From a virus: a stretch of DNA of 57,780 nucleotides. The DNA is taken from positions 1-57,780 of the IMG/VR virus record IMGVR_UViG_3300017917_001574. One strand, written 5' to 3'. A program made the position numbers and the translations under genes. Below are positions 1 through 57,780 of this stretch, piece after piece (the stretch's first letter is position 1; each line of letters begins with the position of its first letter). Below the pieces are notes generated by a model. That model was not told where the DNA came from. It worked only from the letters and a program-made list of their open reading frames with translations, and did not search any database.

Positions 1-300
1 CCACTAATTCCTGAAGAACCACTTGTTCCTGAAGAACCCGAAGTTCCACTACTACCACTAGTTCCCGAACTTCCTGAAGAACCACTTGTTCCACTTGTTC
101 CTGATGCTCCGCTTACCCCACTTGAACCTGACGTTCCTGAACTACCTGAAGAACCGCTTGCGCCACTACTTCCGCTAGTCCCCGAAGAACCCGAAGTTCC
201 ACTACTACCACTAGAACCTGATGAACCCGAAGTTCCACTACTACCACTAGTTCCCGAACTTCCTGAAGAACCTGATGAACCACTGGTTCCACTTGTACCT
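1..300 (-). repeat. Tandem 9-base-periodic repeat coding Gly-X-Ser triplets
   Basis: Bases 1 to about 300 consist of short degenerate repeats (permutations of GGTTCTTCAGGAACA on the minus strand) that translate in frame as GTS/GSS triplets. Codons vary between copies while the amino acids are kept, so selection appears to act at the protein level. The array continues past the left edge. Confidence 0.85.
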
Positions 301-1172
301 GTTGTTCCTCCGGTGATATTAATTAAAACATTTCCATTACCATAATTAATAACAGAAGCCCCCGAAAACGTCATTCCCGTCACATTTAGTGCAGTAACAC
401 CAGATGTTGCGTCATAAACAGTAAGAGTTCCCGCATTTGATATGATTCCACCAATATTAACGACACTACCATCGCTATTATTTAGAGTTAACGTGGAAGT
501 CCCACTGTTATAAGTTCCACCTGTCACGGTTCCATTAAACCCTGATATTGAGATGGTTCCTCCTGTATTATTATATAAATCTAAAGTCGTTATTGCCGAG
601 TAATATGTCCCTCCAGTTATTTGGATGTCACTACCCCAAAATATTTTCCATCTTGCGTCATTACGATTAACACCATTTACCCCTTCAATTGTTGACCCTG
701 TCCAAGTTCCTATAAAATCTCTTCCGGCTTGTGAACGATTATTAACCACCGTTCCATAATTACTAATTGTTATTGCAGAATTACCGGTAAGTCCCGTTAA
801 AGACCCCCATAATGTATCATAATTTGGTATTGTGAATTGATAAACTGTATCCGTTTCTTGAACATACACTTGCATACCCAATCGTCTTCTTCCTGAAGAA
901 ATATTATCCGAGTTTAAAGTGATAAAATCAGGAGAGAATGCCGTACCAGTTCCTTTTGTAAAATTGATAGGTATTGTATTCGCCGACAATTGAATATTCG
1001 CAGGATAAGTTGCCGCGGTTAACACTAATTGTAAATCATCTAAATTATAAACCTCCATATAACCCCCTGTCTGTAAAACAGAGAAATTAGTCCCAAACGT
1101 ACTTGTTCTTACGACACTATTAGGTCCCGATAATTGTGATGATGATATAGGATTTTTATATGGAAAAGACAT
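1..1172 (-). CDS. Tail fibre-like protein with collagen-like Gly-X-Ser repeats (3' part outside window)
   Basis: The gene starts at an ATG at 1172 and is open to the left edge, so only the first 390 codons are seen. Residues 1 to about 290 form a beta-rich domain rich in Thr, Ser, Gly and Asn. It includes two similar segments built on a TGGTY...TLxLxN pattern, which suggests a repeated beta-helix or trimeric fibre module. From about residue 291 (bases 1-300) the protein becomes uninterrupted Gly-X-Ser triplets (GTS, GSS, with a few GAS, GVS, GIS), a collagen-like pattern common in phage fibre shafts. It follows two other adhesin-like genes and is read last in the baseplate/fibre block. The inferred role is a distal tail fibre or receptor-binding protein. 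The receptor tip would lie beyond the window. Function is inferred from repeats and context, not from a recognised family. Confidence 0.75.
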   Translation of the reverse strand, partial: MSFPYKNPISSSQLSGPNSVVRTSTFGTNFSVLQTGGYMEVYNLDDLQLVLTAATYPANIQLSANTIPINFTKGTGTAFSPDFITLNSDNISSGRRRLGMQVYVQETDTVYQFTIPNYDTLWGSLTGLTGNSAITISNYGTVVNNRSQAGRDFIGTWTGSTIEGVNGVNRNDARWKIFWGSDIQITGGTYYSAITTLDLYNNTGGTISISGFNGTVTGGTYNSGTSTLTLNNSDGSVVNIGGIISNAGTLTVYDATSGVTALNVTGMTFSGASVINYGNGNVLINITGGTTGTSGTSGSSGSSGSSGTSGSSGTSGSSGSSGSSGTSGSSGTSGSSGASGSSGSSGTSGSSGVSGASGTSGTSGSSGSSGTSGSSGTSGSSGTSGSSGIS

Positions 1173-1200
1173 GTTTTATATTATTATTCTATGTTTTTAT

Positions 1201-2316
1201 TTATGATTTAGTATCCCCTTTAACCCAAAAACTAGAAGTCATTGGTGTTGATGATGGTTCCCAATACAATTCGTTCATCCATAACACTCTATAGACTCCA
1301 GCAGGAATTGCACATCCACTCGGAACTGTAACATTAATCCCCGCATTTGTAACATCAGGAACTCCATCATTAATAACCGAAACAGAACAAGGACTACCAT
1401 ATCCAACATCAAGAGTCATGTTATTAAATGTTCCTCCAACACCTGCCAATGGCACCCAAACCGTATATGAATATTGTTGGGTTGTTGCATTAACCTGAGA
1501 AGTAGTAACTTGGATACTGCCAAATGTATATTGATTCTGAGAACATCCATAACTATCAACACCTGAACCCGGTGATTGTCTTATTTGACCGGATAGTGTT
1601 GAGACATTAGTTATAAAGTTTCCAACTGACCCTGTCCATCCTGAATATTGAGCATATATTGCCATATCTCCCGCATAATTTGCCCCCGCAGGTACTCCAG
1701 TGTTACCAAAACCAAAGAATGAAACCGCTCCCGAATCAAACATAAATTGACCTAAATTATTTAATGATATTGAATCTTGAGGTTCAGGGAATAAATACGC
1801 GTAGTAAAGTCCCGGTGTTAAAGTTGGTGTTATTGTAGGTGTTGGTGTAGGTGAACTTGTGGTTGTTGGTGTCGTTGTAGGAGTTGATGTAATTGTTGGT
1901 GTTGGGCTAGGAGATAATCCAGGAGTTACGGTTGGCGTTGGTGTTGGCGTTGAAGTTGTTGTCGGAGTTACAGTTGGTGTCGTTGTAGGGGTTGGAGTAA
2001 TCGTTGGTGTCGGGCTAGGAGATAATCCAGGAGTTACGGTTGGTGTTGGCGTTATCGTTGGTGTTGGGGTCGGTGTTGGGCTACTACATGGAATGATTTC
2101 AAACATTTCACATCCATTAGCGTCAACTAACTTTAACATTATTTCAGGTGCAGTCTCAAATATTGACGGGATAATTGTCGTATAAGATAATGTTGGTGGG
2201 ACAGGTCCCGACGCAATTGTAGTTAAATAACTTTGGTTATTTCCATAAACATCTGAGATAAAAACATCAATAGGATACGTTCCTCCTGATATATTAGTTA
2301 TTCGTATTTGTACCAT
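1201..2316 (-). CDS. Adhesin/fibre-like protein with Thr-Pro linker
   Basis: This 371-residue protein has three parts: a small beta-rich N-terminal domain (about 1-78), a low-complexity linker of TPTPT and [10 protein letters not shown] units (about 79-168), and a C-terminal domain of about 200 residues rich in Gly, Ser, Thr and aromatics. The same kind of TP linker occurs in the neighbouring 983-residue SprB-repeat protein, which suggests shared, exchangeable modules. There is no signal peptide or membrane segment. A candidate promoter octamer lies 4 bases before the ATG. It lies between two other surface or fibre proteins, so a virion tail decoration or receptor-binding role is likely. I do not recognise the C-terminal family. 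Confidence 0.7.
1815..2085 (-). repeat. Thr/Pro-coding low-complexity tandem repeat
   Basis: Degenerate 6-base repeats (GTTGGT/GTCGGT on the plus strand) encode Thr-Pro dipeptides. The 10-residue unit [10 protein letters not shown] appears twice within it. It is internal to the linker of the 371-residue gene and is a likely place for slippage or recombination with the related linker at 3070-3195. Confidence 0.8.
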
Positions 2317-2320
2317 TAAC

Positions 2321-2328
2321 TATAAATA
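2321..2328 (-). promoter_or_regulatory. Candidate promoter octamer TATTTATA upstream of the 371-residue gene
   Basis: The octamer lies on the minus strand, 4 bases before the ATG, in a 63-base gap with no other feature. Confidence 0.4.
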
Positions 2329-2379
2329 CACCAATGTTATATTTGCGTTAGAATAAAATTAAACCTTTAAATTCAAATA

Positions 2380-5331
2380 CTAAGTAAATGAAACATTACA
2401 ACAAGATGGTATTTGAGATGCACCATAATTAACTAAACCATTATTTGTTTGATAAGTTATGGTATATGGAGAAACATTATCGATTGAATATACATCTCCG
2501 GTTGCCAGTGTAAAATAAATATTTCCACTATCTATGAATAAACCAAACACATCTATCATTCCAATCCAACTGATATCAAACTCAACCGCACCTGTAGTAT
2601 AATCTTGTTGAGTAATATATTCTACAAAAGTAAAACTATCAATATTAGATGTAATTAGTTTATTATTTGTGGTTAAAATAATATCTCCAGTTATTTCTCT
2701 ATTAGTTGGTAAATTAAATTTAGGTGTAAATGTTGCAACACCTCTGAAAAGGGTAACTTCACCGATAGTATTTCCACTCGATGAAATTAATGTTGTATCA
2801 TTTTTAGCAAAAAGACCAGGACCTAATCCTGGAATATAGTAGGAACGACTACTTGAACCACTAAAAGGACTTAATGTAATGTTATATTCATATAAACCAC
2901 CTGAAATTCCTCCGTCATATAACCACATCTTATTAGGGGTATGAGCAATATCGACCGCTGCAGGTAAAGTAGTATTAAAATCTGGGTTGAGTAATGTAGT
3001 GGTATTTGTTTGATATTGATATTGATATACGTCATTTGACGATGTATTAATAAATACCGAACATAATATCGATGTCGGAATCGAAGTTGGTGTTGGAGTT
3101 AAAGTTGGTGTTGGGGTCGGAGTTCTTGTATTTGTTGGAGTTGGGGTAGGTGTTGGAGTTCCTGTGTTTGTTGGGGTTGGGGTAGGTGTTGGAGTTATCT
3201 GACATTCACATAATATGTCATACACTATCGTTAATTCAACAACAATTCTTTGTCCATTTAATGTATTATTCCCAGGAATTGTGTTAATTGTTATTTGATT
3301 ATTTTGGTCGTCAATTATTACTCCGCCAATACCCGGCACCGTCAACAATAAACTCGTAAGTGTTTCATAGTAAAGACTATCAGGGGGTGCGGAAGTTAAT
3401 GTTGTTCCGGTAAAGAAATTTTCGCTTGTTGTAAAACCTGAGGGATTTACAGAAACTTTAACCCCAAAAACAGCGTTATTTAAGTGACAATTAACTTCGT
3501 TCGCAGTTAAGTCATTAAAACCTTCGTTTAACATTTGGGTTAACCCAAATTTAGATTGTGACTGTATTGTAAAATTTTCCCCTCCCATTACATACGTTTG
3601 GTAGGACACGTAAAGTGCATCACAAGTAATAGTTGTGCTTCTTTCCAAAGTACACCCATTACTATCTGTAATTGATAAAGTATATGTGTCAGCACTTAAA
3701 TTACCGACCTCAATCTCTTGGGGATTCCCGGGAACATTAGTCGACCAATTAAAGGTAAAAGGAGGTGTCCCACTTGAAATTAACGCAGTTAAAGTCCCTT
3801 CCGTTCCATTACCGCAAGATGTGCTATACAATGTAAAATCCAAAGGGTCACTTGTTCCAACATATACTTGAGATGTTTGAACACATCCCGCAGCGTCAGT
3901 AACACTAACCGTGTGTTGACCTGAGGATACATTAGTAAATGTTACCGCAGACAGAGTAGTGTTTAGAACATTTTGAACCCCGTCTAAAGAAAAATCGTAA
4001 GGACTCGCACCACCTTCAGTTCTTGTTACTAATACTGAACCATTATTTTGATTACAAGTTGTTCCTGTGACATTAGTTGAAATTGTATAAGTGTTCGTTG
4101 CAAACAATGTCACCTCTTCCATAAAATAACATGACGAAGAATCTTGAATTGCAATACTATAAGTTCCTGAGGATAGATTATTAAAAATATAAGTTGTTTG
4201 CGAACTACTAATATTTGATGTATTTCCGTTAGGGTAAATTATAGTATAAGTGTATGGTGTTACCCCTCCAATAACCGAAACTTGTATTGAACCATCGCTA
4301 CTTGAACAGGTAGACCCATTTGTATTTATACTAACCGATGTCATACCTTGAGGTGATGTTAATACCGTACCTGCAACAAATGAACATAACGCAGCATCTG
4401 TTACTTGGATAGAATAAAATCCGGGTGATAGTCCATTCACAGTCCAAGATGTTCCATATTGAATTGTGACTTCACCCGTAGAGGCAGAATAGTAATATGG
4501 TGCAGTTCCACCCACAATTTGAATTGTCAGTGAGCCGTCAGCCTGGAAACAACTAGGTGGGACTGCAGTAAAGGCACCTAAGGCAACTTGTGGAACATCT
4601 GTAACGTTTGCTCCTTTAGTTTGAGAACATCCAAAAGAATCCGTAACAGTTACCGAATAAGGTCCTGACGTTAATCCTGTTATTGTGTTTCCCGTCGCAC
4701 CATTAGACCAATTATAGGTATATGGTGGAGAACCTGTTATTCCGGTTATGGTAATCTTACCAATCGGTGTTCCACCGCATGATGAGTTTGGAACAACATA
4801 TAATCCAAAATCTAAAGGAGTAGAGTCTTCGATTATAAAATTTTGACTATAACCAGTACACCCTCCAACATCAATAACTTTCATATAGTAAGTTCCGGCG
4901 CTTAGTGTTCCAAACACTACCTCATTCACATTAATATTTGTGCTTTGTAACATCAAATTGTTATCATTTGAATCATACAAGTAAAACTGTGTTGTTGAAA
5001 AATTAGAAGATGAGGTTCCTGTAACCGACCCATTATCCAATCCACAGGTTGTTCCTTGAACTCCGAGAATGGTGGCACATACTCCTGACGATACAGGTAT
5101 ATTAATATTTAACGTTTGATTAACAGGTAATGTGCTGTCATTAACAGTTACAATATATGTATCGGAATTTAATGAGGTTCGTATTGATGGTTGAGATGTA
5201 ACCACATCCGTCCCTAAATTTGGGGTGACCCATTGGACAGTATATGGTTCATTACCCCCGTTAATAAAGAGTGATATCGCACCTGAACTTGTGCTTTGAC
5301 AATCCCCTGTAACTGATATATTGTAATTCAT
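2380..5331 (-). CDS. Large tail surface protein with SprB-like repeats
   Basis: The ATG at 5331 overlaps the TAA of the upstream gene by one base (TAATG). It is preferred to an upstream in-frame TTG and gives 983 residues. Residues about 5-575 contain about seven tandem units of about 80 residues with the pattern GGxxPYxYxW...LSxGxYxVxVTDxxGC. This is the signature of SprB repeats, known from the flavobacterial gliding adhesin SprB. Examples are PPYTYNWSNGATG and TYTLSITDSNGC. A beta-rich region follows, then a TPTPT linker (about 712-754) and a roughly 230-residue C-terminal domain that looks propeller-like. Its place after the tail-protein-I-like gene suggests a fibre or baseplate-attached adhesin. 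Mimicry of a host surface adhesin is inferred; the repeat assignment is by motif. Confidence 0.8.
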   Translation of the reverse strand: MNYNISVTGDCQSTSSGAISLFINGGNEPYTVQWVTPNLGTDVVTSQPSIRTSLNSDTYIVTVNDSTLPVNQTLNINIPVSSGVCATILGVQGTTCGLDNGSVTGTSSSNFSTTQFYLYDSNDNNLMLQSTNINVNEVVFGTLSAGTYYMKVIDVGGCTGYSQNFIIEDSTPLDFGLYVVPNSSCGGTPIGKITITGITGSPPYTYNWSNGATGNTITGLTSGPYSVTVTDSFGCSQTKGANVTDVPQVALGAFTAVPPSCFQADGSLTIQIVGGTAPYYYSASTGEVTIQYGTSWTVNGLSPGFYSIQVTDAALCSFVAGTVLTSPQGMTSVSINTNGSTCSSSDGSIQVSVIGGVTPYTYTIIYPNGNTSNISSSQTTYIFNNLSSGTYSIAIQDSSSCYFMEEVTLFATNTYTISTNVTGTTCNQNNGSVLVTRTEGGASPYDFSLDGVQNVLNTTLSAVTFTNVSSGQHTVSVTDAAGCVQTSQVYVGTSDPLDFTLYSTSCGNGTEGTLTALISSGTPPFTFNWSTNVPGNPQEIEVGNLSADTYTLSITDSNGCTLERSTTITCDALYVSYQTYVMGGENFTIQSQSKFGLTQMLNEGFNDLTANEVNCHLNNAVFGVKVSVNPSGFTTSENFFTGTTLTSAPPDSLYYETLTSLLLTVPGIGGVIIDDQNNQITINTIPGNNTLNGQRIVVELTIVYDILCECQITPTPTPTPTNTGTPTPTPTPTNTRTPTPTPTLTPTPTSIPTSILCSVFINTSSNDVYQYQYQTNTTTLLNPDFNTTLPAAVDIAHTPNKMWLYDGGISGGLYEYNITLSPFSGSSSRSYYIPGLGPGLFAKNDTTLISSSGNTIGEVTLFRGVATFTPKFNLPTNREITGDIILTTNNKLITSNIDSFTFVEYITQQDYTTGAVEFDISWIGMIDVFGLFIDSGNIYFTLATGDVYSIDNVSPYTITYQTNNGLVNYGASQIPSCCNVSFT

Positions 5332-8315
5332 TATTGTGAACAATTAATATTAATGTTTATCCCCACGTCTAAAGAAACTGAACTTGTTATAGTATTATCC
5401 AAACAACTTAAATTAGTAATTGTTAATGTATTACCATCTAAAGAATATGTATACCCATATTTAATCAATTGTGGTAAATAGTCAATTAATGCTAGTCTCC
5501 ATTGAGTTGGTGTTGGGGAATCTGAAATTCCGTATCCGGTATAAAATAACTCTTGAATAATTTGTTGACCATTTATTTTTAAATCAACATACCAATTACT
5601 TAATACTGAATTTGAATAACATTGATTTAAGGTCAACCCACTTTGGTCTAACATATAATTAACTCGGTTAACTAAAATACTATTAAAGTTTGATACACTA
5701 ATATCACCATTAAACCAAGGATATATGTTAAATTCTGCGAATTCAGAATTACAATTATAATCAAAAATGCCTGAAATGATATAACATGGATTAACCGGCA
5801 CTGGAATAAATTGACATCCTCTTTGTCTTCGATAGACAAACTTTTGTTTGTGGAATATTGAATTCTCAAGTCTAACACCGCCATTCCATATGGTAGTCGC
5901 CGGAACCATTTGTTCCACCAACTTTGTCCAATATGGGCCAATACCATTTACATAATCAATTAATTTTTGATAAGTATATTGATTGTTGGGTATCCCAACT
6001 GTTTGTTCCGACTCAATATATTTCCAAAAGATTGATTGTAGAGTTGGGTATCCTCCGGTTTTACCATCAGTAATGTATTGTCGATTTCTTGTGTTAATCA
6101 TGTTTTCCCAAAATGTTTGAGAAAATTCAAAAAATGTTTTTTTCTTTGGTTCAGGATTCACATATGTCGAGTCGACTCCTCCCGGAACCGGATAGTTAAC
6201 AGTTAATCCTGTTTCAGGGATTGGATAATCGTATTGTCTAGATTGGTCCCAAACATCATATACTAATCCTTGAGCGGGATTTAAAAATATATCAACATTT
6301 TTAACATTTAGAACCAACTTTTCGTTGTCCACAAAATAATAAGCATTGTAATCACCTTGAGTTGATACCCTAATTTTATCGTCATCTGATAACCATGACT
6401 TATTATTATCAACAACTTTTCTTAATTTAAACCCTTCATTCATGTATGGGAAATTCCTGAATCGGTTTAGATAAGTTTGACCATAAGTGAATGGTGTTAA
6501 TTGAGTTTGAATATTATAATTTTGCCCTGTATAAACATCACCAGTTAATTGGACTTCATCAGGACTTCTATGTTGTGGCGTTGTTTCATACCATCCCGCA
6601 CCGATTTGGAAAAAGTATGTTTCGGTGTTTCTTGGTGCTTTAGGATATCCTTCAAAATCTATCGGATAATCACTTAACCTAACACTTACGTTTTCATATG
6701 TTGAATTTGTTGTAAATGCGGTATATAAATTACCTTTTATTTTATAAGTGTCTCCCGGTAGATACGCAGGTGTTAAATCAACATAAGTTCCACCAGATAT
6801 TTGAGCCCATTGTGTATCAAATTGGTCTAAATTAATTTTTTGGTCAGCAAGATAAATGTATTCATTATATTCAATCAAAGAATCAGGTGCGCCGATTAAT
6901 CTCAATAAAAATTCAATTGACCTTCTTGTTCCTTTGGATTTAAATAGATAAGACGCATTAAGAATTAAATTTCTATAATAAGCATAATTTAATTCAGTTG
7001 GTGTAAGAGCTCTCGCATAACCGGGATAAGTTGGTGTTGAGGTGTTTCCAAACACAGAACTTAAAAAATCTTCGTTTGTTATTGGTGAAAAATTTGATGA
7101 CCACCCTAAAGTTCTTGATAAATTAACTAATAATTCTGAAGGAATATCATTTGATGGATTATAATTCACTGAATTCATATAAGCCAATCCATCAATGAAT
7201 TGTTTTACTTGGTCAAAACTTCTACCATATATTTGGAATATTTTTTCAACTTTTTGTCCTAAGGTATCGAACTCTTTTAATGAATCCGTGACTAAAAATC
7301 TCGATATCAAATTGGTTTTAAATGAGTCTAAATTAACCGCAATTTCTTGAATTTGTTCCAAATACGAATCAAATAAAGACGTTAAAATATCTAAATTCCA
7401 AGGACCTCTTTTTGGCCAAGTAACTTGTCTATATTCTGTATAAAATTGACCATATTCGTTTTGTTGTGGAACTTGAAAAACCGCCGTGTATTCAGGTCTA
7501 ACTAACCTATTTAATAAAAATTTTTCAACTTCATCAAAATCTTCTTGAAATACTTTATCTGAAATGTAATCATTTGGTCTAATTTGGAAATCGTCTTCAA
7601 TTGTAGTTGCAGTTGTCCCAAATGGAGAACCTGAGACATAAAATTGTAAATACCCTGTCGACAATGTCTCAGATGGAACGAAGAATAAAACTTGATAGAT
7701 ATTATCATTAATACTAACACAATAATCTAAATAAGTGTTATATAAGTTTCGATATTTTGAGACCTCAATTTCTCTTAATGATAAGTTATTAATTGCATTT
7801 ACAGAATAATCAATATCAAAAGGGTTTTGGATTCTATCGACACTTACTTTAAAGTATGTTTCGTCATTTTGGGAATCATAAGCAATGTCATACGCGGTGT
7901 ATCCGGTAATGAACTGATTGTTATTAAATTGAATATCTAAAGAAGCAGGAAAATAATTTATTATTTTTGTAATCGAAACACTAAACCTTTTAGATAACGA
8001 CCCATACATCGAAAAATTAAGAACTTGGGATATATCATAATTCGGATAAACTCTAAACTGTGTTGCAAGAATTGTTCTACTTTGCTCTAAACTTTCGATT
8101 CCCATCATGTCTAATGACATTGGTTCCGAAAATGCACCAACATTGAAAGTTCTGTTAACTTTCTCGACAACTCCTGTTGTAAATTCAAAGTTACCCTGCG
8201 TAAGTCCTCCTCCCTCAACAGTTTGTAAACCTACAATGTTGTCTGAGAAAGTCCCCGCCCCGTTACCGGGTCTTGGGGGGTAAAAAAATTTCGTGTTCTT
8301 AGTTTCTACTGCCAT
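5331..8315 (-). CDS. Baseplate protein with tail-protein-I-like segment (possible gp7 counterpart)
   Basis: This is a 994-residue protein. The central region (about 265-510) resembles the P2 gpI/phage_tail_I family: a helical stretch, then IPSELLVNLSRTLGW (about 390-404), then a segment with FKSKGTRRSIEFLLRLIG (about 453-470). The R-x(n)-KGT pattern is typical of gpI homologues, which join the wedge to the fibres in contractile tails. The length is close to T4 gp7 (about 1030 residues). The flanking N- and C-terminal parts are beta-rich and unassigned. It is translationally coupled on both sides by TAATG overlaps. Assignment to baseplate is fairly sure; equivalence to gp7 is inference. Confidence 0.65.
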   Translation of the reverse strand: MAVETKNTKFFYPPRPGNGAGTFSDNIVGLQTVEGGGLTQGNFEFTTGVVEKVNRTFNVGAFSEPMSLDMMGIESLEQSRTILATQFRVYPNYDISQVLNFSMYGSLSKRFSVSITKIINYFPASLDIQFNNNQFITGYTAYDIAYDSQNDETYFKVSVDRIQNPFDIDYSVNAINNLSLREIEVSKYRNLYNTYLDYCVSINDNIYQVLFFVPSETLSTGYLQFYVSGSPFGTTATTIEDDFQIRPNDYISDKVFQEDFDEVEKFLLNRLVRPEYTAVFQVPQQNEYGQFYTEYRQVTWPKRGPWNLDILTSLFDSYLEQIQEIAVNLDSFKTNLISRFLVTDSLKEFDTLGQKVEKIFQIYGRSFDQVKQFIDGLAYMNSVNYNPSNDIPSELLVNLSRTLGWSSNFSPITNEDFLSSVFGNTSTPTYPGYARALTPTELNYAYYRNLILNASYLFKSKGTRRSIEFLLRLIGAPDSLIEYNEYIYLADQKINLDQFDTQWAQISGGTYVDLTPAYLPGDTYKIKGNLYTAFTTNSTYENVSVRLSDYPIDFEGYPKAPRNTETYFFQIGAGWYETTPQHRSPDEVQLTGDVYTGQNYNIQTQLTPFTYGQTYLNRFRNFPYMNEGFKLRKVVDNNKSWLSDDDKIRVSTQGDYNAYYFVDNEKLVLNVKNVDIFLNPAQGLVYDVWDQSRQYDYPIPETGLTVNYPVPGGVDSTYVNPEPKKKTFFEFSQTFWENMINTRNRQYITDGKTGGYPTLQSIFWKYIESEQTVGIPNNQYTYQKLIDYVNGIGPYWTKLVEQMVPATTIWNGGVRLENSIFHKQKFVYRRQRGCQFIPVPVNPCYIISGIFDYNCNSEFAEFNIYPWFNGDISVSNFNSILVNRVNYMLDQSGLTLNQCYSNSVLSNWYVDLKINGQQIIQELFYTGYGISDSPTPTQWRLALIDYLPQLIKYGYTYSLDGNTLTITNLSCLDNTITSSVSLDVGINININCSQ

Positions 8316-9223
8316 TAACTTGTAATTGTTGTGAAGTTTTTACTAAAATCAATGTTATTTCCTCTACTTTGTCTAACCTCGTAAAGAAGAGCGTTAAATT
8401 GGTCTCTGATTTCATATAAGTTGTATTGTCTGTATATGTTATTTTCAGAGTCGTAGATTGTATAGATACCATCATCAATAGATTTGGTTTGATTACCATA
8501 AAGAGCAATCGCAAGAGATGATATATCGTATTCAACCATGTCAATCTCTAATGTAACCGGATTAAAAAATGTATTGGTGATAATTATGTTCTGATTTGGC
8601 TGACCGATAAATGGTGTTGCATTTGGGTTGTTCGTAGGTGAAGAAGATGGAGATAATGTCAAAAATATTAAATTTGAAGCTCCTTCAACATACCGATACC
8701 TAATTGATTTTTGAGTCGTGTTAATTTGATTAGTAACAACAGGTTCACAAAAGAATGATGAAGTGATTACTCTAAAAAAATTTGGTATTTTTGAACCATC
8801 CGGGTTTAAATACTCAACTCTAAAACCAACCAACCCTTGTGGGACAAATTTGTTTTGATATTGTGCTGGTACATTTGAAATGTCGATTACAATACCTTTA
8901 ACATTAGGTAATGCGTTTAACACACCACAATCCGTTATTAAAGTTCTGATTTGAGCCGGTCTTAAATAAAGTGTGTAAATTCCAATTTCATTAAATTGTT
9001 CTGCAGGTAATGTTAAATTATATAACCCACCTAAAATTTCAACATTAGCGTTTCCTCCGGTTTGAGTATTATTAAAATAAGGTTTTAATAATGTCGGTGC
9101 ATCAAGTTCCGTAAGGATAAAATTATCCGTCACATCTCTCGATGGAGTGTAATTCATTATGATTTGAACGTCTTCAGGACTTACGTCTGAAGGTCTTATA
9201 GTTCCATAGCTTCCAATTGCCAT
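8315..9223 (-). CDS. Putative baseplate/tail structural protein, unrecognised
   Basis: This 302-residue protein has no signal peptide or membrane span and mixes beta-rich segments. It begins MAIGSYGTIRPSDVSPEDV and has a charged C-terminal region (IRDQFNALLYEVRQSRG) that is probably helical. It heads a small coupled cluster: a promoter-like octamer lies 15 bases upstream and its stop overlaps the start of the gpI-like gene by one base. Tight coupling to baseplate genes suggests a wedge or fibre-connecting component. I recognise no family. Confidence 0.6.
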   Translation of the reverse strand: MAIGSYGTIRPSDVSPEDVQIIMNYTPSRDVTDNFILTELDAPTLLKPYFNNTQTGGNANVEILGGLYNLTLPAEQFNEIGIYTLYLRPAQIRTLITDCGVLNALPNVKGIVIDISNVPAQYQNKFVPQGLVGFRVEYLNPDGSKIPNFFRVITSSFFCEPVVTNQINTTQKSIRYRYVEGASNLIFLTLSPSSSPTNNPNATPFIGQPNQNIIITNTFFNPVTLEIDMVEYDISSLAIALYGNQTKSIDDGIYTIYDSENNIYRQYNLYEIRDQFNALLYEVRQSRGNNIDFSKNFTTITS

Positions 9224-9238
9224 TTTTCCTTTTTATAT

Positions 9239-9246
9239 TATAAATA
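9239..9246 (-). promoter_or_regulatory. Candidate promoter octamer TATTTATA upstream of the 302-residue gene
   Basis: The octamer lies on the minus strand, 15 bases before the ATG. The intervening sequence ATATAAAAAGGAAAA also contains one of the few SD-like AGGA motifs. Confidence 0.5.
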
Positions 9247-9248
9247 GT

Positions 9249-10361
9249 TTAGTTCTTTTTTTCAACATTAAAAAATCCATAACCATAATTTATCATGTCA
9301 CCCAAATTATCAACCTCGCCTAATCTTTGTATTCTTTCAAACGCAGAATTCTTACCTCTCTCAACAAAAATATTTGTTTGAACTTGAGCCTGGTCAATCA
9401 CTTTAAGTAAGACTTCATCTTTTGTAATTGGGACCGCAGTTAAATTATTCTCGGTAAATCCCGAAGATTGTTCGAAAAATATTGTGGTTCCATCAATATA
9501 GTCATAGTAGTTTACATTGTTAATAGTATATGCGGTAAATAATGGATTCATGTCACTAATTGCACCCCATATTCGACCATTTTTTATAACCGGAGTCCCG
9601 ACTTGATATTTTATTGGTCCGTATAATAATAAATCAGTGATACTAGATTTTGTAAATCCCGAAACAGTATAAGGAATCGTAACATAATTGACTGATGTTT
9701 GAGGTGCAACCTCGTTAACCGCATCTCCCGAAAATATATAATCGTAACTGACTGGCGTGTTTACCCAATTACCACCGGCAGGTATAAAAAAAGATTCACC
9801 ATTAGGGTTGTTTGGAACAATATTAGTGAAAGGTGTTGTTATTGTTTTTGTAACTAAAGTTACACCCCACGGATTTGTTTGTTCCAAAGTTATTTGATAT
9901 TGTTTATTTGTAGTAGGATAAAGATGACTAATTGAATTAGGTGTGTATGTTGTTATTGTCTGTTTTGGACTACCATCACCCCAATCAACTTTATATGAAG
10001 ACAAATCCAAAAATTTTTGAAATTCACTTGAAGTATTATAAATATAAAAAGTATATGGGTCTTGGGTTGTGGAAGAAAATATAAAATTCGCAACAACATC
10101 TTTTTGTAAAACTGCCCCATCAAATGGGCTATAATATCCAACATCTATTGCGGTTTGTCGTATTAGAATTGGTATGGTTAATCCCGTTAATAATGACGAC
10201 CCATTAGGACCGGCGCTAAGAACTTGTGTCATAGCAGAATAAACCCCAACAGTCTGCCCTGTATAACCGGCACTTACCGTTTGACCACTAAGGTTTACTC
10301 TAAAAATGTCCCCAAGAATATTTTCAGGTGATATTATTATTTTATAAAAATCTTCCATCAT
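9249..10361 (-). CDS. Tail/baseplate protein with PKD-like domain
   Basis: This is a 370-residue protein. Residues about 124-180 contain VDWGDGSP followed by SHLYPTTNKQYQITLEQTN. This is the WGDGS...HxYxxxGxYxVxL pattern of PKD/Ig-like folds, which are frequent in Bacteroidota surface proteins and some phage tail proteins. The N-terminal 100 residues and the C-terminal half are unassigned. The extreme C-terminus (ERGKNSAFERIQRLGEVDNL) is helical and charged and could be an assembly peptide. The start overlaps the upstream stop (TAATG, with a second ATG directly after). The likely role is an accessory baseplate or fibre-linking protein. Confidence 0.65.
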   Translation of the reverse strand: MMEDFYKIIISPENILGDIFRVNLSGQTVSAGYTGQTVGVYSAMTQVLSAGPNGSSLLTGLTIPILIRQTAIDVGYYSPFDGAVLQKDVVANFIFSSTTQDPYTFYIYNTSSEFQKFLDLSSYKVDWGDGSPKQTITTYTPNSISHLYPTTNKQYQITLEQTNPWGVTLVTKTITTPFTNIVPNNPNGESFFIPAGGNWVNTPVSYDYIFSGDAVNEVAPQTSVNYVTIPYTVSGFTKSSITDLLLYGPIKYQVGTPVIKNGRIWGAISDMNPLFTAYTINNVNYYDYIDGTTIFFEQSSGFTENNLTAVPITKDEVLLKVIDQAQVQTNIFVERGKNSAFERIQRLGEVDNLGDMINYGYGFFNVEKKN

Positions 10362-11209
10362 TAAGGATTAACATATTCATACCATTTTATTGGGGTTGTT
10401 GCAGTCGTACCAGCCCTTTGATTTAAACCACCATAAAGTTGTGGATTATTCATATTAAATACCTGATATGTTTGTTTCTCATAATCCATTTGAACTCTAT
10501 AATAGAAATATTTTGTATTATCAAAAACATATTTATTTTGGCCGGGAGGAAGAGATGATTGAGGCATATTCATCATCTTTGTAAAAAATCCTTGTCTCGC
10601 ATCAAAAAACTTTGCGGTCATGTAAAAAGTCGTAATATTCAAAAAATCTCTTTTCTTTAACCAATAAATAAAAAATCCCTCCTTATCTCCAACATAATCC
10701 AAAATAAAATATGGTTTTTTAATTTTAACAGGTGTCCTTTGCATTATCGCATCCATCGTTAACCCTTGTTGTGTCGGTATTATTATTGTAATATAATTTG
10801 TTTGTCGTTTTTCATCTACATTATCGTATAAGTCTAATTTGAAAAAAGAATTTGAAAAATTATTGGTATAATAATAAATGTCTTGAGCGGTAAATCCTTC
10901 GGACCTGTAATCATTTCTCCAATTTGTGGATACATCTAATGAACCTCCCGAATAAAAATTAAATTCATATTGGATATCTGTAACTTCAAAAGGTATGTTT
11001 GAATTTGGGTCGGGAACCGATGTCGGAGCATGGGCAAATCGATTCACTTCAAAATCGCCAAAACCTCCAGTTACTTTTTTTATGATTTCACCTTCATATT
11101 CATCAATACTTTGGTCAAGACCTAAGTAGTCCCAAGTCAATTCGATAGGTATTACCAATTCTTTATCGGTAAATCCATCTTTCATTATTTGTATTTTATT
11201 CACATCCAT
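10361..11209 (-). CDS. Putative baseplate protein, unrecognised
   Basis: This 282-residue soluble protein is rich in aromatic residues and Asp/Asn. It has no identifiable domain, signal peptide or transmembrane helix. Its start lies inside the 3' end of the upstream 577-residue gene (14-base overlap) and its stop overlaps the next start by one base, so it belongs to a tightly coupled set of tail genes. The repeated coupling suggests these proteins are made in fixed ratios for one baseplate sub-assembly. Function beyond that is unknown. Confidence 0.6.
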   Translation of the reverse strand: MDVNKIQIMKDGFTDKELVIPIELTWDYLGLDQSIDEYEGEIIKKVTGGFGDFEVNRFAHAPTSVPDPNSNIPFEVTDIQYEFNFYSGGSLDVSTNWRNDYRSEGFTAQDIYYYTNNFSNSFFKLDLYDNVDEKRQTNYITIIIPTQQGLTMDAIMQRTPVKIKKPYFILDYVGDKEGFFIYWLKKRDFLNITTFYMTAKFFDARQGFFTKMMNMPQSSLPPGQNKYVFDNTKYFYYRVQMDYEKQTYQVFNMNNPQLYGGLNQRAGTTATTPIKWYEYVNP

Positions 11210-12929
11210 CGATTAAAGGTTTTACTGGGTAAGTAACTCCCGTTAATGTGGAGTTATAGTTTATTCCTTCAGGTATTAATCTAAATTGAACTTCTTTAAA
11301 TGGGTATTGAGCGAAATTTAAAAAAGGATAATCAACACCCCGGTTTAAATTATCAATAAATCCATAAGTGTATAAATCTCTCCATCTAAATTGTTGGTCA
11401 GCGTTTGAGTAGTAAGCATATCCGGGAATGCCTTCAATATTCTCAACATCACCCGTTTCAAGATAATCCGAGAAAACTCGTATTGTCATCGATGTGTGAG
11501 GTTGGTAATAATACCCCGGGGCATTAGATGTAGGTGTTGAAGTTGTTGAAAATACATCTTGATTATATTTTAACTTATGATAGTATGGGGATATTACCCT
11601 TTCTTTTTGTTCGTAGTCATTCCATTCACAAAAATCCCCATCAATCGTATCACCTGAAAATAAATTTTGATTATAATAAAATGTTTTTGTTACACCACTG
11701 GTTAGAGTATAATTTGATGTTGGTATATTTGTATTCGAGTTAATATTATTATCGTCCCACCAACTATTAGTCTCGAGCGTTTTAGTTAAATTAAATTCCC
11801 ATCCTTGTTTTAACCCAACATTACCATTTAAAGATGGTTTATTAAAGTAACCTGTATATCCTTTATTAATTACGGTTAAAAATAATTCAGTGACAGGTCT
11901 TTTTTGATTATCAAGAACATTATTTAAATCAAAATCATCTTTAAATGTAATATTATACGAATTACTACTAGTTTTTTGGGAAACTCTCGAAATTTTATTA
12001 GGAGTGATTGAACTATATTCAAATTTCTTCTCCTCATTAAAAACATTTTTTTCAAAAGCGTTTTTTGTGATAATAGTTTTATCTAAATCTGTGATTACTT
12101 TGTGTTGTCTTATATAATATTTTGAAGTGGTTTCTAAAATATTTTCAGAATTAATTATCCTTTTAAAAATACCAACCCTCCCATTCGCGAAATTTGACAT
12201 ATTTGTATTTCCAGTATAACCCACATTATAAATGTTAAAAATATAGGTTCTACTATCTAATAACCCATTACCTAAAGAATAAACTTGGAATAATTCCTCA
12301 CCATTATATTTAAACGGAACATTATTAAAAATTATTTGAACATATTCTCCGTCTGTTAGACCATGAGGTGCAATACATTCAAAAGATATTAAACTATTAC
12401 CATTTTGATTTGTTCTGCGTATTACAAATGGGATTCCTTGGGATGCAGTCCAATTTAAACTAGACCCATTTAACTCATAAGACAATTTTTTATTATAATC
12501 ATTCTCATAAGGATAAGTTAAATAATAACCCCAATTATATGTATACGCACTTTTCGCCTGATACCTAATATGTTGGTCATTAATATCAGGTCTATAAAAA
12601 TCGAACTCGTAATATTGTGGATAACCAACCCAAACATTATTAAAGGAAGAATCCTCAGGTCTCACATAATATAAAGTATTTCTAAACGGGATATACTCTG
12701 TAGTTCCAGTATAAGTGTTTGCATACAAATAATTTAATTTAAATGTCGGTCTAAAAATTGTGCAAGATTGTCTTTCATCATCATATATTTGAGTAAGACT
12801 AATACTCTGACTTCTATCATATTCTGTAATTAGTTGACTTTGTTGTTCCAAAGACAATGAAATTTCTTGGTCAACAAATGGAGCCGACTTATATTGTAAA
12901 CCACTTGGAATGATTGTATACTTATTCAT
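11196..12929 (-). CDS. Putative baseplate/tail structural protein, unrecognised
   Basis: The ATG at 12929 is preferred to an upstream in-frame TTG and gives 577 residues. The start sits in the sequence ATGAATAA, so it overlaps the end of the 1829-residue gene by 8 bases. The protein is beta-rich, dense in Asn, Tyr, Thr and Gly, and lacks membrane segments. No family is recognised. Context (downstream of gp25 and gp6, upstream of the gpI-like gene) points to a peripheral wedge or fibre-attachment component. Confidence 0.6.
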   Translation of the reverse strand: MNKYTIIPSGLQYKSAPFVDQEISLSLEQQSQLITEYDRSQSISLTQIYDDERQSCTIFRPTFKLNYLYANTYTGTTEYIPFRNTLYYVRPEDSSFNNVWVGYPQYYEFDFYRPDINDQHIRYQAKSAYTYNWGYYLTYPYENDYNKKLSYELNGSSLNWTASQGIPFVIRRTNQNGNSLISFECIAPHGLTDGEYVQIIFNNVPFKYNGEELFQVYSLGNGLLDSRTYIFNIYNVGYTGNTNMSNFANGRVGIFKRIINSENILETTSKYYIRQHKVITDLDKTIITKNAFEKNVFNEEKKFEYSSITPNKISRVSQKTSSNSYNITFKDDFDLNNVLDNQKRPVTELFLTVINKGYTGYFNKPSLNGNVGLKQGWEFNLTKTLETNSWWDDNNINSNTNIPTSNYTLTSGVTKTFYYNQNLFSGDTIDGDFCEWNDYEQKERVISPYYHKLKYNQDVFSTTSTPTSNAPGYYYQPHTSMTIRVFSDYLETGDVENIEGIPGYAYYSNADQQFRWRDLYTYGFIDNLNRGVDYPFLNFAQYPFKEVQFRLIPEGINYNSTLTGVTYPVKPLIDGCE

Positions 12930-15900
12930 CAACCGAATATTTTGTTTTAAATTTATCTAAAGCCGATTCTCCTTGAATTGTTCCAAAGTAAAAATGGTTG
13001 GGGGCTCCAACTAAAAATTCGTCAGGCCATGTACCAGCACTAAATGAGTAATTACCATTAGAGTCAACATTGAAAATATACCCTCTTTGGTAAATGTCTC
13101 CAAGACCCTGAGGATAACTACCCATAAAATAACTTGGACTTCCTGCAATGTCAGGTTCTCTTCTATTTAAAGATTGGTAATTTCTACTAAAAATCCCTTC
13201 ATTGGTAGGTCCTTGGTTTGTTTTCCAATTATTACGTTCACTACCAAAAATTGTGTTGTTTCCACCTAATTGAACCAAATCCCATTGATAGAACGGGACA
13301 ACTTGTGATTTTATACCATATTGGAATGTATTCACATTACTACTAAATGGGGACCTGAAGTTAATAATTCCGGGACTCAAATAATCTTTATTCTGTAAAT
13401 CAAAAGTTGTTGATGAAAAGAAAACTCCCATCGTAGGCCCATCTAAAACAACGACAGAACCACTCTCAGGACTATAGTATTCAGGTGAAAATGGTATGAC
13501 ACCATACTCAGAATTAATTGACATACTTTGAGCCAAATCACCATCAATTCTAAGACCTTTTCTTGAGAATAAAATATTAAGTGCGTTATTTAAACCGGAT
13601 AATATATTATTCAAAAAATTGCTATTCGTAATCCTACTAATCACAAACAAATTAACCAAATCTGAAGTGTCAGAATAAGACGTGGAGTTCAAACTTCTCA
13701 TGATATAACCCTTAGCTGCGGGGTCAAATATTATTTCACCATAAAAATCATCTTTATATCCTAAGTTAATTATTGTTGTTGGGAACAATAAATTTCTAAC
13801 ATTTAAAGAACTATTTAACCCTAATACGGGTGAGCCAATAAATCTTGGGTTATTTGCGGATAACAAATACGGTGAACTCCTATAATAAAAATTATTTGTT
13901 TTATCATCAAAATACGCAATTTGATTTGCGAATTCAGATGTTGGTTTGTTATTAATATCATAAAAGGTGTCAACTTGGATTGGGAACATGTATAACGAAC
14001 CGTTAACCCAATTATTTACAAATGATTGTGCCAAAACTCCTCTACACAATCCATAGTAAAATCTAAGTCTATAACCCCATTCTCCAAATGTTTCAATATC
14101 TTTTGTTAAATCAAATAATGGTTCATTCAACATTACATAACACCCATTTTCAACATTATCTGTGGTTAACGCATCTTGTTTTACACCAAAATTAACCCCA
14201 TTCCCACTATAATATGTCAATCCAACCATTTTTTCACAAGTATTCATGGTTTCAAAGACTGTTGCAGATAATACTTGATTTTGAATGTCTGCGGTAACTT
14301 GTTCTGCACCTGTTGAAAAACTAGGCCCTTTAAAATTTAATCCCGCTTCTTTTGAATATACTGCAAATGATAAATTTTGTTGTAGTAAACCGACACTACC
14401 ATTTAAAAATGTAAAATCTGTTGCTCTTTTCTGTGTATCAAATCCATCAGAAGATGGTAAACGGTCAGTTCTCATCACCATTTGTGTCGGAGAGCTAATT
14501 GTAAGTCCTGCGTTAGTTCCTGTAGTTCCTCCTGTAAATTCAGGTAATAGTAATGGACTAAAATATAAATTAAAAGGTTGTCCATTACCAATATAATATC
14601 CAACAAAATTAGCAGAAGTTCTATTATAATCTGATATAAATTCTCTCAGAGGTCCTCTAAACATATACGCAGCACCAGACAAGTCCTCATTCGGGAGATA
14701 CCTCGTACTTGGATTAAGTGGATTACTTCCCCCATAATTTATATCCGGTCTCCAAGATTGTTTATTACTTTGTCCTGCAAATACGTTTGGAATTAATCCA
14801 GATGCAACTCCTCTCATGTTTGCAGGTCCTCCAACAGAAATGGAATTAATACCGTAATTAACTGAAGTAGTTACTGTATTACAACAAAAGAAATCATCTT
14901 CTTGAAAAGAGTTCGTAAAAATTCCATTCCCATAAAATACTTGATTTAAAACTGAGGTAATACTTAGTTGGGATGGTGGCCTTAAATATCGACTATCTAA
15001 AGCACCATAGTATCCAACATTACTTGTAGTATACGATGAAAATGCGAGACCTGGTGTTGTTGAAGCATTAGGTATTACATTATTTGGAATACCCGGCGTA
15101 TAAAAATACGAACCCGAAAATATTTCATTAACATTTTTATGGTTTTGCACTGACATGGTTGAACTAGATGGTAATGGCTGAATTGGTATATTCATTCTTG
15201 TCATTCCTGTAATCACAACAGCCTCTTCACTCGAATGTCCTAATATTTTCCCAATTCCGTAACTATTTTGTAATTTTGGAGAATATGGGTCAACACCTCT
15301 TTGTAATATTAAAACCACTTGCTCATTAAATCCGTCAAGTGTTGATGTCGGAAAACTAAAATTAGGATTGTTTGGTGGTATAACCCTTTCATATATACCA
15401 CTAACTCTAACATTACTTCCTCCGATATAACCCCATCTATCTTCCAGTTCAGGTTCACCACTCCCCGTATTACTAAATAAAAACCCTTTATTATCCGCAA
15501 TTAAATCATTCCAAAATCCTTTGGTTGGGTCAGGTTTTCCATTATTATCAAGGACTTGTCCCGGTAATGAATAAATTGTTTCACCATTTTCAACTTTTGT
15601 ATTAATGGTGATTGCGGTTAACACTTGATAATATTCAAGGTCTGAAGGATAAATATATCTTTGGGTGGCCAGTCCATAAGTAATTCCACTTATTTCGGCA
15701 GTTCCTCCTAATGTTGTGATGTCTATACCATTTGCATTGGTTATTGTTGTAGTTCCAGTTGTTGTTGCGGACACCGTTATTTTTTCATTAGCACAACTAA
15801 AATAAGTTGTAGTTCCCGTGGCCACCACATCAAATGTTATTGATAAAAAACAAGTTGAATTACCTGATGGGATAATATATGGGACAATGGATGGAGTCCC

Positions 15901-18411
15901 TGCTTGTGTTGTCGCATAAGGCACATTTGCGGTAAACCCGGTATTCTTGATAATACCATTAACACCATTTAATAGGTTACTTCCGATTGCAGTAGTCCCT
16001 GTCCATAAAAAGTTTACGTCTTTGGTTTTAAGAGGGTCGATAAAAGTTAATAATGTTCCAGGTTCAAGACTTTGTGCCGCCAAAACGGTTAAAGTGTTGT
16101 CATAATGTTTTGTTCCGTTTGGAACATCCTTCAAATTACCACCATTTTGGGGGTAATTAAATCTAACACTTATTTTATTAACATCATCAAAATATTTTTT
16201 TCTTGTATTATACTTGTTAATCCTCTCTGCTGGTGGTAAAGTGATACCAGCGGCAATTAGTTTATTACCAAATCTAGTTCCATCAGTATTTGGGAAAGTA
16301 AATGGTTCTGAAAAAGTTGATTTATATACTGTTGGAGTTTTGGTGCTAAATCTTCCCGATAATGCCTGAGACACTGTAATTGCACTCAATTGAGCACTAT
16401 CTTCATTATCCAAATCAGGGTTGAAGAATTGAATTTCTAACCCGTCAACATACAACCCTCCATTAGATAATTGCGTTAATAAACCTGCTGGCGGAGCCGA
16501 CTCTGTATCTCCTCCTCCCGGAGCAGTGGTCTCTGGGTCGCATTCACACGCTTGGCAATCAGGATATGTCATCATCGGTAATTTAAGTCTACCAAACTTG
16601 TAGCTCACAATATCCCTAAAATTGAGCGTTAAGAAAAGTGCCCCCACACTATATACTAAAGCCAGTAACGCATGTGGAACAATCATTGCGGCAGTCGCAC
16701 CAAACGCCGCGGAACCCGCGATTGCTGCTACAACTAAAATCCCTTGTTGAACCGCAGCTTTAACTAGCAACCCAATTAAAAATAATAAAATTGGTGTTGC
16801 AAAATTATTCCAAAGAAATGCCAAGAAATGAAATATTGTCAATAATGGTATTCCTATTAATTGCACAATTTGAAGAATTATTGCGAAAACAAAATATATT
16901 AAGTCAAAATTTCTAAATCCGTCATTTACCGGAAACTTGTTAATTGTATTGTCGCAATCAGAGCTATCAATTTCTTTAATCCCTATAAAATTTCCTCTTC
17001 CACCATTTTTAAATTCATCAATTAATCCGGCAACTGTGTAGACTTTATTATATTGAAATTCATAAAAAGTATCTTCACAATTAATAATTTCATTTAGTCT
17101 ATTCGTATAATCTGAAATTGGGTTTGCAGGTGAGGTTGCAGTACTAAAATCGTTAGTATATCCACTCCAAGCCAATCCAAAATAATAAGAACTTTGTTGT
17201 TGTAATGGTTTACTAATACTACCAGTTCCTGTCCATCCATATTCTTTAACATTTGGGACCAAAAAATATGGTCTTCTAACTTGTTCACTTAAACTTGGTG
17301 ATTGTTGCCATTTAATTTTAAATCTATATTTTGCTTTAGTTGGTATACCAATTGTTGGGTCATTAGATAGAACTTTTTCACCAAACTCATTTGTTATAAA
17401 GTAATCCAAATTCATTGGTAATTCAGTTAACCAAACTCCATTGCCATCTATTATATTACCAGATTGTTCTAATTGATATTGTTCCAAAACAGGATTACCT
17501 TCATTATCTTGATAGATTGTTTGTCTTATTGCCAATATTTGTCCTGGTCCAGCAATTAATGAACAAAGATTACCCATGTCATCCGCAGGTTTTGCATTTG
17601 CTCTGACTCTATAACCATCTGAACTTGAATATATTGACCCCATGAACACCGATGTTGGTTGTATGTCAACATTAGCGTCGTCCCTTAAATCAAAATCAAC
17701 TCGATTTATTGCAATATCACACAATTCAGGGTCACCCCAAAGAGGTGATACTTCAACATCTTTCGTTAAATTAATGATTTGTGGTAAAGAATTTAAATCC
17801 GTTGACGTTCTAAATCTATTTCCTGCCACTTGGGCTTCAGTCGCAAGACCCATTCTTATTAAGTCTTGAGGTGTCAATGAAAATTCACCAATATCCGATA
17901 AATCAACATCCATAACTAAAGTGTGATTTCCCTGAGGAACACCCATAATCATATAGTCACCACTATCATTTGTTTTTACACTATATTTATAATACTTATC
18001 ATATATTTCAACCGCAGTTGCCCCTGTCAATACATCCAATCTTGAGGGTAATGTCCCTGTGGCGGCATGAGTTGAGTAAGATTTTTCGTAAGGGAGTAAA
18101 TTATAACGATACCCGTCTTCATTTTTATCGTTAGGAGATTTGTATGGGTATATACTAGAAATTATCGGATTTGATTCATCAACTGAACTTATTGGAATGA
18201 ATATTGAAACTCGGGCGTTTGGAATACCAAATCCATTATTCGCAGTTACTCTACCAACAACCACACCATATTGGGCACAACTTTTAGTATAGACATCAGC
18301 CTGTTGTAATGTTAGTGATAAAATCTCTAAAAATTCAAATTGCTGGTCTAATTGAACATTAATTGATTTATTAATACCTAACTCTGTTCTTATTCTATAT
18401 GATTGACCCAT
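12922..18411 (-). CDS. Giant baseplate-region protein with carboxypeptidase-regulatory-like domain and internal membrane segments
   Basis: The ATG at 18411 is preferred to an upstream TTG and gives 1829 residues. Residues about 40-175 look like a CarboxypepD_reg-type beta-sandwich: VVGRVTANNGFGIPNARVSI early and SGDYMIMGVPQGNHTLVMDV at its end. Residues about 500-597 form a long hydrophobic stretch with three to four possible transmembrane helices (for example LIYFVFAIILQIVQLIGIPL and GILVVAAIAGSAAFGATAAM). A Cys cluster CQACEC and a Pro/Gly/Glu-rich linker follow. The remaining 1200 residues are beta-rich and unassigned. It lies directly after gp6 and has a promoter-like octamer 15 bases upstream. 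A membrane stretch buried in a baseplate-region protein is unusual. It could insert into the host envelope during infection, which is inference. Confidence 0.65.
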   Translation of the reverse strand: MGQSYRIRTELGINKSINVQLDQQFEFLEILSLTLQQADVYTKSCAQYGVVVGRVTANNGFGIPNARVSIFIPISSVDESNPIISSIYPYKSPNDKNEDGYRYNLLPYEKSYSTHAATGTLPSRLDVLTGATAVEIYDKYYKYSVKTNDSGDYMIMGVPQGNHTLVMDVDLSDIGEFSLTPQDLIRMGLATEAQVAGNRFRTSTDLNSLPQIINLTKDVEVSPLWGDPELCDIAINRVDFDLRDDANVDIQPTSVFMGSIYSSSDGYRVRANAKPADDMGNLCSLIAGPGQILAIRQTIYQDNEGNPVLEQYQLEQSGNIIDGNGVWLTELPMNLDYFITNEFGEKVLSNDPTIGIPTKAKYRFKIKWQQSPSLSEQVRRPYFLVPNVKEYGWTGTGSISKPLQQQSSYYFGLAWSGYTNDFSTATSPANPISDYTNRLNEIINCEDTFYEFQYNKVYTVAGLIDEFKNGGRGNFIGIKEIDSSDCDNTINKFPVNDGFRNFDLIYFVFAIILQIVQLIGIPLLTIFHFLAFLWNNFATPILLFLIGLLVKAAVQQGILVVAAIAGSAAFGATAAMIVPHALLALVYSVGALFLTLNFRDIVSYKFGRLKLPMMTYPDCQACECDPETTAPGGGDTESAPPAGLLTQLSNGGLYVDGLEIQFFNPDLDNEDSAQLSAITVSQALSGRFSTKTPTVYKSTFSEPFTFPNTDGTRFGNKLIAAGITLPPAERINKYNTRKKYFDDVNKISVRFNYPQNGGNLKDVPNGTKHYDNTLTVLAAQSLEPGTLLTFIDPLKTKDVNFLWTGTTAIGSNLLNGVNGIIKNTGFTANVPYATTQAGTPSIVPYIIPSGNSTCFLSITFDVVATGTTTYFSCANEKITVSATTTGTTTITNANGIDITTLGGTAEISGITYGLATQRYIYPSDLEYYQVLTAITINTKVENGETIYSLPGQVLDNNGKPDPTKGFWNDLIADNKGFLFSNTGSGEPELEDRWGYIGGSNVRVSGIYERVIPPNNPNFSFPTSTLDGFNEQVVLILQRGVDPYSPKLQNSYGIGKILGHSSEEAVVITGMTRMNIPIQPLPSSSTMSVQNHKNVNEIFSGSYFYTPGIPNNVIPNASTTPGLAFSSYTTSNVGYYGALDSRYLRPPSQLSITSVLNQVFYGNGIFTNSFQEDDFFCCNTVTTSVNYGINSISVGGPANMRGVASGLIPNVFAGQSNKQSWRPDINYGGSNPLNPSTRYLPNEDLSGAAYMFRGPLREFISDYNRTSANFVGYYIGNGQPFNLYFSPLLLPEFTGGTTGTNAGLTISSPTQMVMRTDRLPSSDGFDTQKRATDFTFLNGSVGLLQQNLSFAVYSKEAGLNFKGPSFSTGAEQVTADIQNQVLSATVFETMNTCEKMVGLTYYSGNGVNFGVKQDALTTDNVENGCYVMLNEPLFDLTKDIETFGEWGYRLRFYYGLCRGVLAQSFVNNWVNGSLYMFPIQVDTFYDINNKPTSEFANQIAYFDDKTNNFYYRSSPYLLSANNPRFIGSPVLGLNSSLNVRNLLFPTTIINLGYKDDFYGEIIFDPAAKGYIMRSLNSTSYSDTSDLVNLFVISRITNSNFLNNILSGLNNALNILFSRKGLRIDGDLAQSMSINSEYGVIPFSPEYYSPESGSVVVLDGPTMGVFFSSTTFDLQNKDYLSPGIINFRSPFSSNVNTFQYGIKSQVVPFYQWDLVQLGGNNTIFGSERNNWKTNQGPTNEGIFSRNYQSLNRREPDIAGSPSYFMGSYPQGLGDIYQRGYIFNVDSNGNYSFSAGTWPDEFLVGAPNHFYFGTIQGESALDKFKTKYSVDE

Positions 18412-18426
18412 CAAACTATTTTATTT

Positions 18427-18434
18427 AATAAATA
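18427..18434 (-). promoter_or_regulatory. Candidate promoter octamer TATTTATT upstream of the 1829-residue gene
   Basis: The octamer lies on the minus strand, 15 bases before the ATG at 18411, in a 95-base AT-rich gap with no hairpin. Confidence 0.5.
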
Positions 18435-18506
18435 CTTTATATGGAATTTTTAAAAAAAAAATCCACGTGATAAAATTATAGGATAAAGTAAAATAAAATA
18501 AACTTC

Positions 18507-20345
18507 TTATGAAAAAGTTACTGATTGGAAATTTTTAACTGAAATTCTAATGTCTTTATTTGGATATCGAACTTGGTATACTTGTGAAGGTTGTGCAAAT
18601 ATAGTATCGTCAACAGGTCCAATTAATTTTGTTTCTTCATTTGAATATACCATAGATGTTTCAGCTGAAGAGTATTGCCCTCCTACTTCATTAAAGACAT
18701 CAATACTCGCAACTGTTAAAACCCCATTTGTATTTTGTATTATACTTCTAACCTCAGAAAGATATACGTTTTGACCTAATTGTCTTGTTTGAGGATTAAA
18801 ATATGCAGATACTTTATCGATAACACTAGCAATTACTTGTCCTGAATTTTGTGCTGAGTCAAGAACAATGGAAATATCCATACTTAAATCAATTACTTCG
18901 GCACTTAACACTGAAATATAATCATTCATCATTCTATAGTTGGATAGATAATTGGCAATATTTTGTCTTAAAGTATTTGAAACAATATTAGTTAATTTCC
19001 CTGAAGTATCATAAGATAGTATTTGAATTAATATTTTATTATCGTTCTCAGTTATTGAAACTTTCGCTGGTGCTCCGAATTGAGCCGGCATATTTCTAAT
19101 TAACGATTCATAGTCTTGGACCGTCACCGCTCGTTTTTGAGCTGCGAAGTTAAATGAAACATAATTTCTAATTTCTTCTAAAGATGGAATACCCGCACCT
19201 CCAACCGCAGCAGTTACGTTAACACATCTCAATGAATTAACAACCGACGAGTTTGTGGTTTCTGACGGACCATTGACAAAGAACGAAACCGTTCCAATTT
19301 GATTAATAACATTTGTCCCTAAATTAGTTGCTAATCCACCACCAACTCGGTATTGAATGAATAATGTTGAATTTGGTGTTAGCGTTGAGCCTAACGAAAA
19401 GTTGTTTGAATATCTTTGTAATTCTAATGTTGTTCCTAAAGTTGTAAATTGATTTAACTGGTCTTGAGCGGTATTCGTTCCACCACCAAATGTCATTTTT
19501 TTAAACCCTTCAGGTGTATATTCAGTAATAAATCTATTTTGAGTTTGAATATACCTACCCACTTTAATTCCAGGTTGGTCGGAAACTTTCGTTGGGTCTT
19601 CAACAAATACTCTATCTTCTGCTAATGCGTCAACTTCATACCATCTATTGTCAACACCTAAAAACTCTGCCGTTGTTGGGATGTTTGTATAACTTGTCCC
19701 ATTTTTTAATAAAACACTCGTTATTCCCAAAACATTTTTTTCAGGTAAAAATAATTCAAAAAATGGTCTTACATCATTAGCACCAATAACTCTTTTGAAT
19801 ACTTTTGTAATACCATTAACAACAATTTCTCTTTTAGTAATCGTGTAATTAACTAATATATTATTAGAGTTAAAATTTGGTATTTTTAATCTGTTTGGAA
19901 ATCCTTGAGCATTATAAGGTGATGCAAAATCAATATCATAAACGTTCTCAAACACAATACCCGCCCCAACAACTTGTGACCCTCGAGATAAGGTTCCAAG
20001 ATATCTTTCATCTTCTTTATCTCCAAACGCCGGAACTGTTATTGAAAAGTCAACTAATGATACGGATGGTCTTTGTCCGGGCAATTTTAACCCGTATGTT
20101 CTGGCTATGTTGTAAATTGATGACCTTTGTTGGGCATATTGTAGAACTGTCTCTTGAATACTTCTATCGATATTATAATGTAAGTTATCCGCAACGGCCG
20201 CATTCAAATCGAGAAATACCGAAAAGACTGACGCATCATTAAAATCCTGAATCAAATCAGGGTAATACGTTTTCGTGTAATTCAAAAGGTCTGCTCTTAT
20301 CGATTGATAATCTCTACTACTGTATGATATTCTATTATTTGCCAT
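18507..20345 (-). CDS. gp6: Baseplate wedge protein, gp6/baseplate J-like
   Basis: The ATG at 20345 (MANNRISYSSRDYQS) is chosen. A longer in-frame extension would overlap the upstream gp25 gene and starts with an atypical hydrophobic stretch. The product has 612 residues (T4 gp6 has 660). The N-terminus has the SRDYQSIRADLL and DLNAAVADNLHYNID pattern of gp6/J proteins. The J-type core motif RAVTVQDYESLIRNMPAQFG lies at about 403-422. In contractile tails gp6 dimers form the iris ring of the baseplate that links wedges around the hub and triggers sheath contraction. It directly follows gp25, 4 bases apart, the same order as in T4. Confidence 0.9.
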   Translation of the reverse strand: MANNRISYSSRDYQSIRADLLNYTKTYYPDLIQDFNDASVFSVFLDLNAAVADNLHYNIDRSIQETVLQYAQQRSSIYNIARTYGLKLPGQRPSVSLVDFSITVPAFGDKEDERYLGTLSRGSQVVGAGIVFENVYDIDFASPYNAQGFPNRLKIPNFNSNNILVNYTITKREIVVNGITKVFKRVIGANDVRPFFELFLPEKNVLGITSVLLKNGTSYTNIPTTAEFLGVDNRWYEVDALAEDRVFVEDPTKVSDQPGIKVGRYIQTQNRFITEYTPEGFKKMTFGGGTNTAQDQLNQFTTLGTTLELQRYSNNFSLGSTLTPNSTLFIQYRVGGGLATNLGTNVINQIGTVSFFVNGPSETTNSSVVNSLRCVNVTAAVGGAGIPSLEEIRNYVSFNFAAQKRAVTVQDYESLIRNMPAQFGAPAKVSITENDNKILIQILSYDTSGKLTNIVSNTLRQNIANYLSNYRMMNDYISVLSAEVIDLSMDISIVLDSAQNSGQVIASVIDKVSAYFNPQTRQLGQNVYLSEVRSIIQNTNGVLTVASIDVFNEVGGQYSSAETSMVYSNEETKLIGPVDDTIFAQPSQVYQVRYPNKDIRISVKNFQSVTFS

Positions 20346-20349
20346 AGTT

Positions 20350-20820
20350 TTAAATATTAATAATAACAAAATCACTTTGACCAAAAGTTGAACCATTGGT
20401 TGAGTAATCTATTCTTATTTTTGCGGTGTATTCAGATGTTCCTTTTCCGGGAAATCTATATATTGATGATTCACTCGTTCCCGCAAAATTTTGCCCTGTT
20501 GCAATATCCGCTTCTTCTTGTGGGTCGGCAGGTGTTATACTTAAACTATTAACCAATAAATTTGGCATAAAGTTTTGGATAGCGTCTCTAATATCGGATT
20601 CAATTGCGTTAAAAGTTAATGAATCGAATGGCTCAAAAAGAAATTCATATAATCTTGTCCCAAATTCAGGTAGAAAATATCTTGACCCTTTTCGAGTCAA
20701 CAATAAATGAATTAAATCAGCTTTAATTTCTTCCGATTGTAGTTCCGTTAATTGGAGGTAATCTCCTCTTAAGGAATCTCTAAACGGAAAATTAATACCA
20801 TATGTTACACCATTTGCCAT
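20350..20820 (-). CDS. gp25: Baseplate wedge protein gp25/GpW family
   Basis: This is a 156-residue protein of the gp25/GpW lysozyme-like-fold family (no enzymatic role is implied). Diagnostic features are IHLLLTRKGSRYFLPEFGTR (about 37-56) and the following LYEFLFEPFD, which match the family's LLtrpGer...FGsrl..lLFEP pattern. gp25 nucleates sheath polymerisation from the baseplate. The length is near T4 gp25 (132). Promoter-like octamers lie 3 and about 30 bases upstream, after the nrdA terminator, so this gene heads the baseplate transcription unit that continues into gp6 and the large proteins. Confidence 0.92.
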   Translation of the reverse strand: MANGVTYGINFPFRDSLRGDYLQLTELQSEEIKADLIHLLLTRKGSRYFLPEFGTRLYEFLFEPFDSLTFNAIESDIRDAIQNFMPNLLVNSLSITPADPQEEADIATGQNFAGTSESSIYRFPGKGTSEYTAKIRIDYSTNGSTFGQSDFVIINI

Positions 20821-20850
20821 AATTATAAATATATAGTTCTATTTTTTTCT

Positions 20851-20858
20851 TATAAATA
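20851..20858 (-). promoter_or_regulatory. Candidate promoter octamer TATTTATA upstream of gp25
   Basis: The octamer lies on the minus strand, 30 bases before the gp25 ATG and just past the nrdA terminator. A second copy at 20824-20831 lies only 3 bases from the ATG. Confidence 0.5.
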
Positions 20859-20868
20859 GATAAAAAAT

Positions 20869-20897
20869 AAAAATCCCAACTAATTGTTGGGATTTTT
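20869..20897 (-). terminator. Strong intrinsic terminator after nrdA
   Basis: A perfect 12-bp stem (AAAAATCCCAAC / GTTGGGATTTTT) with a 5-base loop is followed on the minus strand by ATTTTTTAT. It starts 4 bases beyond the nrdA stop codon and separates the replication/nucleotide block from the baseplate block. The A-tract on the other side makes it potentially bidirectional. Confidence 0.9.
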
Positions 20898-20900
20898 ATT

Positions 20901-23321
20901 TTAAGATGAACAACCAAAACATTCAAATTGACTATCTTCAGGTTTGTTAGTCACTTCAGATATTTCAACCTTTGGAATTTCAGGTTTAATTTTGGATTGT
21001 TGTATTTTTGATACGTCTACCGCCAAATGTTTTGCTCCTGTAGATATCGCTTTAGTCCTAACATAGTAACACAAAGTCTTTAATCCTTTCGACCATGAAT
21101 GGAAATGAGATGATGTTATCTTTGATAACGTAGGATTCGACATGTAAATATTCATTGATTGTGATTGGTCAATAAATGGTGCTCTGTCTGCGGCCATATC
21201 AATCAACTCTCTCTGAGATATTTCCCATATAGTTTTATATTTGTCAATCAAATGCTCGGTTCTTTTAACTTTTTTGGTGTAATTTTTGTCTTCAGGGTCA
21301 AGATAATTATTGAAGTTAATATTTTGAATTGACCCTTCATTTATGATGATTTCATTTTTCAAATCTTCACTCCAAATACCAATTTTTTCAAAATCATTGA
21401 TTAAGTATTTATTCACAATTAAAATCTCCCCTCCAACAACACGTCTATTAAACAATGCTGAGTGAGCCGGTTCTGTCATTTCAAATGAACCCGTAATCTT
21501 TGCTGAAGACGCAACCGGCATTTGTGCCGTAAATAAAGAGTTACACACCCCATATTTTTTAACATCTTCTTTTAATGAACTCCAATCTAAAAATAATTCA
21601 GATTCAGTTAATCCCCACATGTCAAATTGTAATATGCCTTTTGACATCGGAGAACCTTCAAAATACTTGTAAGGTGTTCTAACCCCTGATTTACACAATT
21701 CCATACTTTCAGTTACCGCAGCAAAATATATTGCCTCAAATATATTTTTGTTCAACGTTCTCGCCTCCTCTGATGTGAAAATATAATCCATCAAATAGAA
21801 TACGTCCGCTAATCCTTGTGTTCCAATCGCAATTGCTCTTTGTTCTAATCCACCTTTCAAACCTTTTTCAGTTGAGTAGGCGTTCTTATCTACTACATTG
21901 TTCAACGCTCTCACGACTTTTCTAACTTCACTAATCAAAAGATTATAATCAAATTTACCATCTTTAATGAAGTTTTTCAACACGATTGATGATAATGTGC
22001 ATATTGCCGTGGTTTCTTCATCTGTAAATTGATAAATCTCATTACAAAGGTTAGATTGTTTGATAACTCCAATGTTTTGGTGATTTGTTTTTCTATTCGC
22101 ATTATCTTTAGAACATAGGTAAGGAACTCCCGTTTCGATTTGGGATTCAACAATTTTTGTCCAAATTTCTTGCGCTTTGATTTTTTTACCAAGTCCTAAC
22201 TCAACCGCTTTGTTATAGTTTGATTCATATTCCTCACCATAACACTCTTGAAGTGGTTTAATTCCCGCCTTAATGATGTCATTAGGACAGAATAAATACC
22301 AATCACCGTTATCCTTAACCGCGTTCATAAAGTTATCCGGAATCCATATTGCGGTGAATAAATCTCTTGCTCTCAATTCTTCAGCACCTGTATTTTTCTT
22401 AATTTCTAATAAGTCTATGATATCTTTGTGCCATGGTTCCAAATAAATGGCCGCACTACCAGGTCTCCTACCTTGTTGATTGAAGAATCTTAGAGATTCG
22501 TTAACAATTTTCAAATACTTTAATAGTCCTCCTGCAAATCCCCCTGAAGTATTAATTCTACTTTCCTTACTTCTAATGTTGGACATTGACAACCCAATAC
22601 CCGCCGCGTCTGAAGAATATGTCGAGATATCGTTCAAAGTATCCAACAATCCATTACGAGAATCTGAATTATTATAGTGTAATACACATGAAGCCAATTG
22701 AGGAACCTTAGTTCCCGAGTTAATCATGATTGGTGTTGCCGGTGATATCAATTGAGTTGACAATGAATTGTAATAATCCATAGCTTCTTCATAGGTGTTT
22801 GTAACCCATAAAGCAACTCTCATATACATATGTTGAGGTCTTTCTACCACTTTACCTTCAGGTGTTTTTAACAAATACATCTCCTGTAATGACCTCCAAG
22901 CGAAGTAATCAAAATTATAATCATTTTCATGATTAATCACCTCGTCAATTTTTTCCGGTCCATAATTTTTAATAATATCGATTAGTTTTTCGTTAACGAC
23001 ACCAAAATCATATAATTCCATCATGGTTTCCGAAAAACTATCTTTAGTTTCCTTATGATACGCTGAAATAGCAACTGATGATGCTAGTCTTGAGTAGTCG
23101 TGGTGACTACCCGTATATGCCGCAGCAATTTCATAAACAAGTTTATCCAATTCTTTAGTGGTAATCAAACCTTCAGTTGGGACTGAAGTTATTACTTTTA
23201 TAAAAATTTCATCAGAATTAACATTTAATCCTTTTGCCGCTCTTTTAATTCTATTGTAAATTTTTTGAGGGTTAAAGGGAGCATCCTCCCCACCTCTTTT
23301 TTTAATTCTTAATGACATCAT
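20901..23321 (-). CDS. nrdA: Class I ribonucleotide reductase, large (alpha) subunit
   Basis: This 806-residue enzyme reduces ribonucleoside diphosphates to deoxy forms for phage DNA synthesis. Residues about 3-90 are an ATP-cone (RIKKRGGEDAPFNPQKIYNR), so allosteric activity control is probably kept. Active-site residues are visible: the radical-shuttle cysteine region ASCVLHYNN (about 210), NLCNEI (about 423-428) carrying the Asn-x-Cys-x-Glu catalytic triad, the redox partner Cys in TAICTLSS (about 439), and the tyrosine pair in LCYYVRTK used for radical transfer. The C-terminus ends CFGCSS, the swinging-arm Cys pair that accepts electrons from thioredoxin or glutaredoxin. All expected features are present, so it should be active. 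It is the last gene of the replication operon and directly follows nrdB. Confidence 0.97.
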   Translation of the reverse strand: MMSLRIKKRGGEDAPFNPQKIYNRIKRAAKGLNVNSDEIFIKVITSVPTEGLITTKELDKLVYEIAAAYTGSHHDYSRLASSVAISAYHKETKDSFSETMMELYDFGVVNEKLIDIIKNYGPEKIDEVINHENDYNFDYFAWRSLQEMYLLKTPEGKVVERPQHMYMRVALWVTNTYEEAMDYYNSLSTQLISPATPIMINSGTKVPQLASCVLHYNNSDSRNGLLDTLNDISTYSSDAAGIGLSMSNIRSKESRINTSGGFAGGLLKYLKIVNESLRFFNQQGRRPGSAAIYLEPWHKDIIDLLEIKKNTGAEELRARDLFTAIWIPDNFMNAVKDNGDWYLFCPNDIIKAGIKPLQECYGEEYESNYNKAVELGLGKKIKAQEIWTKIVESQIETGVPYLCSKDNANRKTNHQNIGVIKQSNLCNEIYQFTDEETTAICTLSSIVLKNFIKDGKFDYNLLISEVRKVVRALNNVVDKNAYSTEKGLKGGLEQRAIAIGTQGLADVFYLMDYIFTSEEARTLNKNIFEAIYFAAVTESMELCKSGVRTPYKYFEGSPMSKGILQFDMWGLTESELFLDWSSLKEDVKKYGVCNSLFTAQMPVASSAKITGSFEMTEPAHSALFNRRVVGGEILIVNKYLINDFEKIGIWSEDLKNEIIINEGSIQNINFNNYLDPEDKNYTKKVKRTEHLIDKYKTIWEISQRELIDMAADRAPFIDQSQSMNIYMSNPTLSKITSSHFHSWSKGLKTLCYYVRTKAISTGAKHLAVDVSKIQQSKIKPEIPKVEISEVTNKPEDSQFECFGCSS

Positions 23322-23338
23322 AATTTATATATATATTT

Positions 23339-24286
23339 TTAGAAATCGTCTGTAAATGTAATAGTTTCGTTCAACTTCGCTTTTTGGTATTCCATAGTTC
23401 TTGATTCAAAGAAATTACCTTTAGTTTCAACCGCAATTTGTTCCATGAACTTAAATGGTTGTTCAACATTAAATTCTTTTTTACATCCAAGTTTAACTAA
23501 AAGTCCGTCAACTACGAATTCAAGATATTGTTTCATCAAGTTTGAATTCATCCCAATAAGTGAAACCGGTAAAGATTCTGTAATAAATTCTTTTTCAATT
23601 TCTAATGCTGATAATAAAATTTCTTTGATTCTCTTTTCACTTGGTTTATCCTCCACGTGATTATTCAATAAATGAATCGCGAAATCACAATGTAAGTTCT
23701 CATCTTTAAAAATCAATGAGTTAGCATTACACAACCCTTGCATAAGTCCTCTTGATTTTAACCAAAAAATCGAACAGAATGAACCAGAGAAGAATATACC
23801 TTCAACCGCCGCGAACGCAACCAATCTTTCTTGGAATGACGCGTTTTTAATCCAATTCAACGCCCAATTGGCTTTCTTTTGAACTGCCGGTAATCTATCA
23901 ATAGCATGGAAACATTCGTCTTTTTCTTTAGGATTTGACACATAAGTATCAATTAAAAGTGAATACATTAATGAATGAATATTCTCCATCATCAATTGGA
24001 ATCCATAGAAGAACTTCGCTTCTGGATATTGAACTTCTTTTAAGAAGTTTTCCGCCAAATTCTCATTAACGATACCATCCGATGCGGCAAAGAACGATAA
24101 TACATTCTTAACGAAATACTTTTCATTATCCGATAAATTTTCCCAATCACGAATGTCATTAGTTAAATCTACCTCTTCTGCCGTCCAAAAAGCGGCTTGA
24201 TGTTGTTTATAATATTCCCAAATATCGTTATGTTCAATTGGGAATATTACGAAACGATTTGGATTCTCTACTAAAATTTTTTCCAT
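23339..24286 (-). CDS. nrdB: Class I ribonucleotide reductase, small (beta) subunit
   Basis: This is a 315-residue ferritin-like radical subunit. The di-iron ligands are all present: Asp40 (TAEEVDL), Glu101 and His104 (MENIHS), Glu162 (AVEGIFF), Glu196 and His199 (KDENLH). The tyrosyl radical site Tyr108 is kept in [12 protein letters not shown], so this is a Tyr-radical class Ia enzyme. The motifs [16 protein letters not shown] and [14 protein letters not shown] are strikingly like the R2 of eukaryotes rather than that of E. coli. The C-terminal tail ends TFTDDF, the type of peptide that docks on NrdA. It lies 17 bases from nrdA and 9 bases after the helicase gene, within one operon. Confidence 0.97.
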
Positions 24287-24295
24287 ATTTTTTTT

Positions 24296-25672
24296 TTAAT
24301 TTTGTTGTTGTTCTCTTAATTTTCTTTTTTCTAATAATTCTTTAACTCTATCTCTTTTTCTCTCCTCTTGTTGTTCTTCAAACCCTAAGAATGTTACCGA
24401 ACTTTCAGTATCAATCTCAAGCAATTCATTGTTGAATTTACAATTCTCGAATACAACACCATCCTTACCCAATCTTGATTTGGTAATCGCTATTGTTGCC
24501 AAGTGCATTTCTTTTTGTTGTAATGTTTTTGCGACAGATATAATTACGTGTCCCACTTGTGCTTTCTTGATTGAACCTCCCATTTGGTCTGTCGTTACAA
24601 CCTCAGAAGAGATTGAACTTCTATTACCTTGAGTTGCCGTCCAACCAACCAAATTAAGTTCGTGACACATAGCTTCAAATCCTCTCATCACCGAACCCTC
24701 AGCTTTCCATTCGTCTTTACTTGAACTTTCAGGAACAACGCAATCAATATAATCTAACAAAACTAAATCAATTTTAGTTCCATCCGCAATCATTTTTCTG
24801 AGTTGATTTTTAATTTGACTCATTGTTACTGAATCAGAAGGGAGTTTTTTCAAAATTAACTCGTTCTTCATTGTTTCCTTAATCTCAGTAATTTTACCCA
24901 TCACCTCATCTTTATTTTTCACCAAATTATCTGGCTCAATACCAGTCCAAAGGGTAAAGTGTTTTCGTTGAACGATTTTTGGATTATCTTCAAAAAATAT
25001 TTGAAGGACATTATAACCAAGATTAAATGCGGTGTTAGCAATTTTGGTTAAGATGGTTGTTTTACCAACTCCGGTTGGAGCCAATATCACCCCAATCTCA
25101 CCTTTCGCTAACCCACCTTTTAACAACTTGTCAATACCCGGGATTCCCATTGGTATTGGATGTCTGAAGTCCTCATCCAAGACACTATCAAGATTGGAAA
25201 AGATATCCGTTAGTCCGGTATCTCTTTCTCCAACTTGTAATGCTTCACGAACCAACCCTTCAACTTTATCATAAGATTCAAAATCACCTTCAGTGATGAT
25301 TTTTTGAGCCTTATCCATAGCCTTTTGAAGTTCTTGTTGTTTACAAAACTTCAAAGCCTTTTCTTGAACGAATTGGGTTCCCTCAAACGGAGCATCTTTA
25401 ATTTGTATTATAGTATCGAGAACGATTTTAGCAACCAATTCTTGTGAAATTTCAGATTTAACGATTTGCTCAAGAGTGTCAAAATTGGGTGTAGATTGGT
25501 ATTTCACATAATATTCCTTAACCATCTGCAAGATGATTTTGAAGTATTTGTTATCGAAATAAGAGCTTTCAATAACATCCATAATAGTCATTGAAAATTC
25601 TTTATCTACTATAATTTGGTTCAAAAGTTGTATTTGAAATGTGTTCCCTAAGTAATCAAAATTCTTGTTCAT
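24296..25672 (-). CDS. gp41: Replicative DNA helicase, DnaB/gp41 type
   Basis: This is a 458-residue RecA-fold helicase. The N-terminal about 130 residues are helical (DnaB N-domain-like), with a linker helix region to about 175. Then comes KGEIGVILAPTGVGKTTILT (Walker A, about 196-212), a Walker B strand DLVLLDYIDCV (about 300) and a DnaB-type H4-like element with the GGSIKKAQVGHVI region. The C-terminus is basic and Gln/Lys/Arg rich (KELLEKRKLREQQQ). It would unwind the phage fork 5'-3' and recruit primase, which is not in this window. It lies with gp32, UvsX and exonuclease genes, as expected for a T4-type replisome cluster. The length matches T4 gp41 (475). Confidence 0.92.
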   Translation of the reverse strand: MNKNFDYLGNTFQIQLLNQIIVDKEFSMTIMDVIESSYFDNKYFKIILQMVKEYYVKYQSTPNFDTLEQIVKSEISQELVAKIVLDTIIQIKDAPFEGTQFVQEKALKFCKQQELQKAMDKAQKIITEGDFESYDKVEGLVREALQVGERDTGLTDIFSNLDSVLDEDFRHPIPMGIPGIDKLLKGGLAKGEIGVILAPTGVGKTTILTKIANTAFNLGYNVLQIFFEDNPKIVQRKHFTLWTGIEPDNLVKNKDEVMGKITEIKETMKNELILKKLPSDSVTMSQIKNQLRKMIADGTKIDLVLLDYIDCVVPESSSKDEWKAEGSVMRGFEAMCHELNLVGWTATQGNRSSISSEVVTTDQMGGSIKKAQVGHVIISVAKTLQQKEMHLATIAITKSRLGKDGVVFENCKFNNELLEIDTESSVTFLGFEEQQEERKRDRVKELLEKRKLREQQQN

Positions 25673-25707
25673 ATATCGTTTGTAAGTTTCCTTGTTTTAT
25701 TAAATAG

Positions 25708-26160
25708 TTACTTACTCAAATCAATTCCCAAATAATTAAAACTTAATTTTTTTGTTGAAAAGATGTCAGTCAAATCTCTAAGTGCATCTTTTAATATTGG
25801 TCGTATATCGACAGTATAACGAACTTTTGGTGGGAATAATTTTCCGTCTAAAATTCTATGACAAATTGTCTGCTCTCCAATTTTAACATAAATGTTGAAG
25901 ATTTCCGGGCCATCGGTAAACGATGTATTCATAATATTTGGGTCATTTGATATGGAATCTTGATTATCCATCATATAAGTAACCGTTTTCATTTTTAATA
26001 AGTATTGAAGTTCTTCTTTAAAACTTTTCATAAAGTAATAGAACTCCAATGAATTTTTTGCTTTAGGATTATATCCTCTGACATTAAAAAACCTTTGAAC
26101 TACAATATTGTCATTTAATGTCAATAAAAATTCAATTTTTGTGCTTTCCTGTTCTCTCAT
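25708..26160 (-). CDS. Unknown protein of the replication block
   Basis: This 150-residue soluble protein starts MREQESTKIEFLLTLNDNIV. It has a mixed alpha/beta composition with the segment QRFFNVRGYNPKAKNSLEFY, which looks conserved in character but which I cannot assign to a family. It lies 4 bases after the exonuclease stop and about 35 bases before the helicase start, so it is co-transcribed with replication genes. By position it might be a helicase-loading or transcription-coupling accessory, comparable to small T4 genes such as 59 or 33. There is no sequence support for either. There are no cysteine clusters or membrane segments. Confidence 0.7.
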   Translation of the reverse strand: MREQESTKIEFLLTLNDNIVVQRFFNVRGYNPKAKNSLEFYYFMKSFKEELQYLLKMKTVTYMMDNQDSISNDPNIMNTSFTDGPEIFNIYVKIGEQTICHRILDGKLFPPKVRYTVDIRPILKDALRDLTDIFSTKKLSFNYLGIDLSK

Positions 26161-26164
26161 AAAT

Positions 26165-27166
26165 TTAATTTTTTTGTGTATTTCTTTTTTCTTTTCTTGT
26201 TAATTTCATAAATGGTTTGAGGAAGTTAACCCAAGCCTCATCGTCTTTTGGGAGATACTTAAAGAGACCATCTTCCATCATCATTCTCATTAAGTTTTTG
26301 TATCCCCTATCTGTAGGGTCAATACTGTCTGTTAAAATTTGTTCTACTAAGTTTTTTCCATCATCGGTAATAAGGGGGTTTTTAAGGTCAACAATTTTTT
26401 TGTTCGTTTTATAGAACTCTTCTCCAAGTATAGACAATTTTGTCTTACCAGTCAAAATATTATTTAAAGTTTTGATAGGTTTCTTTTGCTCGATATTTCG
26501 TGCATAACTCAAAATTTCTTCGACAGTGCATGGTTTCTCCTGCACTTGAGGGAAGTATTTAATTAAAGTTTTTTCACCCAAACCTTCAATTCCATTAATG
26601 TTGTCGGATTTGTCTCCGGTGAAGATTTTAGTTAATAAAACATTATAGTGGGGAATGTCAACCTTGTTAATGGTTATCATATCCCCATTCTTATAATATT
26701 GTTTTGAAATTGGCGAGTAAATCGTTACTCGTTCGGAAATAAGTTGGGTGAGGTCTTTGTCTGCCGAGAAGATAATAATATCCTCATCAGTTGCGATTTG
26801 TGTGTAGTATGCCATAAGGTCATCAGCTTCGTTATCAACCATCTCAACTTGTCTAACAAATATCTCTTCCAAGTATTGTTTTACACGAACTTTCTGTTGG
26901 AGATACGACTCATATTTGAACTCGTTCATATCTTGTCTTCGGTTCGCTTTATATTGGGGGTAAATAGACTTTCTAATGGATGAATTTGACTCTCCATCCC
27001 AAAACACAACAACCTTATCGTGGTTGTGTTCTTCAAGAAATTTTCGTAAGATGTTGATGAAATGGTAGATTCCACCTAAGTGTTCACCATCATTGTATAA
27101 ATCTCTGGCTCCATGGAATCCTATCTTAAATAGGTTGTCGCCATCAACTAATAATGTTTTTTTCAA
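26165..27166 (-). CDS. rnh: 5'-3' exonuclease / RNase H (FEN family)
   Basis: This 333-residue protein belongs to the flap-endonuclease/5'-3' exonuclease family, as T4 RNase H does. The acidic metal-binding residues are visible in order: LLVDGDN (Asp8, Asp10), VVFWDGESN, VDNEADDLM, IFSADKDLTQL, and the helix-hairpin-helix region FTGDKSDNINGIEGLGEKT that binds duplex DNA behind the cut. It would remove RNA primers and flaps during lagging-strand processing. The C-terminus is Lys/Arg/Thr-rich. It directly follows uvsX (29 bases) in the replication operon. The T4 enzyme is 305 residues, so the length is typical. Confidence 0.93.
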   Translation of the reverse strand: MKKTLLVDGDNLFKIGFHGARDLYNDGEHLGGIYHFINILRKFLEEHNHDKVVVFWDGESNSSIRKSIYPQYKANRRQDMNEFKYESYLQQKVRVKQYLEEIFVRQVEMVDNEADDLMAYYTQIATDEDIIIFSADKDLTQLISERVTIYSPISKQYYKNGDMITINKVDIPHYNVLLTKIFTGDKSDNINGIEGLGEKTLIKYFPQVQEKPCTVEEILSYARNIEQKKPIKTLNNILTGKTKLSILGEEFYKTNKKIVDLKNPLITDDGKNLVEQILTDSIDPTDRGYKNLMRMMMEDGLFKYLPKDDEAWVNFLKPFMKLTRKEKRNTQKN

Positions 27167-27194
27167 TTTGTTTGTTTTACTGGTGATACAATAA

Positions 27195-28196
27195 CTAATC
27201 CTCTTTCTCTTCCGCTAAGTCAAAATCACCATCACTTCCAATTATATCTTTCCAATAATCGGCATATTCTTTCTTATATTTTTCAATATTAGACTTTTCT
27301 TCCGCAGCATCTTTACCCGCCAAAAATCCATGTGGTGTTACAATAATTTTACCATCATCATACCCAAGTCCATTTATGTGATTCTTTAATACAGATACTT
27401 TACTTCTTATCGCAAACTTAATTGAACGTTTGTCTTTTGTTGCAGTGATTTTATTTGTCCCAGCACCTTTTTGATTACCAAATAAGAAAACCAAAGACGA
27501 ATTTAACCAAATTGCCTCACCACCTTTAGCCTTAATTTTGGGTTGTCCAAAGGGGTTATCAGGTAGTTCCACCCACGGTTGATTTACGATAACCAATGTG
27601 TTTTCGTATTTTGAATCCGATTTACGTGAACCTGAAATACGTTGGTTAATACCCATACCGATTTTGTCGGCAAGTGTGGACGCATTGTGTTGTTTACCAC
27701 CTTTACCCTCGTAAGTCATTTTACAAGGAACTGAACCAACAGAGTCCCATAAGAATAATAAACTATAATCTAACTCACCCTTTTCTTGTGCATCTAACAA
27801 ACTATTAATATAGTCCGTGATTTGTTCGATATAACTAAAATCATTATTGAAAATGTAAAATCCGTCCCAATCAAGTTCACCTGTAGTTTCATCCACAACT
27901 TCCTCGCACTCAAATCCCATAAGTTTTGCGTGTTCAAAAGACCACTTCTGTTCTGTGATAATGAATACAGGGAGAATTCCTTTCTTTTGAGCATCAACAG
28001 CGGTTTTAACTAACGCAGTTGTTTTACCCGTATCTGAGTGACCTAAGAACATATTCAAATGCCCAATCGCCGGACCCGGTAAACCTACCGCATCCAAGAA
28101 ATCAGGACCCAAGTCAAAAAATCTTTGGGGTTTATATTTTGCAGATGTTGAGAACTTTTTCTTCAGCGAACTGAAATCATTTTTCTTTATTGCCAT
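27195..28196 (-). CDS. uvsX: RecA/UvsX-type recombinase
   Basis: This is a 333-residue RecA-fold strand-exchange protein. The Walker A motif is FLGHSDTGKTTALVK (Gly52-Thr60 region) and the Walker B strand is YSLLFLWDSVGSVP (about 156). A later segment with PWVELPDNPFGQPKIKAKGG corresponds to the L2/DNA-binding loop area. The C-terminus is acidic (DLAEEKED), as in RecA-like proteins where it modulates DNA binding. It should drive recombination-dependent replication and repair. The next upstream gene is the gp32-like protein, its normal partner, but a strong hairpin terminator separates them, so the two are probably expressed at different levels. Confidence 0.92.
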   Translation of the reverse strand: MAIKKNDFSSLKKKFSTSAKYKPQRFFDLGPDFLDAVGLPGPAIGHLNMFLGHSDTGKTTALVKTAVDAQKKGILPVFIITEQKWSFEHAKLMGFECEEVVDETTGELDWDGFYIFNNDFSYIEQITDYINSLLDAQEKGELDYSLLFLWDSVGSVPCKMTYEGKGGKQHNASTLADKIGMGINQRISGSRKSDSKYENTLVIVNQPWVELPDNPFGQPKIKAKGGEAIWLNSSLVFLFGNQKGAGTNKITATKDKRSIKFAIRSKVSVLKNHINGLGYDDGKIIVTPHGFLAGKDAAEEKSNIEKYKKEYADYWKDIIGSDGDFDLAEEKED

Positions 28197-28213
28197 AATT
28201 TTTGTTTTTAATT

Positions 28214-28252
28214 AAAAAAACATTCTCAAGGACAAAATGTCTTTGAGAATGT
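28214..28252 (-). terminator. Intrinsic terminator between gp32 and uvsX
   Basis: A 15-bp stem with a single G-U wobble (28220-28234 pairing with 28238-28252, 3-base loop) is followed on the minus strand by seven T residues. It lies 13 bases after the gp32 stop. It would terminate most gp32 transcripts and let some readthrough feed uvsX and the replication genes. Confidence 0.88.
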
Positions 28253-28265
28253 CTTCGATGAGTTA

Positions 28266-29123
28266 TTAAAACGGTAAATCTCCGTCAACCGCGTCATTTA
28301 CTTGAGGGTCGATGATAGTTGTTTCTGATTTTTTAGAACCTCCCATAGTTGTTGTAGATTCTACATCATTACTATAAACATATCCACCTTTTTCACTATC
28401 CCATTTTGGAGTTTCTCCACGAGCGATAGCTTCAAGATATTCAACAGGTTTTTTAGAATAAACATCCAACCAAGTTAATTCGTCATTAATCCAAGCGTTA
28501 GCTTGTTCTTTTTCTTCGTGAACCTGAGTTGGGTCGTCATACATAATCGTCGACACACTTGTATATTCTTTACCTGCCGGTGTTTTAGACTTTGTAAGTT
28601 CTATGATAAGGTCACGACCTTTTTCAGGGTCTGTGATGTCCCCTTTGTTTCTCCAAATAGGAATAATCTTATCTAAGATACCATCATTTTTGTAGTTATG
28701 TTTAAATCTCCAAAATTTAGGTCCATCCGCTTCGTTATCTCTATCAATAACTTTAACGATATAGAACTTACGAGATTTATATTGTTTTGCCAATTCTTTG
28801 TCAGACTCTTTACCTGTAGACATCAACTCCTCATAAACTTCATTTAATGGAGAACGCTCATTGTCATTCTTTCCCGGGTCATAGAATTTTTGCCATTGTC
28901 CACCTACTTGGATTTCGTGATACCAAGCTTCTTTAAATGGTGAACTTCCATCATGTGTGGGTAGGATACGAACTCTTCGTTGTCCTGATTTTTCTTTTTC
29001 CCCAAGAATAAGAGCGAAATACTTTTTCATTCTCTCATCTTGAGACATTTTACCTTGGGCCCCGCCCCCTCCTTGTTGTGCTTTTTCGTACTGTGCCAAT
29101 ACGGCGTCTAATGAACTCATCAT
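28266..29123 (-). CDS. gp32: gp32-like single-stranded DNA-binding protein
   Basis: This is a 285-residue protein with the T4 gp32 layout: a short basic N-terminal arm (LDAVLAQYEKAQQ), an OB-type core with the RRVRILPTHD...FKEAWYHEI, KFYIVKVIDRDN and GPKFWRFKHNY strands (about 45-165), and an acidic C-terminal tail. There is no cysteine anywhere in the protein, so the gp32 zinc ribbon is absent; the equivalent region is the loop with KFYDPGKNDNERSP. The last residues are DGDLPF, very like the DDDIPF tip of bacterial SSB, which recruits partner proteins. It starts at tandem ATGs with a promoter-like octamer 19 bases upstream and ends at its own terminator, consistent with high, separate expression. 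Confidence 0.85.
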   Translation of the reverse strand: MMSSLDAVLAQYEKAQQGGGGAQGKMSQDERMKKYFALILGEKEKSGQRRVRILPTHDGSSPFKEAWYHEIQVGGQWQKFYDPGKNDNERSPLNEVYEELMSTGKESDKELAKQYKSRKFYIVKVIDRDNEADGPKFWRFKHNYKNDGILDKIIPIWRNKGDITDPEKGRDLIIELTKSKTPAGKEYTSVSTIMYDDPTQVHEEKEQANAWINDELTWLDVYSKKPVEYLEAIARGETPKWDSEKGGYVYSNDVESTTTMGGSKKSETTIIDPQVNDAVDGDLPF

Positions 29124-29142
29124 GTGTTTTACGTTTTAAATT

Positions 29143-29150
29143 TATAAATA
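29143..29150 (-). promoter_or_regulatory. Candidate promoter octamer TATTTATA upstream of gp32
   Basis: On the minus strand TATTTATA ends 19 bases before the gp32 ATG pair. It sits between the terminator of the preceding gene and gp32, where a promoter is required. Confidence 0.5.
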
Positions 29151-29191
29151 ATTAATTAATGATAACTGATGTTACCTATATTGTCAAATAA

Positions 29192-29218
29192 AAAAAACCA
29201 CCTTTTGGGTGGTTTTTT
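29192..29218 (-). terminator. Intrinsic terminator after the 227-residue gene
   Basis: An 11-bp stem AAAAAACCACC / GGTGGTTTTTT with a 5-base loop is followed by further T residues on the minus strand. It isolates the upstream PGAEATP-repeat gene from gp32. Confidence 0.9.
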
Positions 29219-29238
29219 CATTTATGTTTTTTTTTAAT

Positions 29239-29922
29239 TTATTTGTATTTATATTCATCTTTAAACCCATTTCCTTGAAATGAAGTTTTGATGTCATTTA
29301 CATTAATGTCTGTAACATCGTCAGCCGTTAAAACATAATCATTTTTTCCGGTTTTTTCCATTTCTTCTTGTTTGTCATCAAAAAATTGTGATAATTTTTG
29401 ATTGAAAGGGTATGAATCATAACTTCTTAATTCCAATTTTTCTTGAGGAGTTTTCTCTCTATACTTCTCGATTTTGTTTTCAAGTGAATTAAGTTTACTC
29501 ATAATAGTATCCATCTCACCTAGTTTTTGTTCCAAGGTATTCAATTGATTAAATAGGTTTTCAAAATAATCGTCTTGTTTGGTTTGGATATTTTTTTGAG
29601 CATCAACCAATTCGGTAATATCAAGTTCTTCGGAATCAGAAGACCCTTCACCTTTATCTTCCTCAGAATTTCCTTCATCATCCACTTTTTCAACATCTGG
29701 GTCAGATTCAACATCGATTGGTTCGGGTGTTGCTTCCGCTCCGGGTGCCGGTGGTGTTGCTTCCGCTCCTGGCGCTGGTGGTGTTGCTTCCGCTCCGGGT
29801 GCCGGTGCGGCATCTCCAGGTAGTGGTGCAGTTAAAGCATCAATAGCATCCTGTTCTGAAATATAGTTATTAATACTTCTATATCTTTGGATTTCTTCTA
29901 ATATTTTTTTATCTAAACTCAT
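29239..29922 (-). CDS. Acidic repeat and coiled-coil protein, unknown function
   Basis: This 227-residue protein has a short helical N-terminus, a Pro/Ala/Gly/Glu linker with three 9-residue PPAPGAEAT repeats (about 38-66), a strongly acidic stretch (VESDPDVEKVDDEGNSEEDK) and a predicted coiled coil (about 105-155, with LEQKLGEMDTIMSKLNSLEN). A charged C-terminal region follows. The composition resembles scaffold or linker proteins, but no family is recognised. It lies 4 bases downstream of a 74-codon gene and has its own terminator, so the two form a small transcription unit between the tail hub gene and gp32. Confidence 0.65.
   Translation of the reverse strand: MSLDKKILEEIQRYRSINNYISEQDAIDALTAPLPGDAAPAPGAEATPPAPGAEATPPAPGAEATPEPIDVESDPDVEKVDDEGNSEEDKGEGSSDSEELDITELVDAQKNIQTKQDDYFENLFNQLNTLEQKLGEMDTIMSKLNSLENKIEKYREKTPQEKLELRSYDSYPFNQKLSQFFDDKQEEMEKTGKNDYVLTADDVTDINVNDIKTSFQGNGFKDEYKYK
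29726..29806 (-). repeat. Three tandem 27-bp repeats
   Basis: Three head-to-tail copies (29726-29752, 29753-29779, 29780-29806) encode PPAPGAEAT-type units. Copies one and three are nearly identical and copy two differs by a few bases. The block is conspicuously GC-rich compared with its surroundings. Confidence 0.9.
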
Positions 29923-29926
29923 TTAA

Positions 29927-30151
29927 TTAACCGTTTAATAATTGTTTTATACCTCTTGAAGTTTCAACTCTAACTCTTCTATTGGCAGTTGTTTGGTGCC
30001 CCGCTCTTTCGATAAGTCCGTCTTTTTCTCTAACTACATAACAATCACCTGTGTCTAAATCACAAACTTGTTTGGTTCCATCACCATTATCTTCTTCAGA
30101 ATATCTAACTGATTTTCCAAGATAGTTGTCTAATGTTGTTTTTAAATTCAT
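29927..30151 (-). CDS. Small conserved-looking protein, unknown function
   Basis: This is a 74-residue protein, soluble and charged. It contains a Cys pair in VCDLDTGDCYVVREKDGLIE, a beta-hairpin-like stretch, and a basic C-terminal half with TTANRRVRVETSRGIKQLLN. A promoter-like octamer lies 15 bases upstream. It is followed after 4 bases by the acidic repeat protein, so it probably heads that two-gene unit. No family is recognised. Confidence 0.6.
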   Translation of the reverse strand: MNLKTTLDNYLGKSVRYSEEDNGDGTKQVCDLDTGDCYVVREKDGLIERAGHQTTANRRVRVETSRGIKQLLNG

Positions 30152-30166
30152 AAAATTATTTTTATA

Positions 30167-30174
30167 TATAAATA
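30167..30174 (-). promoter_or_regulatory. Candidate promoter octamer TATTTATA upstream of the 74-codon gene
   Basis: The octamer lies on the minus strand, 15 bases before the ATG, a spacing shared with several other genes here. Confidence 0.5.
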
Positions 30175-30193
30175 TACAACAAAACTAAATAAG

Positions 30194-33100
30194 TTAACTT
30201 GTTATAACCGTAAATGAAAATGTTTGTGAAACATCTCTAATAATATCATCAGGATTATTGGTGGTATTATAAACCACATTTCTATCTAGAGGTTCCGCAA
30301 CTAAAGTAATTTTACTTTGAATTTTAGTATCTTTATTGATATCAATTACATAAGTAACTCGTTCACTAACCGCACCTTGTATATCAACATCGGTAATTGA
30401 GAAACTTTGTCGATTCCCGCTCACATTATTTTCAAACTCTTTTTCAAAGGTCCCTTCACCAATTTTCTCATCTACAATTGTATTGTTAGGTCCAACAACA
30501 GGTTTAGTTGCAGTCCATGTCCATTTAACATATTCAGGTAAAATATTCCATTGACCCGAACCAGGATTGATAGTGACTACCATATTGGTGTCCCCTCCTG
30601 TTGTTTGATTAGGTGTTGTATTTGCAATTAATACCACCGGTTGAGGTTGAGTATTAACATTAGGTGGTAATCCCGGTGGTGTTATTGGTGTCGATGGTGT
30701 TAATTGTTGAGGGTTATACGTGAATGTGTCAAGACTTATCCCATCACCATTTAATCCTTTGACTATTATTGAGTCTTGTTGAATAACCGGAGTATTACTA
30801 TAAGGAACAATAACACTAATATTAAATCTACTATTAATCGTTATATTTTTTGTGGTCGTTACATTGTTGATTGTGACCGCAGTAACTTGGTCTAAATTAT
30901 CACCAATAATCGTTAAAATAGTCCCACTAATACCTATTAATGGTGAAAATGTATTTATCGTCGGAGGTGCACAAGTAACACTCACGCTAGTTGTATTTAA
31001 ATTATTAGGTTGGTTAGTTACACCATTATTTGTGTTCTCAATACTTTTAATTTTAGCGTTATTAACTTTTTTTAGTTCTTTACTTATTTCAATAGGTAAT
31101 CCCACAAGTCCTGCCGAGTTAAATGCGTCATCAAATGTTTTTTGTAATTGTGTATACTGACTTAAATTTTTGTCAAAATAGTCTTGTGATACCTTAGATA
31201 CTGGCCATTCACATACATAGTATTTAGTAATTCCAAGTCCTGTGGTTTCATCAAATATCCGATTAACATTTCTACTAAGTCTTGCAACCATGAACGATAA
31301 GAACTCTTTAACTGTATCGAAAATTGCGATTGGTTGTGATGTTGTATCAGGAGTCAAATTTGAAATATTCAAACATGAATATTTATTTTGCGAGAAGAAC
31401 TTAACACTATCCCCATAATCATCTGTTGTTAATGTTATATTTGCAAAATTATTATTATATCCGTTAAATACACCCGAACCCGGTATAAATGTATTAGGAT
31501 AACATATCATATAAATTAAAACTTGTATATAAGGGTCAGTTGTTTCTTTTTTAATTTCATCGACAAATTGTTGAGGGGTGAGTTTAGTTAATACCGAAGA
31601 TTGAGCATCTCCCCATGTTTGGAAATTGGATGATAAATTATTTCTACATGAATTACTAGCGGCACTACTATTTTTACTAACTTGGGAAACATATTTTGAG
31701 GTGTCGATATTTGTAATTGCTTTACCTGTTACACTATCTTTAGAGTTTCTAATTAAACTTTCAACGTTTGTTAATAAATTCTGATTAATACTTTGTAAGT
31801 ATTTGTCAATTGGCGGTAAATTATAAGTGCTTTGTCTAGTTCCTGTGAATGTTGTTTCAAAATTTCCTGGGGTAATTGCATGATTAACTTCAGTGATAAA
31901 ATATGCCCCATGAAACATTGGAATATGATTTAAATTAAAATACATCGTAGGTTGTAATAAAGCATTTCCAAGACACTGAACAGTGCACTGATAACTTCTA
32001 CCTTTATAGTATTCATATAATCCATTATTTTGGGTTGTAACATTCCTACCTGAATATTGGTCAACCATATTAATAAGAGCCGTAGTCGATTCAGAAGTTG
32101 CTTTGCCTGGGTCCATGGTTACATTAATCGAGTAAAAAACATTTTGATTTCTAATACCAGCATCGACATTAAATCCAACACATTTGTTTGAAATTCCCCA
32201 ATCTTTTTTATTTGTAATATCTTCAAGTAATGGGTTATCAGTATATCTCCTCATCTCAAATGAATCACTTCTAAATCTTGAATTTTTTGGTAGTTCAAGA
32301 TGTTCCGAAGGTTTTCCAATAAAGAAACAAACCATTTTTGGACTTGAGTTTGTATAATCAGCTTCCAAATATGTTCCCCACATTCTATTTCCAAATTCTA
32401 AACTTCCCTCAGCGTTTGGTGTTGTTATTCCTGAGACATCCTGCACATTATAAAAATTGACATAAGATGGTAATGGCATTACATAAAATTTATTATTAAT
32501 TAAAATTTCACTTAAAAACGAATAAACACTCATTCTCATATTCAACGCACTAGTACTAAGAACATTTCTTAAACTAAAAATATCTAAAATTATAGTATCA
32601 CCAATATTTCTAGACGCTCGGTCTAAAAATAAAAAATCTTCAAATAATGTTTTAGTTGAGAAGTCCGAACCTGCAATCCATTTATCATTTAATGCCTTGA
32701 ATACCTCCCAAGTTTCAATTTTACTTTGTTCCCCGTCAATAACACTCTTAATGGTTCTCTCAGGTAATTCTTGTTGATTAGGTAGTTCGGCCCTTATTTG
32801 TGTTAAAATTAAATTTAAGATATTACTTTGGAAGTTAGAAGTTTTTGTTAAATATTCTTGAAGTTTACTCTTAAATTGTGAAGGAGTTATCGTAGGTTGT
32901 AGTAGTTTTTGAGTTGCCGACATTTTTATAATTGGTGCCAACAATTTGACGTTATTTGCAGTAAATTCAATATTATTGTCAATGAAAAAATCAGTTATAT
33001 ATGAACCTCCATCAGAATATTTTAAATTAGTTATTGTAGAGAATCCAACTTCAGTTTCTAATGCCAACCACGCATCAGGGTAATTTGTTTTTGATGTAGA

Positions 33101-36100
33101 TAATGTAACATTATTTAATGCTGACGGTAAACTATTCCTAACATAAGGGTTAAATATTATTGGGTCAACAATTGAATTATTACCCCCTCCTTGAGCTAGG
33201 TAAGAGTCCATAACCCTCCGGTTATATTGTGCAGGATTCCCATACTTCAATATTACATCGTATTCTAAGAATGATTTAATTGTTGTAGAAAATAATGATA
33301 ATTGAGCATCCCCAATCGTATTAAAATATTGTTCACTAGTTACTGAAGAATTTTTTGAATTAATCTCCATTAAATTCCTAAACAAGTATTGGAAATTTTT
33401 ATACAATACATTAGGGTCTGAAGGAGATTGTCCTATAGGTATTATTACTTCAGGTCCTAAATCAATATTTGCAATTGGTTTAGACCAATTCAAAAATTCT
33501 TGTTCAAATTTATCTAAAATACTTTTATCAAAGACCGAGAAAATTTCTTCAATTTTAGAATATTCGTCGGTAGTTAATAATTTAAATGGTGATTGTTGTG
33601 CCGTACCTATTTCAATTTTATTCAAATAAGAATCAGGTTGTGGTTTAACTATTTGTTCATTATTAAAGTAACCATAATTTGGTGATGCCCATAGTGTTCT
33701 GACAGAACCATTATATATTGAACTGTTATCAATAAAATTACATATTGATTGATTATTGTTAACACATTCAATCTTAGTTTGATTAAATTGGGTTCCAAAT
33801 GAAGGTATAATATAATATTTAAGACTACTTGTATTATTACTTGGGTTACATTCGGCACCTGTGGATGTGTCATCCCCTAGTCCATTGGGAACAATAACCG
33901 ACCATGTTTCGATATTTTGGAATGGGTATGCGTTTCCACTTGAAGTTTGTATATTTGAATCGGTGAAATTAAATACTTGAACTCCATAATCAATACTTTT
34001 TTGTATTTCACTATCTGTGTAATTTTGATACAAATCATACCCATTATAAAATACGTTAAAATCGTTAATTACTTTTGGATAAAATCCTACTTGTATTTCG
34101 ACACTATCATTAAAAGTATTTTGTAACTTAATTTGTTTAACTCCTTCATAATTAAATGTATATGTTTTAGTATCAGAACTAACTATCGGGTCAAAATTCC
34201 CTTTATAGTCAAAATTCTTCCAAGCAGAATCTAAAATATCTACATTATCCGTTTTGTATGTTTTATATCGATACCATATAGACCCAAGTTTTAGAACCCA
34301 AGCATATGGCATTTTATGTATCGCACCAAATTTTTTGAAACAAGACGCAATGTAATCCAAATCACTAGAAGCGTCTAATGTTTTATATTTCTCCTTTAGT
34401 GATGCCAAAGGTAGTGAATTGATAAAAAGATATGCTGCTTGAGTATATGGATATGGGTCCTTTCTTCTCCAATTATAAACCCCATTTTGAATTGCATTTA
34501 CAAAATAAGGTGTGTTTAACAACGATGTTGTTGTTTCAATAGAGTTATTTCTATTTGGTGAGAAATAATTTACATATCCTTCAGTTGGTATAAACAACGT
34601 AGGGTTTTTTCTTAAATCATAAAACGCAGATAAACCAATTGTTGATACGTCACTTGTTGGATTAGAAACTCTTATATATGAAAAATTAGTTACAGGTCTA
34701 TTAGTGCTATAATCGTAAACACTATTAAAATTAGAAATGACATCCCTGTCTTCAAATACTGTTAATACTCTATTAGTAGAATATACCGAATTTTTAGTAT
34801 TAGTTGTATTATTTGCCATATTATCAGAGACCCATTTTGGGTCAGTGAACGGATAAGTATCAATTATTATTGGCTCATTAGTTATGTTTTTAACTATTTG
34901 TAATAACCCATCAGAAGTTGTTTGTATTTGAGGTTCTTTCCCTAAATCATTTAAACTTAAAATATTGAATGAATTATCGGTTAACGCTTTAATATATGGT
35001 GTGACAAAAAAATCTCTAATAAAATCTTGGTAAGAACGTCCAGTACCTTGATTTGATATGTTTTCTAAAAACGTAGGATAGTTCTCAGAGGTTATATTGT
35101 AATTTTTAAGCTTTAATGTTAAGAAAGGTGAACTAACCCCCAAACTTGTTTTAATGTTGTTTGTTTCGGCATTAACAATCAATTTTGATAATTGGTCAAT
35201 TTGATTGTTATTACCTCTAATAAAATTAGAGTAATTTGAAGTTAAAAATTGTCTTTCCCATATTTCATAGAAAAACTTAATCTCTTGTTTATTAACATAA
35301 GCAATCCCTTGAGAGGGATATTCAATCGCATTAACATTAATTATATTTGTTGTGTTTTGGCTATCGATTGGGGGTTGAGTGATTGGTAAAGCAAATTTTT
35401 GTTCAAGACCTTTAAAATATTCTTCAACAAATTCAACTTCAGGCCATACATCATATAACCATCCTTTTGTTTGGTCAACATACCCTGGGTCTCCAGGATA
35501 TTTTAATTGAAAACGACCATTCTTAAAATCCGGAGACTCCACAAAAAATTGTGGCCATGGATACACAGGTTCTTCCCCGTTGACTAATCCTTGATTTTGA
35601 TTTTTAGCTTCTTGGGAAATGTTATAATGTTGTCTATTATCTACTCCAGGAGCCGAAGACGGATTATTTAAAATAGAGTTAACTCTCGCCGGATGATTCC
35701 TTACTTTCCAAGCATTAGTATGAACTTCATCCATTAATCTAATGAAACCCTCGGTAGATGCCATAATAACCGCACTAATATTTCTTACGGTTGGTTTAAA
35801 CCCTAAACCTATTGACGAACTTTCAATTTTTTTAGATAAGTCCGCAGTAATTTCAGTTTCATATTCCAATAATTTCTTATTAGATTCAGTATCCATCTTA
35901 TTTAATAATCGTTGAAATTCACTAAAGACATAAACTGGGGGAAATACAGTGTTGTTACTATTTGTCTCTTTTATTGGACTTAATTGTCTAACAATTAAGT
36001 TTTTTTCAACTAATTGGATATCAGCGTCAGTTGGTAATAAAATTCCTGTCTGTGATATTGTTGTTTTATATAAATCAATTTCACTTAATGAAATTTGTTT

Positions 36101-37471
36101 TAAAAAAGTATAATATGTTATACTATTTTTAATTGGCGTTTTACTTTTCTTACCTAATGTTGGATTAGTTTCTAATAATTTATTGAAATCAGTTACATAC
36201 CCTGAAAGGAATGTATTTGCTTCTTGTCTTATTGTTTGATTTTCAAGAAACTCTTGTTTAAACATATAAACTTCTTCACCAGTACCTTTTAATATGATAG
36301 GTTTAGGGTTCATATATTTATTAAACCACGATTGACTTCCTGAATAAATTTCAATAAAATAATTTGATAAAGTTTCTTGATAATTTCTAATATTGGTTAA
36401 AGGTTCAATAACTACCGGTGGGTATGATTGTTGAATCGTCTTTTCAAAATTTTGTAGTTTATTCATCAGTTGGGTTATAGTCAATTCAGGGAAATCAAGA
36501 CTAATTAAACCTTTTGATTTATACTCGCTGTAAACTTCAACAATTTTTTGGTATCCCTTTTCCGCAACAAGTTCTGTAACAACATTATTTTTTGATATTG
36601 ACGATTCTTTAGATATCACATTACTTTTAGATTGTGACTCAATATTCTTGTTTGAACCTCCTTCAGGTGACGTTGTTGATTTTGAAATATCAAAAATTTT
36701 ACTATACATGTGAGGGGTTGCTAATAAACTCCCTATTGATATTTCATTTAATATATTAAATTTAAACCCCGAAAAGTCTAATTCAATTGAATAATTACCA
36801 CTAAACGTATTGTATCTCGCATTAAATTTTAAAAGGTTCAATTGATATCTAACCGCTTGTCCATAATACCCTTTAAGTGTAAGATAAAAAGGACAATATG
36901 GCATATTAAAAAATGCGGCATAGGGTGAATCATCTCCAAGTTGAAATAATGCTCTTCCTTGGACATCTTCAAGTGTCATACTAACCGTAGGAACAAATGA
37001 AGTGTTTGTTTTGATGTTAATACTTGTTATGCCGAGTAATCCATTATCTGTCGATTTTTTACCCGGGTTGGAAAGTGATGATTTGATATATGGATTTTGT
37101 CCATTTGGTGGTGTAATTATTTCTTCCTGTATTTGATTATCACCTAAACCATTTCTAGAATTTTTACCTGTCAATTCATCATAATAACCTGTCGTTAAGA
37201 AAGTTTCTTCGGTTGGTTTTAGAAAATTTATAGACGCTATTGAGATAGTTCTATTTGTATCATTTGGTGAAGCACCAATTGATAATTTCGTTCTCGGTAA
37301 TAATTCTGCCTCAAGATTAACATACATGACTAAATTTTCATGGTCTACTAACCTTTCTTTAATATTACCAAAGGTATCTATAGTTTTATTTGGGTCAACA
37401 ACCGCAATGTTTTGATAATCAAACTCTACTAAAATATTACCACTTTTATCTCCTTGTAAATTACCTGCCAT
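30194..37471 (-). CDS. Giant baseplate hub-like protein with IPT/TIG domain
   Basis: This is a 2425-residue protein. An N-terminal beta region includes NMPYCPFYLTLKGYYGQAVR (about 190-210). Residues about 1824-1877 contain YQCTVQCLGNALLQPTMYFN and MFHGAYFITEVNHAITPGNF. This is the late-control-D/gp27-type hub pattern (C-GNP..PG...PMF.G.Y.I..V.H.I..G.F.T). Residues about 1964-2090 (around YPNTFIPGSGVFNGYNNNF) weakly resemble a peptidoglycan-hydrolase-like module. Residues about 2160-2250 are an IPT/TIG Ig-like domain (PTINTFSPLIGISGTILTII). Its start overlaps the gp53-like gene by 11 bases. The role is probably central hub/spike assembly. The size, about six times gp27, implies extra modules. 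The hub call is by motif; the hydrolase call is tentative. Confidence 0.65.
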   Translation of the reverse strand: MAGNLQGDKSGNILVEFDYQNIAVVDPNKTIDTFGNIKERLVDHENLVMYVNLEAELLPRTKLSIGASPNDTNRTISIASINFLKPTEETFLTTGYYDELTGKNSRNGLGDNQIQEEIITPPNGQNPYIKSSLSNPGKKSTDNGLLGITSINIKTNTSFVPTVSMTLEDVQGRALFQLGDDSPYAAFFNMPYCPFYLTLKGYYGQAVRYQLNLLKFNARYNTFSGNYSIELDFSGFKFNILNEISIGSLLATPHMYSKIFDISKSTTSPEGGSNKNIESQSKSNVISKESSISKNNVVTELVAEKGYQKIVEVYSEYKSKGLISLDFPELTITQLMNKLQNFEKTIQQSYPPVVIEPLTNIRNYQETLSNYFIEIYSGSQSWFNKYMNPKPIILKGTGEEVYMFKQEFLENQTIRQEANTFLSGYVTDFNKLLETNPTLGKKSKTPIKNSITYYTFLKQISLSEIDLYKTTISQTGILLPTDADIQLVEKNLIVRQLSPIKETNSNNTVFPPVYVFSEFQRLLNKMDTESNKKLLEYETEITADLSKKIESSSIGLGFKPTVRNISAVIMASTEGFIRLMDEVHTNAWKVRNHPARVNSILNNPSSAPGVDNRQHYNISQEAKNQNQGLVNGEEPVYPWPQFFVESPDFKNGRFQLKYPGDPGYVDQTKGWLYDVWPEVEFVEEYFKGLEQKFALPITQPPIDSQNTTNIINVNAIEYPSQGIAYVNKQEIKFFYEIWERQFLTSNYSNFIRGNNNQIDQLSKLIVNAETNNIKTSLGVSSPFLTLKLKNYNITSENYPTFLENISNQGTGRSYQDFIRDFFVTPYIKALTDNSFNILSLNDLGKEPQIQTTSDGLLQIVKNITNEPIIIDTYPFTDPKWVSDNMANNTTNTKNSVYSTNRVLTVFEDRDVISNFNSVYDYSTNRPVTNFSYIRVSNPTSDVSTIGLSAFYDLRKNPTLFIPTEGYVNYFSPNRNNSIETTTSLLNTPYFVNAIQNGVYNWRRKDPYPYTQAAYLFINSLPLASLKEKYKTLDASSDLDYIASCFKKFGAIHKMPYAWVLKLGSIWYRYKTYKTDNVDILDSAWKNFDYKGNFDPIVSSDTKTYTFNYEGVKQIKLQNTFNDSVEIQVGFYPKVINDFNVFYNGYDLYQNYTDSEIQKSIDYGVQVFNFTDSNIQTSSGNAYPFQNIETWSVIVPNGLGDDTSTGAECNPSNNTSSLKYYIIPSFGTQFNQTKIECVNNNQSICNFIDNSSIYNGSVRTLWASPNYGYFNNEQIVKPQPDSYLNKIEIGTAQQSPFKLLTTDEYSKIEEIFSVFDKSILDKFEQEFLNWSKPIANIDLGPEVIIPIGQSPSDPNVLYKNFQYLFRNLMEINSKNSSVTSEQYFNTIGDAQLSLFSTTIKSFLEYDVILKYGNPAQYNRRVMDSYLAQGGGNNSIVDPIIFNPYVRNSLPSALNNVTLSTSKTNYPDAWLALETEVGFSTITNLKYSDGGSYITDFFIDNNIEFTANNVKLLAPIIKMSATQKLLQPTITPSQFKSKLQEYLTKTSNFQSNILNLILTQIRAELPNQQELPERTIKSVIDGEQSKIETWEVFKALNDKWIAGSDFSTKTLFEDFLFLDRASRNIGDTIILDIFSLRNVLSTSALNMRMSVYSFLSEILINNKFYVMPLPSYVNFYNVQDVSGITTPNAEGSLEFGNRMWGTYLEADYTNSSPKMVCFFIGKPSEHLELPKNSRFRSDSFEMRRYTDNPLLEDITNKKDWGISNKCVGFNVDAGIRNQNVFYSINVTMDPGKATSESTTALINMVDQYSGRNVTTQNNGLYEYYKGRSYQCTVQCLGNALLQPTMYFNLNHIPMFHGAYFITEVNHAITPGNFETTFTGTRQSTYNLPPIDKYLQSINQNLLTNVESLIRNSKDSVTGKAITNIDTSKYVSQVSKNSSAASNSCRNNLSSNFQTWGDAQSSVLTKLTPQQFVDEIKKETTDPYIQVLIYMICYPNTFIPGSGVFNGYNNNFANITLTTDDYGDSVKFFSQNKYSCLNISNLTPDTTSQPIAIFDTVKEFLSFMVARLSRNVNRIFDETTGLGITKYYVCEWPVSKVSQDYFDKNLSQYTQLQKTFDDAFNSAGLVGLPIEISKELKKVNNAKIKSIENTNNGVTNQPNNLNTTSVSVTCAPPTINTFSPLIGISGTILTIIGDNLDQVTAVTINNVTTTKNITINSRFNISVIVPYSNTPVIQQDSIIVKGLNGDGISLDTFTYNPQQLTPSTPITPPGLPPNVNTQPQPVVLIANTTPNQTTGGDTNMVVTINPGSGQWNILPEYVKWTWTATKPVVGPNNTIVDEKIGEGTFEKEFENNVSGNRQSFSITDVDIQGAVSERVTYVIDINKDTKIQSKITLVAEPLDRNVVYNTTNNPDDIIRDVSQTFSFTVITS

Positions 37472-37784
37472 AATAATAAAAATATTCGGACACCGCCGCT
37501 TTATAGTCTTGTAATGAAGGTAGTAAAGGATATGGGATTATCAATACCGCACCGTCATATATGTTATTTTCTAAACCACCAAATTGAGGATTTGCCTGTA
37601 AAATCAACCAACCGAAAAAAGGCGAATTGTAAAATTCTTGTGATACAACGTCTAATCTACTTCTACCTACTTTATAAATAAATGTTTTATCTGTTGTCTT
37701 TTGGATAATGTTTACAAAAGGAACAACAGTTTGTTCACCATTAATTAAAAAGTCACTATATCTATTCCAATATTGATATGCCAT
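37461..37784 (-). CDS. gp53: gp53-like / tail protein X-like LysM protein
   Basis: This is a 107-residue protein. Residues about 37-95 form a LysM-like module: RLDVVSQEFYNSPFFGWLIL, then NPQ, then YDGAVLIIPYP. This matches the pattern in T4 gp53 and P2 gpX, where LysM-type domains bind baseplate or hub partners rather than peptidoglycan. The start overlaps the upstream stop by one base (TAATG) and the end overlaps the hub-like gene by 11 bases, so the three baseplate proteins are coupled. The gp53 family call is by motif and context. Confidence 0.75.
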   Translation of the reverse strand: MAYQYWNRYSDFLINGEQTVVPFVNIIQKTTDKTFIYKVGRSRLDVVSQEFYNSPFFGWLILQANPQFGGLENNIYDGAVLIIPYPLLPSLQDYKAAVSEYFYYYGR

Positions 37785-40700
37785 TAGTTAAGTTTTGCTT
37801 TTGATATAAATACATTAGCAGGACTTTCGTCATTCCATGTTTTATTGTTTGTATTTTGATTTTCAACCCACCCTAAACCTTTTATTAGTTTTTGTTGTGC
37901 GTCATTATTTGAACCTTCTGTAGTGTAGGTAAATGTTCTTTTTTTCTTTAAATTAAATGGAGTATATTTTAAAAATTCTTTTAATTTATTTTTTTCCATA
38001 TCATCAATAAACGCTTTAGTGATATTATTCTCGTCTTCAAATGCCGGTTTTGCAATTGTTAACCAGTATTTATCAAACTCTACACTTAAATTACCATTAT
38101 CACCTTTACCTATTAATGTAGAATTACTTAAAATGTTACCAATTAACGCGTTTTTAAATGATTCATATTTTTTAGAATCTATCACATCATTAGATAATAT
38201 CATGTAAACTCTTCTAAAAACAAATCCACTATTTCTGTCAAATAATTTGTTTTGACTAAATGGGTTAAAAACTTCTTCGATTGGTAGTTTATTATAGTTT
38301 GGTTCGAAAACTAAATTACCAGTATAGGATTTATCATCATATGTAAAAGTATTTGCTCTCCATACAATTTTATTAAATTCGTTAATACTATTTTTAATTT
38401 TTTTCACATCATCATATAACTCAATTAAAGTATTTGGAGCATTATTTGAACTAGAGTCAACTTCAGTAGTTCCTACCACATTATATGAAACAATTTTACC
38501 ATCTTTTAATTGATACCCGTCAGTTCCTGTATTTATCACCGCACTATAGCTAATCGTATTTACCCTACCAATATACCCAATATAACTTTGTTGGGTTGCA
38601 ACCATGCCGTTAGTTATATTAGTAATTGCGTTTTGGAAGGAACCTCTTTTATTATTAACAAAATTTGAATAATTTTCTTGGAGTTGGTTCACAAGTCTAT
38701 TTGTAAAATTTTGGTTTGCAATAAATTCAATAAATCCTTCGTCCTCATTTTTAATATCCTTAATTAATTGTCCAAATATTTCATTAGTTCTTTTTTCCAA
38801 ATTATATGGTTTACCAAATAAGATAGTGTCTGAATCTTTTGTTAACGTAAATTTACCCCTTTGATATGTTCTTTCTAACATCCATTGTTGACGAACCGCA
38901 TTATTATATTGATTAAATGATTCTCTATTTTTATTAACCACATTAGTAAAATAATTTTGAGTTTCTCCAACCATTTTATCCATAAATGAACTATAACTAA
39001 TCGTTCCTGTTTGACTACTTTGACTTACAACATTAGTAATTATTGTTCCAATAGTACTGTCATTTGTCTGACCATTATTTGGAGTAGATTGGTTAATTGT
39101 CGGTGGAGCAACACTTTCAATCGCAGATTTTAAAAAGTCGGCATCAATTACTTTATAACTCAAATCGGTTGAATCCGCTCTATCATCATAAATTTCTGTA
39201 TTAGCATAATAATTGAACGTTAACGCATTTTGTAATTTATCTACAGATTCTTTTAATCCACTACCCCCAACAAAATTAAACTGTAAAGTAATATTCGCAA
39301 TCATTGGTTGGACCCCAATACCCTCCGGATTTAAATCTAATTCTTCATAAGTAATTCCCAAACTTGTTGGGATTATTTTAGTATTATAAAAATCCCCAAC
39401 TCGTAAAATTAACACCGGTGGTGCACCAAATGAAGTATTGGTTGCATTATTATATGTAAGAGTTTTATTTCCTCCATTATCTACCTTAACAGTCGGAATT
39501 GTGTCACCAGGTCTCATACATTGTTGTAAGAATGTTAACCTCGAATTAAGTCCCTCAGGAGTGATTGAATGGAATCCTGGTTGAAAAAACTTTAACTTAT
39601 CTCTAAGGTTGTCGTAAACCATAGGACTTTCCTCTTTAATTGTCTCAAAATAATCACATTCAGATAGTAGGGCTCGTAATACTCGTTTGCTAATATTATC
39701 CTTTAACGTGACTTTTGTTTCTATTGTTGGGACAGTTGTTGTTGTTTTAACAACATTACCAACAAGAACTGTAGTATCTTTTGGTGGTAAATCCGCTGGA
39801 GGGGCTTTCAATGTTGAAGTTATTTTTGATATGTAAGCTCGTCTACAGGACATTGCGGTTGTTGTAAATATATCCGAATTTGGTGGATTACTATTAGCAT
39901 CAGTACAAGATACTTTTTCATTTTGAACAAATTGCTTAGTTTTTTCATCATATTTACTAACTTCACTTGTCTCCCCTAAACCCAAACCTATATCAAATCT
40001 CAATCGTCCACTTCGCACATAGTCTTGCATTCTAGTATCACCTGTAATGTATATTATTGCAGATTGTATTCTTCTGGCGGATAAGTCGGCATTAGAGGCG
40101 GTAGACGACTTTGCGGATGCAGTTGCCTCAAAAGTTAAAGTTATTGTTCCTTCCTTGTCAGTAGAATTAATAAATTGTTGATTTATTTCATTAATTAATT
40201 CATCAATTCTATTTTTATTTGGTATAACTACGCTATCAAAAAACGAATTTGTTGATTGAGGGTTTTTAGAATTTTTGTTATATAACTCTCTTGTATCCTG
40301 ATTAGTGTAGTTAGTGTATGTTGTCTGAAAATTAACATTGTATGTTAAAGGTATCGCATTTTCAAAGTAAAATCCTATATTTTCAAATTGTTTTAAATTA
40401 TTTTCAGTGGCGTTAACTGAACGATTATCAGTTGAGACTTGCGGAACATCTGAAATTGTTTTAACCGAATATTCAATTTGTTCTTTTGTCAATTCTTTAG
40501 AACTTAAAGCGGTTTGAAATTGGAGTAAATCATTTGGTGGTATTGTGTAATATTTTTTAGCCAACTCATATATATCATATTTTCTACATCCCGCAAAAAA
40601 AGATTCTAAAATACTATCAATTCTAGTTTTATTTGTTTCGTTTGACAATACTTTATTTACAATAACATTTAAGACTGATGGGTGGTCAACAACAATTTTC

Positions 40701-42790
40701 CAAGTTAAACTACCCCCTCTACTTGTATTTTTATAGGTATATATGGGTTCGGGTCTACCAATAAAATCGGTTGGTTGCCAATTGGCTTGTACATTCTCAG
40801 TAAAGGTTAATCCATATGGTGGGAACCACATTACTCTACCTCCATTGGGTCCTCTTTCACATACAGGTAAATCCGAAACCGTAAATCCAGGTGTGTTTGA
40901 TGTTACCCATGCCAAGTTTTCTATTGAGAACATGTATTTTTTTGCAACCGCATTATTATAAGTTCCAATTAAATTTGTTGAGTCCTGTCCTCCTTCTTGT
41001 TTATTGGGTGCAATATTTAAGTTATATGTTTTATCTAACACCGAATATGAGAATCTTCTCCCTTCAGTAACAATACCATCGGTTTTCTGTAAATCATTAT
41101 ATTGTAAATAAGGTGTGTCTTTGGCGAAAACTCGACAATATTCTGTTCCTACTTCTTGACCAATTGACCCAACATAACTCAACACTCTAGAACCTTTCGT
41201 TAATTCTTTATATCCATCATTAAAAACTTTAGAAACTTGGTCAATAGCATTACCAACATGTTGTAATCGTTTACCCCCTTGAGGTTGACTATTTATTATC
41301 CTTTGAGTTTCATCAAGAATAGAACCTTGTTTTAAAGTTCTTTCTGTGGATTCAGTTGAATTATATGATGATGGTCTAAAATCTTCATCTTGATTAATCA
41401 CGACGCCACCAACACCTACTTTTTTACCGGCATTACCTCTATATTTTGTAGAAGTCCATGTAAATCCACCTTCAATACCACCCCCATTACTATATGTTGG
41501 TCCGTTCGCCCCCAGTCTAATTTCTTTACTAGGTCCCTCATATAATTGAGCAAGTTCTTGAGGTCCGTAAACAGGTGATTGTTGTTCATTACCAAAAGAA
41601 TCTACAGGTAATTCTCTACTCGGTGAGAATACTCTTGATGGGTCAGATGTTGTTGACCCAACATAAAAATTAGCGTTATTTGTTTGGGTTCCAACAATTA
41701 CACCTCCCAGTCTATCTAATAATGTTCTATCGTAGTTTGGTTTATATCGATTAAAATTAATATTTTTCCATAAGATAGACTTTTGTCCTCCTCCCGTATT
41801 ATTGTAAAAAATTTGAGACCCTGTCTTTCCCGCACCCAATAAATTTGATACAAAATTACCTGCAGCAGCAATTGGATTGGCAAGTAAAGATTGGGCAATT
41901 GTTGAGGGTCTTGGGGGATTAATGCTTGGGTCAAAATAAGAACCGGGTATTAATGAAAAAGGAAGTTCACTTCCTGCTAATCTAAGTGAAAAATCTGCCG
42001 CCGCGGTTATAGGGTTAGACGGGACAGTAATTTGGTAATTGGGTTCAATTAGTGGAACTCGTCCCGTTAAAATATTAACAACATTCGTACTACTATTAAT
42101 ATTTAAAATATTTGCACGACCTATAGTTTCTCTGATAATTGCTCGTCCAATTCTTTCTTCAAACTCTCTCTTTAAAGTTTTAGCACCTAATCGAGCGATA
42201 AAAGAATCCTCACTCAAACGACCATTACTGCCTTGTGGGTCTGATGTTAATAGTATTGATAATGGTGAATAAGATGACGAATTAAATGTTGTTGGGTATG
42301 GTTGATTGTTATATAAATTTGGGATTCCTCCTGTAAGTCCGTTGTTTATTGAATCCGGAGACACAATCGCTTCTCCAGCATCTAATTGTTGAAGACTATT
42401 ACTACCGTAGGCATTTAATGGTTGCCATGCAGGTGCGATACCCGGAAATCCAATCTTCGCAGCAATTTGGGCATCGTCTAAAAGTTTTGCGTCTTGTTGT
42501 CCAGGTCCATATTCTCCTTTATTGGGTGCAATAGTATTAACAGGTAAATCAGGTAATTGTTCGTATCCTCCATCATTACCCCACTTATTAAGTGGATATA
42601 ATTTATCAGCAAAAAATGGTGTGTCTATAAAAGAGTCCGGACTATCAACAGGAACTAAATCAGATTGAACAATCTCATATGTTGTTGGTGGCACGACTTT
42701 AGTTGGAGATTTGGGGTATGGTGCCAAATTTCTCGCAATAAGTTTTTTTCTAAACCCTTCGGTGCTAATAAAATCTAATGGACTTCCCAT
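37784..42790 (-). CDS. Giant tail protein with OmpA-like segment
   Basis: This is a 1668-residue protein with no signal peptide. Residues about 880-930 contain GTITLTFEATASAKSS and then NADLSARRIQSAIIYI. This follows the OmpA C-terminal pattern (V.G.AS......N..LS..RA.AV..YL) that binds peptidoglycan. A second stretch SCRRAYISKI follows later. Elsewhere, the segment with FIGRPEPIYTYKNTSRGGSL and KIVVDHPSVLN precedes a helical part (about 680-800). The remainder is Asn/Thr/Ser-rich and unassigned. It lies between the tape measure and the gp53-like gene, with a promoter-like octamer 16 bases upstream. A baseplate or tail-tip role with possible cell-wall contact is inferred. Confidence 0.6.
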   Translation of the reverse strand: MGSPLDFISTEGFRKKLIARNLAPYPKSPTKVVPPTTYEIVQSDLVPVDSPDSFIDTPFFADKLYPLNKWGNDGGYEQLPDLPVNTIAPNKGEYGPGQQDAKLLDDAQIAAKIGFPGIAPAWQPLNAYGSNSLQQLDAGEAIVSPDSINNGLTGGIPNLYNNQPYPTTFNSSSYSPLSILLTSDPQGSNGRLSEDSFIARLGAKTLKREFEERIGRAIIRETIGRANILNINSSTNVVNILTGRVPLIEPNYQITVPSNPITAAADFSLRLAGSELPFSLIPGSYFDPSINPPRPSTIAQSLLANPIAAAGNFVSNLLGAGKTGSQIFYNNTGGGQKSILWKNINFNRYKPNYDRTLLDRLGGVIVGTQTNNANFYVGSTTSDPSRVFSPSRELPVDSFGNEQQSPVYGPQELAQLYEGPSKEIRLGANGPTYSNGGGIEGGFTWTSTKYRGNAGKKVGVGGVVINQDEDFRPSSYNSTESTERTLKQGSILDETQRIINSQPQGGKRLQHVGNAIDQVSKVFNDGYKELTKGSRVLSYVGSIGQEVGTEYCRVFAKDTPYLQYNDLQKTDGIVTEGRRFSYSVLDKTYNLNIAPNKQEGGQDSTNLIGTYNNAVAKKYMFSIENLAWVTSNTPGFTVSDLPVCERGPNGGRVMWFPPYGLTFTENVQANWQPTDFIGRPEPIYTYKNTSRGGSLTWKIVVDHPSVLNVIVNKVLSNETNKTRIDSILESFFAGCRKYDIYELAKKYYTIPPNDLLQFQTALSSKELTKEQIEYSVKTISDVPQVSTDNRSVNATENNLKQFENIGFYFENAIPLTYNVNFQTTYTNYTNQDTRELYNKNSKNPQSTNSFFDSVVIPNKNRIDELINEINQQFINSTDKEGTITLTFEATASAKSSTASNADLSARRIQSAIIYITGDTRMQDYVRSGRLRFDIGLGLGETSEVSKYDEKTKQFVQNEKVSCTDANSNPPNSDIFTTTAMSCRRAYISKITSTLKAPPADLPPKDTTVLVGNVVKTTTTVPTIETKVTLKDNISKRVLRALLSECDYFETIKEESPMVYDNLRDKLKFFQPGFHSITPEGLNSRLTFLQQCMRPGDTIPTVKVDNGGNKTLTYNNATNTSFGAPPVLILRVGDFYNTKIIPTSLGITYEELDLNPEGIGVQPMIANITLQFNFVGGSGLKESVDKLQNALTFNYYANTEIYDDRADSTDLSYKVIDADFLKSAIESVAPPTINQSTPNNGQTNDSTIGTIITNVVSQSSQTGTISYSSFMDKMVGETQNYFTNVVNKNRESFNQYNNAVRQQWMLERTYQRGKFTLTKDSDTILFGKPYNLEKRTNEIFGQLIKDIKNEDEGFIEFIANQNFTNRLVNQLQENYSNFVNNKRGSFQNAITNITNGMVATQQSYIGYIGRVNTISYSAVINTGTDGYQLKDGKIVSYNVVGTTEVDSSSNNAPNTLIELYDDVKKIKNSINEFNKIVWRANTFTYDDKSYTGNLVFEPNYNKLPIEEVFNPFSQNKLFDRNSGFVFRRVYMILSNDVIDSKKYESFKNALIGNILSNSTLIGKGDNGNLSVEFDKYWLTIAKPAFEDENNITKAFIDDMEKNKLKEFLKYTPFNLKKKRTFTYTTEGSNNDAQQKLIKGLGWVENQNTNNKTWNDESPANVFISKAKLN

Positions 42791-42806
42791 CTATTTTTTG
42801 TTTAAT

Positions 42807-42814
42807 TATAAATA
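42807..42814 (-). promoter_or_regulatory. Candidate promoter octamer TATTTATA
   Basis: The octamer lies on the minus strand, 16 bases before the ATG of the 1668-residue tail gene and just after the tape-measure stop. Confidence 0.5.
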
Positions 42815-42819
42815 GGTTG

Positions 42820-44670
42820 TTAACTTATTTTTTCAAGTTTTTTTAATTGTTTTTGATTAAATTGAGTCATTGCTCTTGCAAAATCTTCAGATTCAGACAA
42901 TTGTTTCCACCATTGTTTAAATTGTTGTTCACTAACACCTACCGGTGCTTTTATATCAAGTACAATGGTACCACCAAAATCAATTTTTGTATTAACTTCT
43001 TTAGTTGTTTCGATATAATTTTTTTGAGTAGTCCCAACTCCCATTATTTGATTTCCTGATATTGGACTTACAGACATCTGTCCTTTTGGGTTAACATTTT
43101 TTGAAATTTGTGCAATATTTTTTGAAACTTGTTTGCTATAACTATCTCCTGTTATTTCTTTTCTAAAAAATTTTTCAATATTACTACTACCTGTAACTCC
43201 TTTTGCAGTTTCATTTAAAATTTCTTTAAGGACCTTTACCCCCTCATCCCCTATTTTATCCGCAGAACCAACTAACATACTTTCAATTTTTGATAAGTTA
43301 TTCGGAATATCCTTAAGTGAAATCGACCCTTGTTGGACGTTACCTATAAGATTCATCATTTTTTGTATCATTTCTCCAGAAAACTCTCTAACTCTTCCTG
43401 TTGTTGGCACTTTCTTTTGAGTGACATCCGCAAATTTAGTAACAATGTTTCTTAGTCCTTCAATATTTGTTGACAATTCAGGTGCGGTTGCAGCACCGAA
43501 TCTTATCGTATTTAAAATTGCCTTCGCATCAGCGGCTAAATTTTCTGTCACACTCAATTGACTTTTTTGAATATCTTCAAGAGTTTTTGGAGCATTTTTT
43601 TGTTGGTCAATTAATTTATTAAACTCTTCTTGATTTAAATTTTGTAACTCTTTTCTTGTCCCATCATTAAGTGTAACTTCATACTTCTTACTATCTTTAC
43701 CCATACTAAGAATATTTGTCAAATATTGCTTGTCTTCTTCATTTTCAAATTTTAAACCAACCCTACCGACTTCAGATAATCTTTTATCTAAATCTGCCGC
43801 AGCCAAGGCCGATTTTGATAATGTTCCTGAAGTCAATCCTGCCGCCTCTTCCATTTCTTTTAAAATTAACACACCTTGTCGACTAATCTTAAACGATTGT
43901 GTTTCTTCACTAAAATATGTGAATTGTTGTCCTACTCTAGCCAAACTATCTTGCAATCCTGCAGGATTTGTCAAAGATTCGTTCATCATTGCAAATGGGT
44001 CAACTAAATTACCGGCTAACACTCCTAATCTTTGGAATGTTGCGGCCATGTTAATAGCATCTTCAGGTCGTAACACTTTTTCAGCAAAATTAAAAGTATC
44101 AGACATACTAAACCTCAACATTGAAGCTTGGGCGGCCATTTTTGTTAAACCAATTACACCCCCTTCAAATTGATACCGATTCATTTTTTCCATGTTAGCG
44201 GAAACGTCAGACATCACAGTTCGAGCGTTTAAACCAACACTTTGAATATAAGTTATTGAATTTTCTAAATTTACCCCAATTTGAGATGTTTCATAACCAA
44301 CATTTTTAAATTGGTTGGTTAATTCTTGAGCACTGGTTCCTAAAATTTTAGAAGCCGCATATAGTTGTGAAACAACAAGTTCATTTTCAATAACATTTCT
44401 ATTTGATGCCGCAGCAATTTCAGAAATTGTTTTAGTAACATCACTTAAACTACCCCCCAACTTTGCAACAACTACGGAAGAGTTTGCAAAAGCAACATTC
44501 ATTTCTTGAATCCTACTTCTACCTAACGCAAAATTTCTATTTAATTCATCACTATATTGAACCATGTCAGCAATAGTACCGCTAACTAGTTCGACTGGTG
44601 ACATGATTTCACGTAGAGTCTTATTTAAATCCTCTAATTTCTTTTTACTTTCGTCATTTAAATCGGCCAT
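42820..44670 (-). CDS. Putative tail tape measure protein
   Basis: This 616-residue, mainly alpha-helical protein is rich in Ala, Ser, Asn, Gln and Lys, with long amphipathic stretches. Examples are SDVTKTISEIAAASNRNVIE (about 77-96) and segments around residues 180-260 and 430-560. Composition, predicted helicity and position (after tube and assembly-chaperone genes, before hub genes) fit the tail-length ruler and scaffold. T4's ruler gp29 has 590 residues, so a tail of roughly T4 length would be expected if it is the ruler. A promoter-like octamer lies 17 bases upstream. No membrane helix or lytic domain is evident. The call rests on context and composition. Confidence 0.7.
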   Translation of the reverse strand: MADLNDESKKKLEDLNKTLREIMSPVELVSGTIADMVQYSDELNRNFALGRSRIQEMNVAFANSSVVVAKLGGSLSDVTKTISEIAAASNRNVIENELVVSQLYAASKILGTSAQELTNQFKNVGYETSQIGVNLENSITYIQSVGLNARTVMSDVSANMEKMNRYQFEGGVIGLTKMAAQASMLRFSMSDTFNFAEKVLRPEDAINMAATFQRLGVLAGNLVDPFAMMNESLTNPAGLQDSLARVGQQFTYFSEETQSFKISRQGVLILKEMEEAAGLTSGTLSKSALAAADLDKRLSEVGRVGLKFENEEDKQYLTNILSMGKDSKKYEVTLNDGTRKELQNLNQEEFNKLIDQQKNAPKTLEDIQKSQLSVTENLAADAKAILNTIRFGAATAPELSTNIEGLRNIVTKFADVTQKKVPTTGRVREFSGEMIQKMMNLIGNVQQGSISLKDIPNNLSKIESMLVGSADKIGDEGVKVLKEILNETAKGVTGSSNIEKFFRKEITGDSYSKQVSKNIAQISKNVNPKGQMSVSPISGNQIMGVGTTQKNYIETTKEVNTKIDFGGTIVLDIKAPVGVSEQQFKQWWKQLSESEDFARAMTQFNQKQLKKLEKIS

Positions 44671-44687
44671 ATAATTTAATTGTTATC

Positions 44688-44695
44688 TATAAATA
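44688..44695 (-). promoter_or_regulatory. Candidate promoter octamer TATTTATA upstream of the tape measure
   Basis: The octamer lies on the minus strand, 17 bases before the tape-measure ATG and within a short palindrome (TCTATTTATAGA). Confidence 0.5.
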
Positions 44696-44711
44696 GATTA
44701 AGGTTAGTTTT

Positions 44712-44891
44712 TTAATCTTTAGTATTATCTTCAACCCATTTATCTAATAGATATTTCCTTACAAAAATTGGCATTTGTAAAAAATCTTGGTATGTAACTT
44801 TCATTAAGTTATTCAGATAGTAGAATTCATCTATCTGATTTTTTCTATAATCAGAAGAAAGGGCGAAAAAATTCGACCCCAAACCCAACAT
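44712..44891 (-). CDS. 59-residue overlapping tail-assembly protein (or frameshift extension of the chaperone)
   Basis: An ATG at 44891 opens a 59-residue frame that overlaps the last 41 bases of the preceding gene in the +1 frame and ends just before the tape measure. The protein reads MLGLGSNFFALSSDY..., then YQDFLQMPIFVRKYLLDKWV, then an acidic end. The pattern of an aromatic/hydrophobic stretch followed by MPxxxRxxxxxxL resembles small proteins found beside tail-assembly genes of T4-like phages. It could be translated from its own ATG. It could also be reached by a +1 slip at TTT-CGC in the upstream gene, where tRNA-Phe can re-pair from TTT to TTC. The position tube, chaperone, extension, tape measure mirrors the frameshifted G/GT genes of lambda. 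Confidence 0.65.
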   Translation of the reverse strand: MLGLGSNFFALSSDYRKNQIDEFYYLNNLMKVTYQDFLQMPIFVRKYLLDKWVEDNTKD

Positions 44892-45594
44892 TCACTGTCA
44901 GCTTTTCTCCGGACGGGGCCATTATTGTTTTAGTCATATCCAATCTAGGTTCGTTTTGATTCATAAAATTTCTAATATATTTAGAATCCGCGATTGGCAT
45001 GGATTCAACAAATTTTGCAATCATTGCTTTATCATTTGAACCTTCAATTTCAACAATTTCTTTTTGTAGTCTCCAAGTAATTTTAGGGACAACTCTACCA
45101 ACAGGATAAGTCTCACTTAAACGAGAAATTTCCATAATTTCACCATAATTTAATGGTTTTATTTTTATAGTAGATTGAGATTTTGGTAATTTTATAGTAA
45201 AGGTTCCGTCATCATTAGGTTGTTGACCTTCAATAATTGGTAGTTCATTTAATAAAACCGTTGTTTGGAATGGTTTGTTTGTATTTGGGTCATTAAGATT
45301 TAAATCTATTTCAGGTCCAAACGCAGTATTTCTTAGAAATATTAAAATTGATTCTACATCACCTTCAATCAAGTCTTCAACTCGCATGTCCGGTTCATAA
45401 ATTTTCGACCTTAATAAATTTATCGTAATATCAGAACCACTACCCATTAAAATGTTTTCATCAGATGCAGTAAGATATCCAACTTTTAACGCCTTTTTCT
45501 TGTTCTTATAAAATACACCTTTAGATGGTAATGGTACCACGTCATGTGGTAATGTAAAATTTTCTTGACCGTAGTCTCTTGATTGTGTTTCCAT
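44851..45594 (-). CDS. Tail/baseplate hub assembly chaperone-like protein (gp26/gp51 type)
   Basis: This 247-residue soluble protein has the N-terminal signature VVPLPSKGVFYKNKKKALKV (about 20-39) followed by LTASDENIL. This LPSKGxxY pattern is what I associate with T4-like hub assembly proteins (gp26/gp51 group). It ends GVEFFRPFF. It lies between the tail tube and the tape measure, the canonical place of a tail assembly chaperone in long-tailed phages, and overlaps a second frame at its 3' end. A hairpin terminator sits directly before its ATG, so it is probably made at lower levels than the tube. Family naming is moderately supported; a chaperone role is from context. Confidence 0.65.
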   Translation of the reverse strand: METQSRDYGQENFTLPHDVVPLPSKGVFYKNKKKALKVGYLTASDENILMGSGSDITINLLRSKIYEPDMRVEDLIEGDVESILIFLRNTAFGPEIDLNLNDPNTNKPFQTTVLLNELPIIEGQQPNDDGTFTIKLPKSQSTIKIKPLNYGEIMEISRLSETYPVGRVVPKITWRLQKEIVEIEGSNDKAMIAKFVESMPIADSKYIRNFMNQNEPRLDMTKTIMAPSGEKLTVNVGFGVEFFRPFF

Positions 45595-45598
45595 ATAT

Positions 45599-45637
45599 AA
45601 AAAAATTAACCGTAAAGTTTATTGCTTTACGGTTAAT
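45599..45637 (-). terminator. Intrinsic terminator after the tail tube gene
   Basis: A perfect 13-bp stem ATTAACCGTAAAG / CTTTACGGTTAAT with a 7-base loop is followed on the minus strand by a T-tract that ends 4 bases before the next ATG. It would cap abundant tube mRNA and attenuate expression of the chaperone gene. Confidence 0.88.
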
Positions 45638-45677
45638 TATAAATCAAATAAAAATAATAGTAAATGTTAAATGTAAA

Positions 45678-46166
45678 TTAATAAACTAATACACATCTAT
45701 CCATACGAAGTTGTGCGGTAATATCCGCTAATGCGTCTTGACTATAACTTAAAGAACCAAAATTAACATCAGTTAAAAATGTTCCATAAAGTATCCATTT
45801 TTCAACTACAACTCCTGTTGGGTCTAACATTTCAAGGTCGATATCTTTTTTATAACCTGCAGCATAACCCATACGACCGGTAACTGATTCTGCATGTAAA
45901 CGAACCCACTCCATAAGTGCTTGAGCAGCTGAAGGACCAATCGGGTCACGAAATTTAACCGAAATTGGGTCCCAATTAAATCTACCGGCAACAAATGTTG
46001 ATGTATTTAAAAATTGGATTTCAGTTGAACCAATCTTTATAGTTGGTCTTGATGCACTTTCAACAAACCATTCATTTATTCCTAAACTGGATGGAAACCT
46101 TAAAATAAACCGGTTCTGTCGTTTTGGTTCATAAGGTATGGGCATTTTCATTAATAAATCAGCCAT
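45678..46166 (-). CDS. gp19: Tail tube protein gp19
   Basis: This is a 162-residue protein (T4 gp19 has 163). It starts MADLLMKMPIPYEPKRQNRF, then has FILRFPSSLGINEWFVESAS, the mid-region WDPISVKFRDPIGPSAAQAL, and ends with LSYSQDALADITAQLRMDRC. These match the T4-type tube: a beta-barrel subunit that stacks as hexameric rings on the hub inside the sheath and forms the DNA channel. It has its own promoter-like octamer about 34 bases upstream and its own terminator, consistent with being one of the most abundant virion proteins. Confidence 0.93.
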   Translation of the reverse strand: MADLLMKMPIPYEPKRQNRFILRFPSSLGINEWFVESASRPTIKIGSTEIQFLNTSTFVAGRFNWDPISVKFRDPIGPSAAQALMEWVRLHAESVTGRMGYAAGYKKDIDLEMLDPTGVVVEKWILYGTFLTDVNFGSLSYSQDALADITAQLRMDRCVLVY

Positions 46167-46200
46167 GTTATTTCAATTTTGTTTTTTTGTGTTTATATCT

Positions 46201-46208
46201 AATAAATA
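46201..46208 (-). promoter_or_regulatory. Candidate promoter octamer TATTTATT upstream of the tail tube
   Basis: The octamer lies on the minus strand, 34 bases before the tail tube ATG, in a 94-base AT-rich gap that holds no gene. Confidence 0.45.
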
Positions 46209-46260
46209 TACTCTCGATTAAAATTTTTTCTATTTACTTTTTTTTTGAAAAAATTATAAT

Positions 46261-47088
46261 CTATTTATATTCCTTTTTAATTCCTCCAGCCGTAGAATAA
46301 GTCTTAACTATATTATCTGGTTTATCTTTAAAATGTTTACTCATTACTTCTACATTTTTAATATCATCATCTGAAAATCCTATTATTGGTTCTTTTGGTA
46401 TAAAATTATTTGAAATTTCATTTTTAATAAATGCTCTTTTATTTAAAATTCCAGCCATTCCTTTTATATATGATACAAAATCTTCCATTGCTTTAACTTT
46501 TAATTCTTCAGGGTTCGCAGCACTTCCTTCACCAAAAGTTACAGGGTGATATTTGTTTAATTCTAAATACGACTTAATTAATTCATCGTCACTCATTTCA
46601 TCTTCACCGACAAATGTTCTGTATTTTTTTAAATTCTTAATTAATTCATCTTTATTTATTCCATTAAAATTACTTACAATGTAATTATACACCGCTTGTT
46701 TTAATGTTTCCGGATTATGACCTCTAGCAGTTATAATTGAAAATATTGACCCGTTATTGATTGCTTCTTTAAAGTCTCCAAATGCGGGTCCTTCTTTAGC
46801 TCTCATAGCATCAACTAAAAAATCTTTATCACCTTCCGTTCTAAAATTTCTAAATGGATTATCTGCAAAACCGATAATAGTATTTCCTTTATATTGAACA
46901 GGGGTTTTACCTAAATCATGTCTATACTCTGCAAAGTCATCGGTGCTCATACCAATTTCTTCACCATCTTCAGTTTTTAACATAATTTTAGTTGGCATAT
47001 GAACAATATTATCATCCCAATCAAAGGCATAATATTTCATATCTGGTGTTCCCTCGGGTTTAAACCCTTCTTTAATCTGTCTTTTCAT
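46261..47088 (-). CDS. HAD-superfamily phosphatase-like protein
   Basis: The ATG at 47088 is preferred to an upstream in-frame TTG and gives 275 residues. Residues 19-27 read YYAFDWDDN, a HAD motif I (hhhhDxD, nucleophile Asp23 and acid/base Asp25). SIFSIITARGHNPE provides motif II (Ser/Thr), and GFSDDDIKNVE near residue 240 provides the motif IV acidic pair. Conserved lysines are available for motif III. A large middle region (about 100-220) would be a cap domain. HAD enzymes hydrolyse phosphate esters, including polynucleotide 3'-phosphates and nucleotides. The substrate here cannot be read from sequence. Its place between sheath and tube genes is unusual for an enzyme. Confidence 0.75.
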   Translation of the reverse strand: MKRQIKEGFKPEGTPDMKYYAFDWDDNIVHMPTKIMLKTEDGEEIGMSTDDFAEYRHDLGKTPVQYKGNTIIGFADNPFRNFRTEGDKDFLVDAMRAKEGPAFGDFKEAINNGSIFSIITARGHNPETLKQAVYNYIVSNFNGINKDELIKNLKKYRTFVGEDEMSDDELIKSYLELNKYHPVTFGEGSAANPEELKVKAMEDFVSYIKGMAGILNKRAFIKNEISNNFIPKEPIIGFSDDDIKNVEVMSKHFKDKPDNIVKTYSTAGGIKKEYK

Positions 47089-47102
47089 ATTTGGCAATTA
47101 AA

Positions 47103-47122
47103 GGGGATACATTAGTATCCCC
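47103..47122 (-). terminator. Hairpin after the tail sheath gene
   Basis: An 8-bp GC-richer stem GGGGATAC / GTATCCCC with a 4-base loop is followed only by TTTAATT on the minus strand. It lies 13 bases after the sheath stop. The short T-run makes it a weak terminator or an mRNA-stabilising hairpin. Confidence 0.6.
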
Positions 47123-47135
47123 ATTAAGTTTATTT

Positions 47136-50100
47136 TTAAATGTTTTCAAACGAAGCTCCGGTTGGAGTAATGAAGAACTCAATATCGATGAACTCTAACG
47201 CCTTCGTAGGTTTTAAGTAAATTTTACCGACTAATCGATTTGCATCTAAATCTTCAGGTGTTGATGATACTGTTACACGGAAATCAAAAAGACCTCTATC
47301 TCTTCTGATTGAATCTAAAATAGGGTTAACACTATCCAAGAATTGTTGTCTAACAATTTGGTCATTTTGTTCAAACAACAATCTTACCGCTACTGCTGAA
47401 ATTAACTTACGAGCTTGAAGTAATAATCTTCTTACATTCAATCTATTAAGTGCCGAATCAGCAACTTGTAAAGTTTTGTTACCCCAAATTACGGTTCCAA
47501 CATCAGAAAAAGTTGCGATAGGGTTAATTCTACCTTGATACAATGTATCCCTATCTGTCTGTGTAAGTTTTTGTCTAGCTTTGATTGAATTTACAAGACC
47601 TCTTGTATAACCCGCCGATGCGAACCAAGGGAATGAAATATTATCAGTCAATGCTAAGTTTCTACAAACCTCACCTGTCGGTGGTAAATAAATTTGTGTA
47701 TTATTAACTGTGTCACGAACTAGTATCCAAGGATAGTAAGTTGCGGTATAGTTAGAATCAATTCCTGTGTTATCTAAGTTGTCTACCGCTTCTTGAGAAT
47801 AAATGATATCTTGAGGATTTGTTGAATCCGGTGTATACATTCTATAATCAGGTGTTGTTGCAATATATACTGAATCCGCTCTCGAGAATTGAACCATGTC
47901 TATTGCTTCCTCAACAAGATTTGAGTTATTAACATAATCAATTGCCGTTGTTGCAAACACGTTAATATTTGTAGACTCTGGATTTGAGAATGTTAAAATA
48001 CCAAGTAAATACGCATAATAATCAGTGTTAGCAAAATCTTGAGTATTGTTTTGAACAACAATTCGTTTGAATAATCCGTCACCTGTTGCGTTAGGATATC
48101 TTGAAGATGGAGATGCTCCCGCCAAATAACCTGACGCTCCTAATTGGAACCTATCTTCATTTGTTCTCCATTCTCGGTATATATCCCATCCGTCAAAACC
48201 TCCTGCAAAACATAAAGTATATTTTCTTGAGTAAATAAAGTAATAAGGATTTTCTTGAGTTTCAGGGTCATTTCTAAATTCTGCAACACCACACTCAAAT
48301 GCCGTTTGTCCACTTGACATAGAAGTGTTTGCAATTGTTACAACAGTTGCTCCAGAATCCATATGGAAACCTTTACTTAACACATTCCATGGTTGACCTT
48401 CAATATTAGGATTAGTAACCCAATTTGAAGGTGTTTGTTTACCTTTATATGTTAAAAATGACTCGTCAATTCCAAATTGAGTTGAGAACCCTAAATAACT
48501 TCTTCTAACGATATCTCCTGCGGACTGAACAGGTGCACCACCAACGTTAAAACCGAAAGGTGGATTAGAAATAACCTCACCCGGAAAATAATATTTTGTT
48601 TTAAATTTAGGGTATGGTGATGGGTAAGAATCATAATCTTGATATTCTCTTTGAGTATATCCGTAGAATCCACAAGGTAATGCGTCTATTGGTGCTTCAT
48701 CCGACATTTCAACCATTATATATTTAGATATTAGTGCGAATTCACCATTTGAAGACCCTATTTTTTTAGCAATGAAGTTATTTGATGCCGGGTCCATGTT
48801 ACAATTTGTGAATTTTTCTATCACAACAGGATTTGCATCAGTATCAAAAAAGTTTCTCACTAATACATCAAATGACATACTATTGAAAGATAGATTTGCA
48901 ATTGATACTTTAACTTCAGTGTTTGCCGAATCTCCATCAGAGATTGAAATAAATTTAAACAATTTATATACCTTATTACCTCTTAATTCTGAAACTAAAT
49001 AAGGTGTTTCCGGTGACTGGTATCTTTCTAAATTATATGCTATTGATGTTGGATTTTGACTTCTTGCATCAGGTAACTCAATTAAATTACATGATAATCC
49101 TCTAATATAACCTTGATTATATGCGTAGTCTAAAGACCCTTGGTAAGATTCCTCAACATAAATAGGGACTTCAAATCTTGATTTACCAAAATTATCCACA
49201 CCCAAGACTTTAGTAATATACTTTGAAGAAGCCGCCAATAAAGAAGTTTCAAAAGAAAATACACTATTATCCTTAGTTATACCCGACAATAGAAATGTTG
49301 CGTAAGGTGATTTTGTAATTCCTGAGTATTGTCCAGTACAAATCAATTGTAAATTATTAGGAACCCAAGTATTATTATTGTTATAATCAATCCCTACTTG
49401 ATAAACAGGTCCGTGATTCTCACTAGTACTACTATTAGTATAAAGTGATACACCTCTTGAACGGATAGTTCCAACAACCATGTTGTTAAATTCGTCATAA
49501 GCACTACCGGTAAACGTATAAGATTCTCCGATAACCGTACCTGTAAATGTGTTTGATGCACCTGAAGTTAAATTTGATACGGTATAATAGAATGAATAAC
49601 CGGTATAATTACCAGTTAAAGAATTATTATTTTGAAATTCAAAATTAGCGTAATACCAAACATCATTACTATCTGAATTTAAATCATTTTGTTCAAAATT
49701 AGCTTCACAACCATACTGACTCGCAACTCTAGAATATTGACTTGTAATATTAAAATAATCTGATTGAGGAATTGCACCATATATAACCGCAGTAGTTGCT
49801 GAAGTCGAAGGTGTATTCATTATTAAAGTTAAATATGAATTAAAATCGTCTTGTAATGTCGAAGTGCTACCATCCTCTTGTCTATATTCAACATTTAGAT
49901 TTGTCGTAACTTGGGTTGGTAGCTGACCTGAAATAAATTCAACAACACCTAATGTTGGGTCACCAGTGAATGTTACAGAGAACGATGTTCCTGAAGAAGG
50001 GTCTCCAATAGTTGTTGGGTCAACATTTGCAGTAACATTAAGAGACCAAGAAGGTCCCGCGTCATATCCCGATAAACCAAGAACTCTTGTTACAAATAAT

Positions 50101-50378
50101 TGGTTTGATTGTTGTAAATAAGATTTAGCAATATATGCCGCCTCATATTTAGGTATTTGAGTATTAATGAATTTAGTTGGTTCTGTTCCACCGAAAAACG
50201 CTTGGAACTCGTCATAATTAGTTATAAACACCGGTTCAAATGCCGGTCCTTTGATTGTTTCTCCAACAAGACCTAACGTAGTTACCCCTACACTTTGGGC
50301 TACGAAAGATAAGTCCGTTTCAGATGTGTATACACCCGGAGATACGAATACTTTTTGGTTTGCTTGTGCTGTTGCCAT
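47136..50378 (-). CDS. gp18: Contractile tail sheath protein gp18
   Basis: This is a 1080-residue protein. The N-terminus VFVSPGVYTSETDLSFVAQS (about 10-29), then ITNYDEFQAFFGGTEPTKF, is the classic sheath start. The C-terminal about 250 residues are the conserved sheath core with the segment DVGTVIWGNKTLQVADSALN, LNVRRLLLQARKLI and a final beta strand. The sheath polymerises around the tube and contracts to drive it through the envelope. T4 gp18 has 659 residues, so this protein carries about 400 extra residues in the middle (about 115-800), beta-rich and Ser/Thr/Asn-rich, probably displayed on the tail surface. A promoter-like octamer lies 33 bases upstream and a hairpin lies downstream. 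Confidence 0.95.
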   Translation of the reverse strand: MATAQANQKVFVSPGVYTSETDLSFVAQSVGVTTLGLVGETIKGPAFEPVFITNYDEFQAFFGGTEPTKFINTQIPKYEAAYIAKSYLQQSNQLFVTRVLGLSGYDAGPSWSLNVTANVDPTTIGDPSSGTSFSVTFTGDPTLGVVEFISGQLPTQVTTNLNVEYRQEDGSTSTLQDDFNSYLTLIMNTPSTSATTAVIYGAIPQSDYFNITSQYSRVASQYGCEANFEQNDLNSDSNDVWYYANFEFQNNNSLTGNYTGYSFYYTVSNLTSGASNTFTGTVIGESYTFTGSAYDEFNNMVVGTIRSRGVSLYTNSSTSENHGPVYQVGIDYNNNNTWVPNNLQLICTGQYSGITKSPYATFLLSGITKDNSVFSFETSLLAASSKYITKVLGVDNFGKSRFEVPIYVEESYQGSLDYAYNQGYIRGLSCNLIELPDARSQNPTSIAYNLERYQSPETPYLVSELRGNKVYKLFKFISISDGDSANTEVKVSIANLSFNSMSFDVLVRNFFDTDANPVVIEKFTNCNMDPASNNFIAKKIGSSNGEFALISKYIMVEMSDEAPIDALPCGFYGYTQREYQDYDSYPSPYPKFKTKYYFPGEVISNPPFGFNVGGAPVQSAGDIVRRSYLGFSTQFGIDESFLTYKGKQTPSNWVTNPNIEGQPWNVLSKGFHMDSGATVVTIANTSMSSGQTAFECGVAEFRNDPETQENPYYFIYSRKYTLCFAGGFDGWDIYREWRTNEDRFQLGASGYLAGASPSSRYPNATGDGLFKRIVVQNNTQDFANTDYYAYLLGILTFSNPESTNINVFATTAIDYVNNSNLVEEAIDMVQFSRADSVYIATTPDYRMYTPDSTNPQDIIYSQEAVDNLDNTGIDSNYTATYYPWILVRDTVNNTQIYLPPTGEVCRNLALTDNISFPWFASAGYTRGLVNSIKARQKLTQTDRDTLYQGRINPIATFSDVGTVIWGNKTLQVADSALNRLNVRRLLLQARKLISAVAVRLLFEQNDQIVRQQFLDSVNPILDSIRRDRGLFDFRVTVSSTPEDLDANRLVGKIYLKPTKALEFIDIEFFITPTGASFENI

Positions 50379-50411
50379 TATTTATTAATTCTATTACAGA
50401 TTTATTTTATA

Positions 50412-50419
50412 GATAAATA
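50412..50419 (-). promoter_or_regulatory. Candidate promoter octamer TATTTATC upstream of the tail sheath
   Basis: The octamer lies on the minus strand, 33 bases before the sheath ATG, in the 120-base gap shared with the divergent plus-strand gene. Confidence 0.45.
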
Positions 50420-50456
50420 TTCTATATTTTATCAAAAAACTTTACTTTTGAGTAAC

Positions 50457-50464
50457 TATTTATA
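50457..50464 (+). promoter_or_regulatory. Candidate promoter octamer TATTTATA for the RHH-like gene
   Basis: Plus-strand TATTTATA ends 34 bases before the ATG at 50499, a spacing like that of the sheath and tube genes. It ends only 1 base before the alternative ATG at 50466, which favours the later start. Confidence 0.45.
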
Positions 50465-50498
50465 AATGGTAGGAATTAATTCTGCCTTTTTTCTCACC

Positions 50499-50660
50499 AT
50501 GAAAACCAAGAAAGAAATTAAGAATATTAAAATATCCCCTGAATCACATAATATACTGAAAAAGTATTGTGATAAGAGAGGAATTAAAATTTATAAATTT
50601 TTGGAAAATTTAATAATCGAGAAGTGTAAAGAGAAGAAAGATATCTACGGAGAAGATTAA
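50499..50660 (+). CDS. Small ribbon-helix-helix-like protein
   Basis: This is a 53-residue basic protein from the ATG at 50499. An ATG at 50466 would add 11 residues but lies right at the promoter-like octamer. The pattern strand-helix-helix is visible: EIKNIKIS, then PESHNILKKYCDKRG, then KIYKFLENLIIEKCKEK. This is the layout of MetJ/Arc-type DNA-binding proteins. It is the only plus-strand gene in the first 53 kb, divergent from the tail sheath, and its stop codon overlaps the convergent stop of the 433-residue gene by two bases. A regulator of late or neighbouring transcription is the natural guess; no target is known. Confidence 0.65.
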   Translation: MKTKKEIKNIKISPESHNILKKYCDKRGIKIYKFLENLIIEKCKEKKDIYGED

Positions 50661-51958
50661 TAAACATCCCAAGTATCGTAAGTTCCTAACCCAACAACAT
50701 TTGTCGCACCTGAGAAAACTAAAACACCTGTTTGGTTATTATATGAAACAACTTTAGAATTTTGATTGTTTGTTGAATTATGAACTAATTTAATGTCGTC
50801 TCCTTGTCTAAAGTTAAGACCTGAAGAAAGGTTAAAAGTCGCACCACTTTGAACTCCTAACGTATATGGAACTCCGTTTGAAGATGAGTTTGTTTGTCTA
50901 AAAACTGGTTGTCCCCCATATAAATTATTTATGAATATTATTTTTGCTTCTTTTGTATTATCCGATTTGTTTACCACAATCCTTAAAATATCGTTAGTTG
51001 TAATTTGTATGACCGATGGACTAATTCCGTAAAAATCATTATTAATATAAACATCAAATGATGATACATTCTCAAGAGAATTTACATTCATATTTGCAGT
51101 AAAATCAATCCTATCAACCAATGTTGTGTTACCTGTAACAAATAAAAATTCAAATTTAAAATCATCAGGATTTTCTGGGAATTTATTTCTTCTTGGTCTT
51201 CTTGTTGTGGTGTCTATTTCAAAAAGTTGAGTTATTCTTTGGATTGCCGGTTTTACCTCAAATTCTTCCTCATCAATCAGATACCCTAACATCGTGAAAT
51301 CATAATTCTGAACATAATATTTTCTCGCATCTATAGTCATTTGAGATTCGTCAGAAACATTATCTAAAATAATTGGAACATATTGACCCTTAATAAAAGT
51401 GTATGCTTGTCGTGACGCAAATGTTTGCATTACAATTTTATTTAATTGATTCAATTCCCTCATTCTATTACAAACGATTTTAACACTATACTTGATATCG
51501 ACAGGGACAGGTTGTGGTATTGTGTAGATATCCATACCTTGCTCATTTCCGTTCCAAGTCGGAACCGATGCGTAATAAAATTGTTTTCTATTCGGTATAT
51601 TGTAAATCAACGCAGGGTTTGAACCATATTTAACTTCAGGACTTCTAACGACTGTGATATATGGTGGGTCTGGATTATAATCTAAGTCTATGAATTTATA
51701 AGTTTCGACATATTGAGTCCAATTTTGAGTAGTGATAATAATATCCACCATTGGAACTATTTCTCCTGCGGTAACAACCTTCAACTCATTTTTAACGAAA
51801 TCCAACATACCTCTATCTAAATCCGCATGTAATACCGATTTGGGTAAATAAGTCCCATCTTCTTTGATGTATTGCAATAGTTCTTGTCTACGAGCGGACA
51901 ACTCTTTTCGAGGAACTAGTGGTAAGGTTGGTTTAACTATATTTTTTGGTAATGGCAT
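50657..51958 (-). CDS. Tail completion/sheath terminator-like protein (gp15-like, tentative)
   Basis: This is a 433-residue protein. The region about 65-250 contains PMVDIIITTQNWTQYVETYK, TIPQPVPVDIKYSVKIVCNR, and a later LGYLIDEEEFEVKP element. The PVP-hhhxYxhxhxxxRhxxLNQLhxxhxxxF pattern is reminiscent of gp15-type proteins that cap the tail and sheath at the head-proximal end. The C-terminal about 180 residues are an added beta-rich, Asn/Ser/Thr-rich region, which T4 gp15 (272 residues) lacks. Its position directly before the sheath gene fits, as gp15 lies near gp18 in T4. Other possibilities include another neck component. Confidence 0.5.
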   Translation of the reverse strand: MPLPKNIVKPTLPLVPRKELSARRQELLQYIKEDGTYLPKSVLHADLDRGMLDFVKNELKVVTAGEIVPMVDIIITTQNWTQYVETYKFIDLDYNPDPPYITVVRSPEVKYGSNPALIYNIPNRKQFYYASVPTWNGNEQGMDIYTIPQPVPVDIKYSVKIVCNRMRELNQLNKIVMQTFASRQAYTFIKGQYVPIILDNVSDESQMTIDARKYYVQNYDFTMLGYLIDEEEFEVKPAIQRITQLFEIDTTTRRPRRNKFPENPDDFKFEFLFVTGNTTLVDRIDFTANMNVNSLENVSSFDVYINNDFYGISPSVIQITTNDILRIVVNKSDNTKEAKIIFINNLYGGQPVFRQTNSSSNGVPYTLGVQSGATFNLSSGLNFRQGDDIKLVHNSTNNQNSKVVSYNNQTGVLVFSGATNVVGLGTYDTWDVY

Positions 51959-51962
51959 AATT

Positions 51963-52334
51963 TTATAATTTTTTCCATGTTTTTACATAAATCTCAAAAT
52001 CCAACGGAACACCATATCTTGTAATATTAACATTAAACATATTATCTAAATTTCTAATAATTGTTCTTCTCATATTAAATTCATGTTCTTTGGGAATTTT
52101 ATTAAAATAAAATTTTAAAAGATATTCTTCTGTTGAATAATTTTCAACTCCATAATGAACCTTTTTAGTTATAACCTCAATATCGAGCAAATCTTCGGAG
52201 AATGAACCTTTAAAAAATTTAATAATACTTGGTAGTAATTTTTCAATATACTTTTTATTATCTTCAATTTTTTTAATTCTATCCTCATTGGGATTATCCA
52301 TCTCTCTTAAAATTTTGCGAATAATATCTTCCAT
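51963..52334 (-). CDS. Small neck-region protein, unknown function
   Basis: This 123-residue charged protein has a helical N-terminal half (EDIIRKILREMDNPNEDRIK) followed by mixed alpha/beta with KVHYGVENYSTEEYLLKFYF. It is packed 3-4 bases from both neighbours within the neck/tail-completion operon, so it probably takes part in head-tail joining or tail completion. No family is recognised. Confidence 0.6.
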   Translation of the reverse strand: MEDIIRKILREMDNPNEDRIKKIEDNKKYIEKLLPSIIKFFKGSFSEDLLDIEVITKKVHYGVENYSTEEYLLKFYFNKIPKEHEFNMRRTIIRNLDNMFNVNITRYGVPLDFEIYVKTWKKL

Positions 52335-52337
52335 ATC

Positions 52338-52865
52338 TTAAATACCTTTAAACTCATTTTCACTAACATAGGTTGCGGTAATAGTTCGATAGAATGGTTT
52401 ATAACCCCCATATGTATGTTTATTGTCCGACTTAACATATCCGTCATCACTTACAACATAATATCTAACTCGGTCTTCAGATTCGTAATATCCAATGTAA
52501 TCACCCAGGAATATTTCAACATCCAAATCATTAAGTTGTTTTTGGTATATTGAGAATTTCATATTACCAGGTTCTTTCTGTTCAACTTTAGAATTACCAA
52601 TAAATTTAGAAGTCGGTGCCATAACTTGGACAAGACCTTTTAATTCAACAGGTGCTAAAAACTGAACTCCATCTTCTAATACTTCACCATAGACATCATC
52701 GGTTTTTGTCTTATACCTATCAATACGATATAAGATAACAGTGAAGTTCATATCCCCTTCTAACCACTCTTGACCCATGTCAATTTCCAAGGAATAATCC
52801 TCGCCTCCAAAAAATTTACCTAATCTTGTTATTGGAACTAAACTCTTTGACATACTAATTTTCAT
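52338..52865 (-). CDS. Putative neck/head-tail connector protein (gp14-like by context)
   Basis: This 175-residue protein is predicted to be mostly beta: FTVILYRIDRYKTKTDDVYG, then VELKGLVQVMAPTSKF, then LGDYIGYYESEDRVRYYVVS, and a C-terminal PFYRTITATYVSENEF. The C-terminal aromatic segment is similar in character to gp14 neck proteins. It overlaps the upstream 106-residue gene by 11 bases and is followed by the unknown 123-residue gene and the gp15-like gene. The name rests on position and length, not on a firm motif. Confidence 0.45.
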   Translation of the reverse strand: MKISMSKSLVPITRLGKFFGGEDYSLEIDMGQEWLEGDMNFTVILYRIDRYKTKTDDVYGEVLEDGVQFLAPVELKGLVQVMAPTSKFIGNSKVEQKEPGNMKFSIYQKQLNDLDVEIFLGDYIGYYESEDRVRYYVVSDDGYVKSDNKHTYGGYKPFYRTITATYVSENEFKGI

Positions 52866-53175
52866 TAAAATATTGTTTATACCATGTTTCAGACCTAATT
52901 GCCGAAGAACTAATAATTACATCAGTATTGAAGTAATTTTTAATTGATTGTTTTATTGATTGATTCCAATCTTGTCGTAAATTATCAAAAGACCTTGGAC
53001 TTGACCTCATCTTTAGAAATGGACTATCGTCGGGAACCACATAACCTATCGACATATAATATTCGTCAGTACTAATAGGGTCTAAATCAAACTCAACAAA
53101 AGACACCCCTTTTGGTTTGGTAACACTAATCATCTTTGCAATTAATTTTTCTAAATTTTCTTGTGACATTTTCAT
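52855..53175 (-). CDS. Small protein heading the neck/tail operon, unknown function
   Basis: This 106-residue protein may start at the ATG at 53175 or at a second ATG at 53169 (MSQENLEKLI). It has an N-terminal helix, then a beta segment VSFVEFDLDPISTDEYYMSI, and a basic helical C-terminal part with RQDWNQSIKQSIKNYFNTDV. A promoter-like octamer lies 5 or 11 bases upstream depending on start. It is the first gene of the long minus-strand late block and faces the SNF2 helicase gene across a 55-base divergent gap. Function is unknown. Confidence 0.6.
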   Translation of the reverse strand: MKMSQENLEKLIAKMISVTKPKGVSFVEFDLDPISTDEYYMSIGYVVPDDSPFLKMRSSPRSFDNLRQDWNQSIKQSIKNYFNTDVIISSSAIRSETWYKQYFNEN

Positions 53176-53180
53176 ATATT

Positions 53181-53188
53181 GATAAATA
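53181..53188 (-). promoter_or_regulatory. Candidate promoter octamer TATTTATC for the neck operon
   Basis: The octamer lies on the minus strand in the 55-base divergent gap, 5 bases before the first and 11 bases before the second possible ATG of the first neck gene. Confidence 0.45.
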
Positions 53189-53230
53189 CTTTATTTTCAC
53201 TTATATTTAATACAAACTTTTATTTAAACA

Positions 53231-54982
53231 ATGGAAATAAGTTTAGAATCAAAGGCGATGGCGATTCTTGAAACCTATGAAGGTGGTAATAACTATTTGT
53301 TGGAGTTGAGACGTAAGTCACAAATTAACAAAAAATTTTACCCTACAAGAAGCCAATCGGACTATATAATTTCATTCCACGACAAACAACCAAAGGTTGC
53401 GAGAAAGTGGGTGATTCTTGATGCTTATTTTGCTCAAAAATTGGCAGACGATAAACTATACACTGAAATTCCTCAAAAAGTTTGGGTTGAGAAATTATTG
53501 GCGGATAAAGAAAAGGCATATCATATTTGGGGTAAAGTTTTTGAGAATGAGGAACTCCACGATTTTTGGTTACCGAAAGCTGCAATCATAAAAGATAATT
53601 CAGTCCAAAATGTTGTGGTTGATTATTCGAAATATTCCCATAGACCTCCATTGGAACATCAAAAAGAAGCAATCCAAAAATTACTTGAAAATAAGAAATT
53701 TATATTGGCCGACGACATGGGACTCGGAAAAACTACCTCAACAATCATTGGGGCATTGGAAAGTGGGTCTAAAAAAATATTGATTATTTGTCCTGCAACA
53801 TTGAAGATTAACTGGAAACGAGAAATTGAAAATTATTCTGACAGGTCAATCTTCATTGCCGAAAGTAAGAATTTCTCAACGGAACACGATTTTGTTATTG
53901 CGAATTATGATATTATCAAAAATTTTCATGACCCAAAAAATAAAGAGGAGTCGTTAATTCTTAACTCCAAATTTGATTTGGTAATTGTGGATGAAGCACA
54001 CTACATTAAAAACGCAACCGCTCAAAGAACAAAACTTATTAACGACCTTGTTAAAAACACTGAAAGGTTATGGTTATTAACAGGAACACCAATGACTTCA
54101 AGACCGATGGATTATTTTAATTTATTGAGTTTAGTTGATTCACCTGTCGCAAAGAACTGGATGGCTTACGCAATAAGATATTGTGCCGGATATCAATTCA
54201 AAGTCGGAAACCGAAAAGTTTGGAACATAACAGGTGCATCTAATCTTGAAGAATTAAGAGAAAGAACATCAGGAACCATTTTGAGACGATTAAAAGAGAA
54301 TGTTCTTGATTTACCCGAAAAAATTATCACTCCGGTTTATTTGAAATTAAAATCCAAAGCATATGAAGATGTGATGGGAGAATATTATGATTGGTATGAT
54401 AAAAACCCTGAAGAGTCCAAATCTTTGACGGTTCAATTTTCAAAATTGACAAAAGTAAGACAAATTATTGCTGACGAAAAAATACAACAAACAATTGAAA
54501 TTGCTGAGAATATTATTGAACAAGGAAAAAAAGTCATCATCTTTTGTAATTTTACCGATTCATTAAATAAAATTGTTGAGCATTTTGGTAAAACTGCGGT
54601 TAAACTCGATGGGTCAATGGCTCAACACGAAAGACAATATAGTGTTGACCAATTCCAAGAAAATGAAAAAATTAAAGTTTTTGTTGGGAACATAAAGGCG
54701 GCTGGAACCGGAATTACCTTAACTGCCGGTGAAGCCGCAATTTTCAACGACTTATCATTTTTACCTTCAGACCACGCACAGGCTGAAGATAGAAGTTATC
54801 GTTATGGTCAAAAAAATAATGTTTTAGTTTACTATCCTATCTTCGAAAATACCATTGAGGGAATCATCTATGATATTTTAAATAACAAAAAACAAGTGAT
54901 TGCAACTGTTATGGGAGACAATCAAAATCCTGCTGATGTTGCGGAAGAAATTCTAAAAAGAATTAATCATTTGAGAAAATAA
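53231..54982 (+). CDS. SNF2-type DNA helicase/translocase
   Basis: This 583-residue superfamily 2 protein of the SNF2 branch resembles SMARCAL1-type annealing helicases. After an about 130-residue N-terminal region come the Q-like lead-in PPLEHQKEAIQKLLENKKF, Walker A LADDMGLGKTTSTI (about 158-171), motif Ia ILIICPATLKINWKRE, DEAH box LVIVDEAHYIKN (about 249-260), motif III LLTGTPMTSRPMDYF, and in the second RecA lobe LDGSMAQHERQ, then GTGITLTAG and motif VI AEDRSYRYGQKNNVLVYY. All core motifs are intact. In T4 the UvsW helicase handles branched recombination intermediates. This enzyme may serve that role, which is inference. It is the first plus-strand gene of the right-hand cluster. Confidence 0.92.
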   Translation: MEISLESKAMAILETYEGGNNYLLELRRKSQINKKFYPTRSQSDYIISFHDKQPKVARKWVILDAYFAQKLADDKLYTEIPQKVWVEKLLADKEKAYHIWGKVFENEELHDFWLPKAAIIKDNSVQNVVVDYSKYSHRPPLEHQKEAIQKLLENKKFILADDMGLGKTTSTIIGALESGSKKILIICPATLKINWKREIENYSDRSIFIAESKNFSTEHDFVIANYDIIKNFHDPKNKEESLILNSKFDLVIVDEAHYIKNATAQRTKLINDLVKNTERLWLLTGTPMTSRPMDYFNLLSLVDSPVAKNWMAYAIRYCAGYQFKVGNRKVWNITGASNLEELRERTSGTILRRLKENVLDLPEKIITPVYLKLKSKAYEDVMGEYYDWYDKNPEESKSLTVQFSKLTKVRQIIADEKIQQTIEIAENIIEQGKKVIIFCNFTDSLNKIVEHFGKTAVKLDGSMAQHERQYSVDQFQENEKIKVFVGNIKAAGTGITLTAGEAAIFNDLSFLPSDHAQAEDRSYRYGQKNNVLVYYPIFENTIEGIIYDILNNKKQVIATVMGDNQNPADVAEEILKRINHLRK

Positions 54983-54994
54983 TGAAATCCGGAT

Positions 54995-55002
54995 TATTTA
55001 TA
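54995..55002 (+). promoter_or_regulatory. Candidate promoter octamer TATTTATA upstream of the SOD fusion gene
   Basis: The plus-strand octamer lies 21 bases before the ATG. It is enclosed by a short inverted repeat (GGATTAT at 54991-54997 and ATAATCC at 55011-55017), which could be an operator or a small hairpin. Confidence 0.45.
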
Positions 55003-55023
55003 TGTAATGGATAATCCAAATAT

Positions 55024-56559
55024 ATGAAAAAAACACAAGAGAAAATCCAACAACTTGAATTACAAATACTTGAATCACAAGTTACAAAAGAAAAAGAGTT
55101 GTTGATTACAGAAATGAAAAAAATAGGGATAGAAAAATTACCTTATGCCTATTCAGCCTTGAAGACGTTTATTGACGCAGAGACAATGAACTTCCACTAT
55201 AATAAACATTATAAAGGTTACGTAGACAAATTAAACGCCGCATTATCAAAAAAGAAATATGGTGATTTAGATTTGGAAAAAATAATTAAAACAATCAGCC
55301 GTTTCGACAAAACAATCAGAAATAATGCCGGTGGTGCATTTAACCACGCGTTGTTTTGGAATATGTTGACACCTGAACCAAAAAAACTAGAAGGAGAACT
55401 TTATAAAAAGATTACCAAACAATGGGGAACTTTTAGTAATTTCAAAAAAGAATTTGAGAAACAAGCCAAAGAACGATTCGGGTCCGGATGGGTATGGTTG
55501 GTTTTAACTTCCAAAAATACTTTAAAGATTATGTCTACTCCAAACCAAGACAATCCATTAATGAATGTGATTGAAGGTGGTGGGTTTCCATTGCTAGGTT
55601 TGGACTTATGGGAACACGCATATTACCTAAAGTATAAAAATAAAAGAGATGAATACATCACAAACTTTTGGAAAGTTGTTAATTGGGATTTTGTTAGTAA
55701 GATGTATAAAATGAAAATTGAAACTAAATTGGCTGAATCAACTAAAATGAAACAAGTTTTAAGTGAGGGGAAATCTGAAGCGTGTTCAAAATCGGATGAA
55801 TTTTTCTACAAACAATTATACAAAGATAACCAAGAGGTTAAATGGGTTTATATGCGTGGAATAAATAAGATTCTTAGAGATGTTTTCCCTAACAATTATG
55901 TTGAGACCCCCGGAGAAGGTTTGGTGTCAGGATTTTATAATATAGAAAAACCAGGTAGGTCTGCGATAAATAAACTTAATACAAACTATTCAACCTTTTG
56001 TGTATTACTTAATGATATAAATCAGGTGATTAACACCATACCAAATAAACCCCCAATTAGTTTTAAAAATAAAACACCAAAAGAACAAATTAAAGAAACT
56101 GAAAGATTTATTAATGCAATCAATTATTTTAAGACAAGAATTTTTGATGTGAATAGTTCAACTTTTAAAACACTACTAAGCGTATTAGTCGATAAAGATG
56201 AACAAGGTAATCTTAGAGAAAAGATAACATCGGCAATTATTAAAAGACACTTAAAGGACAGGGTTGATGTAGATATTATTGCGGGGGCAGGTAGTTCTCA
56301 AGATGTTGGTGGAGTCGACCTTAAAGTCACTATAGATGGAATCACAAAAACTGCTCAAGTTAAAGGTTATGAATCAATAACCACTAATGGCGACATAATA
56401 ATTGTCGACAGTGATATTGGAAAATATAAAGCCGATGTTGTCGACTTAATGATATTTCAAAAAGGAAAAAAAGTTTGGGTATTTGATAATACAAATAAAA
56501 GAATATCTAATGGAAAATATATCTTTCCATCAGATGATTTATTATTTGAAATACAATAA
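55024..56559 (+). CDS. Mn-type superoxide dismutase fused to a PD-(D/E)XK nuclease-like domain
   Basis: This is a 511-residue fusion. Residues 1-35 are a charged helix. Residues about 36-230 are a complete Fe/Mn superoxide dismutase: metal ligands His58 (TMNFHYNKHYKGY), His108 (NNAGGAFNHALFW), Asp194 and His198 (LGLDLWEHAYYLK), gateway Tyr66, and Gln175 (TPNQDNPL). Gly104 instead of Gln in the N-terminal half points to the Mn type. Residues about 250-385 are a helical domain of unknown family. Residues about 395-511 look like a PD-(D/E)XK nuclease: Glu399, Asp432 (GGVDLKV) and Gln445-x-Lys447 (AQVKGYE). The dismutase converts superoxide to peroxide and oxygen. The nuclease call is by motif only. 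It lies next to a neck gene with a promoter-like octamer 21 bases upstream. Confidence 0.85.
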   Translation: MKKTQEKIQQLELQILESQVTKEKELLITEMKKIGIEKLPYAYSALKTFIDAETMNFHYNKHYKGYVDKLNAALSKKKYGDLDLEKIIKTISRFDKTIRNNAGGAFNHALFWNMLTPEPKKLEGELYKKITKQWGTFSNFKKEFEKQAKERFGSGWVWLVLTSKNTLKIMSTPNQDNPLMNVIEGGGFPLLGLDLWEHAYYLKYKNKRDEYITNFWKVVNWDFVSKMYKMKIETKLAESTKMKQVLSEGKSEACSKSDEFFYKQLYKDNQEVKWVYMRGINKILRDVFPNNYVETPGEGLVSGFYNIEKPGRSAINKLNTNYSTFCVLLNDINQVINTIPNKPPISFKNKTPKEQIKETERFINAINYFKTRIFDVNSSTFKTLLSVLVDKDEQGNLREKITSAIIKRHLKDRVDVDIIAGAGSSQDVGGVDLKVTIDGITKTAQVKGYESITTNGDIIIVDSDIGKYKADVVDLMIFQKGKKVWVFDNTNKRISNGKYIFPSDDLLFEIQ

Positions 56560-56571
56560 CATTTAACAATA

Positions 56572-56579
56572 TATTTATT
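56572..56579 (+). promoter_or_regulatory. Candidate promoter octamer TATTTATT upstream of the gp13-like gene
   Basis: The plus-strand octamer ends 4 bases before the ATG, a short distance also seen at the 371-residue fibre gene. Confidence 0.35.
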
Positions 56580-56583
56580 AGAT

Positions 56584-57705
56584 ATGTCAGTAATTCCAGA
56601 ACCAGAAAGGTCAAAAATTTATACAAGAGTTAAACACTTATTGGGGGCACCAATTAGAAGTGTTGAAATTGAAGATGAAATGATGGATTCATTAATGGAA
56701 CTATCTATTCAAGATTATGAGCAATATATCTTAAATTGGTTAATTGATAGTCAATGGGTTAACTTGGTCAATTTGAATATGACTGAAAAGTCTGTTGCAA
56801 ACGCATTGATTACTCGAACAATGGATTTTGAACAACAATTTTCATATTCCTATTCAAAAATTGTTGGTCTTCAAGCTCAAGGTCCTTGGGTTTTAAAAAA
56901 AGACTATATTATACTTGAACGAGATAAACAAGATTATGAAATACCTGCAGGTCGTGAAATTAATGAAGTCTTATGGTTTAGTAATCAACCATGGACGGCG
57001 TTTGGACTTGGTGGTATTGGTGGTTTTGGTGGTGTAGGTTTAGGTGCCAATGAAGCAGGGTTCGCTCAAATGGGATACCAAGGTTCATATTTTATGATGT
57101 CGGGGTTTGATTATTTGATAAGAATGCAACAATCTAATATCCTAAATAGAATTCTTGGTGGTTCATTAACATATCGAATTACCGCACTCCCTGACGGAAA
57201 GAAAAATTTACAACTTTACAATGCTCCGGGTAATAATTTTAATTGGAGTTCTTATAGTAACTATGTTGGTAAAGCGGTTTGGTATTGGTATTATGACACA
57301 ACACCTGATAGTAGAGCAGATTGTTTAAAGAACAATCCTGATGTTATTAAATTACCAAGCGATGTTCCACTTGAGGAATTAACTTGGTCTGATTTAAATG
57401 TTCCTGCAAAACAATGGGTTAGAAGATGGTTTACCGCTTATGTCAAAGAAACATTGGGTAGAGTAAGAGGAAAGTATAGTGGTAATTTAAAAACGCCTGA
57501 TTCTGAAATCACGATGGATTATACAAGTTTATTAACTGAGGGTAAAGATGAGAAAACAAAATTACTGGAAGAACTTACCGGACCTGAAGGTTGGTTAACA
57601 AGATTAAGACCTGAAAAAGTGATGGAGAAAGAAGCGTTACTTGCAGAAAACTTAAACAAACAAATGAAATTTAGAGCAATGCCTCGCCAAATATACGTAA
57701 TTTAA
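56584..57705 (+). CDS. gp13: Neck protein, gp13-like
   Basis: This is a 373-residue protein (T4 gp13 has 309). The N-terminal part has the VKHLLGAPIRSVEIEDEMMD pattern followed by LSIQDYEQYILNWL. The C-terminal part has KQWVRRWFTAYVKETLGRVR, then GKYSG, then LLTEGKDEKTKLLEELTG. In T4-like gp13 proteins the same order (short helical start with LG.P...EI.D, and WV+.Y..A..K...G...GKFSG...) is seen. A Gly/Phe-rich loop (GLGGIGGFGGVGLGANEAGF, about 140-160) is an insertion. gp13 seals the filled head with gp14 and joins the tail. The gene after it starts 3 bases downstream. Confidence 0.7.
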   Translation: MSVIPEPERSKIYTRVKHLLGAPIRSVEIEDEMMDSLMELSIQDYEQYILNWLIDSQWVNLVNLNMTEKSVANALITRTMDFEQQFSYSYSKIVGLQAQGPWVLKKDYIILERDKQDYEIPAGREINEVLWFSNQPWTAFGLGGIGGFGGVGLGANEAGFAQMGYQGSYFMMSGFDYLIRMQQSNILNRILGGSLTYRITALPDGKKNLQLYNAPGNNFNWSSYSNYVGKAVWYWYYDTTPDSRADCLKNNPDVIKLPSDVPLEELTWSDLNVPAKQWVRRWFTAYVKETLGRVRGKYSGNLKTPDSEITMDYTSLLTEGKDEKTKLLEELTGPEGWLTRLRPEKVMEKEALLAENLNKQMKFRAMPRQIYVI

Positions 57706-57708
57706 GTT

Positions 57709-57780
57709 ATGGGAATTTTAAGAATAATACCGTCTAAAAGACTCATTAACGGAGAATTTATTGAAGCCTCTGAGGTTGCA
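57709..57780 (+). CDS. Start of a further gene (truncated by window edge)
   Basis: An ATG at 57709, 3 bases after the gp13-like stop, opens a frame that stays open to the window end (24 codons: MGILRIIPSKRLINGEFIEA and on). Close spacing suggests it is co-transcribed with gp13. Too little is visible to assign a family. Confidence 0.6.
   Translation, partial: MGILRIIPSKRLINGEFIEASEVA

Follow-up and report, generated by a model that had tools for sequence, protein, structure and literature searches.

Precedents for the packaging that is proposed below come from an algal virus and from T4. The chlorovirus PBCV-1 packages a superoxide dismutase (SOD) that is made late, which is a precedent for a packaged viral SOD, and lower superoxide has been reported in cells infected by it (PMC7019647). 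The internal proteins of T4 are a very diverse set that have a capsid targeting sequence alone in common (PMC3012670), and the T4 prohead protease gp21 cuts after L/I-X-E (PMC9026906). No SOD-nuclease fusion was found in the open-access literature, in agreement with the original prediction, which knew of none, and it is such a fusion that we describe here.

The DNA examined is a 57,780-nucleotide fragment of a phage genome (IMG/VR record IMGVR_UViG_3300017917_001574, positions 1 to 57,780; called "the window" below). Its features near the fusion gene are listed in Table 1. The open reading frame has the limits that were originally predicted and its 511 codons are uninterrupted; its product is almost certainly a SOD fused to a PD-(D/E)XK nuclease. 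A scan of IMG/VR with the fusion protein gave 208 relatives, and among the best 80 at least 75 are full length and 61–73% identical; a scan with the C-terminal domain alone gave at least 406, and the readable loci among the matches listed contain the entire fusion. A third scan brought in remoter fusions (L333–L336) that are 48–52% identical and have the same gene order. The same domain pair thus occurs in other phage genomes, in 71 distinct full-length fusions from IMG/VR contigs that are 48–73% identical and preserve the frame. A stop or frameshift between the SOD and C-terminal parts was looked for and is absent, and none of 76 translated IMG/VR fusions has an internal stop. An assembly artefact, a chimera or chance is ruled out by the 71 distinct in-frame relatives and their common synteny. 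Twelve residues are invariant in all 71 (H58, H62, Y66, H108, Q175, D194, H198, E399, D427, D432, Q445 and K447). The dN/dS ratio is 0.038 for the SOD; for the C-terminal domain it is 0.18 in one half and 0.19 in the other. Both domains are therefore under purifying selection and both are presumably used. The core of the original prediction, that a phage late-gene region encodes a complete Fe/Mn-type SOD joined to what is probably a PD-(D/E)XK nuclease, is borne out, as families, fold, invariant residues, synteny and the octamer TATTTATA (below) all agree.

Table 1. Features of the fusion gene and its immediate surroundings (coordinates in the window; residues numbered in the 511-residue protein)
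Feature	Coordinates	Strand	Basis
SNF2-family helicase, directly upstream, conserved neighbour	53231..54982	+	Pfam PF00176, PHROG 62; synteny
Conserved hairpin, 6 bases short of the start codon, containing octamer TATTTATA at 54995-55002	54991..55017	+	Folding, alignment of relatives
SOD-nuclease fusion gene, 511 aa	55024..56559	+	Open from ATG to stop; 71 distinct full-length in-frame relatives
N-terminal helical extension, residues 1-30, ending in I/L-x-E30 immediately ahead of the SOD; candidate for a targeting propeptide that has a prohead-protease site	55024..55113	+	E30 in 71/71
Mn-type SOD domain, residues 37-229, ligands His58/His108/Asp194/His198	55132..55710	+	Pfam, PDB sequences, invariant ligands, dN/dS 0.04
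Linker, residues 230-248, with L/I-x-E238 and L/I/M-x-E248; capsid-targeting-like peptide	55711..55767	+	Alignment; low-confidence stretch of model
Leu-Ser-Glu248 / Gly249, candidate inter-enzyme cleavage site, at left edge of swapped cassette	55759..55770	+	E in 71/71; DNA identity falls at about 55760
Segment replaced as a cassette relative to nearest relatives L001-L003	55760..56559	+	Step in DNA identity; dS contrast
Helical half of C-terminal domain (residues 250-380; conserved motif RS.IN.LNTNY)	55771..56163	+	Sequence comparison, AlphaFold2 fold
Probable PD-(D/E)XK nuclease core, residues 395-511, with E399/D427/D432/Q445/K447	56206..56556	+	Fold; invariant in 71 fusions and stand-alone homologue
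Head-tail adaptor (Ad2) gene, directly downstream, conserved neighbour	56584..57705	+	PHROG 211, E 2e-10; synteny

The SOD domain is matched by Pfam Sod_Fe_N at residues 37–115 (E 3.6e-23; 82.3 bits against a cut-off of 27) and Sod_Fe_C at residues 123–226 (E 2.5e-40; 137.1 bits against a cut-off of 20.9), and its best solved relatives among PDB sequences are Mn-SODs (E about 1e-58). The complete core that had been read from the window, with its four metal ligands, Tyr66 and Gln175, is in place and unvarying across the 71 distinct sequences, and the prediction of a catalytically competent Mn/Fe SOD is supported by these comparisons. A decayed SOD kept only as a scaffold is unlikely, with a dN/dS of 0.04 and every ligand retained. 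The closest cellular SODs are mostly from Bacteroidota and are about 50% identical. Separately, the unannotated "phage" records H1 and H3–H9 (for example OR851122 and OR850395) contain SOD genes of the ordinary bacterial type; these deposits have probably been contaminated with host DNA.

No family in Pfam, NCBIfam or PHROGs matched the C-terminal 263 residues above noise. An AlphaFold2 model of this domain, built with 35 fusion sequences as input, has a mean pLDDT of 89 and consists of a helical region and an alpha/beta core, in the order helices, long helix with E399, strand, strand starting at D432, and long strand with Q445 and K447. Glu399, Asp432 and Gln445-x-Lys447, which had been proposed as nuclease residues from the window alone, thus lie on the expected elements. 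The top PDB match in Foldseek, a search that probed mostly the nuclease core and little of the helical half (as did the BFVD search below), was the homing endonuclease I-Ssp6803I (E 2e-3, probability 1.0), with the resolvase Hjc also among the best. Structural re-alignment placed Hjc first (2wcw, Z 8.4 over 104 residues, 3.6 Å, 11% identity), followed by SPARDA, NhoI, I-Ssp6803I and RecU, so that the fold neighbours include Holliday junction resolvases, restriction enzymes and the SPARDA nuclease. These matches are distant, with middling Z values of 7–8 and no accompanying sequence match in Pfam or the PDB, yet nearly all the top rows belong to the PD-(D/E)XK superfamily. A non-nuclease C-terminus is ruled out by the fold and the invariant residues, and we regard the domain as a probable PD-(D/E)XK nuclease of a family that has no name in Pfam, PHROGs or NCBIfam. 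That it is instead a non-catalytic DNA-binding relic that anchors the SOD to DNA is very improbable, as E399, D427, D432, Q445 and K447 remain invariant at 28–50% identity.

The fold matches bear on a further possibility, that the fusion is a DNA-branch resolvase that, like T4 endonuclease VII, would clear recombination junctions ahead of packaging, acting together with the SNF2 helicase, while the SOD would mainly dimerise or protect it. The highest-ranked re-aligned structures are indeed Holliday junction resolvases, and a SNF2 helicase gene always adjoins the fusion gene. However, a Z of about 8 against Hjc indicates only the common PD-(D/E)XK core, and the full set of SOD catalytic residues under strong constraint suggests that the SOD is more than a scaffold. 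The cassette replacement and rapid divergence of the nuclease (below) are also unexpected here, since resolvases read DNA shape, and we consider this explanation unlikely.

The nuclease domain is found in several architectures: in the SOD fusion, as a stand-alone protein and within a 1113-residue marine protein. The stand-alone homologue, which has no SOD, is encoded at L081:7752-8624 in the 735-kb phage LR756501, near a PhoH-like gene; it matches the domain profile with E 1.3e-18, is 28% identical to the domain in the window, has the same catalytic set and lacks an (I/L)xE linker. When it was used as query, no homologue of this form was found in IMG/VR. BFVD contains the 1113-residue marine phage protein A0A8D9CCA0, which has the C-terminal domain (TM 0.81), and the 501-residue A0A6J5L953 of an uncultured Caudovirales phage, which carries the same domain (TM 0.88) and is labelled plainly "superoxide dismutase" in UniProt. 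A search of one genome each of 84,980 bacterial and archaeal species found no relative of the domain within the method's reach, and to that extent a bacterial origin is rejected. Membership in Pfam DUF6602 or MC4 was also rejected, since the matches are weak, reaching at best 7e-4 and 4e-5 and that in one member each, and cover mainly the helices, and so was membership in a known defence system, for which PADLOC matches were weak (best 2.7e-4) and to a family that differed from member to member.

Comparison of the window with its nearest relatives (L001–L003) gave a DNA identity that is mostly 92–100% from the end of the helicase gene through the SOD, and again where the following gene begins, and about 45–72% from about position 55760 to the stop codon. 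The drop at the linker is from about 96% to about 58%, and identity recovers at the stop codon. Between the window and L002, dS is 0.28 for the SOD and 1.8 or saturated for the C-terminal domain, which means that the C-terminal part was replaced rather than having drifted rapidly; L047 shows a comparable identity step against L024 and L005. Among 55 fusions the SOD has a median identity of 0.88 and the two neighbouring genes have 0.86 and 0.85, against 0.64 in each half of the C-terminal domain. C-terminal identity in these 55 mostly tracks that of the flanks (correlation 0.70–0.82), and such exchange is therefore occasional, added to an evolution that is faster in any case. Judged from these alignments, the nuclease domain diverges far more rapidly than the sequence around it, and that of the window has been swapped as a cassette.

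Such a sharply bounded replaced tract between near-identical flanks is what might be left by a homing-type or rival-excluding nuclease, of which each allele would cut the corresponding region of co-infecting relatives and be copied into the break, with the SOD gene serving as a safe harbour, and the leading Foldseek match is itself a homing endonuclease. The domain is, however, present in every relative of the clade that was examined, and divergence that mostly follows the flanks makes exchange occasional, so that homing appears quite improbable.

The gene's upstream region and neighbours suggest late expression. The promoter-like octamer that had been noticed before the gene, TATTTATA, is common to other late genes: it lies within 45 bases upstream, in the sense orientation, of 8 of the 33 genes in the window, where about 0.2 are expected, and of none in the reverse sense. 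The genes that it precedes start at 2316, 9223, 20820, 29123, 37784, 42790 and 44670 (−) and at 55024 (+). On the opposite strand it reads as the T4 late motif TATAAATA and, on these sequence grounds, it is likely to be a phage late promoter. The hairpin that contains it has a folding energy of −10.3 kcal/mol (z −2.7), and its stem persists in distant relatives with some paired changes (for example GGATTAT/ATAATCC to GGCTTAT/ATAAGCC in L333), giving a thin covariation support of two pairs.

On the contigs of its relatives the fusion gene always has the same two flanking genes, for the SNF2 helicase and for the head-tail adaptor, the latter being the adjoining neck gene of the original prediction, and the order of a tail sheath gene and small genes on the opposite strand, helicase, fusion and adaptor extends to L333–L336. 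One relative has an insertion, a 530-residue open reading frame between helicase and fusion (L152:1906-3581). The tail sheath protein of the window (47136-50378, − strand) is unusually long at 1080 residues, and a large extension or insertion is likely because only its C-terminal part matches Phage_sheath families. A 182-kb relative, G001, encodes a Peptidase_S77 protease (E 1.7e-23) and a Gp23 capsid protein (E 1.5e-71), neither of which is encoded in the window, itself a fragment, together with a T4-type portal and a T4-type terminase. At about 42% identity, Microcystis phage Mel-JY01 and Flavobacterium phage immuto have the capsid proteins closest to that of G001 among named isolates; searches of these two phages, the nearest cultured T4-like ones, found neither the SOD nor the nuclease, and the same kind of search with the nuclease profile did detect the LR756501 homologue. 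The fusion clade is one of T4-like phages whose hosts are probably freshwater Bacteroidota.

If a gp21-type protease acts in these phages, the fusion has candidate sites for it by the L/I-X-E rule of T4 gp21 (PMC9026906). The 511-residue alignment has four near-invariant (I/L/M)-x-E columns: E30 lies before the SOD, E238 and E248 lie between the SOD and the nuclease, and E197 is inside the SOD fold. E30 is present in 71 of 71 fusions, with I, L or M two positions earlier in 98.6%, and the N-terminal extension that it ends forms a helix (residues 2–34) in the full-length model. E30 is mostly followed by Met, perhaps an uncommon residue at a gp21 site; E248 is followed by G in 54 fusions, A in 11, S in 5 and E in 1. 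The longest run of low confidence in the full-length model covers residues 235–250, as expected for a flexible tether; the pTM of that model, 0.49, is too weak for the arrangement of the domains to be read from it. The linkers contain three (I/L/M)xE motifs where 0.53 are expected from the flanking proteins (P about 0.017), a modest enrichment of a short motif that is suggestive of prohead-protease sites; the conservation of E238 and E248 could alternatively reflect the needs of a helix or an interface.

Candidate processing sites are also seen in other proteins of the clade. The G001 capsid protein has LINE/A (a slash marks the position after the Glu), conserved in 31 of 31 compared, and the counterpart site in T4 gp23 is FLTE/AE. 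A further G001 protein has an N-terminus, KLTESDITRLVKRVLSE/Q, that is similar to the fusion linker, KLAESTKMKQVLSE/G. Small proteins encoded at 51963-52334 (−) in the window and at L162:10576-11043 and L163:11577-12344 in G001 have starts that resemble capsid-targeting propeptides (such as MEDIIRKILRE, MKTVKLTESDITRLVKRVLSE and MKELIRKILLE). A loose propeptide motif occurs at 18 of 128 open reading frame N-termini, where about 4 are expected, and the proteins with such N-termini are a possible catalogue of packaged proteins.

The reading that we prefer, with a probability of roughly 0.4, is that the fusion is head-packaged cargo from which the prohead protease frees the SOD and the nuclease, both of which would then be injected. 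The fusion would be made late, alongside the head and neck proteins, and would enter the prohead core by means of its helical N-terminal and linker peptides. The S77 (T4 gp21-type) protease would cut on the C-terminal side of E30 and E248, E238 being a further site, and so free a SOD dimer and the nuclease inside the capsid. Once both enzymes had been injected along with the genome, superoxide arising in the infected cell would be cleared by the SOD, and the nuclease would cut host, plasmid or rival-phage DNA with a specificity that varies by allele. The two enzymes, the constraint on them, the swapping, the motifs and the clade's protease are the parts of this scheme that come from sequence or prediction. 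The (I/L)xE motifs in both linkers and the late head-gene setting favour packaging or injection; against packaging, the fusion gene adjoins a helicase and a neck gene and not the core, protease and capsid genes, which in G001 are about 50 kb away. A tentative extension, perhaps half as likely to be right as wrong, is that the protein is a polyprotein whose SOD and hypervariable nuclease are split and co-injected, and which thereby lets infection begin with redox protection and an allele-specific attack on the DNA of the host or of competitors. The earlier suggestion that redox chemistry is mechanistically linked to DNA cleavage is unsupported here, and the predicted cut between the domains would argue against it.

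The fusion could also act uncut, as a bifunctional enzyme late in the infected cell, its SOD shielding DNA against superoxide during replication and packaging and its tethered nuclease degrading host DNA or trimming phage DNA. The gene is a single intact reading frame everywhere and has a late promoter-like motif upstream, and the annotated phage SODs that we inspected are stand-alone and lie in auxiliary regions, all of which would fit. This explanation nonetheless leaves the invariant (I/L)xE motifs in two otherwise variable linkers unaccounted for, sits poorly with a nuclease that is swapped independently of the SOD, and seems to us doubtful.

Whatever its mode of action, the fusion is a conserved gene of a widespread environmental (freshwater) phage clade and not a feature of one contig, and it adds a PD-(D/E)XK family that is nameless in the profile libraries searched. 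It provides a concrete case for superoxide management by phages, and the exchange of nuclease halves suggests an arms race with a target that can be sought. Packaging of the kind proposed above would suggest a route by which a T4-like phage could load two enzymes from one gene via its prohead protease.

Compared with known systems, what is new is that a SOD and a nuclease are joined in this way, that the nuclease belongs to an unnamed family, and that the protein has a candidate cleavage inside it; the SOD and the nuclease are each of known kinds. The SOD resembles bacterial Mn/Fe SODs (SodA/SodB) in its whole catalytic domain, ligands, Gln175 and gateway Tyr, and differs from them in having a nuclease, a 30-residue N-terminal extension and a place in a phage late operon. 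It shares the Fe/Mn SOD domain with SODs of Pseudomonas phages PA5oct and Callisto and Vibrio phage 2.275.O, but those that we inspected are stand-alone proteins of about 180–190 residues encoded among chaperone, protease or translation genes. The nuclease has the core fold and the E, D, QxK order of Hjc, I-Ssp6803I and other PD-(D/E)XK nucleases; unlike Hjc and I-Ssp6803I, it has an extra helical half of 130 residues, a SOD partner and no sequence match to a solved family. The LR756501 protein and A0A8D9CCA0 have the same C-terminal domain, in the former case without a SOD. The PBCV-1 Cu/Zn SOD (A245R) is likewise a late viral SOD and is virion-packaged (PMC7019647), but it belongs to an unrelated class, comes from an algal virus and has no nuclease, and packaging of the fusion is put forward here only as a conjecture. 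T4 IPI-III and Alt are similar in their candidate L/I-x-E sites, late T4-type head setting and variable cargo behind conserved targeting parts (PMC3012670, PMC9026906); the fusion, for which no homology to them is claimed and whose packaging is proposed, differs in that a second enzyme precedes the site.
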